Positions 1 to 34,818 of a stretch of 34,818 nucleotides of DNA are shown here, one piece after another. This stretch comes from Cyanobacteria bacterium SIG27. GTDB lineage: Bacteria > Cyanobacteriota > Vampirovibrionia > Gastranaerophilales > Gastranaerophilaceae. The stretch's first letter is position 1, and every line of letters starts with the position of its first letter. The notes beneath the pieces are model-generated. The model was not told the origin of the DNA. It ran no database searches and saw nothing but the letters and a program-made list of their open reading frames with translations. A program made the position numbers and the translations under genes. The DNA lies in contig SUTT01000021.1 of the NCBI GenBank assembly GCA_015152565.1, forward strand, positions 1 through 34,818, given 5' to 3'.

Positions 1-125
1 TTTATTCTTCTAAAGTAACTGTAAACCTAGAAGCAAAATCAACAATTGACCCTAACCAATTTTGGAATTCAATGGAATTAATCGCAGTTAACCACAAAGC
101 AATGATTAACTTCCGTGTAAAATAA
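1..125 (+). CDS. C-terminal fragment of an unidentified protein
   Basis: An open frame entering from the left edge (codons start at base 3) runs 40 codons to TAA at 123-125 and ends in INFRVK. It contains one Trp and a mix of polar and hydrophobic residues, with no motif I recognise. A stem-loop with a T-rich tail follows at 168-201, which fits the end of a transcription unit. The bulk of the gene is outside the window, so no function is offered. Confidence 0.6.
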   Translation, partial: YSSKVTVNLEAKSTIDPNQFWNSMELIAVNHKAMINFRVK

Positions 126-167
126 TTAACAGCACTAAAAGAGTAAAATAGAGGAAAATAAATTTAG

Positions 168-201
168 ACCCACACTGTTTAAGATAAAGTGTGGGTTTTG
201 G
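168..201 (+). terminator. Bidirectional rho-independent terminator
   Basis: CCCACACT (169-176) pairs perfectly with AGTGTGGG (188-195) around an 11-nt loop, with A168-T196 extending the stem. On the plus strand it is followed by TTTTGGTTTTCT. It ends the leftmost partial gene. The stem lies partly inside the last codons (HTLS) and stop of the convergent TSCPD gene, so it can also act for that gene. Confidence 0.75.
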
Positions 202-454
202 TTTTCTCTTCTAAATATTTCATTAAGCCTGTAGCCAGTTGATCAGGGCAACTTGTTTTTTTAGCACCACAAGTAATACCTTTTAGTTTTTCAACAACCT
301 CAGATATTTTCATTCCTTTTGTTAATTGCCCAATTCCCGATAAATTTCCTTGGCAACCGCCAACAAATTGAACATTTTGGATAACATCTTCTTCAATATC
401 TATAATAATTTGTTTTGAACAAGTTCCAAATGTGTTATAAATTATTCGCTCCAT
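179..454 (-). CDS. TSCPD domain protein (TIGR03905 family)
   Basis: The protein is 91 aa and matches the small four-cysteine TSCPD family: conserved glycine-rich GGCQGNL region, then CGAKKTSCPDQLA near residues 63-74 containing the family-naming motif. A strong Shine-Dalgarno AAAGGAGGA precedes the ATG. Members are often fused to or found near ribonucleotide reductases, where the domain may bind metal or nucleotide, but the biochemical role is not settled. It is divergent from pgeF with about 47 bp between starts. The 3' end overlaps a terminator stem. Confidence 0.85.
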   Translation of the reverse strand: MERIIYNTFGTCSKQIIIDIEEDVIQNVQFVGGCQGNLSGIGQLTKGMKISEVVEKLKGITCGAKKTSCPDQLATGLMKYLEEKTKTHTLS

Positions 455-486
455 TGATAAATCCTCCTTTTAACGATATTTTACCA

Positions 487-495
487 TGGTATACT
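487..495 (+). promoter_or_regulatory. Extended -10 promoter of pgeF, leaderless
   Basis: TGG-TATACT (487-495) lies 6 nt before the ATG at 502. Transcription starting 7 nt after the hexamer would begin at the A of the start codon. No Shine-Dalgarno sequence precedes the ATG. Confidence 0.6.
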
Positions 496-501
496 TTATT
501 T

Positions 502-1182
502 ATGTTTAAAATTAAAAAAATTGAAAATAAAACCGTTTATTATTCAGATATAATGCCAGTTGAGCATTTTTTTACAACAAGAGAATTAGAAGTTAGCGAA
601 AATGTCGATTTAATTAAAAATTATTTAAATGTTGATTATTTAATTAAACCAACCCAAGTGCACGAAGATAACATTGAAATTGTTGATGATAGATTAGATT
701 ATCCATCGTGCGACGCTTTGATTTTAAATCAATCTAATAAAGCAATATATCTTAATTTTGCAGATTGTACGCCACTTATATTTTATGATGTAAAAAATAA
801 TATTTCAGCAATTTCTCATGCCGGCTGGCGTGGAACTGCGCAAAAAATCGCCGCTAAAACTGTTTTAAAAATGAAAGAAAAATTTAATTCAAATCCAAGT
901 GATATTATTGCTTTAATTGGTCCTTGCATATCATTTAGCGAATTTGAAACATCTTTTGAAGCAATAGAAATGCTTAATAGAACCGTTAACGATAAAACAG
1001 GATTATTTAATGGTCGCAGGGCTGATTTAAAAGGAATAAACAAAAGACAGCTTGAAGAACTTGGTGTTAAAAAAATTGATATTTGCCCTTTTTGCACAGT
1101 TTTAGATAACAATAAATTTTTCTCATATAGAAAAGAAAATAAAACAACTAAAAGGCATAGTGCTGTAATTAAATGTAATTAA
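502..1182 (+). CDS. pgeF: Peptidoglycan editing factor / multicopper polyphenol oxidase family (PgeF/YfiH)
   Basis: The protein is 226 aa from ATG 502, the usual size for the Cu-oxidase_4 (laccase-domain, YfiH/PgeF) family. Family signatures visible are FADCTPLI, then SHAGWRGT (metal-binding His), then LIGPCIS with the Cys, and a C-terminal CPFCT...FFSYR block. In E. coli the homologue removes wrongly incorporated amino acids from peptidoglycan precursors. Relatives have purine nucleoside phosphorylase activity. An open frame extends 29 codons upstream (415) but crosses the promoter and the divergent gene. Start 502 fits the -10 at 490-495 and the start of homology. Its TAA shares TTAA with the stop of convergent yifB. 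Confidence 0.9.
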   Translation: MFKIKKIENKTVYYSDIMPVEHFFTTRELEVSENVDLIKNYLNVDYLIKPTQVHEDNIEIVDDRLDYPSCDALILNQSNKAIYLNFADCTPLIFYDVKNNISAISHAGWRGTAQKIAAKTVLKMKEKFNSNPSDIIALIGPCISFSEFETSFEAIEMLNRTVNDKTGLFNGRRADLKGINKRQLEELGVKKIDICPFCTVLDNNKFFSYRKENKTTKRHSAVIKCN

Positions 1183-2696
1183 AAGCTTCTTAATTGAAGT
1201 GCTTGCGCAACATGAGTTAATTCAATATTTTCTTTGTTGTCAAGGTCAGCTATCGTTCTTGAAATTTTTAATATTCTATCATAAGCTCTTGCAGAAAGAT
1301 TAAATTGATTTATTGCATTTTTTAAAAACTGCTTAGTTGAATCATCAATTGCACAATATTTTTTAATTAATTTTGATGTTAGCTCGCTATTTGTAATAAT
1401 TCCATCATTTTTATATCTTTCAAGCTGAATTTTTCTTGCATTTATTACTCTTTTTCTAATATCAGCTGAACTTTCAGCCTGATTTAAGTTTGATAAAAGT
1501 TCTTCATCTGTTAGTCTTTGAACTTTTAATTGAATATCAATTCTATCTAATAATGGACCAGAAAGACGAGATTTATAGCGATTTATTTGAAATTCGCTAC
1601 AAGTACATTTTTTCTTGTTATCTCCTAAAAATCCACAAGGACAAGGGTTCATTGCCCCAATTAAAATAAAATTAGCAGGATATTGAACACTAGTTTGTGC
1701 TCTTGAAATCGTAACAATGCTATCTTCAATTGGTTGTCTTAAAACTTCAAGCGTTTGTCTTGGAAATTCAACCATCTCATCTAAAAATAAAACGCCTCTG
1801 TGTGCTAAAGTAATTTCCCCTGGTTTTGGATTAGAACCTCCCCCGATTATTCCCACTGCGCTTGCGCTATGATGAGGCGAGCGAAAAGGGCGAGAAGTAA
1901 TCAACGGTTTTTTTCTATCTAATAACCCTGAAATTGAATAAATTTTAGTTAGCTCAATTGCTTCTTTAGTTGTTAATGGCGGTAAAATCGACATAAAAGC
2001 TTTAGATAGCATTGTTTTACCGGAACCTGGAGAACCTGACATTAAAACATTATGAGCGCCAGCGGCTGCAATTTCAAGAGCACGTTTTGCGATACTTTGC
2101 CCTTTAACATGAGAAAAATCAACACTAAAATTGATTTCATCATCGAGATAATCTTCAATATTTTGCTTTAATTTTTTAAGTTCGCAGTTATTATTTAAAT
2201 ATTCAACAATTTGAGATAAATTATCAGCGCCTAAAGTTTCAATGTTTTCAATAAAACTTGCTTCTTGAAGATTTTCATTTGGAATAATAACTCTTTTAAA
2301 ACCAAGTTCTTCTAACCCGCAAACAATAGGTAAAATCCCATTTACTGCACGAAGTGAACCATCAAGTGATAATTCGCCAATAAAAGCTGTTTTATCAAGG
2401 TTTGTTTCTTTAATTGTCCCCTCTTTTAATAAAATTCCTATTGCCATTGCAAGATCATAGCTTGAACCTTCTTTTTTAAGGTCAGCTGGAGCTAAGTTGA
2501 TTACAACTTTTGTTGAAGGAAAAGAATAACCCGAATTTTTAATAGCTAATCTAAGGCGCTCCTTTGCTTCTGAAATTGCAGTATCCGGAAGCCCAATAAT
2601 TGAAACTTGAGGAATTGAATTAATAGTATCAACTTCTATATTTATTTCATAAACATTTAAACCGATGATTGTGGCGCTTTTAGTAGTAATTACCAT
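1179..2696 (-). CDS. comM: YifB/ComM family Mg-chelatase-like AAA+ ATPase
   Basis: The protein is 505 aa, typical for YifB/ComM. It has an N-terminal ChlI-like (ribosomal S5-fold) domain, a Mg-chelatase AAA+ domain with Walker A GSPGSGKT near residue 220, Walker B LFLDEM, and NPCPCG followed by a CTCSE cysteine cluster that is normal for the family. The C-terminal helical domain ends in HVAQALQLRSF. In naturally competent bacteria ComM is a branch-migration helicase in transformation. With comF also in this window, DNA uptake is possible but unproven. The ATG overlaps the upstream TPR gene's stop by one base (TAATG), so translation is probably coupled. Confidence 0.93.
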   Translation of the reverse strand: MVITTKSATIIGLNVYEINIEVDTINSIPQVSIIGLPDTAISEAKERLRLAIKNSGYSFPSTKVVINLAPADLKKEGSSYDLAMAIGILLKEGTIKETNLDKTAFIGELSLDGSLRAVNGILPIVCGLEELGFKRVIIPNENLQEASFIENIETLGADNLSQIVEYLNNNCELKKLKQNIEDYLDDEINFSVDFSHVKGQSIAKRALEIAAAGAHNVLMSGSPGSGKTMLSKAFMSILPPLTTKEAIELTKIYSISGLLDRKKPLITSRPFRSPHHSASAVGIIGGGSNPKPGEITLAHRGVLFLDEMVEFPRQTLEVLRQPIEDSIVTISRAQTSVQYPANFILIGAMNPCPCGFLGDNKKKCTCSEFQINRYKSRLSGPLLDRIDIQLKVQRLTDEELLSNLNQAESSADIRKRVINARKIQLERYKNDGIITNSELTSKLIKKYCAIDDSTKQFLKNAINQFNLSARAYDRILKISRTIADLDNKENIELTHVAQALQLRSF

Positions 2697-4312
2697 TATA
2701 TTTCCTCGTTTATTGCATCAGGAATTAATTTTAAAAGCCTTTTATTTGCAATTTCAAAATTAGGATTTAAACTCAATGATGTTTTATAAAAATATATCGC
2801 TTCTTTTGTTTTACCTGTTGCTTGATTATATAAAGCGCACAAATAATAATAGTAGTAGTTTTTTTCTAATGTAAATGATGCGTTATAAATCAGCGCTTTT
2901 GCAAGTTTATAGTTTTTGTTTTTTAAATGAAGCTCGATTAATTCACCAAGTGCGTTTTCATGTAGCGGATTAATTGATAGTGCTTTTTTTAAGAAATCTT
3001 CTTTTAAAACTGCATTTTTTTGTGCAATGCTTATTGCGCTATTATAATATACACTATATTCATTTTTTGGCATTTTATCTAGCAGTGTTTCAAGTTTTTT
3101 AATTTCTTTTGGTTTTTGCGCATATTGTTTTTGAGCAGTTGAGAGTTTAATTATTGTTTCATAATTTTTCTTATCTTTTTTATATGCTTTTTTATAAGTC
3201 TTAACTGCATACTTATAATCACCATGAAGATATCTAATATCCCCCAAGCCAATTAGGGTATCAATATTATTTTTTTCAATTTTATATGAATTAACAAAAT
3301 AGTTATTTGCTCTTTCGACATTACCAAGCGCAAGCTCAGATTTTGCATAAAGAGAAATAATTTTATCGTTATCTTTATCAAAATTTAAAACATTTTGGCA
3401 ATCTTTCTTTGCTTTTTCAAAATTACCCTCTTTAAAGGTTTTGTTAATTGTATGATATTTTTTATCTTGAATATTACCTGTTGAAGCTGCCAAAATTGCT
3501 TCTTTTTGAAGCTCAATTTCAGTTGAAAAAGCAAGCAAAAGTTTATTTTTTTCTATTTTTTTAATTAACTTTTTAGCTTCTTTAAATTTTTTATCTTTAA
3601 TTAAAATCTCAACTTTAAAAACTTGATAGTTAATATTTGCTGGATTTAAATGAATTGCTTTGTTGATATAGTTCAAAGCTAAATTATATTGTTTTGTTTC
3701 AAGATATGCTCTTGATAAAGTAAAATTAAAAAAGTCATTTTTTGAATGATGATTTTTTTGAATTACAAGCTGAGAAGCAACTTCTGCTGCATTATTGTTA
3801 AAATAAATATCTGCATAATTTTTTGCATAGTTTATTTCGCTTTCAGCATCTAGCAGCACTTTTGGCTTATAACTTGTTTCTAAATCTAAAATATTATCGT
3901 AAAATTGATTTTTATATGTTATTTTTTCAATTGCTTTATTTGCAAGCGAAAAATAACCAATTTCATATAAAACTCGAGATAATGACAAAAGGGAAATATC
4001 ATTATCGATTTTATCAATTAATGCGCTATACTCGTCATAAGCAACTTTAGCGTTTCCTTGGTTAAATTTTGAAGTTATTGAAATAAAATCTTTTCTGATT
4101 TTAGATTTATCATCAATTGCGCTATCATCTTGTTTTGTTTCGTGCGTTAAAAAGCTATCAACAATATTTGCCAAATTAAAATTGCTTGTTGGTTTTGCTT
4201 GTAAAATATTATTTTTTACAGGAATCAAAAGGTTATCATCCTGTCCTAAAGTCGGTTTTAGGATTAAAAAACTAAAAAACAAAGATAAAATTATTTTATT
4301 TTTTATATTCAA
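2696..4312 (-). CDS. Secreted or membrane-anchored TPR-repeat protein
   Basis: The protein is 538 aa. It starts with a signal peptide (NKIILSLFFSFLILKP, probable cleavage after TLG near residue 23), followed by a linker rich in Asp/Ser. A long run of tetratricopeptide repeats then covers about residues 65-535; clear units include YNLALNYINKAIHLNPANINY and AIYFYKTSLSLNPNFEIA. Such proteins are periplasmic or envelope scaffolds for protein complexes. It is the middle gene of a three-gene minus-strand operon: 2 bp after the HD-GYP gene and overlapping yifB by one base. No catalytic domain is visible. The partner is unknown. Confidence 0.85.
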   Translation of the reverse strand: MNIKNKIILSLFFSFLILKPTLGQDDNLLIPVKNNILQAKPTSNFNLANIVDSFLTHETKQDDSAIDDKSKIRKDFISITSKFNQGNAKVAYDEYSALIDKIDNDISLLSLSRVLYEIGYFSLANKAIEKITYKNQFYDNILDLETSYKPKVLLDAESEINYAKNYADIYFNNNAAEVASQLVIQKNHHSKNDFFNFTLSRAYLETKQYNLALNYINKAIHLNPANINYQVFKVEILIKDKKFKEAKKLIKKIEKNKLLLAFSTEIELQKEAILAASTGNIQDKKYHTINKTFKEGNFEKAKKDCQNVLNFDKDNDKIISLYAKSELALGNVERANNYFVNSYKIEKNNIDTLIGLGDIRYLHGDYKYAVKTYKKAYKKDKKNYETIIKLSTAQKQYAQKPKEIKKLETLLDKMPKNEYSVYYNSAISIAQKNAVLKEDFLKKALSINPLHENALGELIELHLKNKNYKLAKALIYNASFTLEKNYYYYYLCALYNQATGKTKEAIYFYKTSLSLNPNFEIANKRLLKLIPDAINEEI

Positions 4313-4314
4313 AA

Positions 4315-6078
4315 TTAACCTTCTGATTTATAGTGATAATATTTATCAAAAGCTTCAATTAAGCTTTTTTGCTTTTGTGTGATGGAATTTTCTTCAATAT
4401 TTAGAATATCATACAATTGGGATAAATTGAACTCTTTTAGCAAAATTTCATCTTGCGAAAAATCGCAAGTGACATCATTTACGATAATTTTTAAAATATC
4501 GTAAGCTGAAATATTCATAAACGCATTAACAATATTTTCATCAAAATGCGTATTTTTGCCCTCTATCATGATAGTTAGGGCGTCTTTAATTTTCATCTTG
4601 TCACGATAGTGTCTTTTAGATGTTATCGCATCAAACACGTCAGAAACCGCTAAAATTCTTCCGCCAAGAGGAATTTGCTCTCCTTTTAAGCCTTTAAAAT
4701 AGCCTGTTCCATCGTATTTTTCATGGTGAGATGAAGCAATGCGAGCAACATCTTTGAAATTGTTTGTAATATAAACTTTAGATAAAATATTGTGAGTTAA
4801 ACGAACGTGTTCTTTAATGTGTTCATATTCTTCCGGGGTTAATTTTCCCTCTTTTTGTAAAACAGAATCTTTAATTCCGATTTTTCCAATGTCATGCAAC
4901 AACGACGCATTTTTAATTATTTCTTTTTCATCTTGTGATAGTTTGCATTTTTCACAAATTAAATTAGCATACAAAGTTACACGCTTAGAATGACCCGATG
5001 TAATTTTATCTCTTGCGTCAATTGAAACTGAAAGAGTATTGATAAAGCTAGAAAAAAGCTTCTTTTGCTCTTCAATTAATTTTTTTTGTTTTGAGAACAA
5101 ATGAGCATTCTCTAAGGCAATTCCAGCACTTGAACCAATTGCAATCAATAAATCTTCGTCTTTTTGGCTAAAATCGCCGTTGAATTTATTTAAAACTTGA
5201 AACACACCAACAATCTGATGGGATAGATTTCTTATTGGCATACAAAGGATGTTTCTTGTTTTATAACCTGTTTGTAAATCTATATCTTTATTAAAATATT
5301 CGCTTTCATAAGCGTTTTTAATATTAACCGTTTCGCCACTCATTGCAACATGACCTGCTAAACCTTTATTTGCGCTAAATCGAATTTCTTGCATTTCAAG
5401 CCCAAGTGCAACTTTGCTCCAAAGCTCGTTATTTTCTTCATCAAGCAAAAATACAGTACATCTATCGGCTTGAAGCGCTTGTTGAATTTGCTGAGCAATG
5501 ATAGTTAATAAACTATCAATGTTTGTTTCGATTGCTATTGTTCTTCCGACTTGTAAAAGCGCCAATAAAGCGTCGTCTTTAATTTCATTTGGGATAAAAG
5601 AAGGTGGCGTTGAAGATATTATTTTCTTTTGATTTTCGTTTTCAATTTTTTGTTTATATTTTAAAATCGCTTCATCGTAGTTATATTCTGATTTTGTTTT
5701 AATATATAAACTTGCTTTAATTAAATTAAGTGCAATATCAATGTTTTTTTCATAATATTCAACCAAACTCATACAAAAAAGGTTGATTTTTTGAGCAACT
5801 AAATCACCGGATGAACTTGCTAAAATTTTAGCATCATTTAAAAGATTTACTGTTTGATAATATCTTGCACCTTGGCGATAGTTATTAATTGCAAGATAAG
5901 ACATTGCAATTGAAACGGTATCAAAACTTTTATGGGCAATTGAAGCTTTGTGAATATTGCTTAATTCTTTATTATTCATAAGCTTATCAGAGCAAACATA
6001 CTCAAAAAAAGAGTTCAAAAGAAACTCTTTCATTTTTAGAAAGTTTTTATCTTCAATATTTTGCAAAATTTTGCTCAT
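4315..6078 (-). CDS. GAF + HD-GYP domain signalling protein, GYP motif altered to GYF
   Basis: The protein is 587 aa. The N-terminal ~150 residues are helical and TPR-like. A GAF domain follows (about 170-330, AIGSSAGIALENAHLFS at its end), then an HD-GYP domain (about 345-520) with SGHSKRVTLYA, LLHDIGKIGI (HD pair) and HHEKYDGTGYFKGLKGEQIPLGGRI written here as separate motifs HHEKYDGTGYF and GLKGEQIP. HD-GYP enzymes hydrolyse cyclic di-GMP, so this is probably a ligand-controlled phosphodiesterase. The Pro of GYP is Phe here, while the metal-ligand His and Asp residues are kept. A short C-terminal extension has no match. First gene of the operon with the TPR protein and yifB. Confidence 0.9.
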   Translation of the reverse strand: MSKILQNIEDKNFLKMKEFLLNSFFEYVCSDKLMNNKELSNIHKASIAHKSFDTVSIAMSYLAINNYRQGARYYQTVNLLNDAKILASSSGDLVAQKINLFCMSLVEYYEKNIDIALNLIKASLYIKTKSEYNYDEAILKYKQKIENENQKKIISSTPPSFIPNEIKDDALLALLQVGRTIAIETNIDSLLTIIAQQIQQALQADRCTVFLLDEENNELWSKVALGLEMQEIRFSANKGLAGHVAMSGETVNIKNAYESEYFNKDIDLQTGYKTRNILCMPIRNLSHQIVGVFQVLNKFNGDFSQKDEDLLIAIGSSAGIALENAHLFSKQKKLIEEQKKLFSSFINTLSVSIDARDKITSGHSKRVTLYANLICEKCKLSQDEKEIIKNASLLHDIGKIGIKDSVLQKEGKLTPEEYEHIKEHVRLTHNILSKVYITNNFKDVARIASSHHEKYDGTGYFKGLKGEQIPLGGRILAVSDVFDAITSKRHYRDKMKIKDALTIMIEGKNTHFDENIVNAFMNISAYDILKIIVNDVTCDFSQDEILLKEFNLSQLYDILNIEENSITQKQKSLIEAFDKYYHYKSEG

Positions 6079-6094
6079 TTTCTATCCCAATAAT

Positions 6095-6123
6095 ATTGTA
6101 AAATCATTATTACACCATGTCAA
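6095..6123 (-). promoter_or_regulatory. Sigma-70 promoter of the HD-GYP operon
   Basis: On the minus strand TTGACA (6118-6123) is followed after exactly 17 nt by TACAAT (6095-6100). The start codon (6078) lies 16 nt beyond the hexamer, so the expected leader is only about 10 nt. Confidence 0.75.
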
Positions 6124-6143
6124 TTTGTAATAATATTTTTAGA

Positions 6144-7256
6144 CTAGACGATATCTTTTGGCGTTAATTCGCAGCACATTTGACAAGATGAGAAAAGTTT
6201 TGAATATTTTAAATTTTTTCTAAAACAGCAATATTTTGTTCCATTGATTATTTCTTTTAAACTTTGCTCTTTTAAATTGCCCATTTTATATGATAAACAA
6301 GGGTAAACATCTCCTGATGGATTAATTATCGTATTTGAATAAGGATATAAACAAGGTTTATAAATTTCATCAATTTTTTTATTAGGGTATTCTAAAAAAA
6401 ATTTTTTAATTAAATCCAACTCTTTTTTATAATCAGAATTATCAAACTTCGGAGAAAAACGAATTTTGGTTTTAGAATATTTTTTCATTTTTTGAATTTC
6501 AAGATAAATTTCTTCAAATTTATCTAAATCAAAATAAAGCTCTATTGGATAATTTGGAACATAAAAATCTTCAACAAATGAGCTAAAAAGTTTTGAATTT
6601 TGTTTTAAATTATTGTTTCTTAAAAAAGAAATTGAAAAATAATCCATTCCTTTGTTTGTACAATATTGATAGAGTTTTAAAATGTCTTCTAGATTATCTT
6701 TTAAAACGATTGTTTTAATATCAACCATTAAATTTGAATGGCGCTTTTTGGTTTGAATTTTTAAATTTTCAAGGTTATCTAAAATCTTATCAAAAATGCC
6801 ATTTTTTCCTCGATTTATGTTGTGATTTTCTCCCCAGCCATCTAAAGAAACACTCAGTAAAAGCATTTTTGATTTTATAAAAGCATCAATTATTTTATCA
6901 TCAATCAAAACCCCATTAGTTACAACGTTAACTTTTCCAAAAGTCTTTTTAGATGTTTCAAATAAAATATCGCAAAAATCAGGACGAATTAACGGCTCTC
7001 CACCAACTAAAGTTACAAAAGAATAAAACGGAATTTGTTTAATAATATCAAACCATTGAGCCGTGTTTAGCTCATTTTTAACTCTGTCTGAACCAACATA
7101 GCAATATGGGCAATTTAGATTGCATAAATGAGTTAATTCAAAAAAATATCTTAATGGAACAATTGCCCTATTTCTTTTTTCCATAAATCGAGAACGATTT
7201 ATCGCCCCATAGGCGTTTCTAACAAAATCAAAAATTTTAGATGGGCTTAAATCCAT
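6144..7256 (-). CDS. Radical SAM protein with SPASM-type C-terminus
   Basis: The protein is 370 aa. The radical SAM cluster motif is C45-NLN-C49-PY-C52 (CX3CX2C), followed by VTLVGGEPLIRPD, the usual GGE motif for SAM binding. The C-terminal part has a SPASM-like cysteine set (CLYPYSNTIINPSGDVYPC, then CQMCC near the end) that would bind auxiliary Fe-S clusters. Families of this shape modify ribosomal peptides or make cofactors (PqqE, MoaA-like, anaerobic sulfatase maturases). No precursor-peptide gene is visible next to it, so the substrate is unknown. A stand-alone gene with its own leaderless promoter, divergent from the nitroreductase. Confidence 0.88.
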   Translation of the reverse strand: MDLSPSKIFDFVRNAYGAINRSRFMEKRNRAIVPLRYFFELTHLCNLNCPYCYVGSDRVKNELNTAQWFDIIKQIPFYSFVTLVGGEPLIRPDFCDILFETSKKTFGKVNVVTNGVLIDDKIIDAFIKSKMLLLSVSLDGWGENHNINRGKNGIFDKILDNLENLKIQTKKRHSNLMVDIKTIVLKDNLEDILKLYQYCTNKGMDYFSISFLRNNNLKQNSKLFSSFVEDFYVPNYPIELYFDLDKFEEIYLEIQKMKKYSKTKIRFSPKFDNSDYKKELDLIKKFFLEYPNKKIDEIYKPCLYPYSNTIINPSGDVYPCLSYKMGNLKEQSLKEIINGTKYCCFRKNLKYSKLFSSCQMCCELTPKDIV

Positions 7257-7263
7257 GGGTTAA

Positions 7264-7269
7264 TTATAC
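7264..7269 (-). promoter_or_regulatory. -10 element TATAAT, leaderless start of the radical SAM gene
   Basis: Consensus TATAAT on the minus strand lies 7 nt before the ATG at 7256, so the predicted transcript begins at the start codon. There is no Shine-Dalgarno sequence. Confidence 0.6.
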
Positions 7270-7292
7270 TCTATTTTTCAGCTAATTAATAT

Positions 7293-7301
7293 GGTATTAT
7301 A
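7293..7301 (+). promoter_or_regulatory. Extended -10 promoter of the ferredoxin-nitroreductase gene
   Basis: TGG-TATTAT (7293-7301) is followed by a 16-17 nt leader carrying Shine-Dalgarno AAAGGAG (7314-7320), then ATG at 7325. This is a normal SD-led gene next to a leaderless one. Confidence 0.55.
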
Positions 7302-7324
7302 AGAAAAATTACAAAGGAGATATT

Positions 7325-8209
7325 ATGAATCACAAATTTAAAGTAGATTATGAAAGATGTATTAAATGTAATCAATGTATTGAAAATTGCCCAACAAAGG
7401 CGTTAGCTCCTGATGATTATAATTCTCCTAAAATGGACAAACCAAAAAACTGCATGGAATGCCAGCACTGTTTAGCAATTTGCCCAACAGCAGCAATTTC
7501 AATCATGGATAAAAACCCTGATAATTCGGCTCCAATTCATCCAATTAACCCTGATGATATGTTGAATTTAATTCAATCAAGAAGAAGTATAAGAAAATAT
7601 AAACAAGAAAACGTCGACAAAAACACAATTCAAAAATTAAAAGACATGTTGAATTATGTTCCAACAGGAAAAAATAATCATTCGCTTTGCTTTTCATTTA
7701 TTGAAGACATAAGGGTTATGGATGATTTTCGCTCTAAAGTGAATGAAACAATTATAAACTTTTTCAATAAAAAACCTGTTAAATTTTTATCTGAAAAATT
7801 TTCAAAATTTATGCACATGAAAAACGCAATTGAAAGCGGAAATGATGTGATTTTTAGAAATGCTCCGCATTTAATTGTTGCTTCAGCTCCGATTAATTCT
7901 TCTTGCCCTAATCAAGATGGAATTATTGCACTATCTTATTTTGAACTTTACGCTAATTCATTGGGTTTAGGAACTTGTTGGTGTGGTTATGCGCATGCAA
8001 TATTAAAAATGTTTCCTGAATTTGTTGAATATCTTCAAGTGCCAAATGGATATCAACCAATTTATGTTATGCTTTTTGGCTATAAAGATATTGAATACAA
8101 AAGAACAACTCAACCAAATGCATATACTTTTAAAACCATTGAAAAACAAGAGCTTGAAGTTGATTTTCTAACAAAAGCAAAAAGAACTTTTTGGAATTTT
8201 ATAAGATAA
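7325..8209 (+). CDS. Ferredoxin-nitroreductase fusion protein
   Basis: The protein is 294 aa. The N-terminus has two 4Fe-4S ferredoxin motifs (C12-IK-C-NQ-C-IEN-C22 and CMECQHCLAICP at about 43-54). The rest is an FMN-dependent nitroreductase-family domain beginning RRSIRKYKQENVD and containing LGTCWCGYAH. This fusion is common in anaerobes and is thought to pass electrons from ferredoxin clusters to FMN for reducing an unidentified substrate. Clear Shine-Dalgarno and promoter. The stop is 14 bp from that of the convergent GNAT-like gene, with no terminator hairpin seen between them. Confidence 0.9.
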   Translation: MNHKFKVDYERCIKCNQCIENCPTKALAPDDYNSPKMDKPKNCMECQHCLAICPTAAISIMDKNPDNSAPIHPINPDDMLNLIQSRRSIRKYKQENVDKNTIQKLKDMLNYVPTGKNNHSLCFSFIEDIRVMDDFRSKVNETIINFFNKKPVKFLSEKFSKFMHMKNAIESGNDVIFRNAPHLIVASAPINSSCPNQDGIIALSYFELYANSLGLGTCWCGYAHAILKMFPEFVEYLQVPNGYQPIYVMLFGYKDIEYKRTTQPNAYTFKTIEKQELEVDFLTKAKRTFWNFIR

Positions 8210-8223
8210 AAAGATAAGATAAA

Positions 8224-9120
8224 CTAAGCTATAGTTGGGTCATTGAAGATAATTTTAGCATTTTTTAAAATGTTATTTTCTTTGACCTGTCTATAATAAT
8301 CTTTTGCTAAAATTTGACTTTTTGAGATAAATTCAAAATGATTTTCATTTAAAATCGCTAAGAGTTCTTTTGAATTCATAAAATAATCTTTAACTTTAAT
8401 ATAAAGGTTAAAGCTTTTGTGCTTGTGTTTAAGCTTTGAATAAACAAAGCGAATAGCATCAATTATATAAATGTTATAAGCAAAATTGATTGAAAAATTA
8501 ATGTAAAAATCATGGTTATTTTTTGTTGCAACTTCAAAATAACCTAGAAGTTTTGTTTCATCATCATTATAGAAAACATATTTTTGACAATTGTTATTAA
8601 ATTGATAGTTTTCTCTTGAAAACATTGGCTTGTTATATGAATTAATGTTTTCATTATAAAACTTGCAAATTTCAGAAATATTTTCTTTTTTAAAAGGCTT
8701 CAAAAAGGTTGTTTGGGCGTGGTTTAGCGAATTAATTTTATATAAATATTCAAAGCCTGAAGCTCTAAAATTCATCTCATTTTTAAAAATGTTTAATAAA
8801 TCTGCTTGTTTTTCATCAACAACAACATAAAAAGATGTCGCTCCTTGAGCTCGATATTTTGAAATCACATAATTAATTAATTGAGGCGCAACTGAAGCAG
8901 AAAATTGTTCCAAGATTAATTTTGTAATTTTAAAACGAGTATGGCTTTTTGAATCTTTATCAAGTGTGACAAGAGCAGATTTTTTATTATCGACAAGAGC
9001 GATATAGCTTTCGTTGGCAAATTTTAGCCTTAAAGGCAACAAGTGATTTATAAAACACAAAAAGCATTTTACAAAATTTAAACCACCGGAAACAAAAACA
9101 ATGTTTTTAATTTCAATCAT
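8224..9120 (-). CDS. GNAT-like hypothetical protein
   Basis: The protein is 298 aa. The central stretch (ISKYRAQGATSFYVVVDE followed by NIFKNEMNFRASGFEYLYKI) has the pattern of a GNAT acyltransferase C-terminal half. The second half (EISEICKFYNENI, then LLGYFEVATKN) may be another GNAT-like fold, giving a possible tandem arrangement. I do not recognise a named family. It lies 14 bp downstream of folE2 on the same strand and is probably co-transcribed with it. No signal peptide or clear membrane segment. Confidence 0.65.
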   Translation of the reverse strand: MIEIKNIVFVSGGLNFVKCFLCFINHLLPLRLKFANESYIALVDNKKSALVTLDKDSKSHTRFKITKLILEQFSASVAPQLINYVISKYRAQGATSFYVVVDEKQADLLNIFKNEMNFRASGFEYLYKINSLNHAQTTFLKPFKKENISEICKFYNENINSYNKPMFSRENYQFNNNCQKYVFYNDDETKLLGYFEVATKNNHDFYINFSINFAYNIYIIDAIRFVYSKLKHKHKSFNLYIKVKDYFMNSKELLAILNENHFEFISKSQILAKDYYRQVKENNILKNAKIIFNDPTIA

Positions 9121-9134
9121 ATTCTTATTTTAAC

Positions 9135-9932
9135 TTATTTTTGAAATTTTTGATATGCCCAGGCATTGTGCGAATGGATTGATTCAAAAGCTTCCATTTC
9201 AACTTCGTAGAAATTGATTATTTCGTTTTCATTCAACTTCGTAACAATGTCCCTAATAACATCTTCCACAAATTTAGGATTTTCATACGCAGTTTCTGTA
9301 ACAAATTTTTCATCTTCACGCTTTAAAAGAGGATAAATCTCGCAACTTGCGCAATTTTGAGCCATTTGAATTAAATCTTCAAGCCAAATATGCTTATCGT
9401 TATCATAGCTAACTTTAATTTTCAACATTGCCCTTTGATTGTGTGCACCATATTTAGAAATTTCTTTTGAACAAGGACAAAGTGTTGTTATGGGCACTTT
9501 TGTAATTAAATAAAATTTATATTCATCATTTTCATCAACTTCACCCTCAAAAGCGCAATCATAACACATTAAAGATTTCAAATTTGAAACAGGTGCGTGT
9601 TTTTCAAGAAAATATTTAAATGAAAATTTTAAATATGCGTTTTTGGCGTCTAACTTTTTTTTCATATCAAAAAGAATTTGCTCAATATCTGTTGAAACAA
9701 GATTTTCTTTTTGATAATCGTTTAAAATCTCGATAAAACGGGACATGTGTGTCCCTTTATATTCACAAGGCAAGCTAACAGACATTTTAGCTTTTGCATA
9801 AACTGTTTCTAGTGTTGAAGTGTTATCAGGCATTTTTCTTTCAATGCGAAGAGGAATTTCAACATCTTTTACTCCAACTTTTTGAATTGGAATATTTCTT
9901 AAATCTTTTTGGTTTTGAACATCTTTTATCAT
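9135..9932 (-). CDS. folE2: GTP cyclohydrolase FolE2 (type IB)
   Basis: The protein is 265 aa, normal length for the COG1469/FolE2 family. The diagnostic block TTLCPCSKEISKYGAHNQRA supplies the catalytic Cys; the N-terminal DVQNQKDLRNIPIQKVGV and the C-terminal SIHSHNAWA are also family features. It converts GTP to dihydroneopterin triphosphate, the first step to folate (or queuosine) and a metal-flexible alternative to zinc-dependent FolE. First gene of a two-gene unit with the GNAT-like protein. It has a leaderless extended -10 promoter immediately upstream, back to back with dnaA regulation. Confidence 0.95.
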   Translation of the reverse strand: MIKDVQNQKDLRNIPIQKVGVKDVEIPLRIERKMPDNTSTLETVYAKAKMSVSLPCEYKGTHMSRFIEILNDYQKENLVSTDIEQILFDMKKKLDAKNAYLKFSFKYFLEKHAPVSNLKSLMCYDCAFEGEVDENDEYKFYLITKVPITTLCPCSKEISKYGAHNQRAMLKIKVSYDNDKHIWLEDLIQMAQNCASCEIYPLLKREDEKFVTETAYENPKFVEDVIRDIVTKLNENEIINFYEVEMEAFESIHSHNAWAYQKFQK

Positions 9933-9938
9933 ATTTTT

Positions 9939-9947
9939 ATTCTATCA
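9939..9947 (-). promoter_or_regulatory. Extended -10 promoter of folE2, leaderless
   Basis: On the minus strand TGA-TAGAAT lies 6 nt before the ATG at 9932. The expected first transcribed base is the A of the start codon. Confidence 0.6.
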
Positions 9948-9962
9948 TTAATAAAATTATAA

Positions 9963-9991
9963 TTTTCATTTTTATTTTTTTATTGTAAAAT
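9963..9991 (+). promoter_or_regulatory. Probable dnaA promoter
   Basis: TTTTCA (9963-9968), 17-nt spacer, TAAAAT (9986-9991). The start point would fall near 9998, inside the 20-bp palindrome described separately. A second candidate -10 (TGA-TATTAA, 10025-10033) has no good -35. Confidence 0.5.
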
Positions 9992-9996
9992 TAGGT

Positions 9997-10016
9997 TTAA
10001 TGAGCATGCTCATTAA
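9997..10016. promoter_or_regulatory. Perfect 20-bp palindrome at the dnaA start point: candidate operator
   Basis: TTAATGAGCATGCTCATTAA equals its own reverse complement. It begins 5 bp after the candidate -10 TAAAAT and ends 35 bp before the TTG start codon. A dimeric repressor bound here would block dnaA transcription. No gene in the window is an obvious owner. Confidence 0.6.
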
Positions 10017-10050
10017 TGGTTGGATGATATTAACATTTAGGAAATAGCTT

Positions 10051-11457
10051 TTGAGTAACTTACAAAACAAAAAAGAGCTTGAGGCGTGGGATAATTTTCT
10101 ATCAATTTTAGAAAGTAATCTTCCGGGGTTTGTTAAGCCTTGGATTAATTCGCTTGAACCTGCACTGCCTTTATTTGAAGAAAGCGAAAATGGTATATTT
10201 TTAATTAAATCCAACCAAAGTTTTGGTATTCAAGTGCTTACTCAAAAACACCTCAAGGAAGTTGAACAAGCGCTTTTTGAAGCAACAAACATTAAAAGAG
10301 CTGTTAGATTTGTTTTAGATGAAACTATTAAAAAGAAAAAAGTTGCTCCAAAACCAACAAAAGAACAAAAAGAACACATTGAAACCGCTCAAAAAATGGA
10401 ACATTTAGCCCAAATGCATTCTTTTTGTGGGTTGAATTTAAAATATACTTTTGAAAATTTTGTTGAGGGTGAAAGCTCTAAATTTGCATATAAAATTGCT
10501 CAAATGATAGCAGAAGCCCCAGGACAAAAATATAATCCTTTGTTTTTATCGGGCTCTGTTGGGCTTGGTAAAACCCACTTAATGCAAGCGATTGGGCATA
10601 AAATTTTAAAAAATTTCCCAAATTTAAAAATAAGATATACAAAAGCAGAAGACTTTGGAAATAAATTAATCGAATCGTTAGCATCTTGTAAAAATTCAGG
10701 TGATGTTAACGAAAAAATGCGCAAATTTAGAGATATGCACAGAAATGTCGATGTTTTATTGATTGATGATATTCAATGGATTGACGGCAAACAAAGAACA
10801 GAAGAAGAAATTTTTAACACATTTGACGCACTTTACCACGCCGGAAAACAAATCGTTTTTGCTTCTGATAGACCACTAAGTGCATTTGAAAAAATTCCCG
10901 ATAGATTAAGAAGCCGTTTTGAATGGGGAATTGAAGCTAATATTAAAATTCCGGATTTAGAAACTCGTATGGAAATAGTTAAGCGCCATGCGATATTATC
11001 ACAATATCCAATATCAGACGATGTTGCACTGTTTTTAGCTAAAGAATTTGATACAAACATAAGAGAATTAGAAGGTGCATACAATAAAGCTTCAGCAAGA
11101 GCTTCAATTGAGGGGGTTGAGCTGACTGTTGAATTAACAAAAGAATATTTAAATTTTTCGCAAAAGAAAAAGAAAATCACAGTTAATGATATTTTAGAAA
11201 CTTGCGCTAAATATTTTTGCGTTGACACTAAAGAAATTCTTTCAACTGCAAGAGCTAAAGAAGTGGTAAACGCTAGAAAATATGCAATTTATCTTTCTCG
11301 TGAAATTTTAGATTTAAGCTATCCTAACCTAGCAAAAGAATTTAACAAAAACCACACAACAATTATGTATCAACACGAAAAACTTAAAAAAGATATCGAA
11401 ACTAATAAAGCTATGCAGATAATTACAGAAGAATTGTCTGAATTAATTAAAAGATAG
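10051..11457 (+). CDS. dnaA: Chromosomal replication initiator DnaA
   Basis: The protein is 468 aa. It has domain I (about 1-90), a short linker, AAA+ domain III with Walker A GSVGLGKTHL (K174), Walker B LLIDDIQW, sensor region RLRSRFEWG, and C-terminal helix-turn-helix domain IV. The start is TTG; an in-frame stop lies just upstream and AGGA (10039-10042) precedes it. Domain IV keeps ARKYAIYLSRE, but the DNA-contacting signature is FNKNHTTI, one residue shorter than the usual FGGRDHTTV and lacking its Arg-Asp pair. DnaA unwinds the origin. dnaN is about 17 kb away, unlike the classic dnaA-dnaN pair. Confidence 0.96.
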   Translation: MSNLQNKKELEAWDNFLSILESNLPGFVKPWINSLEPALPLFEESENGIFLIKSNQSFGIQVLTQKHLKEVEQALFEATNIKRAVRFVLDETIKKKKVAPKPTKEQKEHIETAQKMEHLAQMHSFCGLNLKYTFENFVEGESSKFAYKIAQMIAEAPGQKYNPLFLSGSVGLGKTHLMQAIGHKILKNFPNLKIRYTKAEDFGNKLIESLASCKNSGDVNEKMRKFRDMHRNVDVLLIDDIQWIDGKQRTEEEIFNTFDALYHAGKQIVFASDRPLSAFEKIPDRLRSRFEWGIEANIKIPDLETRMEIVKRHAILSQYPISDDVALFLAKEFDTNIRELEGAYNKASARASIEGVELTVELTKEYLNFSQKKKKITVNDILETCAKYFCVDTKEILSTARAKEVVNARKYAIYLSREILDLSYPNLAKEFNKNHTTIMYQHEKLKKDIETNKAMQIITEELSELIKR

Positions 11458-11471
11458 TTTGTTTAAGTATG

Positions 11472-11499
11472 TTGAAAAAAATGAATAGTAGGGTATAAT
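11472..11499 (+). promoter_or_regulatory. Promoter of antisense RNA, copy 1
   Basis: TTGAAA (11472-11477), 16-nt spacer, TATAAT (11494-11499). Bases 11469-11511 match 12784-12826 at all but one position, which makes this the most conserved part of the duplication. Predicted start is about 11506. Confidence 0.8.
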
Positions 11500-11505
11500 A
11501 TAGAT

Positions 11506-11620
11506 ATAGGGGGAAGCCCTAAAGAAAAGTTGCTTCTTTTGGACTTCGCTTTGTACCCTATAACCAAATAGATAAAATTTTAAAAACCGCTATAGTTACC
11601 GCTATTGCGGTTTTTATTAT
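11506..11620 (+). ncRNA. Structured antisense RNA opposite the 24-aa peptide, copy 1
   Basis: From the predicted start, 5' ATAGGG (11506-11511) pairs with CCCTAT (11556-11561). Inside lies a hairpin: GAAG(11513-11516)/CTTC(11544-11547), CC/GG, AAAGAA(11521-11526)/TTCTTT(11534-11539) with loop AAGTTGC. The RNA ends in a terminator, AAAAACCGC (11582-11590)/GCGGTTTTT (11607-11615), with an inner ATAG/CTAT stem. Copy 2 keeps every stem with different bases, so the structure is selected. It is complementary to almost the whole peptide gene (11558-11632) but stops about 12 nt short of its start codon. Likely antitoxin-type regulator of that mRNA (inference). Confidence 0.75.
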
Positions 11621-11632
11621 CTTTTTAGCCAT
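11558..11632 (-). CDS. 24-aa hydrophobic peptide, toxin-like, copy 1
   Basis: The minus-strand ORF runs ATG (11630-11632) to TAG (11558-11560). It begins MAKKIIKTAIAVTIAV and ends SIWL, so a short basic N-terminus is followed by a single membrane helix with Trp near the end, like Ibs, TisB or Fst. A perfect Shine-Dalgarno AAAGGAGGTGA (11637-11647) sits at good spacing. The second copy has the same length, the same stop position and 9/24 identical residues with conservative changes. It follows the XRE-like gene by 71 nt on the same strand. Its mRNA overlaps the plus-strand RNA, and its Shine-Dalgarno lies in a stem. Toxicity is inferred from this arrangement only. Confidence 0.7.
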   Translation of the reverse strand: MAKKIIKTAIAVTIAVFKILSIWL

Positions 11633-11636
11633 TTAA

Positions 11637-11697
11637 TCACCTCCTTTGCTAACCGATTTCTTTGTATAATCGTGTGTGTTAGCAGGAAGTTGAGGTA
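11637..11697 (-). promoter_or_regulatory. Conserved leader structure masking the peptide's ribosome site, copy 1
   Basis: In the minus-strand RNA an upstream ACCTC (11692-11696) can pair with GAGGT of the Shine-Dalgarno (11639-11643). Inside this, GCTAAC/GTTAGC (11648-11653 with 11678-11683, extended by T-A and wobble pairs) and CGATT/AATCG (11654-11658 with 11668-11672) form the core, with a 5-nt bulge at 11673-11677. Copy 2 has the same arrangement with different pairs. The structure should keep ribosomes off until refolding or processing. Confidence 0.7.
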
Positions 11698-11703
11698 CTT
11701 ACC

Positions 11704-11967
11704 CTATAAATCTATAAAATTAAACTCTTTGCCCAATTCTTCATCTAAAAGTTTTCCAAATTCTTCAAATGTCAAACCGAGAGCTTTGGTGATTTTTGCA
11801 ATATTGACAAACGTTGCTTTATTTTTAGCATTAATAATATCATCATAAGTTGATGTAGGAATATCATTTTCATAGCACAAACTTGTATATTTTATGCCTT
11901 TTTTATTTTTTATTTTGCATAAAACAACAGAAACAGCTTCATATAATTTTTGTGTTTTGTCTTGCAT
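11704..11967 (-). CDS. XRE-like helix-turn-helix protein, copy 1
   Basis: The protein is 87 aa. The middle (KGIKYTSLCYENDIPTST, then IAKITKALGLTFEEFGKLL) has the Cro/CI-type helix-turn-helix pattern, though its second and third helices are degenerate. It is paralogous to 13010-13273 and, more distantly, to 23824-24045. It lies between the XRE gene upstream and the 24-aa peptide downstream and is probably co-transcribed with the peptide. Its TAG sits in TTATAGGGTA, the same ten bases that end the peptide gene. A leaderless -10 (TATAGT) precedes its ATG. Role unknown; a DNA-binding regulator of the module is likely. Confidence 0.75.
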   Translation of the reverse strand: MQDKTQKLYEAVSVVLCKIKNKKGIKYTSLCYENDIPTSTYDDIINAKNKATFVNIAKITKALGLTFEEFGKLLDEELGKEFNFIDL

Positions 11968-11974
11968 TTATTTA

Positions 11975-11980
11975 ACTATA
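11975..11980 (-). promoter_or_regulatory. -10 element of the 87-aa XRE-like gene, copy 1
   Basis: TATAGT on the minus strand lies 7 nt before the ATG at 11967, so the transcript would be leaderless. Copy 2 has TATTAT at the identical spacing (13281-13286). Confidence 0.5.
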
Positions 11981-12002
11981 ATGCTAATATCAAATTGATT
12001 TG

Positions 12003-12016
12003 CCCGATTTTTCGGG
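12003..12016. promoter_or_regulatory. Inverted repeat at the -35 of the XRE-like gene, copy 1
   Basis: CCCGA (12003-12007) and TCGGG (12012-12016) flank TTTT. It lies between the two XRE genes, where the -35 of the downstream gene would fall. Copy 2 has a different palindrome in the same place. Could be an operator, or a processing or attenuation hairpin. Confidence 0.45.
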
Positions 12017-12034
12017 GTATATTTTAAAGGAGAA

Positions 12035-12247
12035 TTAAAAATCAAAAAATACCTTAATATTTACGTTTAGGGCTTTGGCAATATCAAATAGAACGCTGAT
12101 TGGAATATTTATTTCCGCTCTTTCTACCATTCCGATGTAATTTCTTGTTTTGCCAATTAATTCAGCTAATTTTTCTTGGGATAAGTTTTTGTTTTTGCGT
12201 TCAAACTTAATACATTTGCCAAGTTTTTTTAAAGAAGCTCTATTCAT
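12035..12247 (-). CDS. XRE family transcriptional regulator, copy 1
   Basis: The protein is 70 aa and is almost entirely one Cro/CI helix-turn-helix domain: LGKCIKFERKNKNLSQEKLAELIG, then NYIGMVERAEINIPISVLFDIAKALNV, ending FFDF. It is closest to 13342-13572 and resembles 23284-23502 and 23599-23820. Divergent from the MerR-like gene with an 87-bp gap that holds an ACC-N10-GGT inverted repeat. Short single-domain XRE proteins of this type are usually autorepressors. The ATG follows ATTATAATTAA, so the leader is very short. Confidence 0.85.
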   Translation of the reverse strand: MNRASLKKLGKCIKFERKNKNLSQEKLAELIGKTRNYIGMVERAEINIPISVLFDIAKALNVNIKVFFDF

Positions 12248-12281
12248 TTAATTATAATGTTTTATTTTTTTACCCTTTTCT

Positions 12282-12297
12282 ACCAAGTGAGAGTGGT
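12282..12297. promoter_or_regulatory. Candidate operator between XRE and MerR genes, copy 1
   Basis: ACCAAGTGAGAGTGGT has ACCA/TGGT arms around 8 bp. It sits in the divergent promoter region. Copy 2 carries two ACC...GGT inverted repeats in the equivalent region with unrelated centres, suggesting separate specificities. Confidence 0.4.
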
Positions 12298-12334
12298 CAA
12301 AATATTTTCAAACACAAGCTATAAGGAGATTATA

Positions 12335-12694
12335 ATGCACAACAAACCACTATATGCAATAGGAATAATGTCTGAACTTCTAGAAGTTCATCAAAGAACT
12401 TTAAGGATATATGATGAAAAAGGATTGTTGTGTCCAAAAAGAAATATTAAAAATAGAAGATTATATAGTCAAAATGATATTGAAAAAGCAAGACTTATTC
12501 TATATTTAACAAGAAACCTTGCAATGAATTTATCAGGAGTAGAAACAATAATAAGTATATTTGAAGAATTAAATGTTAAACCCAGTAATTATATTTCTCT
12601 AATTAAAAAAATAGCAACTAAAAACAAAGTAAATGAAAGTGAAAATATCTTAAAAACTAAAAGAAGAGGAAGAAAAAAGGTTGAATGTATTTAG
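12335..12694 (+). CDS. MerR-like regulator with AT-hook-like tail, copy 1
   Basis: The protein is 119 aa from ATG 12335, which has AAGGAG (12323-12328) six bases before it; the longer reading from 12257 has no ribosome site. The N-terminal two thirds are a MerR/HspR-type winged helix: YAIGIMSELLEVHQRTLRIYD, then GLLCPKRNIKNRRLYSQNDIE. The C-terminus is basic and ends KTKRRGRKK, resembling an AT-hook (RGR core). Middle codons are almost identical in DNA to copy 2. MerR proteins of this type bind spaced inverted repeats. It is divergent from the XRE genes, so it may control both directions. Ligand unknown. Confidence 0.85.
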   Translation: MHNKPLYAIGIMSELLEVHQRTLRIYDEKGLLCPKRNIKNRRLYSQNDIEKARLILYLTRNLAMNLSGVETIISIFEELNVKPSNYISLIKKIATKNKVNESENILKTKRRGRKKVECI

Positions 12695-12704
12695 CTTTCT
12701 AATA

Positions 12705-12750
12705 CGTTACTGTGAGGGAGTGAAACGACCGTGGTAGTCCAGTAATAACG
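12705..12750. repeat. REP/MITE-like GC-rich palindromic repeat
   Basis: A GC-rich block (CGTTACTG...GAGGGAGTGAAACGACCG...GTCCAGTAATAACG) in a 30% GC region, with ends that pair (TTACTG/CAGTAA, CGTTA/TAACG). From memory it resembles a degraded form of the widespread intergenic repeat with core CGTCATTGCGAGG...GCAATCCAG. It separates the two copies of the module and occurs once here. Confidence 0.5.
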
Positions 12751-12786
12751 CACAAGTTCAGTATAGATTTTATAAAAAGATAAATG

Positions 12787-12814
12787 TTGAAAAAAATGAA
12801 TAGTAGGGTATAAT
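12787..12814 (+). promoter_or_regulatory. Promoter of antisense RNA, copy 2
   Basis: TTGAAA (12787-12792), 16-nt spacer, TATAAT (12809-12814), within a 43-bp block nearly identical to copy 1. Predicted start is about 12821. Confidence 0.8.
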
Positions 12815-12820
12815 ATAAAT

Positions 12821-12935
12821 ATAGGGAAAAGACCTCAAGAGGTCGCAACTCTTAAGGTCTTTCTTCGTTCCCTATAAGAACAATAAAATGAAATTCAAAA
12901 TCGCTATTATTGCCGTAATGGCGATTTTTATTATT
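12821..12935 (+). ncRNA. Structured antisense RNA opposite the 24-aa peptide, copy 2
   Basis: Same architecture as copy 1. 5' ATAGGG (12821-12826) pairs with CCCTAT (12870-12875). The hairpin is AAGACCT (12829-12835)/AGGTCTT (12855-12861), one mismatch, then AAGAG (12837-12841)/CTCTT (12849-12853), loop GTCGCAA. The terminator is AAAATCGC (12897-12904)/GCGATTTT (12921-12928) with inner ATTA/TAAT and loop TTGCCG, followed by TATTATT. Stem sequences differ from copy 1 while pairing is kept on both sides. It overlaps the peptide gene 12872-12946 on the other strand. Confidence 0.75.
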
Positions 12936-12946
12936 AAATTGTTCAT
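12872..12946 (-). CDS. 24-aa hydrophobic peptide, toxin-like, copy 2
   Basis: ATG (12944-12946) to TAG (12872-12874), 24 codons. It starts MNNLIIKIAITAIIAI and ends in a hydrophobic LLFL, so it is a single predicted membrane helix. Shine-Dalgarno AAAGGAGG (12951-12958) sits 4 nt before the ATG and is fully paired with an upstream ACCTCC in the leader. It is matched to copy 1 by length, position relative to the XRE-like gene, stop codon inside the CCCTAT box, and the IIK-AI pattern. Function inferred as a type I toxin-like membrane peptide. An inhibitory leader peptide is the alternative. Confidence 0.7.
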   Translation of the reverse strand: MNNLIIKIAITAIIAILNFILLFL

Positions 12947-12949
12947 TTT

Positions 12950-12996
12950 ACCTCCTTTCTAGCCAATTCTCCGAGATTGTCTGTGCTAGCGGAGGT
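12950..12996 (-). promoter_or_regulatory. Conserved leader structure masking the peptide's ribosome site, copy 2
   Basis: ACCTCC in the minus-strand leader (plus GGAGGT 12991-12996) pairs perfectly with the Shine-Dalgarno GGAGGT (plus ACCTCC 12950-12955). The core stems are CTAGC/GCTAG (12959-12963 with 12985-12989) and CAAT/ATTG (12964-12967 with 12976-12979), with a 5-nt bulge at 12980-12984 as in copy 1. Confidence 0.7.
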
Positions 12997-13009
12997 CAAG
13001 GAACTTACC

Positions 13010-13273
13010 CTACATATCTATTAAGCTAAAATCTTTGCCTAACTCTTCGTCCAACATTTTTCCAAATTCTTCAAAAGACAAACCTAATGCTTTAACAACC
13101 CTTGCAATATTTGAAAAATATGTCTTTGTGTCACCTTTTTCAATCGTATTTAGTACCGATGTAGCAATATCATTTTCGTAGCAAAAAATAGTAAACTTTA
13201 AATTCTTCTTTTTTCTTTCTTCGCGAAGAATTTTTGAAACTATGCTATAAATTTTTGCATCTTTTTCTTGCAT
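13010..13273 (-). CDS. XRE-like helix-turn-helix protein, copy 2
   Basis: The protein is 87 aa, aligned end to end with 11704-11967: MQEKDAKIYSIVSKILREE versus MQDKTQKLYEAVSVVLCKI, and near-identical ALGLSFEEFGKMLDEELGKDF tails. The central CYENDIATSVLNTIEKGD region is a better helix-turn-helix than in copy 1. It lies upstream of the 24-aa peptide and downstream of the XRE gene. The TAG is in the conserved TAGGGTAAG context. Probable regulator of the module. The two copies are clearly diverged, unlike the antisense promoter and MerR core. Confidence 0.75.
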   Translation of the reverse strand: MQEKDAKIYSIVSKILREERKKKNLKFTIFCYENDIATSVLNTIEKGDTKTYFSNIARVVKALGLSFEEFGKMLDEELGKDFSLIDM

Positions 13274-13280
13274 TAAATTA

Positions 13281-13286
13281 ATAATA
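13281..13286 (-). promoter_or_regulatory. -10 element of the 87-aa XRE-like gene, copy 2
   Basis: TATTAT on the minus strand, 7 nt before the ATG at 13273, equivalent to copy 1; predicted leaderless transcript. Confidence 0.5.
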
Positions 13287-13306
13287 ATGATAAATTAAAT
13301 TTTAAT

Positions 13307-13324
13307 ATTCCATACGTATGGAAT
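13307..13324. promoter_or_regulatory. Perfect 18-bp palindrome at the -35 of the XRE-like gene, copy 2
   Basis: ATTCCATACGTATGGAAT is its own reverse complement and covers the expected -35 of the 13010-13273 gene. It occupies the same place as the CCCGA/TCGGG repeat in copy 1. Best read as an operator for one of the module's XRE proteins. Confidence 0.55.
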
Positions 13325-13341
13325 TTATATGTTAAGGAGGA

Positions 13342-13572
13342 CTAAAAATCAAAAAATGCTTTAATATTTACGTTTAGCGCTTGAGCTATATCGAAAAGCA
13401 CATCAAGACTTGGTGATTTTTCACCTCGTTCAATACAACCAATATAATTTCGAGCACTCTTAATTCTAAAACCAAGCTCTTCTTGGGACAATTTTTTAGC
13501 TTCTCTTATATGTCTGATGTTTTGCCCCAAAATTATATGATATTTAAAATGTCTTGACTTGTCTTTATTCAC
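13342..13572 (-). CDS. XRE family transcriptional regulator, copy 2
   Basis: The protein is 76 aa with a GTG start at 13572. The Cro/CI helix-turn-helix is clear: LGQNIRHIREAKKLSQEELGFRI, then NYIGCIERGEKSPSLDVLFDIAQALNV, ending AFFDF as in copy 1 (12035-12247). The GTG lies on the edge of an ACC...GGT inverted repeat (13572-13588), so the protein may repress itself by covering its own start. The ribosome site is poor (AGGTGG almost touching the GTG), so the exact start is uncertain. Divergent from the copy 2 MerR-like gene. Confidence 0.82.
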   Translation of the reverse strand: MNKDKSRHFKYHIILGQNIRHIREAKKLSQEELGFRIKSARNYIGCIERGEKSPSLDVLFDIAQALNVNIKAFFDF

Positions 13573-13588
13573 ACCACCTATTTTGGTG
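13572..13588. promoter_or_regulatory. Candidate operator 1, copy 2 divergent promoter
   Basis: CACCACCTATTTTGGTG carries CACC/GGTG arms. It shares the ACCACCTATTT core as a direct repeat with 13606-13623. Centre-to-centre distance is about 34.5 bp, a little over three helical turns. Confidence 0.5.
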
Positions 13589-13605
13589 CATTTTTTAATT
13601 TTTCT

Positions 13606-13623
13606 CTACCACCTATTTGGTAG
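13606..13623. promoter_or_regulatory. Candidate operator 2, copy 2 divergent promoter
   Basis: CTACCACCTATTTGGTAG has CTACC/GGTAG arms and repeats the ACCACCTATTT core of operator 1. It lies 26 bp before the MerR-like ATG (13649). Confidence 0.55.
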
Positions 13624-13648
13624 CATTAATCTACACAAAGGAGTCACA

Positions 13649-14008
13649 ATGAACAACAAACCACTAATACCTATATCAATTGCAGCTGAACTTTTAGAAG
13701 TTCATCAAAGAACTTTAAGGATTTATGATGAAAAAGGATTGTTGTGTCCAAAAAGAAATATTAAAAATAGAAGATTGTATAGTCAAAATGATATTGAAAA
13801 AGCAAAACTTATTCTATATTTAACAAGAAACCTTGCAATGAATTTATCCGGAGTTAGAACAATCTTAAGAATGTTGAACAAACTTAATGTTAAAGAAAGT
13901 GAATATATGCCTTTAATTAAAGAAACATCGGTTGAAAATAACATTGATGAAAATGAGAATATTTTAAAAACCAAAAGAAGAGGAAGAAAACCAAAATTAT
14001 CAAATTGA
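13649..14008 (+). CDS. MerR-like regulator with AT-hook-like tail, copy 2
   Basis: The protein is 119 aa from ATG 13649, with AAAGGAG nine bases upstream; a longer reading from 13559 crosses the operators and is rejected. The N-terminal winged-helix domain (ELLEVHQRTLRIYDEKGLLC) and the stretch to NLAMNLSGV are almost identical to copy 1 at DNA level. The remaining third differs, and the tail ends KTKRRGRKPKLSN with an AT-hook-like RGRKP. Ends with TGA, confirming TGA as stop. It is divergent from the XRE regulator and is probably the activator or antagonist arm of the module. Confidence 0.85.
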   Translation: MNNKPLIPISIAAELLEVHQRTLRIYDEKGLLCPKRNIKNRRLYSQNDIEKAKLILYLTRNLAMNLSGVRTILRMLNKLNVKESEYMPLIKETSVENNIDENENILKTKRRGRKPKLSN

Positions 14009-14043
14009 AATTTATAAAATAATATATTTTCTCTAAAACTCTG

Positions 14044-14052
14044 TGCTATCAT
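14044..14052 (+). promoter_or_regulatory. Extended -10 promoter of nadK, leaderless
   Basis: TGC-TATCAT (14044-14052) lies 6 nt before the ATG at 14059, with no Shine-Dalgarno. Confidence 0.6.
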
Positions 14053-14058
14053 AAAGCT

Positions 14059-14847
14059 ATGGAAAATTTTAAAAACATTGGAATAATTTACAACACAAAT
14101 GTAGAAGAGTCATATAACCTTGCTAAAAAAATTCAAGAAAAAATACCAAATTCTTGTATTTTAAATGTTGATAATATGACAAACGATATCGATTTAGCAA
14201 TCGCAATTGGCGGAGATGGAACGTTTTTAAAAACAGCTAGATTTTATTCTTCTTTTGATATTCCAATTTTAGGCTTCAACGTAGGTAGACTTGGTTATCT
14301 TGCCCAAGCAAAACCAGATGAGATTGATGAAGTAATTGAAAAATTACAAAATAACGACTACAATATCGAAACTCGTCTTATGCTAAAAGCAAACGACAAA
14401 ACCGCACTTAATGATGTTGTTGTTAAAGGAGTTAACTGTACAAGAAGTTCTACAATGGATTTATATATTAACGACAAAAAACTTTGTTCTTATGTTGCAG
14501 ATGGTTTAATTATTTCAACTCCAACCGGTTCAACTGCATATTCACTATCCGCAGGAGGTCCTGTAGTTTCTCCTGATGTTAAATGTTTTTTAATTATTCC
14601 AATTTGCCCTCATACTCTTAATATGCGCCCTGTAGTTATTCCAACTACAGATAAAATCACTATTAAAAACGAAAAAGAAAATCTTCACGTTTCTTTTGAT
14701 GGACAAGTTGATATAGTTGCAAAAAATGAAATTACTATTGAAAAAAACGATAATCTTGCTAAACTTTTAATTTTAAATCAGAAAAAAGACAAATTTTATG
14801 ATATTTTAAAAGAAAAGCTTCACTGGTCATTATCGCCAAAAAAATAA
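14059..14847 (+). CDS. nadK: NAD kinase
   Basis: The protein is 262 aa. The kinase signature GGDGTFL is at residues 51-57, followed by GFNVGRLGYLA, the NDVVVK region, and the ISTPTGSTAYSLSAGGPVV block near 150-168 that binds NAD. It phosphorylates NAD to NADP using ATP or polyphosphate. Slightly short compared with many homologues (about 290 aa) because the N-terminus starts right at the first strand. It is followed by recN after one base, so the two form an operon; nadK-recN adjacency is common in bacteria. Confidence 0.95.
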   Translation: MENFKNIGIIYNTNVEESYNLAKKIQEKIPNSCILNVDNMTNDIDLAIAIGGDGTFLKTARFYSSFDIPILGFNVGRLGYLAQAKPDEIDEVIEKLQNNDYNIETRLMLKANDKTALNDVVVKGVNCTRSSTMDLYINDKKLCSYVADGLIISTPTGSTAYSLSAGGPVVSPDVKCFLIIPICPHTLNMRPVVIPTTDKITIKNEKENLHVSFDGQVDIVAKNEITIEKNDNLAKLLILNQKKDKFYDILKEKLHWSLSPKK

Positions 14848-14848
14848 T

Positions 14849-16444
14849 ATGCTAAAATCACTCACAATTAAAAATTTCATACTTTTAGAAAATGCTACTC
14901 TTAATTTTACAAAAGGGTTTAACGTTTTGTGCGGCGAAACAGGCGCTGGTAAAAGTATTATAATTAAAGCTCTTGATAGTGTTTTAGGTGCAAAAATATC
15001 TAAAGAAGTTATTTTAAATAAAGATTTGCCTTGCTATATTGAAGCGGTTTTTGAAAACAATAACGAAGAAACCGTGATTTCAAGAGAAATTTCATCTCAA
15101 TCTAAATTCAGATTAAATGGAATAATGACTTCAATTGATGAAATCAAAGAATTGCGTGAAAAATTAGCAGATATTCACTCTCAACATCAAACATATTCTT
15201 ATATTCAGCCAAAAAATCATATACATTTATTAGATAACTACATTATTAAAAAATCTCCTGAATTTTCTGAACTTTTAAAAAATTATAAAGAAAACTACCT
15301 TGAATTTAAAGAAATCGAAAAAAAATTAAATTCTCTAAAAGAAAATTTGCAAAACAACGAAAGAGAAATTGAATTTCTTACTTTTCAATTACATGAGCTT
15401 GATGATGCAGCCGTTAAAGAAAATGAAGAAGAAGAATTAAAAGAAGAACTCGATATTTTATCGAATGTTCAAGAGCTAAAAGAGGGTTCATATTCAAGCT
15501 ATTACGCTTTATATGGCGATAATCAGAGCATTGTTGAAGCACTGGGGAAAATAAAATATACAATTTCATCTTTGGCTGAACTTGATAAAAACTTAAACGA
15601 CGCACAAAGTGCACTTTATGACGCATTTGAAAATTTAAAAGACGCAGCAAATTTTTTAAGAGATTATTCCTCAAATCTAGAATTAAACCCAGCTCGCTTA
15701 GATGAATTAAACGAAAGAATTTCTTTAATTCAAAAACTAAAAAGAAAATATGGCGCAAACCTAGATGAAGAACGAGATAAAATCGCCAAAAAACTTGAAG
15801 AATTAACAGGCTCAGATAACAATATTGAAATTTTAGAAGAAAATTATAATTCATTATTATCTTCACTTGAAATTTTATCTGAAAGTATTAGCGAATATCG
15901 AAAACGCTATAGTACAGAGCTTTCAGGTTTAATTGTTGAAAAATTAAAAAATCTCGAACTAAAAGAAGCGCAATTTGAAATTTCAATTAAAGAAATTTCA
16001 AAAAATGAATTTGGAATAGATAATGTTGAATTTATGATTTCAACAAATAAAAACCAAAGCCTAGCACCGCTATCGCGCATTGCTTCAGGTGGTGAAATTT
16101 CAAGAGTAATGCTTGCTCTTAAAACAATTTTTGCTCTTGTTGATAGCGTTCAAACGGTAGTTTTTGATGAAATTGACACAGGAATATCAGGAATAACATC
16201 AAATTCCGTTGCAAATTCTATGCTTGAATTAGCTTCAATGTCACAAATTATCTGCATTACCCACCAACCAATAATTTGTGCTAAAGCTGATAATTTTATC
16301 TGGATTACAAAAACACATAGTAATAACACAAATATTAAAATCGAAATTTTAGACGATAATAAACGTCTTGAAGCGTTGGCGCAATTAGCTTCTGGCGAAA
16401 TAAGCCAACAAACAATAGATTTTGCAAAAACATTAATAAAATAA
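14849..16444 (+). CDS. recN: DNA repair protein RecN
   Basis: The protein is 531 aa, an SMC-like ATPase. Walker A GETGAGKS is near residue 30, two long coiled-coil arms lie in the middle (rich in Lys/Glu/Leu), the ABC signature IASGGEISRVMLALK comes late, and Walker B is VVFDEIDTGISG, followed by the switch QIICITHQP. RecN acts early in double-strand break repair with RecA. The ATG is one base after the nadK stop (TAATATG), with no Shine-Dalgarno, implying coupled translation. A stem-loop (16452-16482) follows. Confidence 0.95.
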   Translation: MLKSLTIKNFILLENATLNFTKGFNVLCGETGAGKSIIIKALDSVLGAKISKEVILNKDLPCYIEAVFENNNEETVISREISSQSKFRLNGIMTSIDEIKELREKLADIHSQHQTYSYIQPKNHIHLLDNYIIKKSPEFSELLKNYKENYLEFKEIEKKLNSLKENLQNNEREIEFLTFQLHELDDAAVKENEEEELKEELDILSNVQELKEGSYSSYYALYGDNQSIVEALGKIKYTISSLAELDKNLNDAQSALYDAFENLKDAANFLRDYSSNLELNPARLDELNERISLIQKLKRKYGANLDEERDKIAKKLEELTGSDNNIEILEENYNSLLSSLEILSESISEYRKRYSTELSGLIVEKLKNLELKEAQFEISIKEISKNEFGIDNVEFMISTNKNQSLAPLSRIASGGEISRVMLALKTIFALVDSVQTVVFDEIDTGISGITSNSVANSMLELASMSQIICITHQPIICAKADNFIWITKTHSNNTNIKIEILDDNKRLEALAQLASGEISQQTIDFAKTLIK

Positions 16445-16451
16445 ACACTGA

Positions 16452-16482
16452 AAATGGGTCTGAAGCTTATCACGACCCATTT
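16452..16482. terminator. Bidirectional terminator-like hairpin after recN
   Basis: AAATGGGTC (16452-16460) pairs perfectly with GACCCATTT (16474-16482). The plus-strand tail is weak (ATAAAAG). The minus-strand tail TCAGTGTTTATTTT is richer in T and would serve the gene remnant at 16513-16602. Confidence 0.6.
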
Positions 16483-16512
16483 ATAAAAGTTGTTGTTTCT
16501 CCTTGGCTATTG

Positions 16513-16602
16513 TTATAATAACCCACTCATTCCGCGCAAATTTTGTGGTACAACCTCTACTTTAGCATTGAATCCTTTTGCACCGAAGCAATCATTCAAT
16601 AA
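16513..16602 (-). pseudogene. Possible 3' remnant of a lost gene
   Basis: The recN-engB gap (16445-16756) holds a minus-strand open stretch of about 29 codons, closed upstream by TGA. It ends CFGAKGFNAKVEVVPQNL then RGMSGLL and TAA, with a composition more balanced and GC-richer than its surroundings, and a terminator just downstream. It reads like the C-terminus of a normal protein without its body. No start or promoter is evident. I cannot name the parent. Chance coding-like sequence is the alternative. Confidence 0.35.
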
Positions 16603-16669
16603 TCATTTGACTTATTGTTGATTGGTAGATTATCTCTACATATATATAAAGTATATATTCAAACAAAAA

Positions 16670-16698
16670 TTGCGAAATAGGTTTTCCTTTGTTACAAT
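16670..16698 (+). promoter_or_regulatory. Promoter of engB
   Basis: TTGCGA (16670-16675), 17-nt spacer, TACAAT (16693-16698). The leader of about 50 nt carries AGAGG (16747-16751) before the ATG at 16757. Confidence 0.65.
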
Positions 16699-16756
16699 TC
16701 TTAATGTAATGTTTCAAAATGCGCACCGTTATTGTATTTTGGTGTTAGAGGTTAAT

Positions 16757-17335
16757 ATGAAAATAAAAAATGCCAAGTTTTTAATAAGCTCCCCAAATTT
16801 AAAATTGTGCCCTGAATTAGATATGCCTGAATTTGCGCTTTTGGGGCGTTCTAACGTTGGAAAATCTACTTTTATTAACACTTTAACCAACCAATCAAAA
16901 CTGGCTAAAACTTCCAACACTCCAGGAAAAACAAGGCTAATTAACCTTTTTGAAATTCAAACAGATAAAAAACCTTTTATTTTGGCCGATTTACCAGGGT
17001 ATGGCTATGCTAAAGTTTCTAAAAAAGAACAAGACACTTGGCAAAAAAATCTTGAACAATATCTTTTAAAAAGAGCTTTAACTTCCACAATTCAATTCAT
17101 TGACGCTCGTCATGATATTCAAAAAAATGATATTCAAATGCAAGAATGGCTAATTTTTAATAAAATTCCTTGCATTAATATCTTAACTAAATGCGATTAC
17201 ATTTCTAAAAACGAAATCAATAAAAAAATCGCCCAACTAGAAAAACAATTCGGTAACAAAACTCTTGCTTTTTCATCAAAAAATAAAATTTATGTTGATG
17301 GTGTTTTAGCGCATATTTCAAGCTTAATCAATTAA
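16757..17335 (+). CDS. engB: Ribosome biogenesis GTPase EngB/YihA
   Basis: The protein is 192 aa from ATG 16757 with AGAGG upstream; the open frame reaches back to 16622 but crosses the promoter. G1 is GRSNVGKST (residues 30-38), G2 region TSNTPGKTR, G3 DLPGYGYA, and G4 is TKCD, where most homologues have TKAD. EngB binds GTP and is needed for assembly of the 50S ribosomal subunit. Its TAA shares TTAA with the stop of the convergent metallo-hydrolase. No terminator is present between the two genes. Confidence 0.95.
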   Translation: MKIKNAKFLISSPNLKLCPELDMPEFALLGRSNVGKSTFINTLTNQSKLAKTSNTPGKTRLINLFEIQTDKKPFILADLPGYGYAKVSKKEQDTWQKNLEQYLLKRALTSTIQFIDARHDIQKNDIQMQEWLIFNKIPCINILTKCDYISKNEINKKIAQLEKQFGNKTLAFSSKNKIYVDGVLAHISSLIN

Positions 17336-17967
17336 TAATTGCTTCCAAAATATGGATTATATTTCTTTTCATATCCTATTGTGGTTTTATCGCCGTGTCC
17401 AGGATAAACCGTGATATTATCATCTAATTTAAAAAGCTTATTTTTAATACTTTCTTCAATTTCAGTCATAGACCCACCCCAAAGGTCACATCTTCCAATT
17501 GAACCTTGAAAAAGTGTGTCGCCTGAAAATAATATATCGTTAATTAAATAACAAACTCCACCTTTAGAGTGTCCTTTTGTATGTATGATTTCGATTTTAT
17601 TTTCACCCAAAGTTAAATTATGACTTTCATCTGTAATAAGAGCGTCAATGCAAGGAATTTTAATTTCTTCAATTCCCGCCATAGCACACTGGGTCTTAAT
17701 TTCATCTAATAAAATCATATCTTCTTTATGAATTAAAATTTGAGTTTGAGAAAAATTGTTTTTAACATCTGAAATACAATAAACATGATCAAAGTGTCCA
17801 TGGGTAATTAGAGCATATTTTAAATTAATCTTTTCTTTTTCAACGATTTCTTTAATTTCATCAATCGCACAAGTACAATCTACAATTGCACCTTCTTTTG
17901 AAATTTCGTCATATACAAGATAAGTAATCGCTCCATAAATTCCGTTTGGAAAACTTTTAATCTTCAT
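17332..17967 (-). CDS. MBL-fold metallo-hydrolase (glyoxalase II-like)
   Basis: The protein is 211 aa. Metal ligands are visible as THGHFDH (HxHxDH, about residues 55-61), HTKGHSKGGVCYL supplying a third His, SGDTLFQGSIGR with the bridging Asp, and VYPGHGD. This is the layout of glyoxalase II/persulfide dioxygenase-like hydrolases of about 210 aa found widely in anaerobes. The substrate is unassigned. Its ATG overlaps the end of the 81-aa gene by 11 bp, and a Shine-Dalgarno (AAAGGAAAG) lies inside that gene, so the two are translationally coupled. Confidence 0.9.
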   Translation of the reverse strand: MKIKSFPNGIYGAITYLVYDEISKEGAIVDCTCAIDEIKEIVEKEKINLKYALITHGHFDHVYCISDVKNNFSQTQILIHKEDMILLDEIKTQCAMAGIEEIKIPCIDALITDESHNLTLGENKIEIIHTKGHSKGGVCYLINDILFSGDTLFQGSIGRCDLWGGSMTEIEESIKNKLFKLDDNITVYPGHGDKTTIGYEKKYNPYFGSNY

Positions 17968-18202
17968 AAATTCTTTCCTTTAGTCTTTCAATATATTTGG
18001 ATTTTACCATAGAAATCCAAGTTTTAATAAAGCTAAAAGGACTTAATTCTTTATATACTTTATATAAAATCATGCGCATTTTATTATCAGGCAAATCAAA
18101 ATGCCTTTGAAGTTCTTTAATATATTTATTTATATATTCTTTAACTCTATTTTCTTTATACGTTTGTTCAAGAATCTTATTTTTATTAAAAAACTTTTGC
18201 AT
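17957..18202 (-). CDS. Small basic hypothetical protein
   Basis: The protein is 81 aa, rich in Lys/Tyr, mostly helical, with no recognised motif. It starts MQKFFNKNKILEQTYKENRV and contains FDLPDNKMRMILYKVYKELS. It overlaps the downstream MBL-fold hydrolase by 11 bp, which argues that it is a real translated gene. The start codon is embedded in GTATTATG, so the upstream control region is unclear. A paralogue or partner is not visible in the window. Confidence 0.65.
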   Translation of the reverse strand: MQKFFNKNKILEQTYKENRVKEYINKYIKELQRHFDLPDNKMRMILYKVYKELSPFSFIKTWISMVKSKYIERLKERIYED

Positions 18203-18302
18203 AATACACCACTTTTAAACATATTTTAAAAATTTTTCGTTATTTTTTCATTAGAATATTTCCCAATATAGAATACTGTCTTTAAGTTTAAATAAAATTT
18301 TG

Positions 18303-18311
18303 TGTTAGAAT
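18303..18311 (+). promoter_or_regulatory. Extended -10 promoter of the SpoIID-domain gene
   Basis: TGT-TAGAAT (18303-18311) is 8 nt before the ATG at 18320. The predicted leader is 0-2 nt. It excludes the upstream in-frame GTG at 18302, which lies inside the promoter. Confidence 0.55.
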
Positions 18312-18319
18312 TATTGGTA

Positions 18320-19222
18320 ATGGGAGAAATTAAACTAAAATTTAAAATATTTATTTTATTTTTTGGATTATTTTTTGCACTTTTTGGTGCACAAAAAGCC
18401 CAAGCAATTCGCATTGGTTTAAATGAGGGTATTTTTAAGACTTACGTTGGAAGTTCCCAAAATGCTAATTTTATAGACGGAAACACAGGAAAGCTTCTTT
18501 TTGTTTCTCGTTCTTATTTCCCATATCAAATAAAAGCTTATGGTAATTCAATCGCAATCAAAGTAAAAGGAAGATATTACGATTGCGCTACAAATGCTGT
18601 TTTTGTTCAAAACCCCGAAAGCAAAGGTTTTTTAGCTACAAAAAGAAAATGGTATCGAGGAGATATTGTAATATATAACATTCAAGGAAAATTGACTGTT
18701 GTTAATTCTCTTCCATTAGAAGAATATTTACTTGGTGTAGTTCCATCTGAAATGCCATCAAAATGGAATATAGAAGCCCATAAAGCCCAAGCAATCGCAG
18801 CAAGAAGTTATGCTATTGCAAATTTAAACAAAAGAAATTCTCACGGCTACGATTTAAAAGACACACCGCTAGATCAAGCTTATGGTGGAGCAAGCAGCGA
18901 AACCCCTCAAACAACAAGAGCAGTTTTATCCACTCGTGGCGAAGTTTTAACTTATAACAATAAAATTATTCCTGCTTATTACCACGCTTCGGCAGGCGGA
19001 AAAACAATTTCAGCTGGCGAAGTTTGGAACCATGACTTACCTTACATTCAATCTGTTAATAGTTTTGATTGGGGCATAAGAAAAAATGGTCATGGCGTTG
19101 GAATGAGCCAACATGGCGCAAATAATATGGCAAACAAAGGCTATAGTGCTCGCCAAATTTTAAGCTATTTTTACAAAGATATTAATTTTGCAAAATTAAG
19201 AACAAAAACTTCGCAAGATTAA
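18320..19222 (+). CDS. SpoIID/LytB domain secreted protein
   Basis: The protein is 300 aa from ATG 18320. The signal peptide is FKIFILFFGLFFALFG with cleavage near AQA. The SpoIID domain is shown by LPLEEYLLGVVPSEMPSKWN, EAHKAQAIAARSYAIANL, TRGEVLTYNNKIIPAYYHASAGG, and the C-terminal GHGVGMSQHGANNMA. SpoIID proteins are lytic transglycosylases that cut peptidoglycan lacking stem peptides. Outside spore formers (including Cyanobacteria) they act in general wall remodelling or amidase activation. No other sporulation gene is here. Stop TAA shares TTAA with the convergent glutaredoxin gene. Confidence 0.92.
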   Translation: MGEIKLKFKIFILFFGLFFALFGAQKAQAIRIGLNEGIFKTYVGSSQNANFIDGNTGKLLFVSRSYFPYQIKAYGNSIAIKVKGRYYDCATNAVFVQNPESKGFLATKRKWYRGDIVIYNIQGKLTVVNSLPLEEYLLGVVPSEMPSKWNIEAHKAQAIAARSYAIANLNKRNSHGYDLKDTPLDQAYGGASSETPQTTRAVLSTRGEVLTYNNKIIPAYYHASAGGKTISAGEVWNHDLPYIQSVNSFDWGIRKNGHGVGMSQHGANNMANKGYSARQILSYFYKDINFAKLRTKTSQD

Positions 19223-19473
19223 AAAACTATTTCTTTTGAGTTATATTTTTCAATTAAATCAGAATATCCGCCAATATTTTTCCCGTCAATTATAATTTGA
19301 GGAAAAGTTGCTAAAGAATTAAGATTATATTTCTTTGTTAGTTCAAGGCGCATTTCTTCTTCATTATCATCACAAGAAATTTCACTAAACTGAACCCCTA
19401 ATTCGTCAAGAAAAAACTTTGCCTTTTGACAATAAGGGCAATAATCAAGAGTATAAATTTCAACTTTTTTCAT
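19219..19473 (-). CDS. Glutaredoxin
   Basis: The protein is 84 aa with thioredoxin fold. The active site is C12-PY-C15, the cis-proline loop is ATFPQIIIDG, and a glutathione-binding-type GGYSDL follows. It reduces disulfides or mixed disulfides in the cytoplasm. Second gene of a unit with the TPR protein, whose stop is one base before this ATG. The N-terminal half of the sequence (VEIYTLDYCPYCQKAKFFL) is fully typical. Grx-type rather than NrdH is suggested by the CPYC motif, but NrdH-like use with ribonucleotide reductase cannot be excluded. Confidence 0.92.
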   Translation of the reverse strand: MKKVEIYTLDYCPYCQKAKFFLDELGVQFSEISCDDNEEEMRLELTKKYNLNSLATFPQIIIDGKNIGGYSDLIEKYNSKEIVF

Positions 19474-19474
19474 T

Positions 19475-19933
19475 TTATTTTATCCTATTTAGAACTTGTC
19501 GAGCCTGCTCTTTTTCTTCTTGCGGGATATCCAATTCCAAATAGTCTTCAAAATATTCAACTGCTGATGTTTTATCACCTCTACCAAGGAATAAAATTCC
19601 AAGTTTTTTATATGGCAGTGGAAATTTTTCGTTTAACATTGTAGCTTTTAGGTAAGCTCCAATTGCTTTATCAACTTGTTCATCTGCTTGATAAGCCTCA
19701 CCTAGCATATAATATAACAGGTGATTTCTTGCACCATCACAAACTAATTCTAAATTAGAAATTGCGCTAGAGTAATTACCCATCTCCATAAATATTCGGG
19801 CTAATTCGTAATTGTAATCTATATTATCAGGTTCTTCATCAGTTGCAATTTGTAAAAGTTCCAGTGCATCATCATATCTACAATCTGCAATTAATTCTCT
19901 AATATAATCTATTCTTGAAATTTCTTGTTCCAT
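19475..19933 (-). CDS. Cytoplasmic TPR protein
   Basis: The protein is 152 aa without signal peptide, containing about four tetratricopeptide units: YDDALELLQIATDEEPDN, YSSAISNLELVCDGARN, VDKAIGAYLKATMLNEKF, KTSAVEYFEDYLELDI. A protein-interaction adaptor; partner unknown. SD-led (AAGGA before the ATG) with an AT-rich promoter region shared divergently with the M48 protease gene. Operon with glutaredoxin downstream. Confidence 0.85.
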   Translation of the reverse strand: MEQEISRIDYIRELIADCRYDDALELLQIATDEEPDNIDYNYELARIFMEMGNYSSAISNLELVCDGARNHLLYYMLGEAYQADEQVDKAIGAYLKATMLNEKFPLPYKKLGILFLGRGDKTSAVEYFEDYLELDIPQEEKEQARQVLNRIK

Positions 19934-20012
19934 GGTTTTTCCTTATCTTGTATTTAATTATAAAATAATATAAACTAATTTTAAAGAGGAATTAAGGAGT
20001 CGGAAGTTAAAT

Positions 20013-20696
20013 ATGAAAAAATTAATTATAGCCATAGCTATTTTATTGTTTTGTTCTAATGTTTATGCGGAAACCACTTTTAAACTTTCAGTAAACAAAG
20101 AAGATGTTTTAAAAATAAATCGTATTGGATATAATATTTTAAATGCTAATCGCATTAAAGAAAAAATGGTTTTTGAATTAGTTGATAAAAATTATGTAAA
20201 CGCTTGTACATATTATTCTACTAACTTAATTTCAGTGACTGACGAATTGCTAAAAATTATTGAAAAAGAAGACGAACTAGCAGCAATTTTAGCTCATGAA
20301 ATTTCTCATGGGGTTGATTATCGCCAAGGAATTTTAAAAGGATATTTTTCTTTTATTGCAACTAGCTTAAATTCTAAAAAATATGAATATAAAGCTGATA
20401 AAAGAGCAGCGGATTACCTTGTTAAAGCAGGCTATAACCCTTTAGCGTTGATTGTTGCACTGAATAAAATTGCTCCTCAGCTAAGATTTGACTCTAGCCT
20501 ATCTCATCCTTTAACAAGCAAACGTATGGCAGAAATTTATGAATACATTTATGTAAAATATCCTCAATATTTAGTTCAAAATGAATATAAAGACAATATT
20601 TATTACCAAAATTTCTTAATTACTTCAAAAGAAAATAGAAAAAAATTAGAAAATAAAATCAAATCTAACTCTAAAAAGAAAGTAAATTATAAATAA
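20013..20696 (+). CDS. M48-family secreted metalloprotease
   Basis: The protein is 227 aa. The signal peptide is MKKLIIAIAILLFCSNVYA. The zinc site is H95-E-I-S-H99, with the third ligand Glu125 in EYKAD, the classic M48 arrangement (as in BepA/YfgC, Ste24-like). The C-terminal part contains a SHPLTSKRMAEI motif typical of the family. Probably an envelope quality-control protease. Leader has AAGGAG. It sits 3 bp before the next secreted protein gene, so the two are co-expressed and may cooperate in the envelope. Confidence 0.9.
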   Translation: MKKLIIAIAILLFCSNVYAETTFKLSVNKEDVLKINRIGYNILNANRIKEKMVFELVDKNYVNACTYYSTNLISVTDELLKIIEKEDELAAILAHEISHGVDYRQGILKGYFSFIATSLNSKKYEYKADKRAADYLVKAGYNPLALIVALNKIAPQLRFDSSLSHPLTSKRMAEIYEYIYVKYPQYLVQNEYKDNIYYQNFLITSKENRKKLENKIKSNSKKKVNYK

Positions 20697-20699
20697 ATT

Positions 20700-21440
20700 A
20701 TGAAAAAATTATTTTCTTCTTTTTTGCTTTTTAATATTTTATTTTTCAATTGCTCTTTTGTTTACGCAATTGAAGATAATCTTGTTGAACTTTTAGATAA
20801 AAATTTAAAAATTCAAAAAGCTAAACAAGAGCCAATTATTGATGATTTTGTTTTAAAGACTCTAGAGCCTAATTTAAAAATTAAAAAGCAAAATAAAATT
20901 ATAATTACTGATAACTTAGTTAATAATTTAGACAAAAATTTAAAAATTCAAAAAGAAATTCAAAAACCAGTTGTTGATAATTTAGTATTCAATTTGGATA
21001 AAAATTCAACTAAACCTTTAAATAAAGCGGAAGTTAATGTGAAATATGATGGAGATAAAATCAAAGTCGCTCCGCTCAAATATTACACAACCAGAAAAGA
21101 TTTATTTGAAGGCAAGATTATTGATTTTATTTTAGTTCAAGATACTAAAATTAATAATAAATTATACAAAAAAGGTACAATTATTAAAGCAAGGGTTGAA
21201 ACACTTTCTCAAAATGGAGCTTATGGAGTTCCTGCGGATTTAGTTGTTGGTAATTTTACATTACCCGATAATTTAACTCTTCATGGCGATATCACAAAAC
21301 AAGGGGCAAACAGATCCCTTTGGGTATATCCAACAGGTTATATTTTAACGCCATTTTTCCTTATTGGTTTATTAATTTTTCCAATAAGAGGAGGTCATGT
21401 TAAACTAAAACCTGAAAAAGTTTATGATATCGAAATTTAA
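20700..21440 (+). CDS. Secreted protein with internal repeats and a C-terminal hydrophobic segment
   Basis: The protein is 246 aa. The signal peptide is KLFSSFLLFNILFFNCSFVYA-like. Residues about 25-105 contain four imperfect repeats of about 27 residues built on DNLV..LDKNLKIQK..QKP. The C-terminal domain (about 110-245) has IDFILVQDTKINNKLYKKGT, VPADLVVGNF and a hydrophobic YILTPFFLIGLLIFPI segment before a basic end. I do not recognise a named family. The pattern suggests an envelope protein with a flexible repeat arm. Directly downstream of the M48 protease. Confidence 0.8.
   Translation: MKKLFSSFLLFNILFFNCSFVYAIEDNLVELLDKNLKIQKAKQEPIIDDFVLKTLEPNLKIKKQNKIIITDNLVNNLDKNLKIQKEIQKPVVDNLVFNLDKNSTKPLNKAEVNVKYDGDKIKVAPLKYYTTRKDLFEGKIIDFILVQDTKINNKLYKKGTIIKARVETLSQNGAYGVPADLVVGNFTLPDNLTLHGDITKQGANRSLWVYPTGYILTPFFLIGLLIFPIRGGHVKLKPEKVYDIEI
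20770..21010 (+). repeat. Tandem imperfect repeats inside the secreted protein gene
   Basis: Four units of about 80 bp encode DNLVELLDKNLKIQK, DDFVLKTLEPNLKIKK, DNLVNNLDKNLKIQK and DNLVFNLDKNSTKP. The AAAAATTTAAAAATTCAAAAAG core recurs almost unchanged in units 1 and 3, indicating repeat expansion within the gene. Confidence 0.75.
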
Positions 21441-21475
21441 TAACAAAAAGTTTTCTTCACGCTTTTTATAAAAAT

Positions 21476-22051
21476 ATGAACATTAATCCTATATCTTTTG
21501 GTAAAAAAATCCCTCTTGCAAGATGCAAAGTTTTAGATAATCAAAAGCAAGAGTTTGTTGACGCCACTTTTTTTGAATATGATTGCAAAGACCATAAAGA
21601 CAGCATAGAAGTTTCATATTTAAGCGGAAAGTGGGCCTTTAGACAAACAATCGCTACAGGAATGGAGCGAAAATTCAGACGCCATTTAAGAGGAAAATTT
21701 CAAGAACCTTATGTTTATTATGGGCTTCAAAGGGATGATGGCAAAATTTTAGGTTTATGTAATACTTGCGAAAACCACACAACAACAGATATTGAATATA
21801 TTACACGTGATTTAAGCCTTGATTATAGATATATTGGTCAAACAATGTTAGCTCAATTAGCAAAACAAACTTTGGTTGACAATAAAAAACAGTTAGTAAT
21901 TAGAAATGCAACAAATGAAAACCAAGATTTATACGAATATTGTGGTTTCAGAATGGTAAACGACCGTTGTTCAGATATGATTATGGATAGAAACGAAATG
22001 AGAGATTTTGTGGTAGATGTGGAAGATAGAACTAAGTGTTCAATATTTTAA
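21476..22051 (+). CDS. GNAT-like acetyltransferase with N-terminal NPISFG motif
   Basis: The protein is 191 aa. After an N-terminal MNINPISFGKKIP, the C-terminal half has a GNAT fold pattern: LSLDYRYIGQTMLAQLAK (acetyl-CoA loop and helix), then LVIRNATNENQDLYEYCGF (the N...Y..GF ending). Short N-termini of the type NPISFGK recur, from memory, on many proteins of gut Melainabacteria; their meaning is unknown. Substrate not predictable. No Shine-Dalgarno is evident before the ATG. Confidence 0.75.
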   Translation: MNINPISFGKKIPLARCKVLDNQKQEFVDATFFEYDCKDHKDSIEVSYLSGKWAFRQTIATGMERKFRRHLRGKFQEPYVYYGLQRDDGKILGLCNTCENHTTTDIEYITRDLSLDYRYIGQTMLAQLAKQTLVDNKKQLVIRNATNENQDLYEYCGFRMVNDRCSDMIMDRNEMRDFVVDVEDRTKCSIF

Positions 22052-22079
22052 TTAAATTTTAAAATAACTTTTTTTGTTA

Positions 22080-22085
22080 TAGAAT
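22080..22085 (+). promoter_or_regulatory. -10 element of coaX, leaderless
   Basis: TAGAAT (22080-22085), preceded by TTA, lies 6 nt before the ATG at 22092; there is no Shine-Dalgarno. Confidence 0.55.
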
Positions 22086-22091
22086 TAATCT

Positions 22092-22856
22092 ATGCTTTTA
22101 GTAATAGATATTGGAAATACAAATACTTCATTAGGTGTTTTTGAACAAGACAATTTAGTTCATACTTTTTCTCTTTCATCTGATATTAAAAAAACAGACG
22201 ATGAATATGGAATTAATTTATATTCAATTTTAAACCATAATGGAATAGTTTCAAAAATCAAAGGAGCAATTGTTTCTTCCGTTGTTCCTCAATTGTGTGA
22301 AATTTATAAAAATGCTATTAAAAAATATCTAAAAATAGAAGCATTGACACTTTCTTATAAATCAAAATTACCAATTAAATTAAACCTAGCTAACAATAAA
22401 GAAATCGGCGCAGACAGAATTGCGAACGCTTGCGCTGCAACTTTAAAATATAAATTACCTGCAATTGTAATTGATTTTGGTACAGCAACAACTTTTGATA
22501 TTGTGGATGAAAATGCTAATTTTATTGGTGGTTTAATTACTCCTGGGCTTAAAATTCAAGCAAAATCATTATCGCAATTCACTTCAAAACTTCCAAAATT
22601 AAAAATCGAAGCCCCATCGAACGCAATCGGAAAAGATACAATTTCTGCTATGTTATCAGGGATTGTTTTAGGTCATAGATGTATGATTGAGGGTATGATT
22701 AAAAAATGCGAAAATGAATTAGGCAAAAAAGCAACAGTAATTGCCACAGGCGGTTATTCATCCATATTGTTTGAAAATATGGATAGCGTAATTAATTATA
22801 TTGATAAAGATTTAACCTTGTTTGGTTTAAAAGAGTTGTATAAGTTAAATATTTAA
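22092..22856 (+). CDS. coaX: Type III pantothenate kinase
   Basis: The protein is 254 aa of the ASKHA fold. The phosphate-binding loop is DIGNTNTSLGVF at residues 5-16, a mid-protein GADRIANACAA supplies the catalytic Asp region, and IDFGTATTFDIVDENANFIGG and TPGL follow. It makes 4'-phosphopantothenate, the first step from pantothenate to coenzyme A. This type is not inhibited by CoA and does not need typical ATP affinity. The TAA shares TTAA with the convergent MerR-like gene stop. Confidence 0.95.
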   Translation: MLLVIDIGNTNTSLGVFEQDNLVHTFSLSSDIKKTDDEYGINLYSILNHNGIVSKIKGAIVSSVVPQLCEIYKNAIKKYLKIEALTLSYKSKLPIKLNLANNKEIGADRIANACAATLKYKLPAIVIDFGTATTFDIVDENANFIGGLITPGLKIQAKSLSQFTSKLPKLKIEAPSNAIGKDTISAMLSGIVLGHRCMIEGMIKKCENELGKKATVIATGGYSSILFENMDSVINYIDKDLTLFGLKELYKLNI

Positions 22857-23206
22857 CTTTTAGGTTTTCTACCTCTTTTTGATGTTTTTAAAATATTTTC
22901 ATTTTCATCTATATTATTTTTAAGAGATACTTTTTTAATTAAAGGTATGTAATCTTTTGCTTCAACTTTTAATTCGTCAAATATACCTAATATTGTTTTA
23001 ACTCCGGATAGGTTTATTGCTAAATTTCTTGTTAAATATAAAATCAATTTTGCTTTTTCAAGGTCGTTACAGCTATAAAATCGGCGGTTTTTCGTGTTTC
23101 TATTTGGGCAAAGCAAACCCTCTTTATCATATATTCTTAACGTTCTTTGATGAACCTCTATAAGTTCGGACATTACTCCTATTGCAAACATTGGTTTATT
23201 ATTCAT
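22853..23206 (-). CDS. MerR-like regulator with AT-hook-like tail, third module
   Basis: The protein is 117 aa, clearly paralogous to 12335-12694 and 13649-14008 (SELIEVHQRTLRIYDKEGLLC), and ends KTSKRGRKPKS. It lacks the near-identity that the other two share with each other. Shine-Dalgarno AAAGGAGA precedes the ATG. It is divergent from an XRE gene, as in the other modules. The absence of the peptide and antisense RNA suggests the MerR/XRE pair is the older, separable core. Confidence 0.87.
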   Translation of the reverse strand: MNNKPMFAIGVMSELIEVHQRTLRIYDKEGLLCPNRNTKNRRFYSCNDLEKAKLILYLTRNLAINLSGVKTILGIFDELKVEAKDYIPLIKKVSLKNNIDENENILKTSKRGRKPKS

Positions 23207-23232
23207 TAAAATCTCCTTTATTTAATACAAAT

Positions 23233-23245
23233 AACACGCTGGGTT
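23233..23245. promoter_or_regulatory. Candidate operator, third module, site 1
   Basis: AACACGCTGGGTT, an AAC-N7-GTT site between the MerR and XRE genes. The flanks ATAACAC and TTGTTTATTTT are repeated at site 3 (23549-23561). Confidence 0.5.
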
Positions 23246-23283
23246 TGTTTATTTTAATCACATAAAAAATTAGTATTTTTTTT

Positions 23284-23502
23284 ATGGACAGAAAGCAAAA
23301 TCTTTTAAAATTCGGGAAAAGATTAAAAGAAATTAGACTTAGGAAAAAATTAACTCAAGCAGAATTGGCTGAAAAAATTGAGTTATCTACAAATTTTGTC
23401 GGTATGGTAGAACGTGGTCTAAGAAATACATCAATTGAAAAACTTTTTTCAATTGCTAAGGCTCTTAATGTAACTTTAGAAGAATTTTTCAAAAAAATGT
23501 AA
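23284..23502 (+). CDS. XRE family transcriptional regulator, third module, first
   Basis: The protein is 72 aa with a complete Cro/CI helix-turn-helix: FGKRLKEIRLRKKLTQAELAEKIELS, then NFVGMVERGLRNTSIEKLFSIAKALNVTLEEFF. It starts next to a weak -10 (TAGTAT, 23271-23276) seven bases before the ATG, so it is probably leaderless. Operator-like AAC-N7-GTT sites flank it on both sides, consistent with autorepression. Paralogue of the next gene and of 12035-12247. Confidence 0.87.
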   Translation: MDRKQNLLKFGKRLKEIRLRKKLTQAELAEKIELSTNFVGMVERGLRNTSIEKLFSIAKALNVTLEEFFKKM

Positions 23503-23513
23503 CCTATATTGAT

Positions 23514-23526
23514 AACACTCTCAGTT
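23514..23526. promoter_or_regulatory. Candidate operator, third module, site 2
   Basis: AACACTCTCAGTT, matching the AAC-N7-GTT pattern; its centre is 35 bp from that of site 3. Confidence 0.5.
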
Positions 23527-23548
23527 ATAGCATAAAAACTTCAAAAAT

Positions 23549-23561
23549 AACACTCCCAGTT
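23549..23561. promoter_or_regulatory. Candidate operator, third module, site 3
   Basis: AACACTCCCAGTT, followed by TGTTTATTTT as at site 1. Located just upstream of the second XRE gene's promoter. Confidence 0.5.
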
Positions 23562-23586
23562 TGTTTATTTTGTCCTTAAATCCAAC

Positions 23587-23592
23587 CATAAT
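23587..23592 (+). promoter_or_regulatory. -10 element of second XRE gene, leaderless
   Basis: CATAAT (five of six consensus bases) lies 6 nt before the ATG at 23599, with no Shine-Dalgarno. Confidence 0.45.
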
Positions 23593-23598
23593 TTAAAA

Positions 23599-23820
23599 AT
23601 GGATTTGCAAAAAGACATTGATAAATACGGCAAAAATGTCAAATATTATAGAGAAAAATTAAATTTAACCCAAGCACAGTTGGCAGAGTTAACTAATTTA
23701 TCTACCAATTATATTGGTATGATAGAAAGAGGAAAAAGAATTATAAAATTGGATAAAATTTTAAAAATCGCAAATTCCCTAAACACCCCAACAAGTAAAT
23801 TTTTTGAAGAAAATAAGTAG
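23599..23820 (+). CDS. XRE family transcriptional regulator, third module, second
   Basis: The protein is 73 aa with a Cro/CI helix-turn-helix: YGKNVKYYREKLNLTQAQLAELTNLS, then NYIGMIERGKRIIKLDKILKIANSLN. It has its own operators and leaderless promoter, so it is separately controlled from the first XRE gene although only 96 bp away. It is followed after 3 bp by a third HTH gene. The duplicated XRE pair is a difference from the two peptide-bearing modules, which have one. Confidence 0.87.
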   Translation: MDLQKDIDKYGKNVKYYREKLNLTQAQLAELTNLSTNYIGMIERGKRIIKLDKILKIANSLNTPTSKFFEENK

Positions 23821-23823
23821 AAA

Positions 23824-24045
23824 ATGCATTATGAAAATCTAGGAATCTTTATAAAACAAAAACGCAGTGAATTGAATATTTCACTAAATCAATTTGCATT
23901 TTCTAACGATATTGACCCAGCTATTTTATCTAGAATTGAAAATTTAAAACAAGGTGTAAAAGTAAATATTTTAGAAAAAATTGCTCGTGGCTTTGATAAA
24001 ACCCCTGCTGAATTTTTAGCTGAATTTGAAAAAGCTAATTTCTAA
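23824..24045 (+). CDS. XRE-like helix-turn-helix protein, third module, third
   Basis: The protein is 73 aa. FIKQKRSELNISLNQFAFSNDIDPAILSRIENLKQG gives a helix-turn-helix, followed by ILEKIARGFDKTPAEFLAEFE. It aligns with the 87-aa proteins at 11704-11967 and 13010-13273 (shared NDI, IARG/IAKI and terminal EEF/AEF patterns). It occupies the same last position behind the XRE gene. It ends 65 bp before dut. I searched the downstream gap for the 24-aa peptide and found none. Confidence 0.8.
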   Translation: MHYENLGIFIKQKRSELNISLNQFAFSNDIDPAILSRIENLKQGVKVNILEKIARGFDKTPAEFLAEFEKANF

Positions 24046-24110
24046 ACTTCTTTCAAATCTTTTTTATCTGTTATAAAATTCTTATATAGCTTAAATAAGG
24101 AATAATAACT

Positions 24111-24548
24111 ATGGAATTAAAAATTAAAAAATTACCTAATTTTGTATCTATGCCAGAATATAAAACAACAGGTGCAAGTGCTATGGATTTAGTTGCTGCA
24201 ATTAATGAAGATGTTATTATTCCATCAGGCGAAATTAGAATGATTCCAACAGGAATAGCAATTGAACTTCCGCACAACACAGAAGCCCAAGTTAGAAGCC
24301 GCTCAGGACTTGCTATTAAATCAGGAATTGCTGTAGTTAATGGTATTGGAACAATTGATGAAGATTATAGAGGCGAAATTTGCGTTGGTTTAATTAATCA
24401 CTCTAAAGTTGATTTTAAAATTTCAAGAGGTGATAGAATTGCTCAAATGGCAATTATGGAAGTTTTAAAACCAACAATTGTTATTGCAGACGATTTATCA
24501 GATACCGTTCGTGCTACAGGCGGCTTTGGCTCAACTGGCGTTAAATAG
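24111..24548 (+). CDS. dut: dUTP diphosphatase
   Basis: The protein is 145 aa with all five trimeric dUTPase motifs: GASAMDLVAA, RSRSGLA, the catalytic IDEDYRGE with preceding NGIGT, GDRIAQM, and C-terminal GGFGSTG. It hydrolyses dUTP to dUMP, keeping uracil out of DNA and feeding dTMP synthesis. SD-led (AAGGA 24097-24101, 9 nt from the ATG). Confidence 0.96.
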   Translation: MELKIKKLPNFVSMPEYKTTGASAMDLVAAINEDVIIPSGEIRMIPTGIAIELPHNTEAQVRSRSGLAIKSGIAVVNGIGTIDEDYRGEICVGLINHSKVDFKISRGDRIAQMAIMEVLKPTIVIADDLSDTVRATGGFGSTGVK

Positions 24549-24585
24549 CGATTATATATAAATAAGCGTGGAATTAAATAAATAG

Positions 24586-26916
24586 ATGTATGGTTTTAAT
24601 TTTGAATTAGATGATTTTCAAAAACTTGCCATTGAACATATTCAAAATGGCAAAAGTGTTGTAGTTTGCGCACCAACTGGAGCAGGAAAAACTTGTATTG
24701 CTCAAAGTGCAATTCATTTGGCTTTAGAAAAAGGAGAAAGGATTTTCTATACTACTCCACTTAAAGCTTTATCTAATCAAAAATATAATGATTTTTCACG
24801 TATTTATGGTGAAGACTTAGTTGGTCTTTTAACAGGGGACACAACAATTAATCGTGACGCTCAAATTGTTGTAATGACCACTGAAGTATTTAGAAATATG
24901 CTTTATGGTACAACATTTGGTGATTTAAAAGACAATTTAAATAATGTTAAATATGTTGTATTAGATGAGGTTCATTATATGAATGATGAATCTCGTGGAA
25001 CCGTTTGGGAAGAAAGTATTATCTATTGCCCAACAAATATTCAATTAATTGCGCTTAGCGCAACAGTTCAAAATTCAGCCCAATTAACTGATTGGATTAA
25101 CACGGTTCATTCTAAAACAGAATTAGTTTATACTGATTTTCGCCCAGTTCCATTAAGGTTTTTCTATTATGATTCATCTAAACCAAATACAATTTTGCCA
25201 CTTTTAACTCCTGATAAAAAATTAAATAAAAAAATTAGACCAGAGAGCAAATATAAATATTTTAACAAAAAAGAAAAAATCAAAAACCCCACAACAAGCG
25301 TTGTTCAAGTATTACATGAAAAAAATATGCTTCCTGCAATTTATTTTACTTTTTCAAGAAAAAAATGTGATGAAAATGCAAGAAAATGTTTAAAACTTGA
25401 ACTTTTAAATAAAGATGAAATTTTAGAATTAAATAAAATTATAGATGAATATATAAAACTCTATCCTTATTTAGAAAATAATCCTCAAATGGATTTAATT
25501 AAATCAGGAATTGCTTCTCACCATGCAGGTTTACTTCCGGGGTGGAAAGCATTAGTTGAAAAGTTATTTCAAAAAGGTTTAATTAAAGTTGTTTTTGCAA
25601 CCGAAACACTTGCTGCCGGAATTAACATGCCAGCTCGTACTACAATTATAAGTTCAATTTCAAAAAGAACAGATAATGGTCATAGAACACTATCTGCTAA
25701 TGAATTTTTACAAATGTCTGGTAGAGCTGGTCGCCGTGGAATGGATGAAATTGGCTATGTTGTAGTTATTGGAACCCCTTTTCAAACTCCTGATGAAGTA
25801 GCTCAACTTGTTTTATCAGATTCAAACCCATTAGAAAGTAAATTCAGCCCAAGTTACTCTATGGTTTTAAATCTATTACAAAGATTTTCTCTTGATGAAG
25901 CAAAGGAATTAATTCTTAAAACATTTGGATACTTTTCATCTACAGATAGATTAACTCCATTGTTAAAGAAAAAAGAAGCACGCCTTGAAGAAATTAAACT
26001 TCTTCATGATTTTAATTGCAAATGGAATTTAGAAGATATTGATTTTGAAAATTACAACAAATTAAAAAATCAGTTTGTTCAAACAAGAACTTTGTATAAA
26101 ACCCTTAAACGTCAAGCAAAAGGGAAATATAAAAACCCATCTGAAGCTCCAGAGGTGATTGAATTTTATGAAAAATCGAAACATCTTCAAAAACAAATAG
26201 AAAATTATGGGTGTAATGTTTGTAAAATTTACAAAAAACATAAAAAATGCCTTGAATTAACTGAAAGATTTAATAAAGAAATTAAAAAATTAGATAAAGA
26301 AATCGAATTTCAAAAAGATGTTTATTGGCAAAAGTTTTTAGCTCATAAAACAATATTAGAAACAACAAACAATCTTGTTGATAATTACCCAACAGACAAA
26401 GGTAAAATCACAATGGCATTACGTTGCGAAAATGAGCTATATTTATCTGAAATTATTCAATCAGGAATTTTGGATAATTTAAACGTAGTTGAATTAGCTT
26501 CTGTAATTTGCGCAATAATATCAGAAGACGTTAGAAAATCTGATGAAGAAATGGCAAAACCTTGTTGTAAGGTTGTAAGAAAAACTCTAAATCAAATCAA
26601 AGATATTAGAAGAAAAATTTTCTTACTTGAGCGAGATAATAATATTGAAAATCCAATGTATATTAATCCATTTTATTGCTATTTTATTGAATATTGGATT
26701 GGAGCTAACTTAAACCCTGATAATCAACCAATGGTTACTTGGGAAGAAATGTTTTCTGATAGCGAAGTTTCGCAAGGTGATGTCGTTAGAACATTTAAAA
26801 GAACAATCGATGTTTTAAGACAACTTTTAATTTTGGATAATATATCTGAAAATGTAAAATTTAACGCTAAAGAAGCAATTAAATTAATTAATGTAGAACC
26901 AATTAATGTGGACTAA
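24586..26916 (+). CDS. Ski2/Mtr4-like DEVH-box helicase
   Basis: The protein is 776 aa, SF2. Walker A APTGAGKT is residues 29-36, motif II DEVH, motif III SAT, motif IV-V ATETLAAGINMPARTTII, and motif VI QMSGRAGRRGMDE. Between core and C-terminal parts there is a Cys cluster YGCNVCKIYKKHKKC reminiscent of bacterial Ski2-like helicases. The C-terminal region resembles the DSHCT domain. Related cyanobacterial and actinobacterial enzymes are thought to unwind RNA. It starts 37 bp after dut and is followed directly by a DUF1653 gene. Confidence 0.92.
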   Translation: MYGFNFELDDFQKLAIEHIQNGKSVVVCAPTGAGKTCIAQSAIHLALEKGERIFYTTPLKALSNQKYNDFSRIYGEDLVGLLTGDTTINRDAQIVVMTTEVFRNMLYGTTFGDLKDNLNNVKYVVLDEVHYMNDESRGTVWEESIIYCPTNIQLIALSATVQNSAQLTDWINTVHSKTELVYTDFRPVPLRFFYYDSSKPNTILPLLTPDKKLNKKIRPESKYKYFNKKEKIKNPTTSVVQVLHEKNMLPAIYFTFSRKKCDENARKCLKLELLNKDEILELNKIIDEYIKLYPYLENNPQMDLIKSGIASHHAGLLPGWKALVEKLFQKGLIKVVFATETLAAGINMPARTTIISSISKRTDNGHRTLSANEFLQMSGRAGRRGMDEIGYVVVIGTPFQTPDEVAQLVLSDSNPLESKFSPSYSMVLNLLQRFSLDEAKELILKTFGYFSSTDRLTPLLKKKEARLEEIKLLHDFNCKWNLEDIDFENYNKLKNQFVQTRTLYKTLKRQAKGKYKNPSEAPEVIEFYEKSKHLQKQIENYGCNVCKIYKKHKKCLELTERFNKEIKKLDKEIEFQKDVYWQKFLAHKTILETTNNLVDNYPTDKGKITMALRCENELYLSEIIQSGILDNLNVVELASVICAIISEDVRKSDEEMAKPCCKVVRKTLNQIKDIRRKIFLLERDNNIENPMYINPFYCYFIEYWIGANLNPDNQPMVTWEEMFSDSEVSQGDVVRTFKRTIDVLRQLLILDNISENVKFNAKEAIKLINVEPINVD

Positions 26917-26917
26917 T

Positions 26918-27124
26918 ATGCAAAAAATTGAAGTAGGAAAAATTTATAAACATTATAAAGGTAATTTATACAAAATTATCGCTTTAGCAAAATGCTCTGA
27001 AACATTAGAAGATTTAATTGTTTATAAATCAATAAAAGATGATAAAACTTGGGTTAGACCAAAGAAAATGTGGAATGAGATTGTGGATAATAAAAACACT
27101 TTGCGTTTCACTTTAATAGAATAA
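26918..27124 (+). CDS. DUF1653 protein
   Basis: The protein is 68 aa from ATG 26918 (an earlier ATG at 26906 would overlap the helicase; homology begins after it). KIYKHYKGNLYKIIALAKCS, then VVYKS-like LIVYKSIKDDKTWVRP match the DUF1653 family, a small domain whose role is unknown but which often sits near nucleic-acid enzymes. It starts one base after the helicase stop, so is coupled to it. A strong terminator (27133-27160) ends the unit. Confidence 0.88.
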   Translation: MQKIEVGKIYKHYKGNLYKIIALAKCSETLEDLIVYKSIKDDKTWVRPKKMWNEIVDNKNTLRFTLIE

Positions 27125-27132
27125 ATCATATT

Positions 27133-27160
27133 AAAAGACCTTTTAAATAAGGTCTTTTTT
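27133..27160 (+). terminator. Rho-independent terminator
   Basis: AAAAGACCTT (27133-27142) and AAGGTCTTTT (27149-27158) form a perfect 10-bp stem with loop TTAAAT, followed by further T. Ends the dut-helicase-DUF1653 region. Confidence 0.9.
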
Positions 27161-27176
27161 ATTTAGATAAATTAGT

Positions 27177-27827
27177 ATGATAAAAAATTTAATTAGTTCA
27201 TTTTTAAACTTAATTTATAATCAAAAATGCCTTGTTTGTTCTTGTGCAAAAACTGATGAATTGTTGTGTAAAAGTTGTTTAAAAGATGTTCATTATTTAT
27301 CCACTTTTCCACAGCGAATTTTTAATTCAACAGAAATTTATTGCGCAACAATTTATCAATCAACAATTAAAAAACTAATTCAATTACTAAAATTTTCACA
27401 TAAGAAAAAAGCTTCAAAAGCCTTGGCTAATATACTTTTTGAATATTTTAAAAGATTGAATTTAAATAAAGATTTTATTATAGTTTATCCACCATCATTT
27501 TTTGTTAAAACCGCCCAAAGAGGCTATGAACATATGTTTTTAATAGCTAAAGAGTTTTCAAAGTTGACCGGTTTTAATGTTTATAAAGATTTAATTATTA
27601 AATCAAAACCTACAAAACCTCAGTATAAAGCTAAAAACAGACATTCAAATATTAAAGATAGTTTTAAGATTAATCAAAAATATGTTGAAGAATTGAAAGA
27701 TAAAAACATTCTTTTAATAGATGATATAACTACGTCTGGCGCTACTTTAGAAGAATTAATTATTTGTTTAAAAAAATCAAACTTAAATAATATAACTTGT
27801 TTAACAATCTCAAAAGCAGGTTGTTGA
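27177..27827 (+). CDS. comF: ComF family phosphoribosyltransferase-like protein
   Basis: The protein is 216 aa. N-terminal zinc-finger-like CLVCSCAKTDELLCKSCLK, then a type I phosphoribosyltransferase domain with IVYPPSFFVKTAQRGYEHM and the PRPP loop LLIDDITTSGATLEEL near the end. ComF is required for late steps of DNA uptake in competent bacteria, though homologues are general. Two DnaA-box-like sequences lie inside the coding DNA (27297-27313) and another across its stop codon. A -10 (TAGATA) close to the ATG suggests a very short leader. Confidence 0.9.
   Translation: MIKNLISSFLNLIYNQKCLVCSCAKTDELLCKSCLKDVHYLSTFPQRIFNSTEIYCATIYQSTIKKLIQLLKFSHKKKASKALANILFEYFKRLNLNKDFIIVYPPSFFVKTAQRGYEHMFLIAKEFSKLTGFNVYKDLIIKSKPTKPQYKAKNRHSNIKDSFKINQKYVEELKDKNILLIDDITTSGATLEELIICLKKSNLNNITCLTISKAGC
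27297..27313. promoter_or_regulatory. DnaA-box-like pair inside comF
   Basis: TTATCCACT (27297-27305) and TTTTCCACA (27305-27313), both one mismatch from TTATCCACA and overlapping by one base. They encode LSTFPQ in comF. Confidence 0.45.
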
Positions 27828-28052
27828 TAACCTGTGGAAAAAATTAACAAGTTTTGAACATGTAAAAAATAAGCTATATCAAGAGTTTTAACCCTTTTTG
27901 CACAAATATTTTGTCTTTAATATTATTATTATATTTTTAATTAAATAAATATATATTTATATAATATAAACAATTTTGAAAAATCCAATTAGATAGGTTT
28001 GTAAGAATTTTTATTTTTATACTATAATTTTAGAAGATACAATAAGGAGACT
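27822..28052. other. Candidate replication origin (oriC) upstream of dnaN
   Basis: Between comF and dnaN: TGTTGATAA and TGTGGAAAA (27822-27841, two inverted-orientation DnaA-box-like sites 2 bp apart), TTTTGCACA at 27896-27904, then a 55-bp stretch of pure A/T (27916-27970), then the dnaN promoter. The boxes plus an AT-rich unwinding region beside dnaN match the cyanobacterial origin layout. Confidence 0.55.
27999..28028 (+). promoter_or_regulatory. dnaN promoter
   Basis: TTGTAA (27999-28004), 18-nt spacer, TATAAT (28023-28028), then AAGGAG (28044-28049) in the leader. Confidence 0.65.
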
Positions 28053-28058
28053 TTGCCA

Positions 28059-29183
28059 GTGGAAATAGTTTTAAATAAAGAAGATTTTTCAAATGGAATT
28101 AAGATTGTTGAAAAAATCACATCTCAAAAGGCAATTCAACCTATATTATCAAATATTTTAATTGAAACAGTTACATCAGATAGAATTAAGTTTTGTGCAA
28201 CTGATTTAAATCTTGCAATAAATTATAAAACTTCAGCTGAAGTTATTAAAGAAGGTTCTATAACTTTATCAGCTAAAAAAATCTCTGAAATTGTATCAAA
28301 ATTATCTTCAACAGAAGTTACTTTAAAAACCAGCGAAGAAACAGATAATATCAAAATTAAAAGTGGTAAAACAGAATTTGATATGATTGGTTTATCTGCA
28401 TCTGAATTTCCTAAAGTTTTAGATGATACAGATACTCCTGAAACAAAAACAATTATTTTAAATAAAAACGAATTTTCAAAAGCTATCAAACAAGTTATTT
28501 TTGCTGTTTCTCAGCAAGAAACGCAAGCTGTTTTAACAGGTGTTTGTTTTAATATTGAAAATAATATTTTAGAACTTGCTGCAACGGATGGAAATCGTTT
28601 AACAAGAATTCAAAAAGAAATCGATACAACTGTTGATGAACTAATCAATTTTATAGTTCCAGCTAAAACTTTAGCAGAAGTTCAAAGAATTTCTTCAATT
28701 ATTGAAGATGAAAATATTACTTTAAAAATTCAAAAAAATAAAATCTTATTTGAATTTGAAAACTTAGCTTTTCAATCTCGTTTAATTGACGGTATTTATC
28801 CAAAATATCAACAGTTAATTCCAAATGCTTCTGAAAAGAAAATCGTAATTGATAGAGCTGAATTAATTAACTCAATTGAAAGAGTTTCCATCATGGTTAA
28901 CGATAGAACAAATGTTGTTCGTTTTAATTTTAGCGCTGGTCAATTAGAAATTATGGCAGATACACCAGAAGCAGGAAGATCAAAAGATTATATTGATATT
29001 CAATATGAATTTGATGATATGTTAACAGCGTTTAACTATAAATATGTTTTAGATGGTCTTAAAAATATGGATTCTAAAAATGTCGAAATTGAAATTTCTG
29101 ATGTTTTAGCAGCTTCTATTTTTAAACCGCAAGATGATAAAAATAATTACATTTGTTTAATTATGCCAGTTAAAGTTCAATAG
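28059..29183 (+). CDS. dnaN: DNA polymerase III beta sliding clamp
   Basis: The protein is 374 aa from the GTG at 28059. A TTG at 28053 is also open, but AAGGAG (28044-28049) lies only 3 nt from TTG and 9 nt from GTG, favouring GTG. Three repeated clamp domains of about 120 aa are visible, with the family motif LAATDGNRL near residue 180 and the C-terminal YICLIMPVK ending that forms the protein-binding pocket. The clamp tethers polymerase to DNA. It is not next to dnaA. Followed 10 bp later by thrB. Confidence 0.96.
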   Translation: MEIVLNKEDFSNGIKIVEKITSQKAIQPILSNILIETVTSDRIKFCATDLNLAINYKTSAEVIKEGSITLSAKKISEIVSKLSSTEVTLKTSEETDNIKIKSGKTEFDMIGLSASEFPKVLDDTDTPETKTIILNKNEFSKAIKQVIFAVSQQETQAVLTGVCFNIENNILELAATDGNRLTRIQKEIDTTVDELINFIVPAKTLAEVQRISSIIEDENITLKIQKNKILFEFENLAFQSRLIDGIYPKYQQLIPNASEKKIVIDRAELINSIERVSIMVNDRTNVVRFNFSAGQLEIMADTPEAGRSKDYIDIQYEFDDMLTAFNYKYVLDGLKNMDSKNVEIEISDVLAASIFKPQDDKNNYICLIMPVKVQ

Positions 29184-29192
29184 GATAGAAGA

Positions 29193-30125
29193 ATGAAAGT
29201 AAGTGTTAAAACCCCAGCAACAATAGCTAACCTTGGATGTGGATTTGATTCATTTGGTTTAGCTTTGCCTTTATATAATATTATTTCTGTTGAAGAAACA
29301 GTTTTACCTGGAACAGGAATTGAAATTAATGTTATTAATGAAAAAAATAATGAAGATAAAGATTTAACTGATGTTCCAACTGATAAAAATAATATTGTTT
29401 ATAAAGCAATTGAGCTTTTATACAACTTTATCGGTCAAGTTCCTAATGAACTTAAAATTACAATTAAAACACAAATCCCTGTTTCAAGAGGACTTGGTTC
29501 ATCATCAAGTGTAATTGTTGGTGGTTTAATTGCGGCAAATGAATTACTTGGCCGTCCTGCGGATGAAAAAGTTTTAATGTCTATCGCAACAGAAATTGAA
29601 GGACATCCTGATAATATTACCCCAGCTTTTACGGGTGGTGTAACAATGTCTTCTTGGGAAGAAGATGGTTCAGTTGTATATAGAAAACTTCCTTGGAATG
29701 ATGAATGGAAATTAATGGTTTGCATTCCTGACTATGAATTAAATACTGAAATTTCTCGTTCAGTTTTACCTAAAGAAGTTCCTATGAAAGACGCTATTTA
29801 TAATTTAAAAAGAAGTGCAATGTTTGTTGATGCACTTTATAATAAAGATGAAGAACTTTTAAAATTAGCTCTTAAAGATAAGCTTCATCAACCATACAGA
29901 GAAAAACTTGTTCCTGGTTTAGCTGATATTATGAATAATTTAAAACACGTAAATGGTGTTATTGGAACTGTTTTATGTGGAGCAGGTCCATCTGTTTTAG
30001 TTGTTTATAATGGAATTAATGTTTCTGAAATTAAAGAAGTGGTTTCTAATTCTTGGAATTACTTTAATGTTAAATGTAATTTTATGAATCTTCCTATTGA
30101 AAAAGAGGGAGCAGTTATTCTTTAA
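29193..30125 (+). CDS. thrB: Homoserine kinase
   Basis: The protein is 310 aa of the GHMP kinase family. N-terminal VKTPATIANLGCGFDSFGLAL, the ATP loop VSRGLGSSSSV, then EGHPDNITPAFTGG and a C-terminal VLCGAGPSVLV match ThrB. It phosphorylates homoserine for threonine synthesis. The gene overlaps mnmG by one base (TAATG), indicating coupling. No other threonine gene is nearby. Confidence 0.94.
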   Translation: MKVSVKTPATIANLGCGFDSFGLALPLYNIISVEETVLPGTGIEINVINEKNNEDKDLTDVPTDKNNIVYKAIELLYNFIGQVPNELKITIKTQIPVSRGLGSSSSVIVGGLIAANELLGRPADEKVLMSIATEIEGHPDNITPAFTGGVTMSSWEEDGSVVYRKLPWNDEWKLMVCIPDYELNTEISRSVLPKEVPMKDAIYNLKRSAMFVDALYNKDEELLKLALKDKLHQPYREKLVPGLADIMNNLKHVNGVIGTVLCGAGPSVLVVYNGINVSEIKEVVSNSWNYFNVKCNFMNLPIEKEGAVIL

Positions 30126-32029
30126 TGTCTACTTTAGAGTTTAATTTTGATTGTATAGTAGTCGGTGCAGGTCATGCTGGAATTGAAGCTTCAATTGCAG
30201 CTTCAAGGCTTGGTTTAAAAACTCTTTTAACAACGCTTGATATTGATAATATTGGTTTAATGCCTTGTAATCCAGCAATTGGTGGACCCGCAAAATCTAA
30301 CCTTGTTAGAGAAATTGATGCACTTGGTGGCGTTATGGCAGAATTAGCTGATGCAACTTATCTTCAATTAAAAACCTTAAATTCTTCAAAAGGACCTGCA
30401 GTTAGGGCTCTTCGTGCTCAATCAGATAAAAAAGAATATAGAGCAGTAGCTAGAAAATATATTGAAAACGAGAAAAATTTAACCTTAAAACAAACTCAAA
30501 TTGTTGATTTAATTGTTGAAGATAATGTTATTAAAGGTGTTATTGATGAACTTGGAATTAACTATCTTGCTCCAGTGGTTATTTTAACAACAGGAACAAG
30601 TTTAGAGGGTAGAATTTTTGTTGGTTTAAAATATTTTGAAGCTGGAAGATTAGGCGAAAGAAGCGCTGTTGGTTTATCTCAAAAATTAAGAGAACTTGGT
30701 TTTAATGTTAGAAAATTAAAAACAGGAACTCCTGCCAGAGTTGATGGCAGAACAATAGACTATTCAAAACTTGAACTTCATCCGGGTGATGAGATTGTTG
30801 ATGATATGCCACGCTTTTTTAGTTTTAAACCTAATCGACCAATTAGAGAACAATTTCCTTGTTATTTAACAAAAACAAATGAAAAAACCCATGAAATTAT
30901 TAAATCAAACCTTGATTATTCACCTCTTTATCGTGGATTAATTAAAGGAGTTGGACCTAGATATTGTCCAAGTATTGAAGATAAAGTTGTTAGATTTTCA
31001 CACAATCCATCTCATCATATCTTTATTGAACCGGAGGGTAAAGACACTTACGAAGTTTATATTCAAGGCTTTTCAACAAGTTTACCTATTGAAGCTCAAT
31101 TTAAAATGATTAGAAGTCTACCAGGGCTTGAAAATGCTTCAATGATTAAGCCAGCTTATGCTGTTGAATATGATAGCGTTTGTGCTCTTGAATTAGATAA
31201 TGGTTTAATGACTAAAAAAATAAAAGGTTTATTTTTAGCAGGTCAAATTAACGGAACATCAGGTTACGAAGAAGCAGCAGCTCAAGGACTTGTAGCTGGA
31301 ATTAATGCTAAAAATTATTTAGATAATAAAGAATACATTGAGTTAACTCGCTCAAATTCATATATTGGAACATTAATTGATGATTTAATTACAAAAGATA
31401 TTGATGAACCATATAGAATGTTGACTTCAAGAAGTGAATATCGTTTAATTTTAAGACAAGATAATGCTGATTTAAGATTAATGGAATTAGGTTATGAGGC
31501 TGGACTGGTAAAAGTTGAAGATATTTTAAGAAAAAGATTTAAAGAAGCTCAAATTGAAGTTCAAATTGAAAGATTAAAAGAATTTAAAATTTCGCCAAAT
31601 GAAAAGAATAAAGAAATTTTGGCAAAATATAATGAACCGCTTGAACTTGGTGTTAGTGCATTTAATCTTTTAAAACGTCCTAATATTGAATATAAAATTT
31701 TAAAAGAACTTGGTTATAGTTCAAATATTCAAGTAGATGATAAATATTTAATTCGTGATATTGAAGAGCAAGCTGAAATTTTAATTAAATATGATGGTTA
31801 TATTAAACGTCAAATTGAACAAATTAATAATCAAGATAAGATAGATAATATTAAAATTCCTGAAAATATTGATTATTCAACAATTAAACAAATTTCTACA
31901 GAATCAAAAGAAAAATTAATAAAAATTAAACCTAAAACAATTGGTCAAGCTCTTAGAATTGGCGGAGTTAAGCCTGCGGATGTTTCAGTTTTAATGGTTT
32001 TGATTGAACAACACAAAATCAAAAAATAA
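30125..32029 (+). CDS. mnmG: tRNA uridine-5-carboxymethylaminomethyl modification enzyme MnmG
   Basis: The protein is 634 aa. The FAD-binding motif GAGHAG is residues 14-19, then MPCNPAIGGPAKSNLVREIDALGG, the LKTGTPARVDGRTID block, ATG-rich QINGTSGYEEAAAQG and the C-terminal ALRIGGVKPADVSVLM. With MnmE it modifies wobble uridine in tRNAs. Often near replication origins (formerly gidA), which agrees with the candidate oriC 2 kb away. Start coupled to thrB. Confidence 0.96.
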   Translation: MSTLEFNFDCIVVGAGHAGIEASIAASRLGLKTLLTTLDIDNIGLMPCNPAIGGPAKSNLVREIDALGGVMAELADATYLQLKTLNSSKGPAVRALRAQSDKKEYRAVARKYIENEKNLTLKQTQIVDLIVEDNVIKGVIDELGINYLAPVVILTTGTSLEGRIFVGLKYFEAGRLGERSAVGLSQKLRELGFNVRKLKTGTPARVDGRTIDYSKLELHPGDEIVDDMPRFFSFKPNRPIREQFPCYLTKTNEKTHEIIKSNLDYSPLYRGLIKGVGPRYCPSIEDKVVRFSHNPSHHIFIEPEGKDTYEVYIQGFSTSLPIEAQFKMIRSLPGLENASMIKPAYAVEYDSVCALELDNGLMTKKIKGLFLAGQINGTSGYEEAAAQGLVAGINAKNYLDNKEYIELTRSNSYIGTLIDDLITKDIDEPYRMLTSRSEYRLILRQDNADLRLMELGYEAGLVKVEDILRKRFKEAQIEVQIERLKEFKISPNEKNKEILAKYNEPLELGVSAFNLLKRPNIEYKILKELGYSSNIQVDDKYLIRDIEEQAEILIKYDGYIKRQIEQINNQDKIDNIKIPENIDYSTIKQISTESKEKLIKIKPKTIGQALRIGGVKPADVSVLMVLIEQHKIKK

Positions 32030-32135
32030 TATATTACATTTTATAACATTTTTTCAATAAATTTCACCTTTTGAAAATTATAATTTATAATATTAGTTGT
32101 AGAAAAATATTTATGGACACAAAGAGGAGAGATTC

Positions 32136-32765
32136 GTGCAAGAATCGTTGTTAAGTACAGTTACTAAAATGCAAAGTGAAGCAAAAATACACGTTGAGGA
32201 ATTAGAAGTTTTATTAAACAGCGATATTGAAGAAGTTGTTTCTTTGTGTAAAAAAGCTTGTGTTAAACCAAAAACCGATTCTATGGGTAATGCATATTTT
32301 ACAAAAAATGACGTTGATATGCTAAGAAAAATGAAAGAATTATATTCTCAATCTCAAAGTGTTCAAAAACAAAATAACGCTACAAATTCAATTTCTGAAG
32401 TTTTAACAAATGAAACTTTAGACAATCCAAATAATAAAATTAACTTTTTAGAAAAAGCTAAAATTAGAACTAAAAACGATAGCGCTTTAGCTCTTGCGCA
32501 AGCCCATCCTGTTAATCAATTAGCTAAAAAATTAGATAATATTGAAAATAATCTAATTGCAAAAATGAGCGAAATGTTAAGCGAAAAAATGGATGGTTTT
32601 GACGAGATTATTGTTGAATTAATTAGAGCTAAAACAGAAAATGAAAATTTAAGACAACAAGTAAATAGCTTAAACAAACAAGTTTATATTTTAAAAAATG
32701 AATTAGCCTCTTTCAAAACTCTTGGTTTTGGGCTTTATACAAAAAAAGAAACCGAACAATTATAA
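32136..32765 (+). CDS. MerR-like N-terminus plus C-terminal coiled coil; function unknown
   Basis: The protein is 209 aa with GTG start at 32136 and AGGAGA upstream. The first ~70 residues, with YFTKNDVDMLRKMKELY, look like a MerR-type helix-turn-helix. The middle is polar and Asn-rich. The C-terminal ~60 residues (NENLRQQVNSLNKQVYILKNELAS) form a coiled coil, so it should oligomerise. It precedes a sensor kinase by 7 bp on the same strand. It could be a regulator linked to that kinase; this is inference from spacing. Confidence 0.75.
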   Translation: MQESLLSTVTKMQSEAKIHVEELEVLLNSDIEEVVSLCKKACVKPKTDSMGNAYFTKNDVDMLRKMKELYSQSQSVQKQNNATNSISEVLTNETLDNPNNKINFLEKAKIRTKNDSALALAQAHPVNQLAKKLDNIENNLIAKMSEMLSEKMDGFDEIIVELIRAKTENENLRQQVNSLNKQVYILKNELASFKTLGFGLYTKKETEQL

Positions 32766-32772
32766 TTAAATT

Positions 32773-34479
32773 ATGAGTAATGCTCTAATTAATTTTTATC
32801 ATAATTTAGAAGAACCTATCATAATTTATGATAAAAAACAAAATATTCTTTATCATAATTTATCTTTTAAGAAAATTTTTGGAGAATTTAATAATTCTAA
32901 GGGTTTTGATTGTTTATCTAAATTGAGCTATAAGTTTTCTTATCAGATGTGTTTTTTAAAATCTGAAGATTTAAGAACTTATAATCCTATAATTTGTGCT
33001 ATTGATAAAGAGGTTAATTTTGTTACTTATGCGACTTATCAAATGAATGAAGATAAGTTTTATCATTTTATGATTAAGGCTTTTAGTGTTAAAAAGCGTT
33101 ATAGGATTATCTATTTTTACGATATAACAAATGAACTGCAAACTGAAAGATTAAAAGAAGAAAATGAACGCTTAAGAATACAAAACATTGAATTTGCTTC
33201 AACAAATTCAAAAGCGCAAAACCAAGCTGTTAAAATGGCTCTTTTGAATAGAATTTCAATTAGTATTAAAAACGAATTAGATATTAAAACTTTAATTGAA
33301 AAATCATTAAAAGAATTAAGTATTGTTTTTGGTGCTAATAAAAGTTATTTTGCACAATTAATGAAAGATGATTTTGTAATCAAATATACTTATCCAGAAG
33401 TCTATGCTCCTCAGATTGGTGAAAAAATCGTTTATTCTAAAAACTTAATTGATGATTTACATAATGGAATAAATTCTATTCAAGCTTGCATAAAAGAACA
33501 TGAGGGCGCTTCAATTCCGCTTTTAAATTCTACAACAAGAATTATTATGCCAATTATTAAAAATGAACAGTTATATGGAATTGCTGTTATTTTTACTCCT
33601 AAAAAAGAAATAGGCGAAATTGAAAGAGAACTTCTAGTCGGCATTTCAATGGTTGTTTCATCGTCATTAAGTCAAGCAAATTTATTTCATCAAATTTCAC
33701 AAAAAAAAGAAGAATTAGAAAATGCAATAAAAGAGTTAAAAGAAACACAATTGCAATTAATAAATTCTGAAAAAATGGCTTCATTAGGTCAATTAGTTGC
33801 TTCTGTTGCTCATGAAATAAATACTCCACTAGGAGCAATTAATGCTAACAATGAGATGATGAATAAAATTTTTGAAAAATATAATAAAAATTCTCTTGAT
33901 ATGTTGCATGAGATTAATTTAGTTGATAAAGAAGCAATTAAAAGAATAACAACGATTGTTCAATCGCTAAAACGTTTTGTAAGGCTTGATGAAACAATTC
34001 AACAAGAGGCAAATATTAACCAAGAGCTTGATTTAACCCTTGATTTAATTCATCACAAAATTAAAAATGGATTTAAAATTGAAAAAGAATATGGAGAGTT
34101 ACCTTTGGTTAACTGTTATCCAAATATGCTAAATCAAGTATTTTTAAATATTTTAATGAATGCGGTTCATTCTATTGAAGATATGAAATTGAAAAATTCT
34201 TCCTATGTTGGAAAAATTAAAATTAAAACAGTAATTTTGGGAGATTTTTTAAGAGTAAGTATTTTGGATAATGGAAAAGGTATAAAAGAAGCTGATAAAG
34301 AAAAAATATTTGATGCAGGTTACACAACGAAAGATAAAGGCAAAGGAACAGGCTTAGGGCTTGCAATTTGTAAAAAAATTATTGAAAAACACAAAGGTGA
34401 AATCCATTTTGAAAGTGGAAAATTAGATTATGAAAAAGGATATAAAACAATTTTTAGAATTGATATACCTTTATTTTAA
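32773..34479 (+). CDS. Sensor histidine kinase with PAS-like and GAF domains
   Basis: The protein is 568 aa. Residues about 1-120 look PAS-like (EEPIIIYDKKQNILYHN), followed by a coiled linker, a GAF domain (about 160-300), HisKA with SVAHEINTPLGAI (phospho-accepting His347) and HATPase with N box NQVFLNILMNAVHSIED, G boxes LDNGKGIKEAD and GKGTGLGLAICKKIIE. No transmembrane segment, so probably cytoplasmic. No response regulator is adjacent in the window; the upstream coiled-coil protein is the only neighbour. Confidence 0.93.
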   Translation: MSNALINFYHNLEEPIIIYDKKQNILYHNLSFKKIFGEFNNSKGFDCLSKLSYKFSYQMCFLKSEDLRTYNPIICAIDKEVNFVTYATYQMNEDKFYHFMIKAFSVKKRYRIIYFYDITNELQTERLKEENERLRIQNIEFASTNSKAQNQAVKMALLNRISISIKNELDIKTLIEKSLKELSIVFGANKSYFAQLMKDDFVIKYTYPEVYAPQIGEKIVYSKNLIDDLHNGINSIQACIKEHEGASIPLLNSTTRIIMPIIKNEQLYGIAVIFTPKKEIGEIERELLVGISMVVSSSLSQANLFHQISQKKEELENAIKELKETQLQLINSEKMASLGQLVASVAHEINTPLGAINANNEMMNKIFEKYNKNSLDMLHEINLVDKEAIKRITTIVQSLKRFVRLDETIQQEANINQELDLTLDLIHHKIKNGFKIEKEYGELPLVNCYPNMLNQVFLNILMNAVHSIEDMKLKNSSYVGKIKIKTVILGDFLRVSILDNGKGIKEADKEKIFDAGYTTKDKGKGTGLGLAICKKIIEKHKGEIHFESGKLDYEKGYKTIFRIDIPLF

Positions 34480-34487
34480 AAAAGTGC

Positions 34488-34515
34488 TTGCATGATGTGT
34501 TTGATTTGGTATGAT
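34488..34515 (+). promoter_or_regulatory. Promoter of the tRNA-Arg gene
   Basis: TTGCAT (34488-34493), 16-nt spacer ending TGG, then TATGAT (34510-34515), an extended -10. Expected start about 34522, 32 nt before the tRNA. Confidence 0.6.
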
Positions 34516-34553
34516 GTATTTGGTTGACAGCCGGTAATTTATTACTGAATTAA

Positions 34554-34627
34554 GCCCTGGTAGCTCAGCTGGATAGAGCAACTGCCTTCTAAGCAGTAGG
34601 TCATGCGTTCGAATCGCATCCAGGGTA
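34554..34627 (+). tRNA. tRNA-Arg (anticodon TCT)
   Basis: Acceptor GCCCTGG pairs with CCAGGGT (a G-U pair at 1-72). D arm GCTC/GAGC, anticodon stem ACTGC/GCAGT with loop CTTCTAA (anticodon TCT, reading AGA), T arm ATGCG/CGCAT with TTCGAAT. Discriminator is A; CCA is not encoded. Immediately followed by a terminator. Its 3' end is repeated 149 bp further on. Confidence 0.92.
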
Positions 34628-34669
34628 GACTTAAAAAAGACCCGCATTGAGCAGGTCTTTTTTGCGTTT
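34607..34669. repeat. First copy of a 63-bp direct repeat covering the tRNA 3' end and terminator
   Basis: Identical to 34756-34818 (window end). Covers the T loop, T-stem 3' side, acceptor 3' strand and terminator of tRNA-Arg. Typical att-site layout for integration into a tRNA gene. Confidence 0.8.
34633..34663 (+). terminator. Terminator of tRNA-Arg
   Basis: AAAAAAGACC (34633-34642) pairs with GGTCTTTTTT (34654-34663), with loop CGCATTGAGCA. Confidence 0.9.
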
Positions 34670-34755
34670 AAGTCCACCAAGATGACTCTTCTCAGCATCC
34701 CCCATTAACGCAACTCTAATGTGAGTTTGAGACTATTTCACAAAATGGGGTCCCT

Positions 34756-34818
34756 GTTCGAATCGCATCCAGGGTAGACTTAAAAAAGACCCGCATTGAG
34801 CAGGTCTTTTTTGCGTTT
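34756..34818. repeat. Second copy of the tRNA 3'-end repeat
   Basis: The tRNA-Arg 3' portion (from the T loop) with its terminator, not preceded by a tRNA body. The 86 bp between copies (34670-34755) is GC-richer and contains CCCCATT/AATGGGG and TGTGA/TCACA inverted repeats. No integrase is present in the window. Confidence 0.75.

Follow-up and report, generated by a model that had tools for sequence, protein, structure and literature searches.

Where the chromosome starts to replicate in Gastranaerophilales, the non-photosynthetic sister lineage of Cyanobacteria, is the question raised by a locus at which DnaA-box-like sites and a long A/T stretch precede dnaN. The DNA analysed here (the window; 34,818 nucleotides) is the entire contig C21 of a 54-contig, 1.84-Mb Gastranaerophilales MAG, with Candidatus Gastranaerophilales bacteria as its closest named relatives. 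An earlier note on the window had proposed a candidate oriC beside dnaN, a proposal that is strongly supported by box clustering, conserved spacing and the strand-skew switch of relatives. The segment 27243-27970 is very probably the chromosomal replication origin, with DnaA binding, looping, unwinding and activity being predicted from sequence.

Genes and predicted DnaA boxes upstream of dnaN

The gene order at the locus is DEAD/DSHCT helicase, small open frame, comF, dnaN, thrB and mnmG. Profile matches back comF, dnaN, thrB, mnmG and dnaA in the window, in agreement with the earlier naming of comF, dnaN, mnmG and dnaA, and the distance from dnaA to dnaN (16.6 kb) is consistent with the approximately 17 kb given before. 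The match of comF is well under the curated cut-off of its model, so that the name denotes no more than family membership. The features are as follows:

10051..11457, + strand: dnaA (TIGR00362), helix-5 motif KNHTT, with Asn at the E. coli D433 position
27177..27827, + strand: comF-family gene (TIGR00201, E 1.5e-25, 90 bits, under the model's curated cut-off), lying between and across both box clusters and adjoining dnaN in genera carrying the clusters
27243..27251, - strand: predicted oriC1 box 1, TTTTGCACA, inside comF; exact consensus; position and spacing the same in relatives
27265..27273, - strand: predicted oriC1 box 2, TTTTACACA, inside comF; exact consensus; 22 bp from box 1, conserved
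27276..27284, - strand: predicted oriC1 box 3, variant TTTTAAACA, inside comF; the homologous site is TTTTGCACA in many relatives
27305..27313, + strand: predicted oriC1 box 4, TTTTCCACA, inside comF; exact consensus; conserved though the encoded residues vary
27822..27830, - strand: predicted oriC2 box 5, variant TTATCAACA; some relatives have TTATCCACA or TTATACACA at the homologous position
27833..27841, - strand: predicted oriC2 box 6, TTTTCCACA; exact consensus
27852..27860, + strand: predicted oriC2 box 7, variant TTTTGAACA; relatives have TTTTGCACA, TTTTACACA or TTTTCCACA at the homologous position
27896..27904, + strand: predicted oriC2 box 8, TTTTGCACA; exact consensus; adjoins the putative unwinding module, with a conserved layout of box, 12 nt and TTA
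27916..27970, no strand assigned: A/T stretch, putative unwinding element; 55 bp of pure A/T, the longest in the window (the next is 29 bp)
27917..27931, + strand: DnaA-trio-like repeat, TTA ATA TTA TTA TTA (3'-AAT-5' on the opposite strand), separated from box 8 by 12 nt
28059..29183, + strand: dnaN, sliding clamp (TIGR00663, E 1.7e-85), with a likely GTG start

The open frame of dnaN begins at TTG 28053, and both the AGGAG spacing and the homologues favour GTG 28059. The gene upstream of comF (24586-26916) encodes a Ski2-like DEAD/DSHCT helicase, the best profiles of which are archaeal Hel308-type, far under their cut-offs.

The exact consensus TTWTNCACA occurs 12 times in the window and six of these sites fall within 27082-27904, compared with a maximum of three per 830 bp in 300 simulated sequences, which demonstrates clustering of DnaA boxes beyond chance. 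TTWTCCACA is found 35 times in the whole MAG, where its densest group is the comF-dnaN locus, and all three copies on the contig lie in 27082-27841. In addition, 27243-27273 is the only same-orientation TTWTNCACA-N2-32-TTWTNCACA pair in the MAG. The three variants (27276, 27822 and 27852) have A for C at box position 6, and their homologues are often exact. TTTTCCACA is present at two of the eight window sites, and G or A at position 5 predominates in the clade. Boxes with one mismatch were rejected as evidence, as 180 were counted in the window versus 167 expected from shuffles; sites 27082 and 27297 were rejected as part of the core, being not conserved in relatives.

Among the five sites previously reported, three (27305 +, 27833 - and 27896 +) are exact TTWTNCACA, and the other two have one mismatch (27297, TTATCCACT; 27822, TTATCAACA). 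The exact sites at 27243 and 27265 and the variants at 27276 and 27852 had been missed, so that the core is 27243-27970 and begins upstream of 27297, where the earlier note had placed its start. The 55-bp pure A/T stretch that the same note described is present and adjoins the boxes, as is found in bacterial origins.

Conservation of the two clusters and strand composition in relatives

A dnaN profile was used to fetch 80 loci, and the sites of approximately 50 relatives fall into two clusters whose spacing is nearly fixed: oriC1 occupies the 5' portion of comF, and oriC2 the gap from comF to dnaN. The closer loci have 3.65 and 2.98 exact boxes per kb in the bins from -1000 to -500 relative to dnaN and 5.11 per kb in the bin from -250 to 0, compared with about 0.2 per kb in the flanks. 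Such a bimodal profile corresponds to a bipartite oriC, in which two box clusters are split by a gene, except that the separating gene is comF instead of dnaA, which is usual but not strictly required. The eight homologous sites are spaced by 22, 11 and 29 bp and by 11, 19 and 44 bp in the window; this spacing is identical in locus L052 and kept in many congeners, which are non-independent observations. Genera in which the peaks were detected (g1, g3, g26, g36, g37 and g39, out of 41 sampled) have comF preceding dnaN, whereas comF is elsewhere in most other genera, with the exception of G032, where comF is near dnaN yet few such boxes are present. Locus L064 has dnaN without comF or boxes. A link of the origin to comF and not to dnaN was rejected for 13 distant family members, whose comF loci were scanned and have no clusters.

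The boxes inside comF could have been a by-product of its coding sequence. When 45 comF genes were recoded with synonymous codons at each gene's own usage, 125 boxes were observed versus 30.6 expected (maximum 47 in 1000 simulations), a count that is somewhat inflated by relatedness. Single comF genes were often significant as well, including that of the window (3 observed, 0.52 expected, p 0.006). Coding constraint is thus ruled out as their cause, and the sites within comF are under selection beyond protein-coding need.

Box 8 and the TTA triplets that follow resemble a DnaA-trio unwinding module. A basal unwinding system (BUS) has been defined by a DnaA box no more than 16 bp from at least three 3'-NAN-5' triplets (PMC8287927), and the box at 27896 is followed by a 12-nt spacer and five such triplets. 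TTATTA is located exactly 12 nt past the last box in most of 46 clade loci, and in most relatives the trio run is broken by one base after two triplets. The same layout with another box, TTTTCTACA-aatatt(n6)-TTATTATTA and similar, was detected in sister genera (17 of 42 Lys-type genomes, named for the DnaA residue discussed below), compared with almost none in shuffles.

Strand composition was analyzed in long-contig stretches of relatives by a GC3-skew model with the coding strand as covariate, which replaced raw GC skew because the latter is confounded by gene orientation. The corrected switch coincides with dnaN in three relatives of the clade, with a flip no more than 0.5 kb from the gene (G118, 275 kb versus 274.8 kb; G042, 219 kb versus 218.75 kb; G036, 108 kb versus 108.07 kb), and in G120 of a sister lineage (323 kb versus 322.7 kb); none of 300 gene-order permutations fits as well. 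The raw cumulative skew reaches its minimum at 274,711 in G118 and at 217,940 in G042. G117 is discordant, with a weak signal and the best switch at 273 kb versus dnaN at 165 kb. The earlier note had named a skew minimum elsewhere as the finding that would speak against its proposal; among the five long contigs fitted, the corrected switch is away from dnaN in G117 alone. The raw minimum of the window itself is at 19.9 kb, a value from 35 kb of sequence, which is too short and in which gene orientation confounds the skew. In G117:C1 (locus L047), the box beside the trios is degenerate (TTTTAAACA), and a change of origin, a rearrangement or an assembly error is possible in this genome.

A proposed bipartite origin and its alternatives

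It is proposed that DnaA would bind oriC1, with three leftward sites and one rightward site, in the 5' part of comF, and oriC2, with two leftward and two rightward sites, between comF and dnaN. Judging from known bipartite origins, the clusters may be joined, with comF looped out. From box 8, a DnaA filament might extend over the TTA trios 12 nt onward and open the A/T-rich DNA in front of dnaN for loading of the helicase.

The boxes are located upstream of and inside the comF-dnaN genes, and DnaA is known to regulate genes via boxes outside origins (PMC7198777), so they could instead serve DnaA as a transcription factor of comF and dnaN, with the origin elsewhere. This appears improbable: the skew switch falls at dnaN in four of the five long contigs fitted, the succession of box, 12 nt, trios and A/T stretch is typical of unwinding modules and not of promoters, and Lys-type relatives without comF at this place keep boxes and trios upstream of dnaN. 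An origin at dnaA, 17 kb away, would follow the pattern of many bacteria, in which dnaA often neighbours the origin, and the gene is indeed in the same window. However, the window scan found no exact DnaA box near dnaA, in clade relatives dnaA and dnaN are 38-182 kb apart or on separate contigs, and in G118, where dnaA is at 92-93 kb and 182 kb from dnaN, the skew switches at dnaN and not at dnaA, which leaves this location with hardly any likelihood. Three genomes (G034, G063 and G090) have a dnaA-dnaN gap of just 0.6-1.7 kb, unlike most other family members.

A rather closer competitor is that oriC2 alone (27822-27970) is the origin and the comF cluster an accessory DnaA site for timing or titration. 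Locus L067 has oriC2 boxes without comF, the distance from the comF cluster to dnaN is approximately 1.4 kb in L054 and L059 as opposed to 0.8 kb, and oriC2 of H. pylori unwinds alone, whereas melting in C. difficile needs both parts (PMC7561715). On the other hand, the arrangement of the comF cluster is conserved and kept beyond coding need, and the cluster co-occurs with oriC2 in several genera. The single-cluster origin is thus possible but unlikely, and the bipartite arrangement spanning 27243-27970 is preferred.

Position upstream of dnaN is what would be expected from Cyanobacteria, for which dnaN-linked origins carrying TTTTCCACA boxes have been described (PMC4674748, PMC7198777), and the likeness to cyanobacterial origins suggested in the earlier note is therefore well founded. 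Similar to the oriC of Synechococcus elongatus PCC 7942 and Cyanothece ATCC 51142 (PMC7198777, PMC4674748), the region is directly upstream of dnaN and away from dnaA, and an A/T-rich stretch is common to them, with TTTTCCACA-type boxes shared in part, at two of the eight sites; in S. elongatus, the skew also switches regularly at dnaN. In contrast to the cyanobacterial origins, most boxes here are TTTTGCACA or TTTTACACA and fall in two clusters split by comF, four of the eight sites are well inside the comF coding sequence, and DnaA has Asn in place of the Asp that corresponds to E. coli D433. In bipartite origins, dnaA is the usual separating gene (PMC7561715). The two clusters around a gene, and the unwinding element and trios in the dnaN-side cluster, are shared with the bipartite origins of Bacillus subtilis, Helicobacter pylori and Clostridioides difficile (PMC7561715, PMC5043019), from which the present locus differs in having comF, not dnaA, as separating gene and oriC1 within coding sequence. 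A functional box-trio module has been reported in S. elongatus (PMC8287927). The box, the 12-nt spacer and the repeated NTN triplets on the strand shown are common to the locus and the basal unwinding system (PMC8287927, PMC6669920), and sister genera show the box-spacer-trio layout again with another box sequence; however, the triplet is TTA (3'-AAT-5') and not the commonest 3'-GAT-5', and the runs are short or interrupted in many relatives.

The bipartite origin split by comF instead of dnaA, as well as the covariation of boxes and DnaA described below, appear to be new. Neither a comF-separated bipartite origin nor a description of an origin in Gastranaerophilales or Melainabacteria was found in the literature searched, which is weak evidence as most subscription journals were outside the search. 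The locus would provide an origin for Gastranaerophilales, and a dnaN-linked origin is supported for both this lineage and Cyanobacteria. It may serve as a marker for closing and orienting Gastranaerophilales genomes and for growth-rate estimates, and the comF cluster offers a case of origin sites kept within coding sequence. Two further observations concern the replication genes of the genomes examined. No DnaA match was detected in two near-complete genomes of Cyanobacteria (G157 and G158), in agreement with reports of dnaA-less cyanobacteria (PMC7198777), and G010, G041, G104 and G037 have an extra diverged dnaN-like gene of approximately 24-29% identity that may belong to a mobile element.

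Box sequence and DnaA residues across the family

In 13 distant genomes, a search for TTWTNCACA pairs revealed no common site, and a k-mer search then recovered TTTTCTACA and TTTTGAACA. In most other genera of the family, the region upstream of dnaN has clusters of TTTTCTACA or TTTTGAACA without a TTWTNCACA cluster. G000, G042 and G118 lack the inverted pair TGTAGAAAA-N2-32-TTTTCTACA, and each of the other genomes in which it was found carries it at a single site. This site is 5-6 kb from dnaN in G001, G041, G071 and G007 and approximately 36 kb in G097.

Among 78 genomes compared for DnaA domain IV, 18 were left unclassed owing to ties or too few boxes; G171 was excluded from residue counts (a wrong frame had been taken as DnaA) and remains as a long row in the DnaA tree. 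Residues were numbered by an E. coli domain IV sequence that matches structure 1j1v over the helix-5 region. The residue at the D433 position is D in all 10 genomes with mostly CCACA boxes (outgroups), N in all 11 with mostly [AGT]CACA and K or R in all 29 with mostly CTACA; among genomes with mostly GAACA, it is K in seven and N or T in three, the latter belonging to the clade of the window and having mixed boxes. At the P423 position, 28 of the 29 CTACA genomes have a residue other than proline, whereas proline is nearly always present in the other classes. E. coli DnaA is described as making base-specific contacts through both residues (PMC5043019, PMC7561715).

In the DnaA tree, a branch separates the D genomes from the others. 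With the D genomes as the outgroup, the N/T genomes group in a single branch with full support inside the K/R lineages, with deep branching only moderately supported, so that the canonical-looking boxes in the clade of the window would represent a return from a Lys-type state. We lean towards the view that the recognition code between initiator and origin has changed two or more times in a single bacterial family without the origin leaving the neighbourhood of dnaN, in a series comprising outgroups with Asp at the D433 position and TTTTCCACA-type boxes, most family members with Lys/Arg and either TTTTCTACA (usually with Glu, Val or Ser at P423) or TTTTGAACA (with Pro kept), and the clade of the window with Asn, TTTTNCACA and a comF-split origin. 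As independent changes are few, this covariation of box and DnaA is a correlation based on few events. A comparable divergence is known in Epsilonproteobacteria, which also have a lineage-specific box consensus and changes in helix 5 of domain IV; there, positions 435 and 438-439 vary and 433-434 are conserved (PMC5043019), whereas in the present family the variable residues are 433 and 423, and the boxes differ at positions 5-6. The D, K and N series (DnaA 423/433 and boxes) may provide a natural test of how specificity changes in an essential initiator without loss of the origin.

Sister-genus loci with TTTTCTACA or TTTTGAACA clusters upstream of dnaN and Lys/Arg at the D433 position of DnaA include L106, L109, L118, L120 and L254-L291. 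In several genomes the TTTTCTACA cluster is found 5-6 kb from dnaN (G001:C4:75990, G041:C1:71021, G071:C14:53356 and G007:C2:53820) or approximately 36 kb from it (G097:C8:70849), as would result from the insertion or movement of genes between the origin and dnaN.
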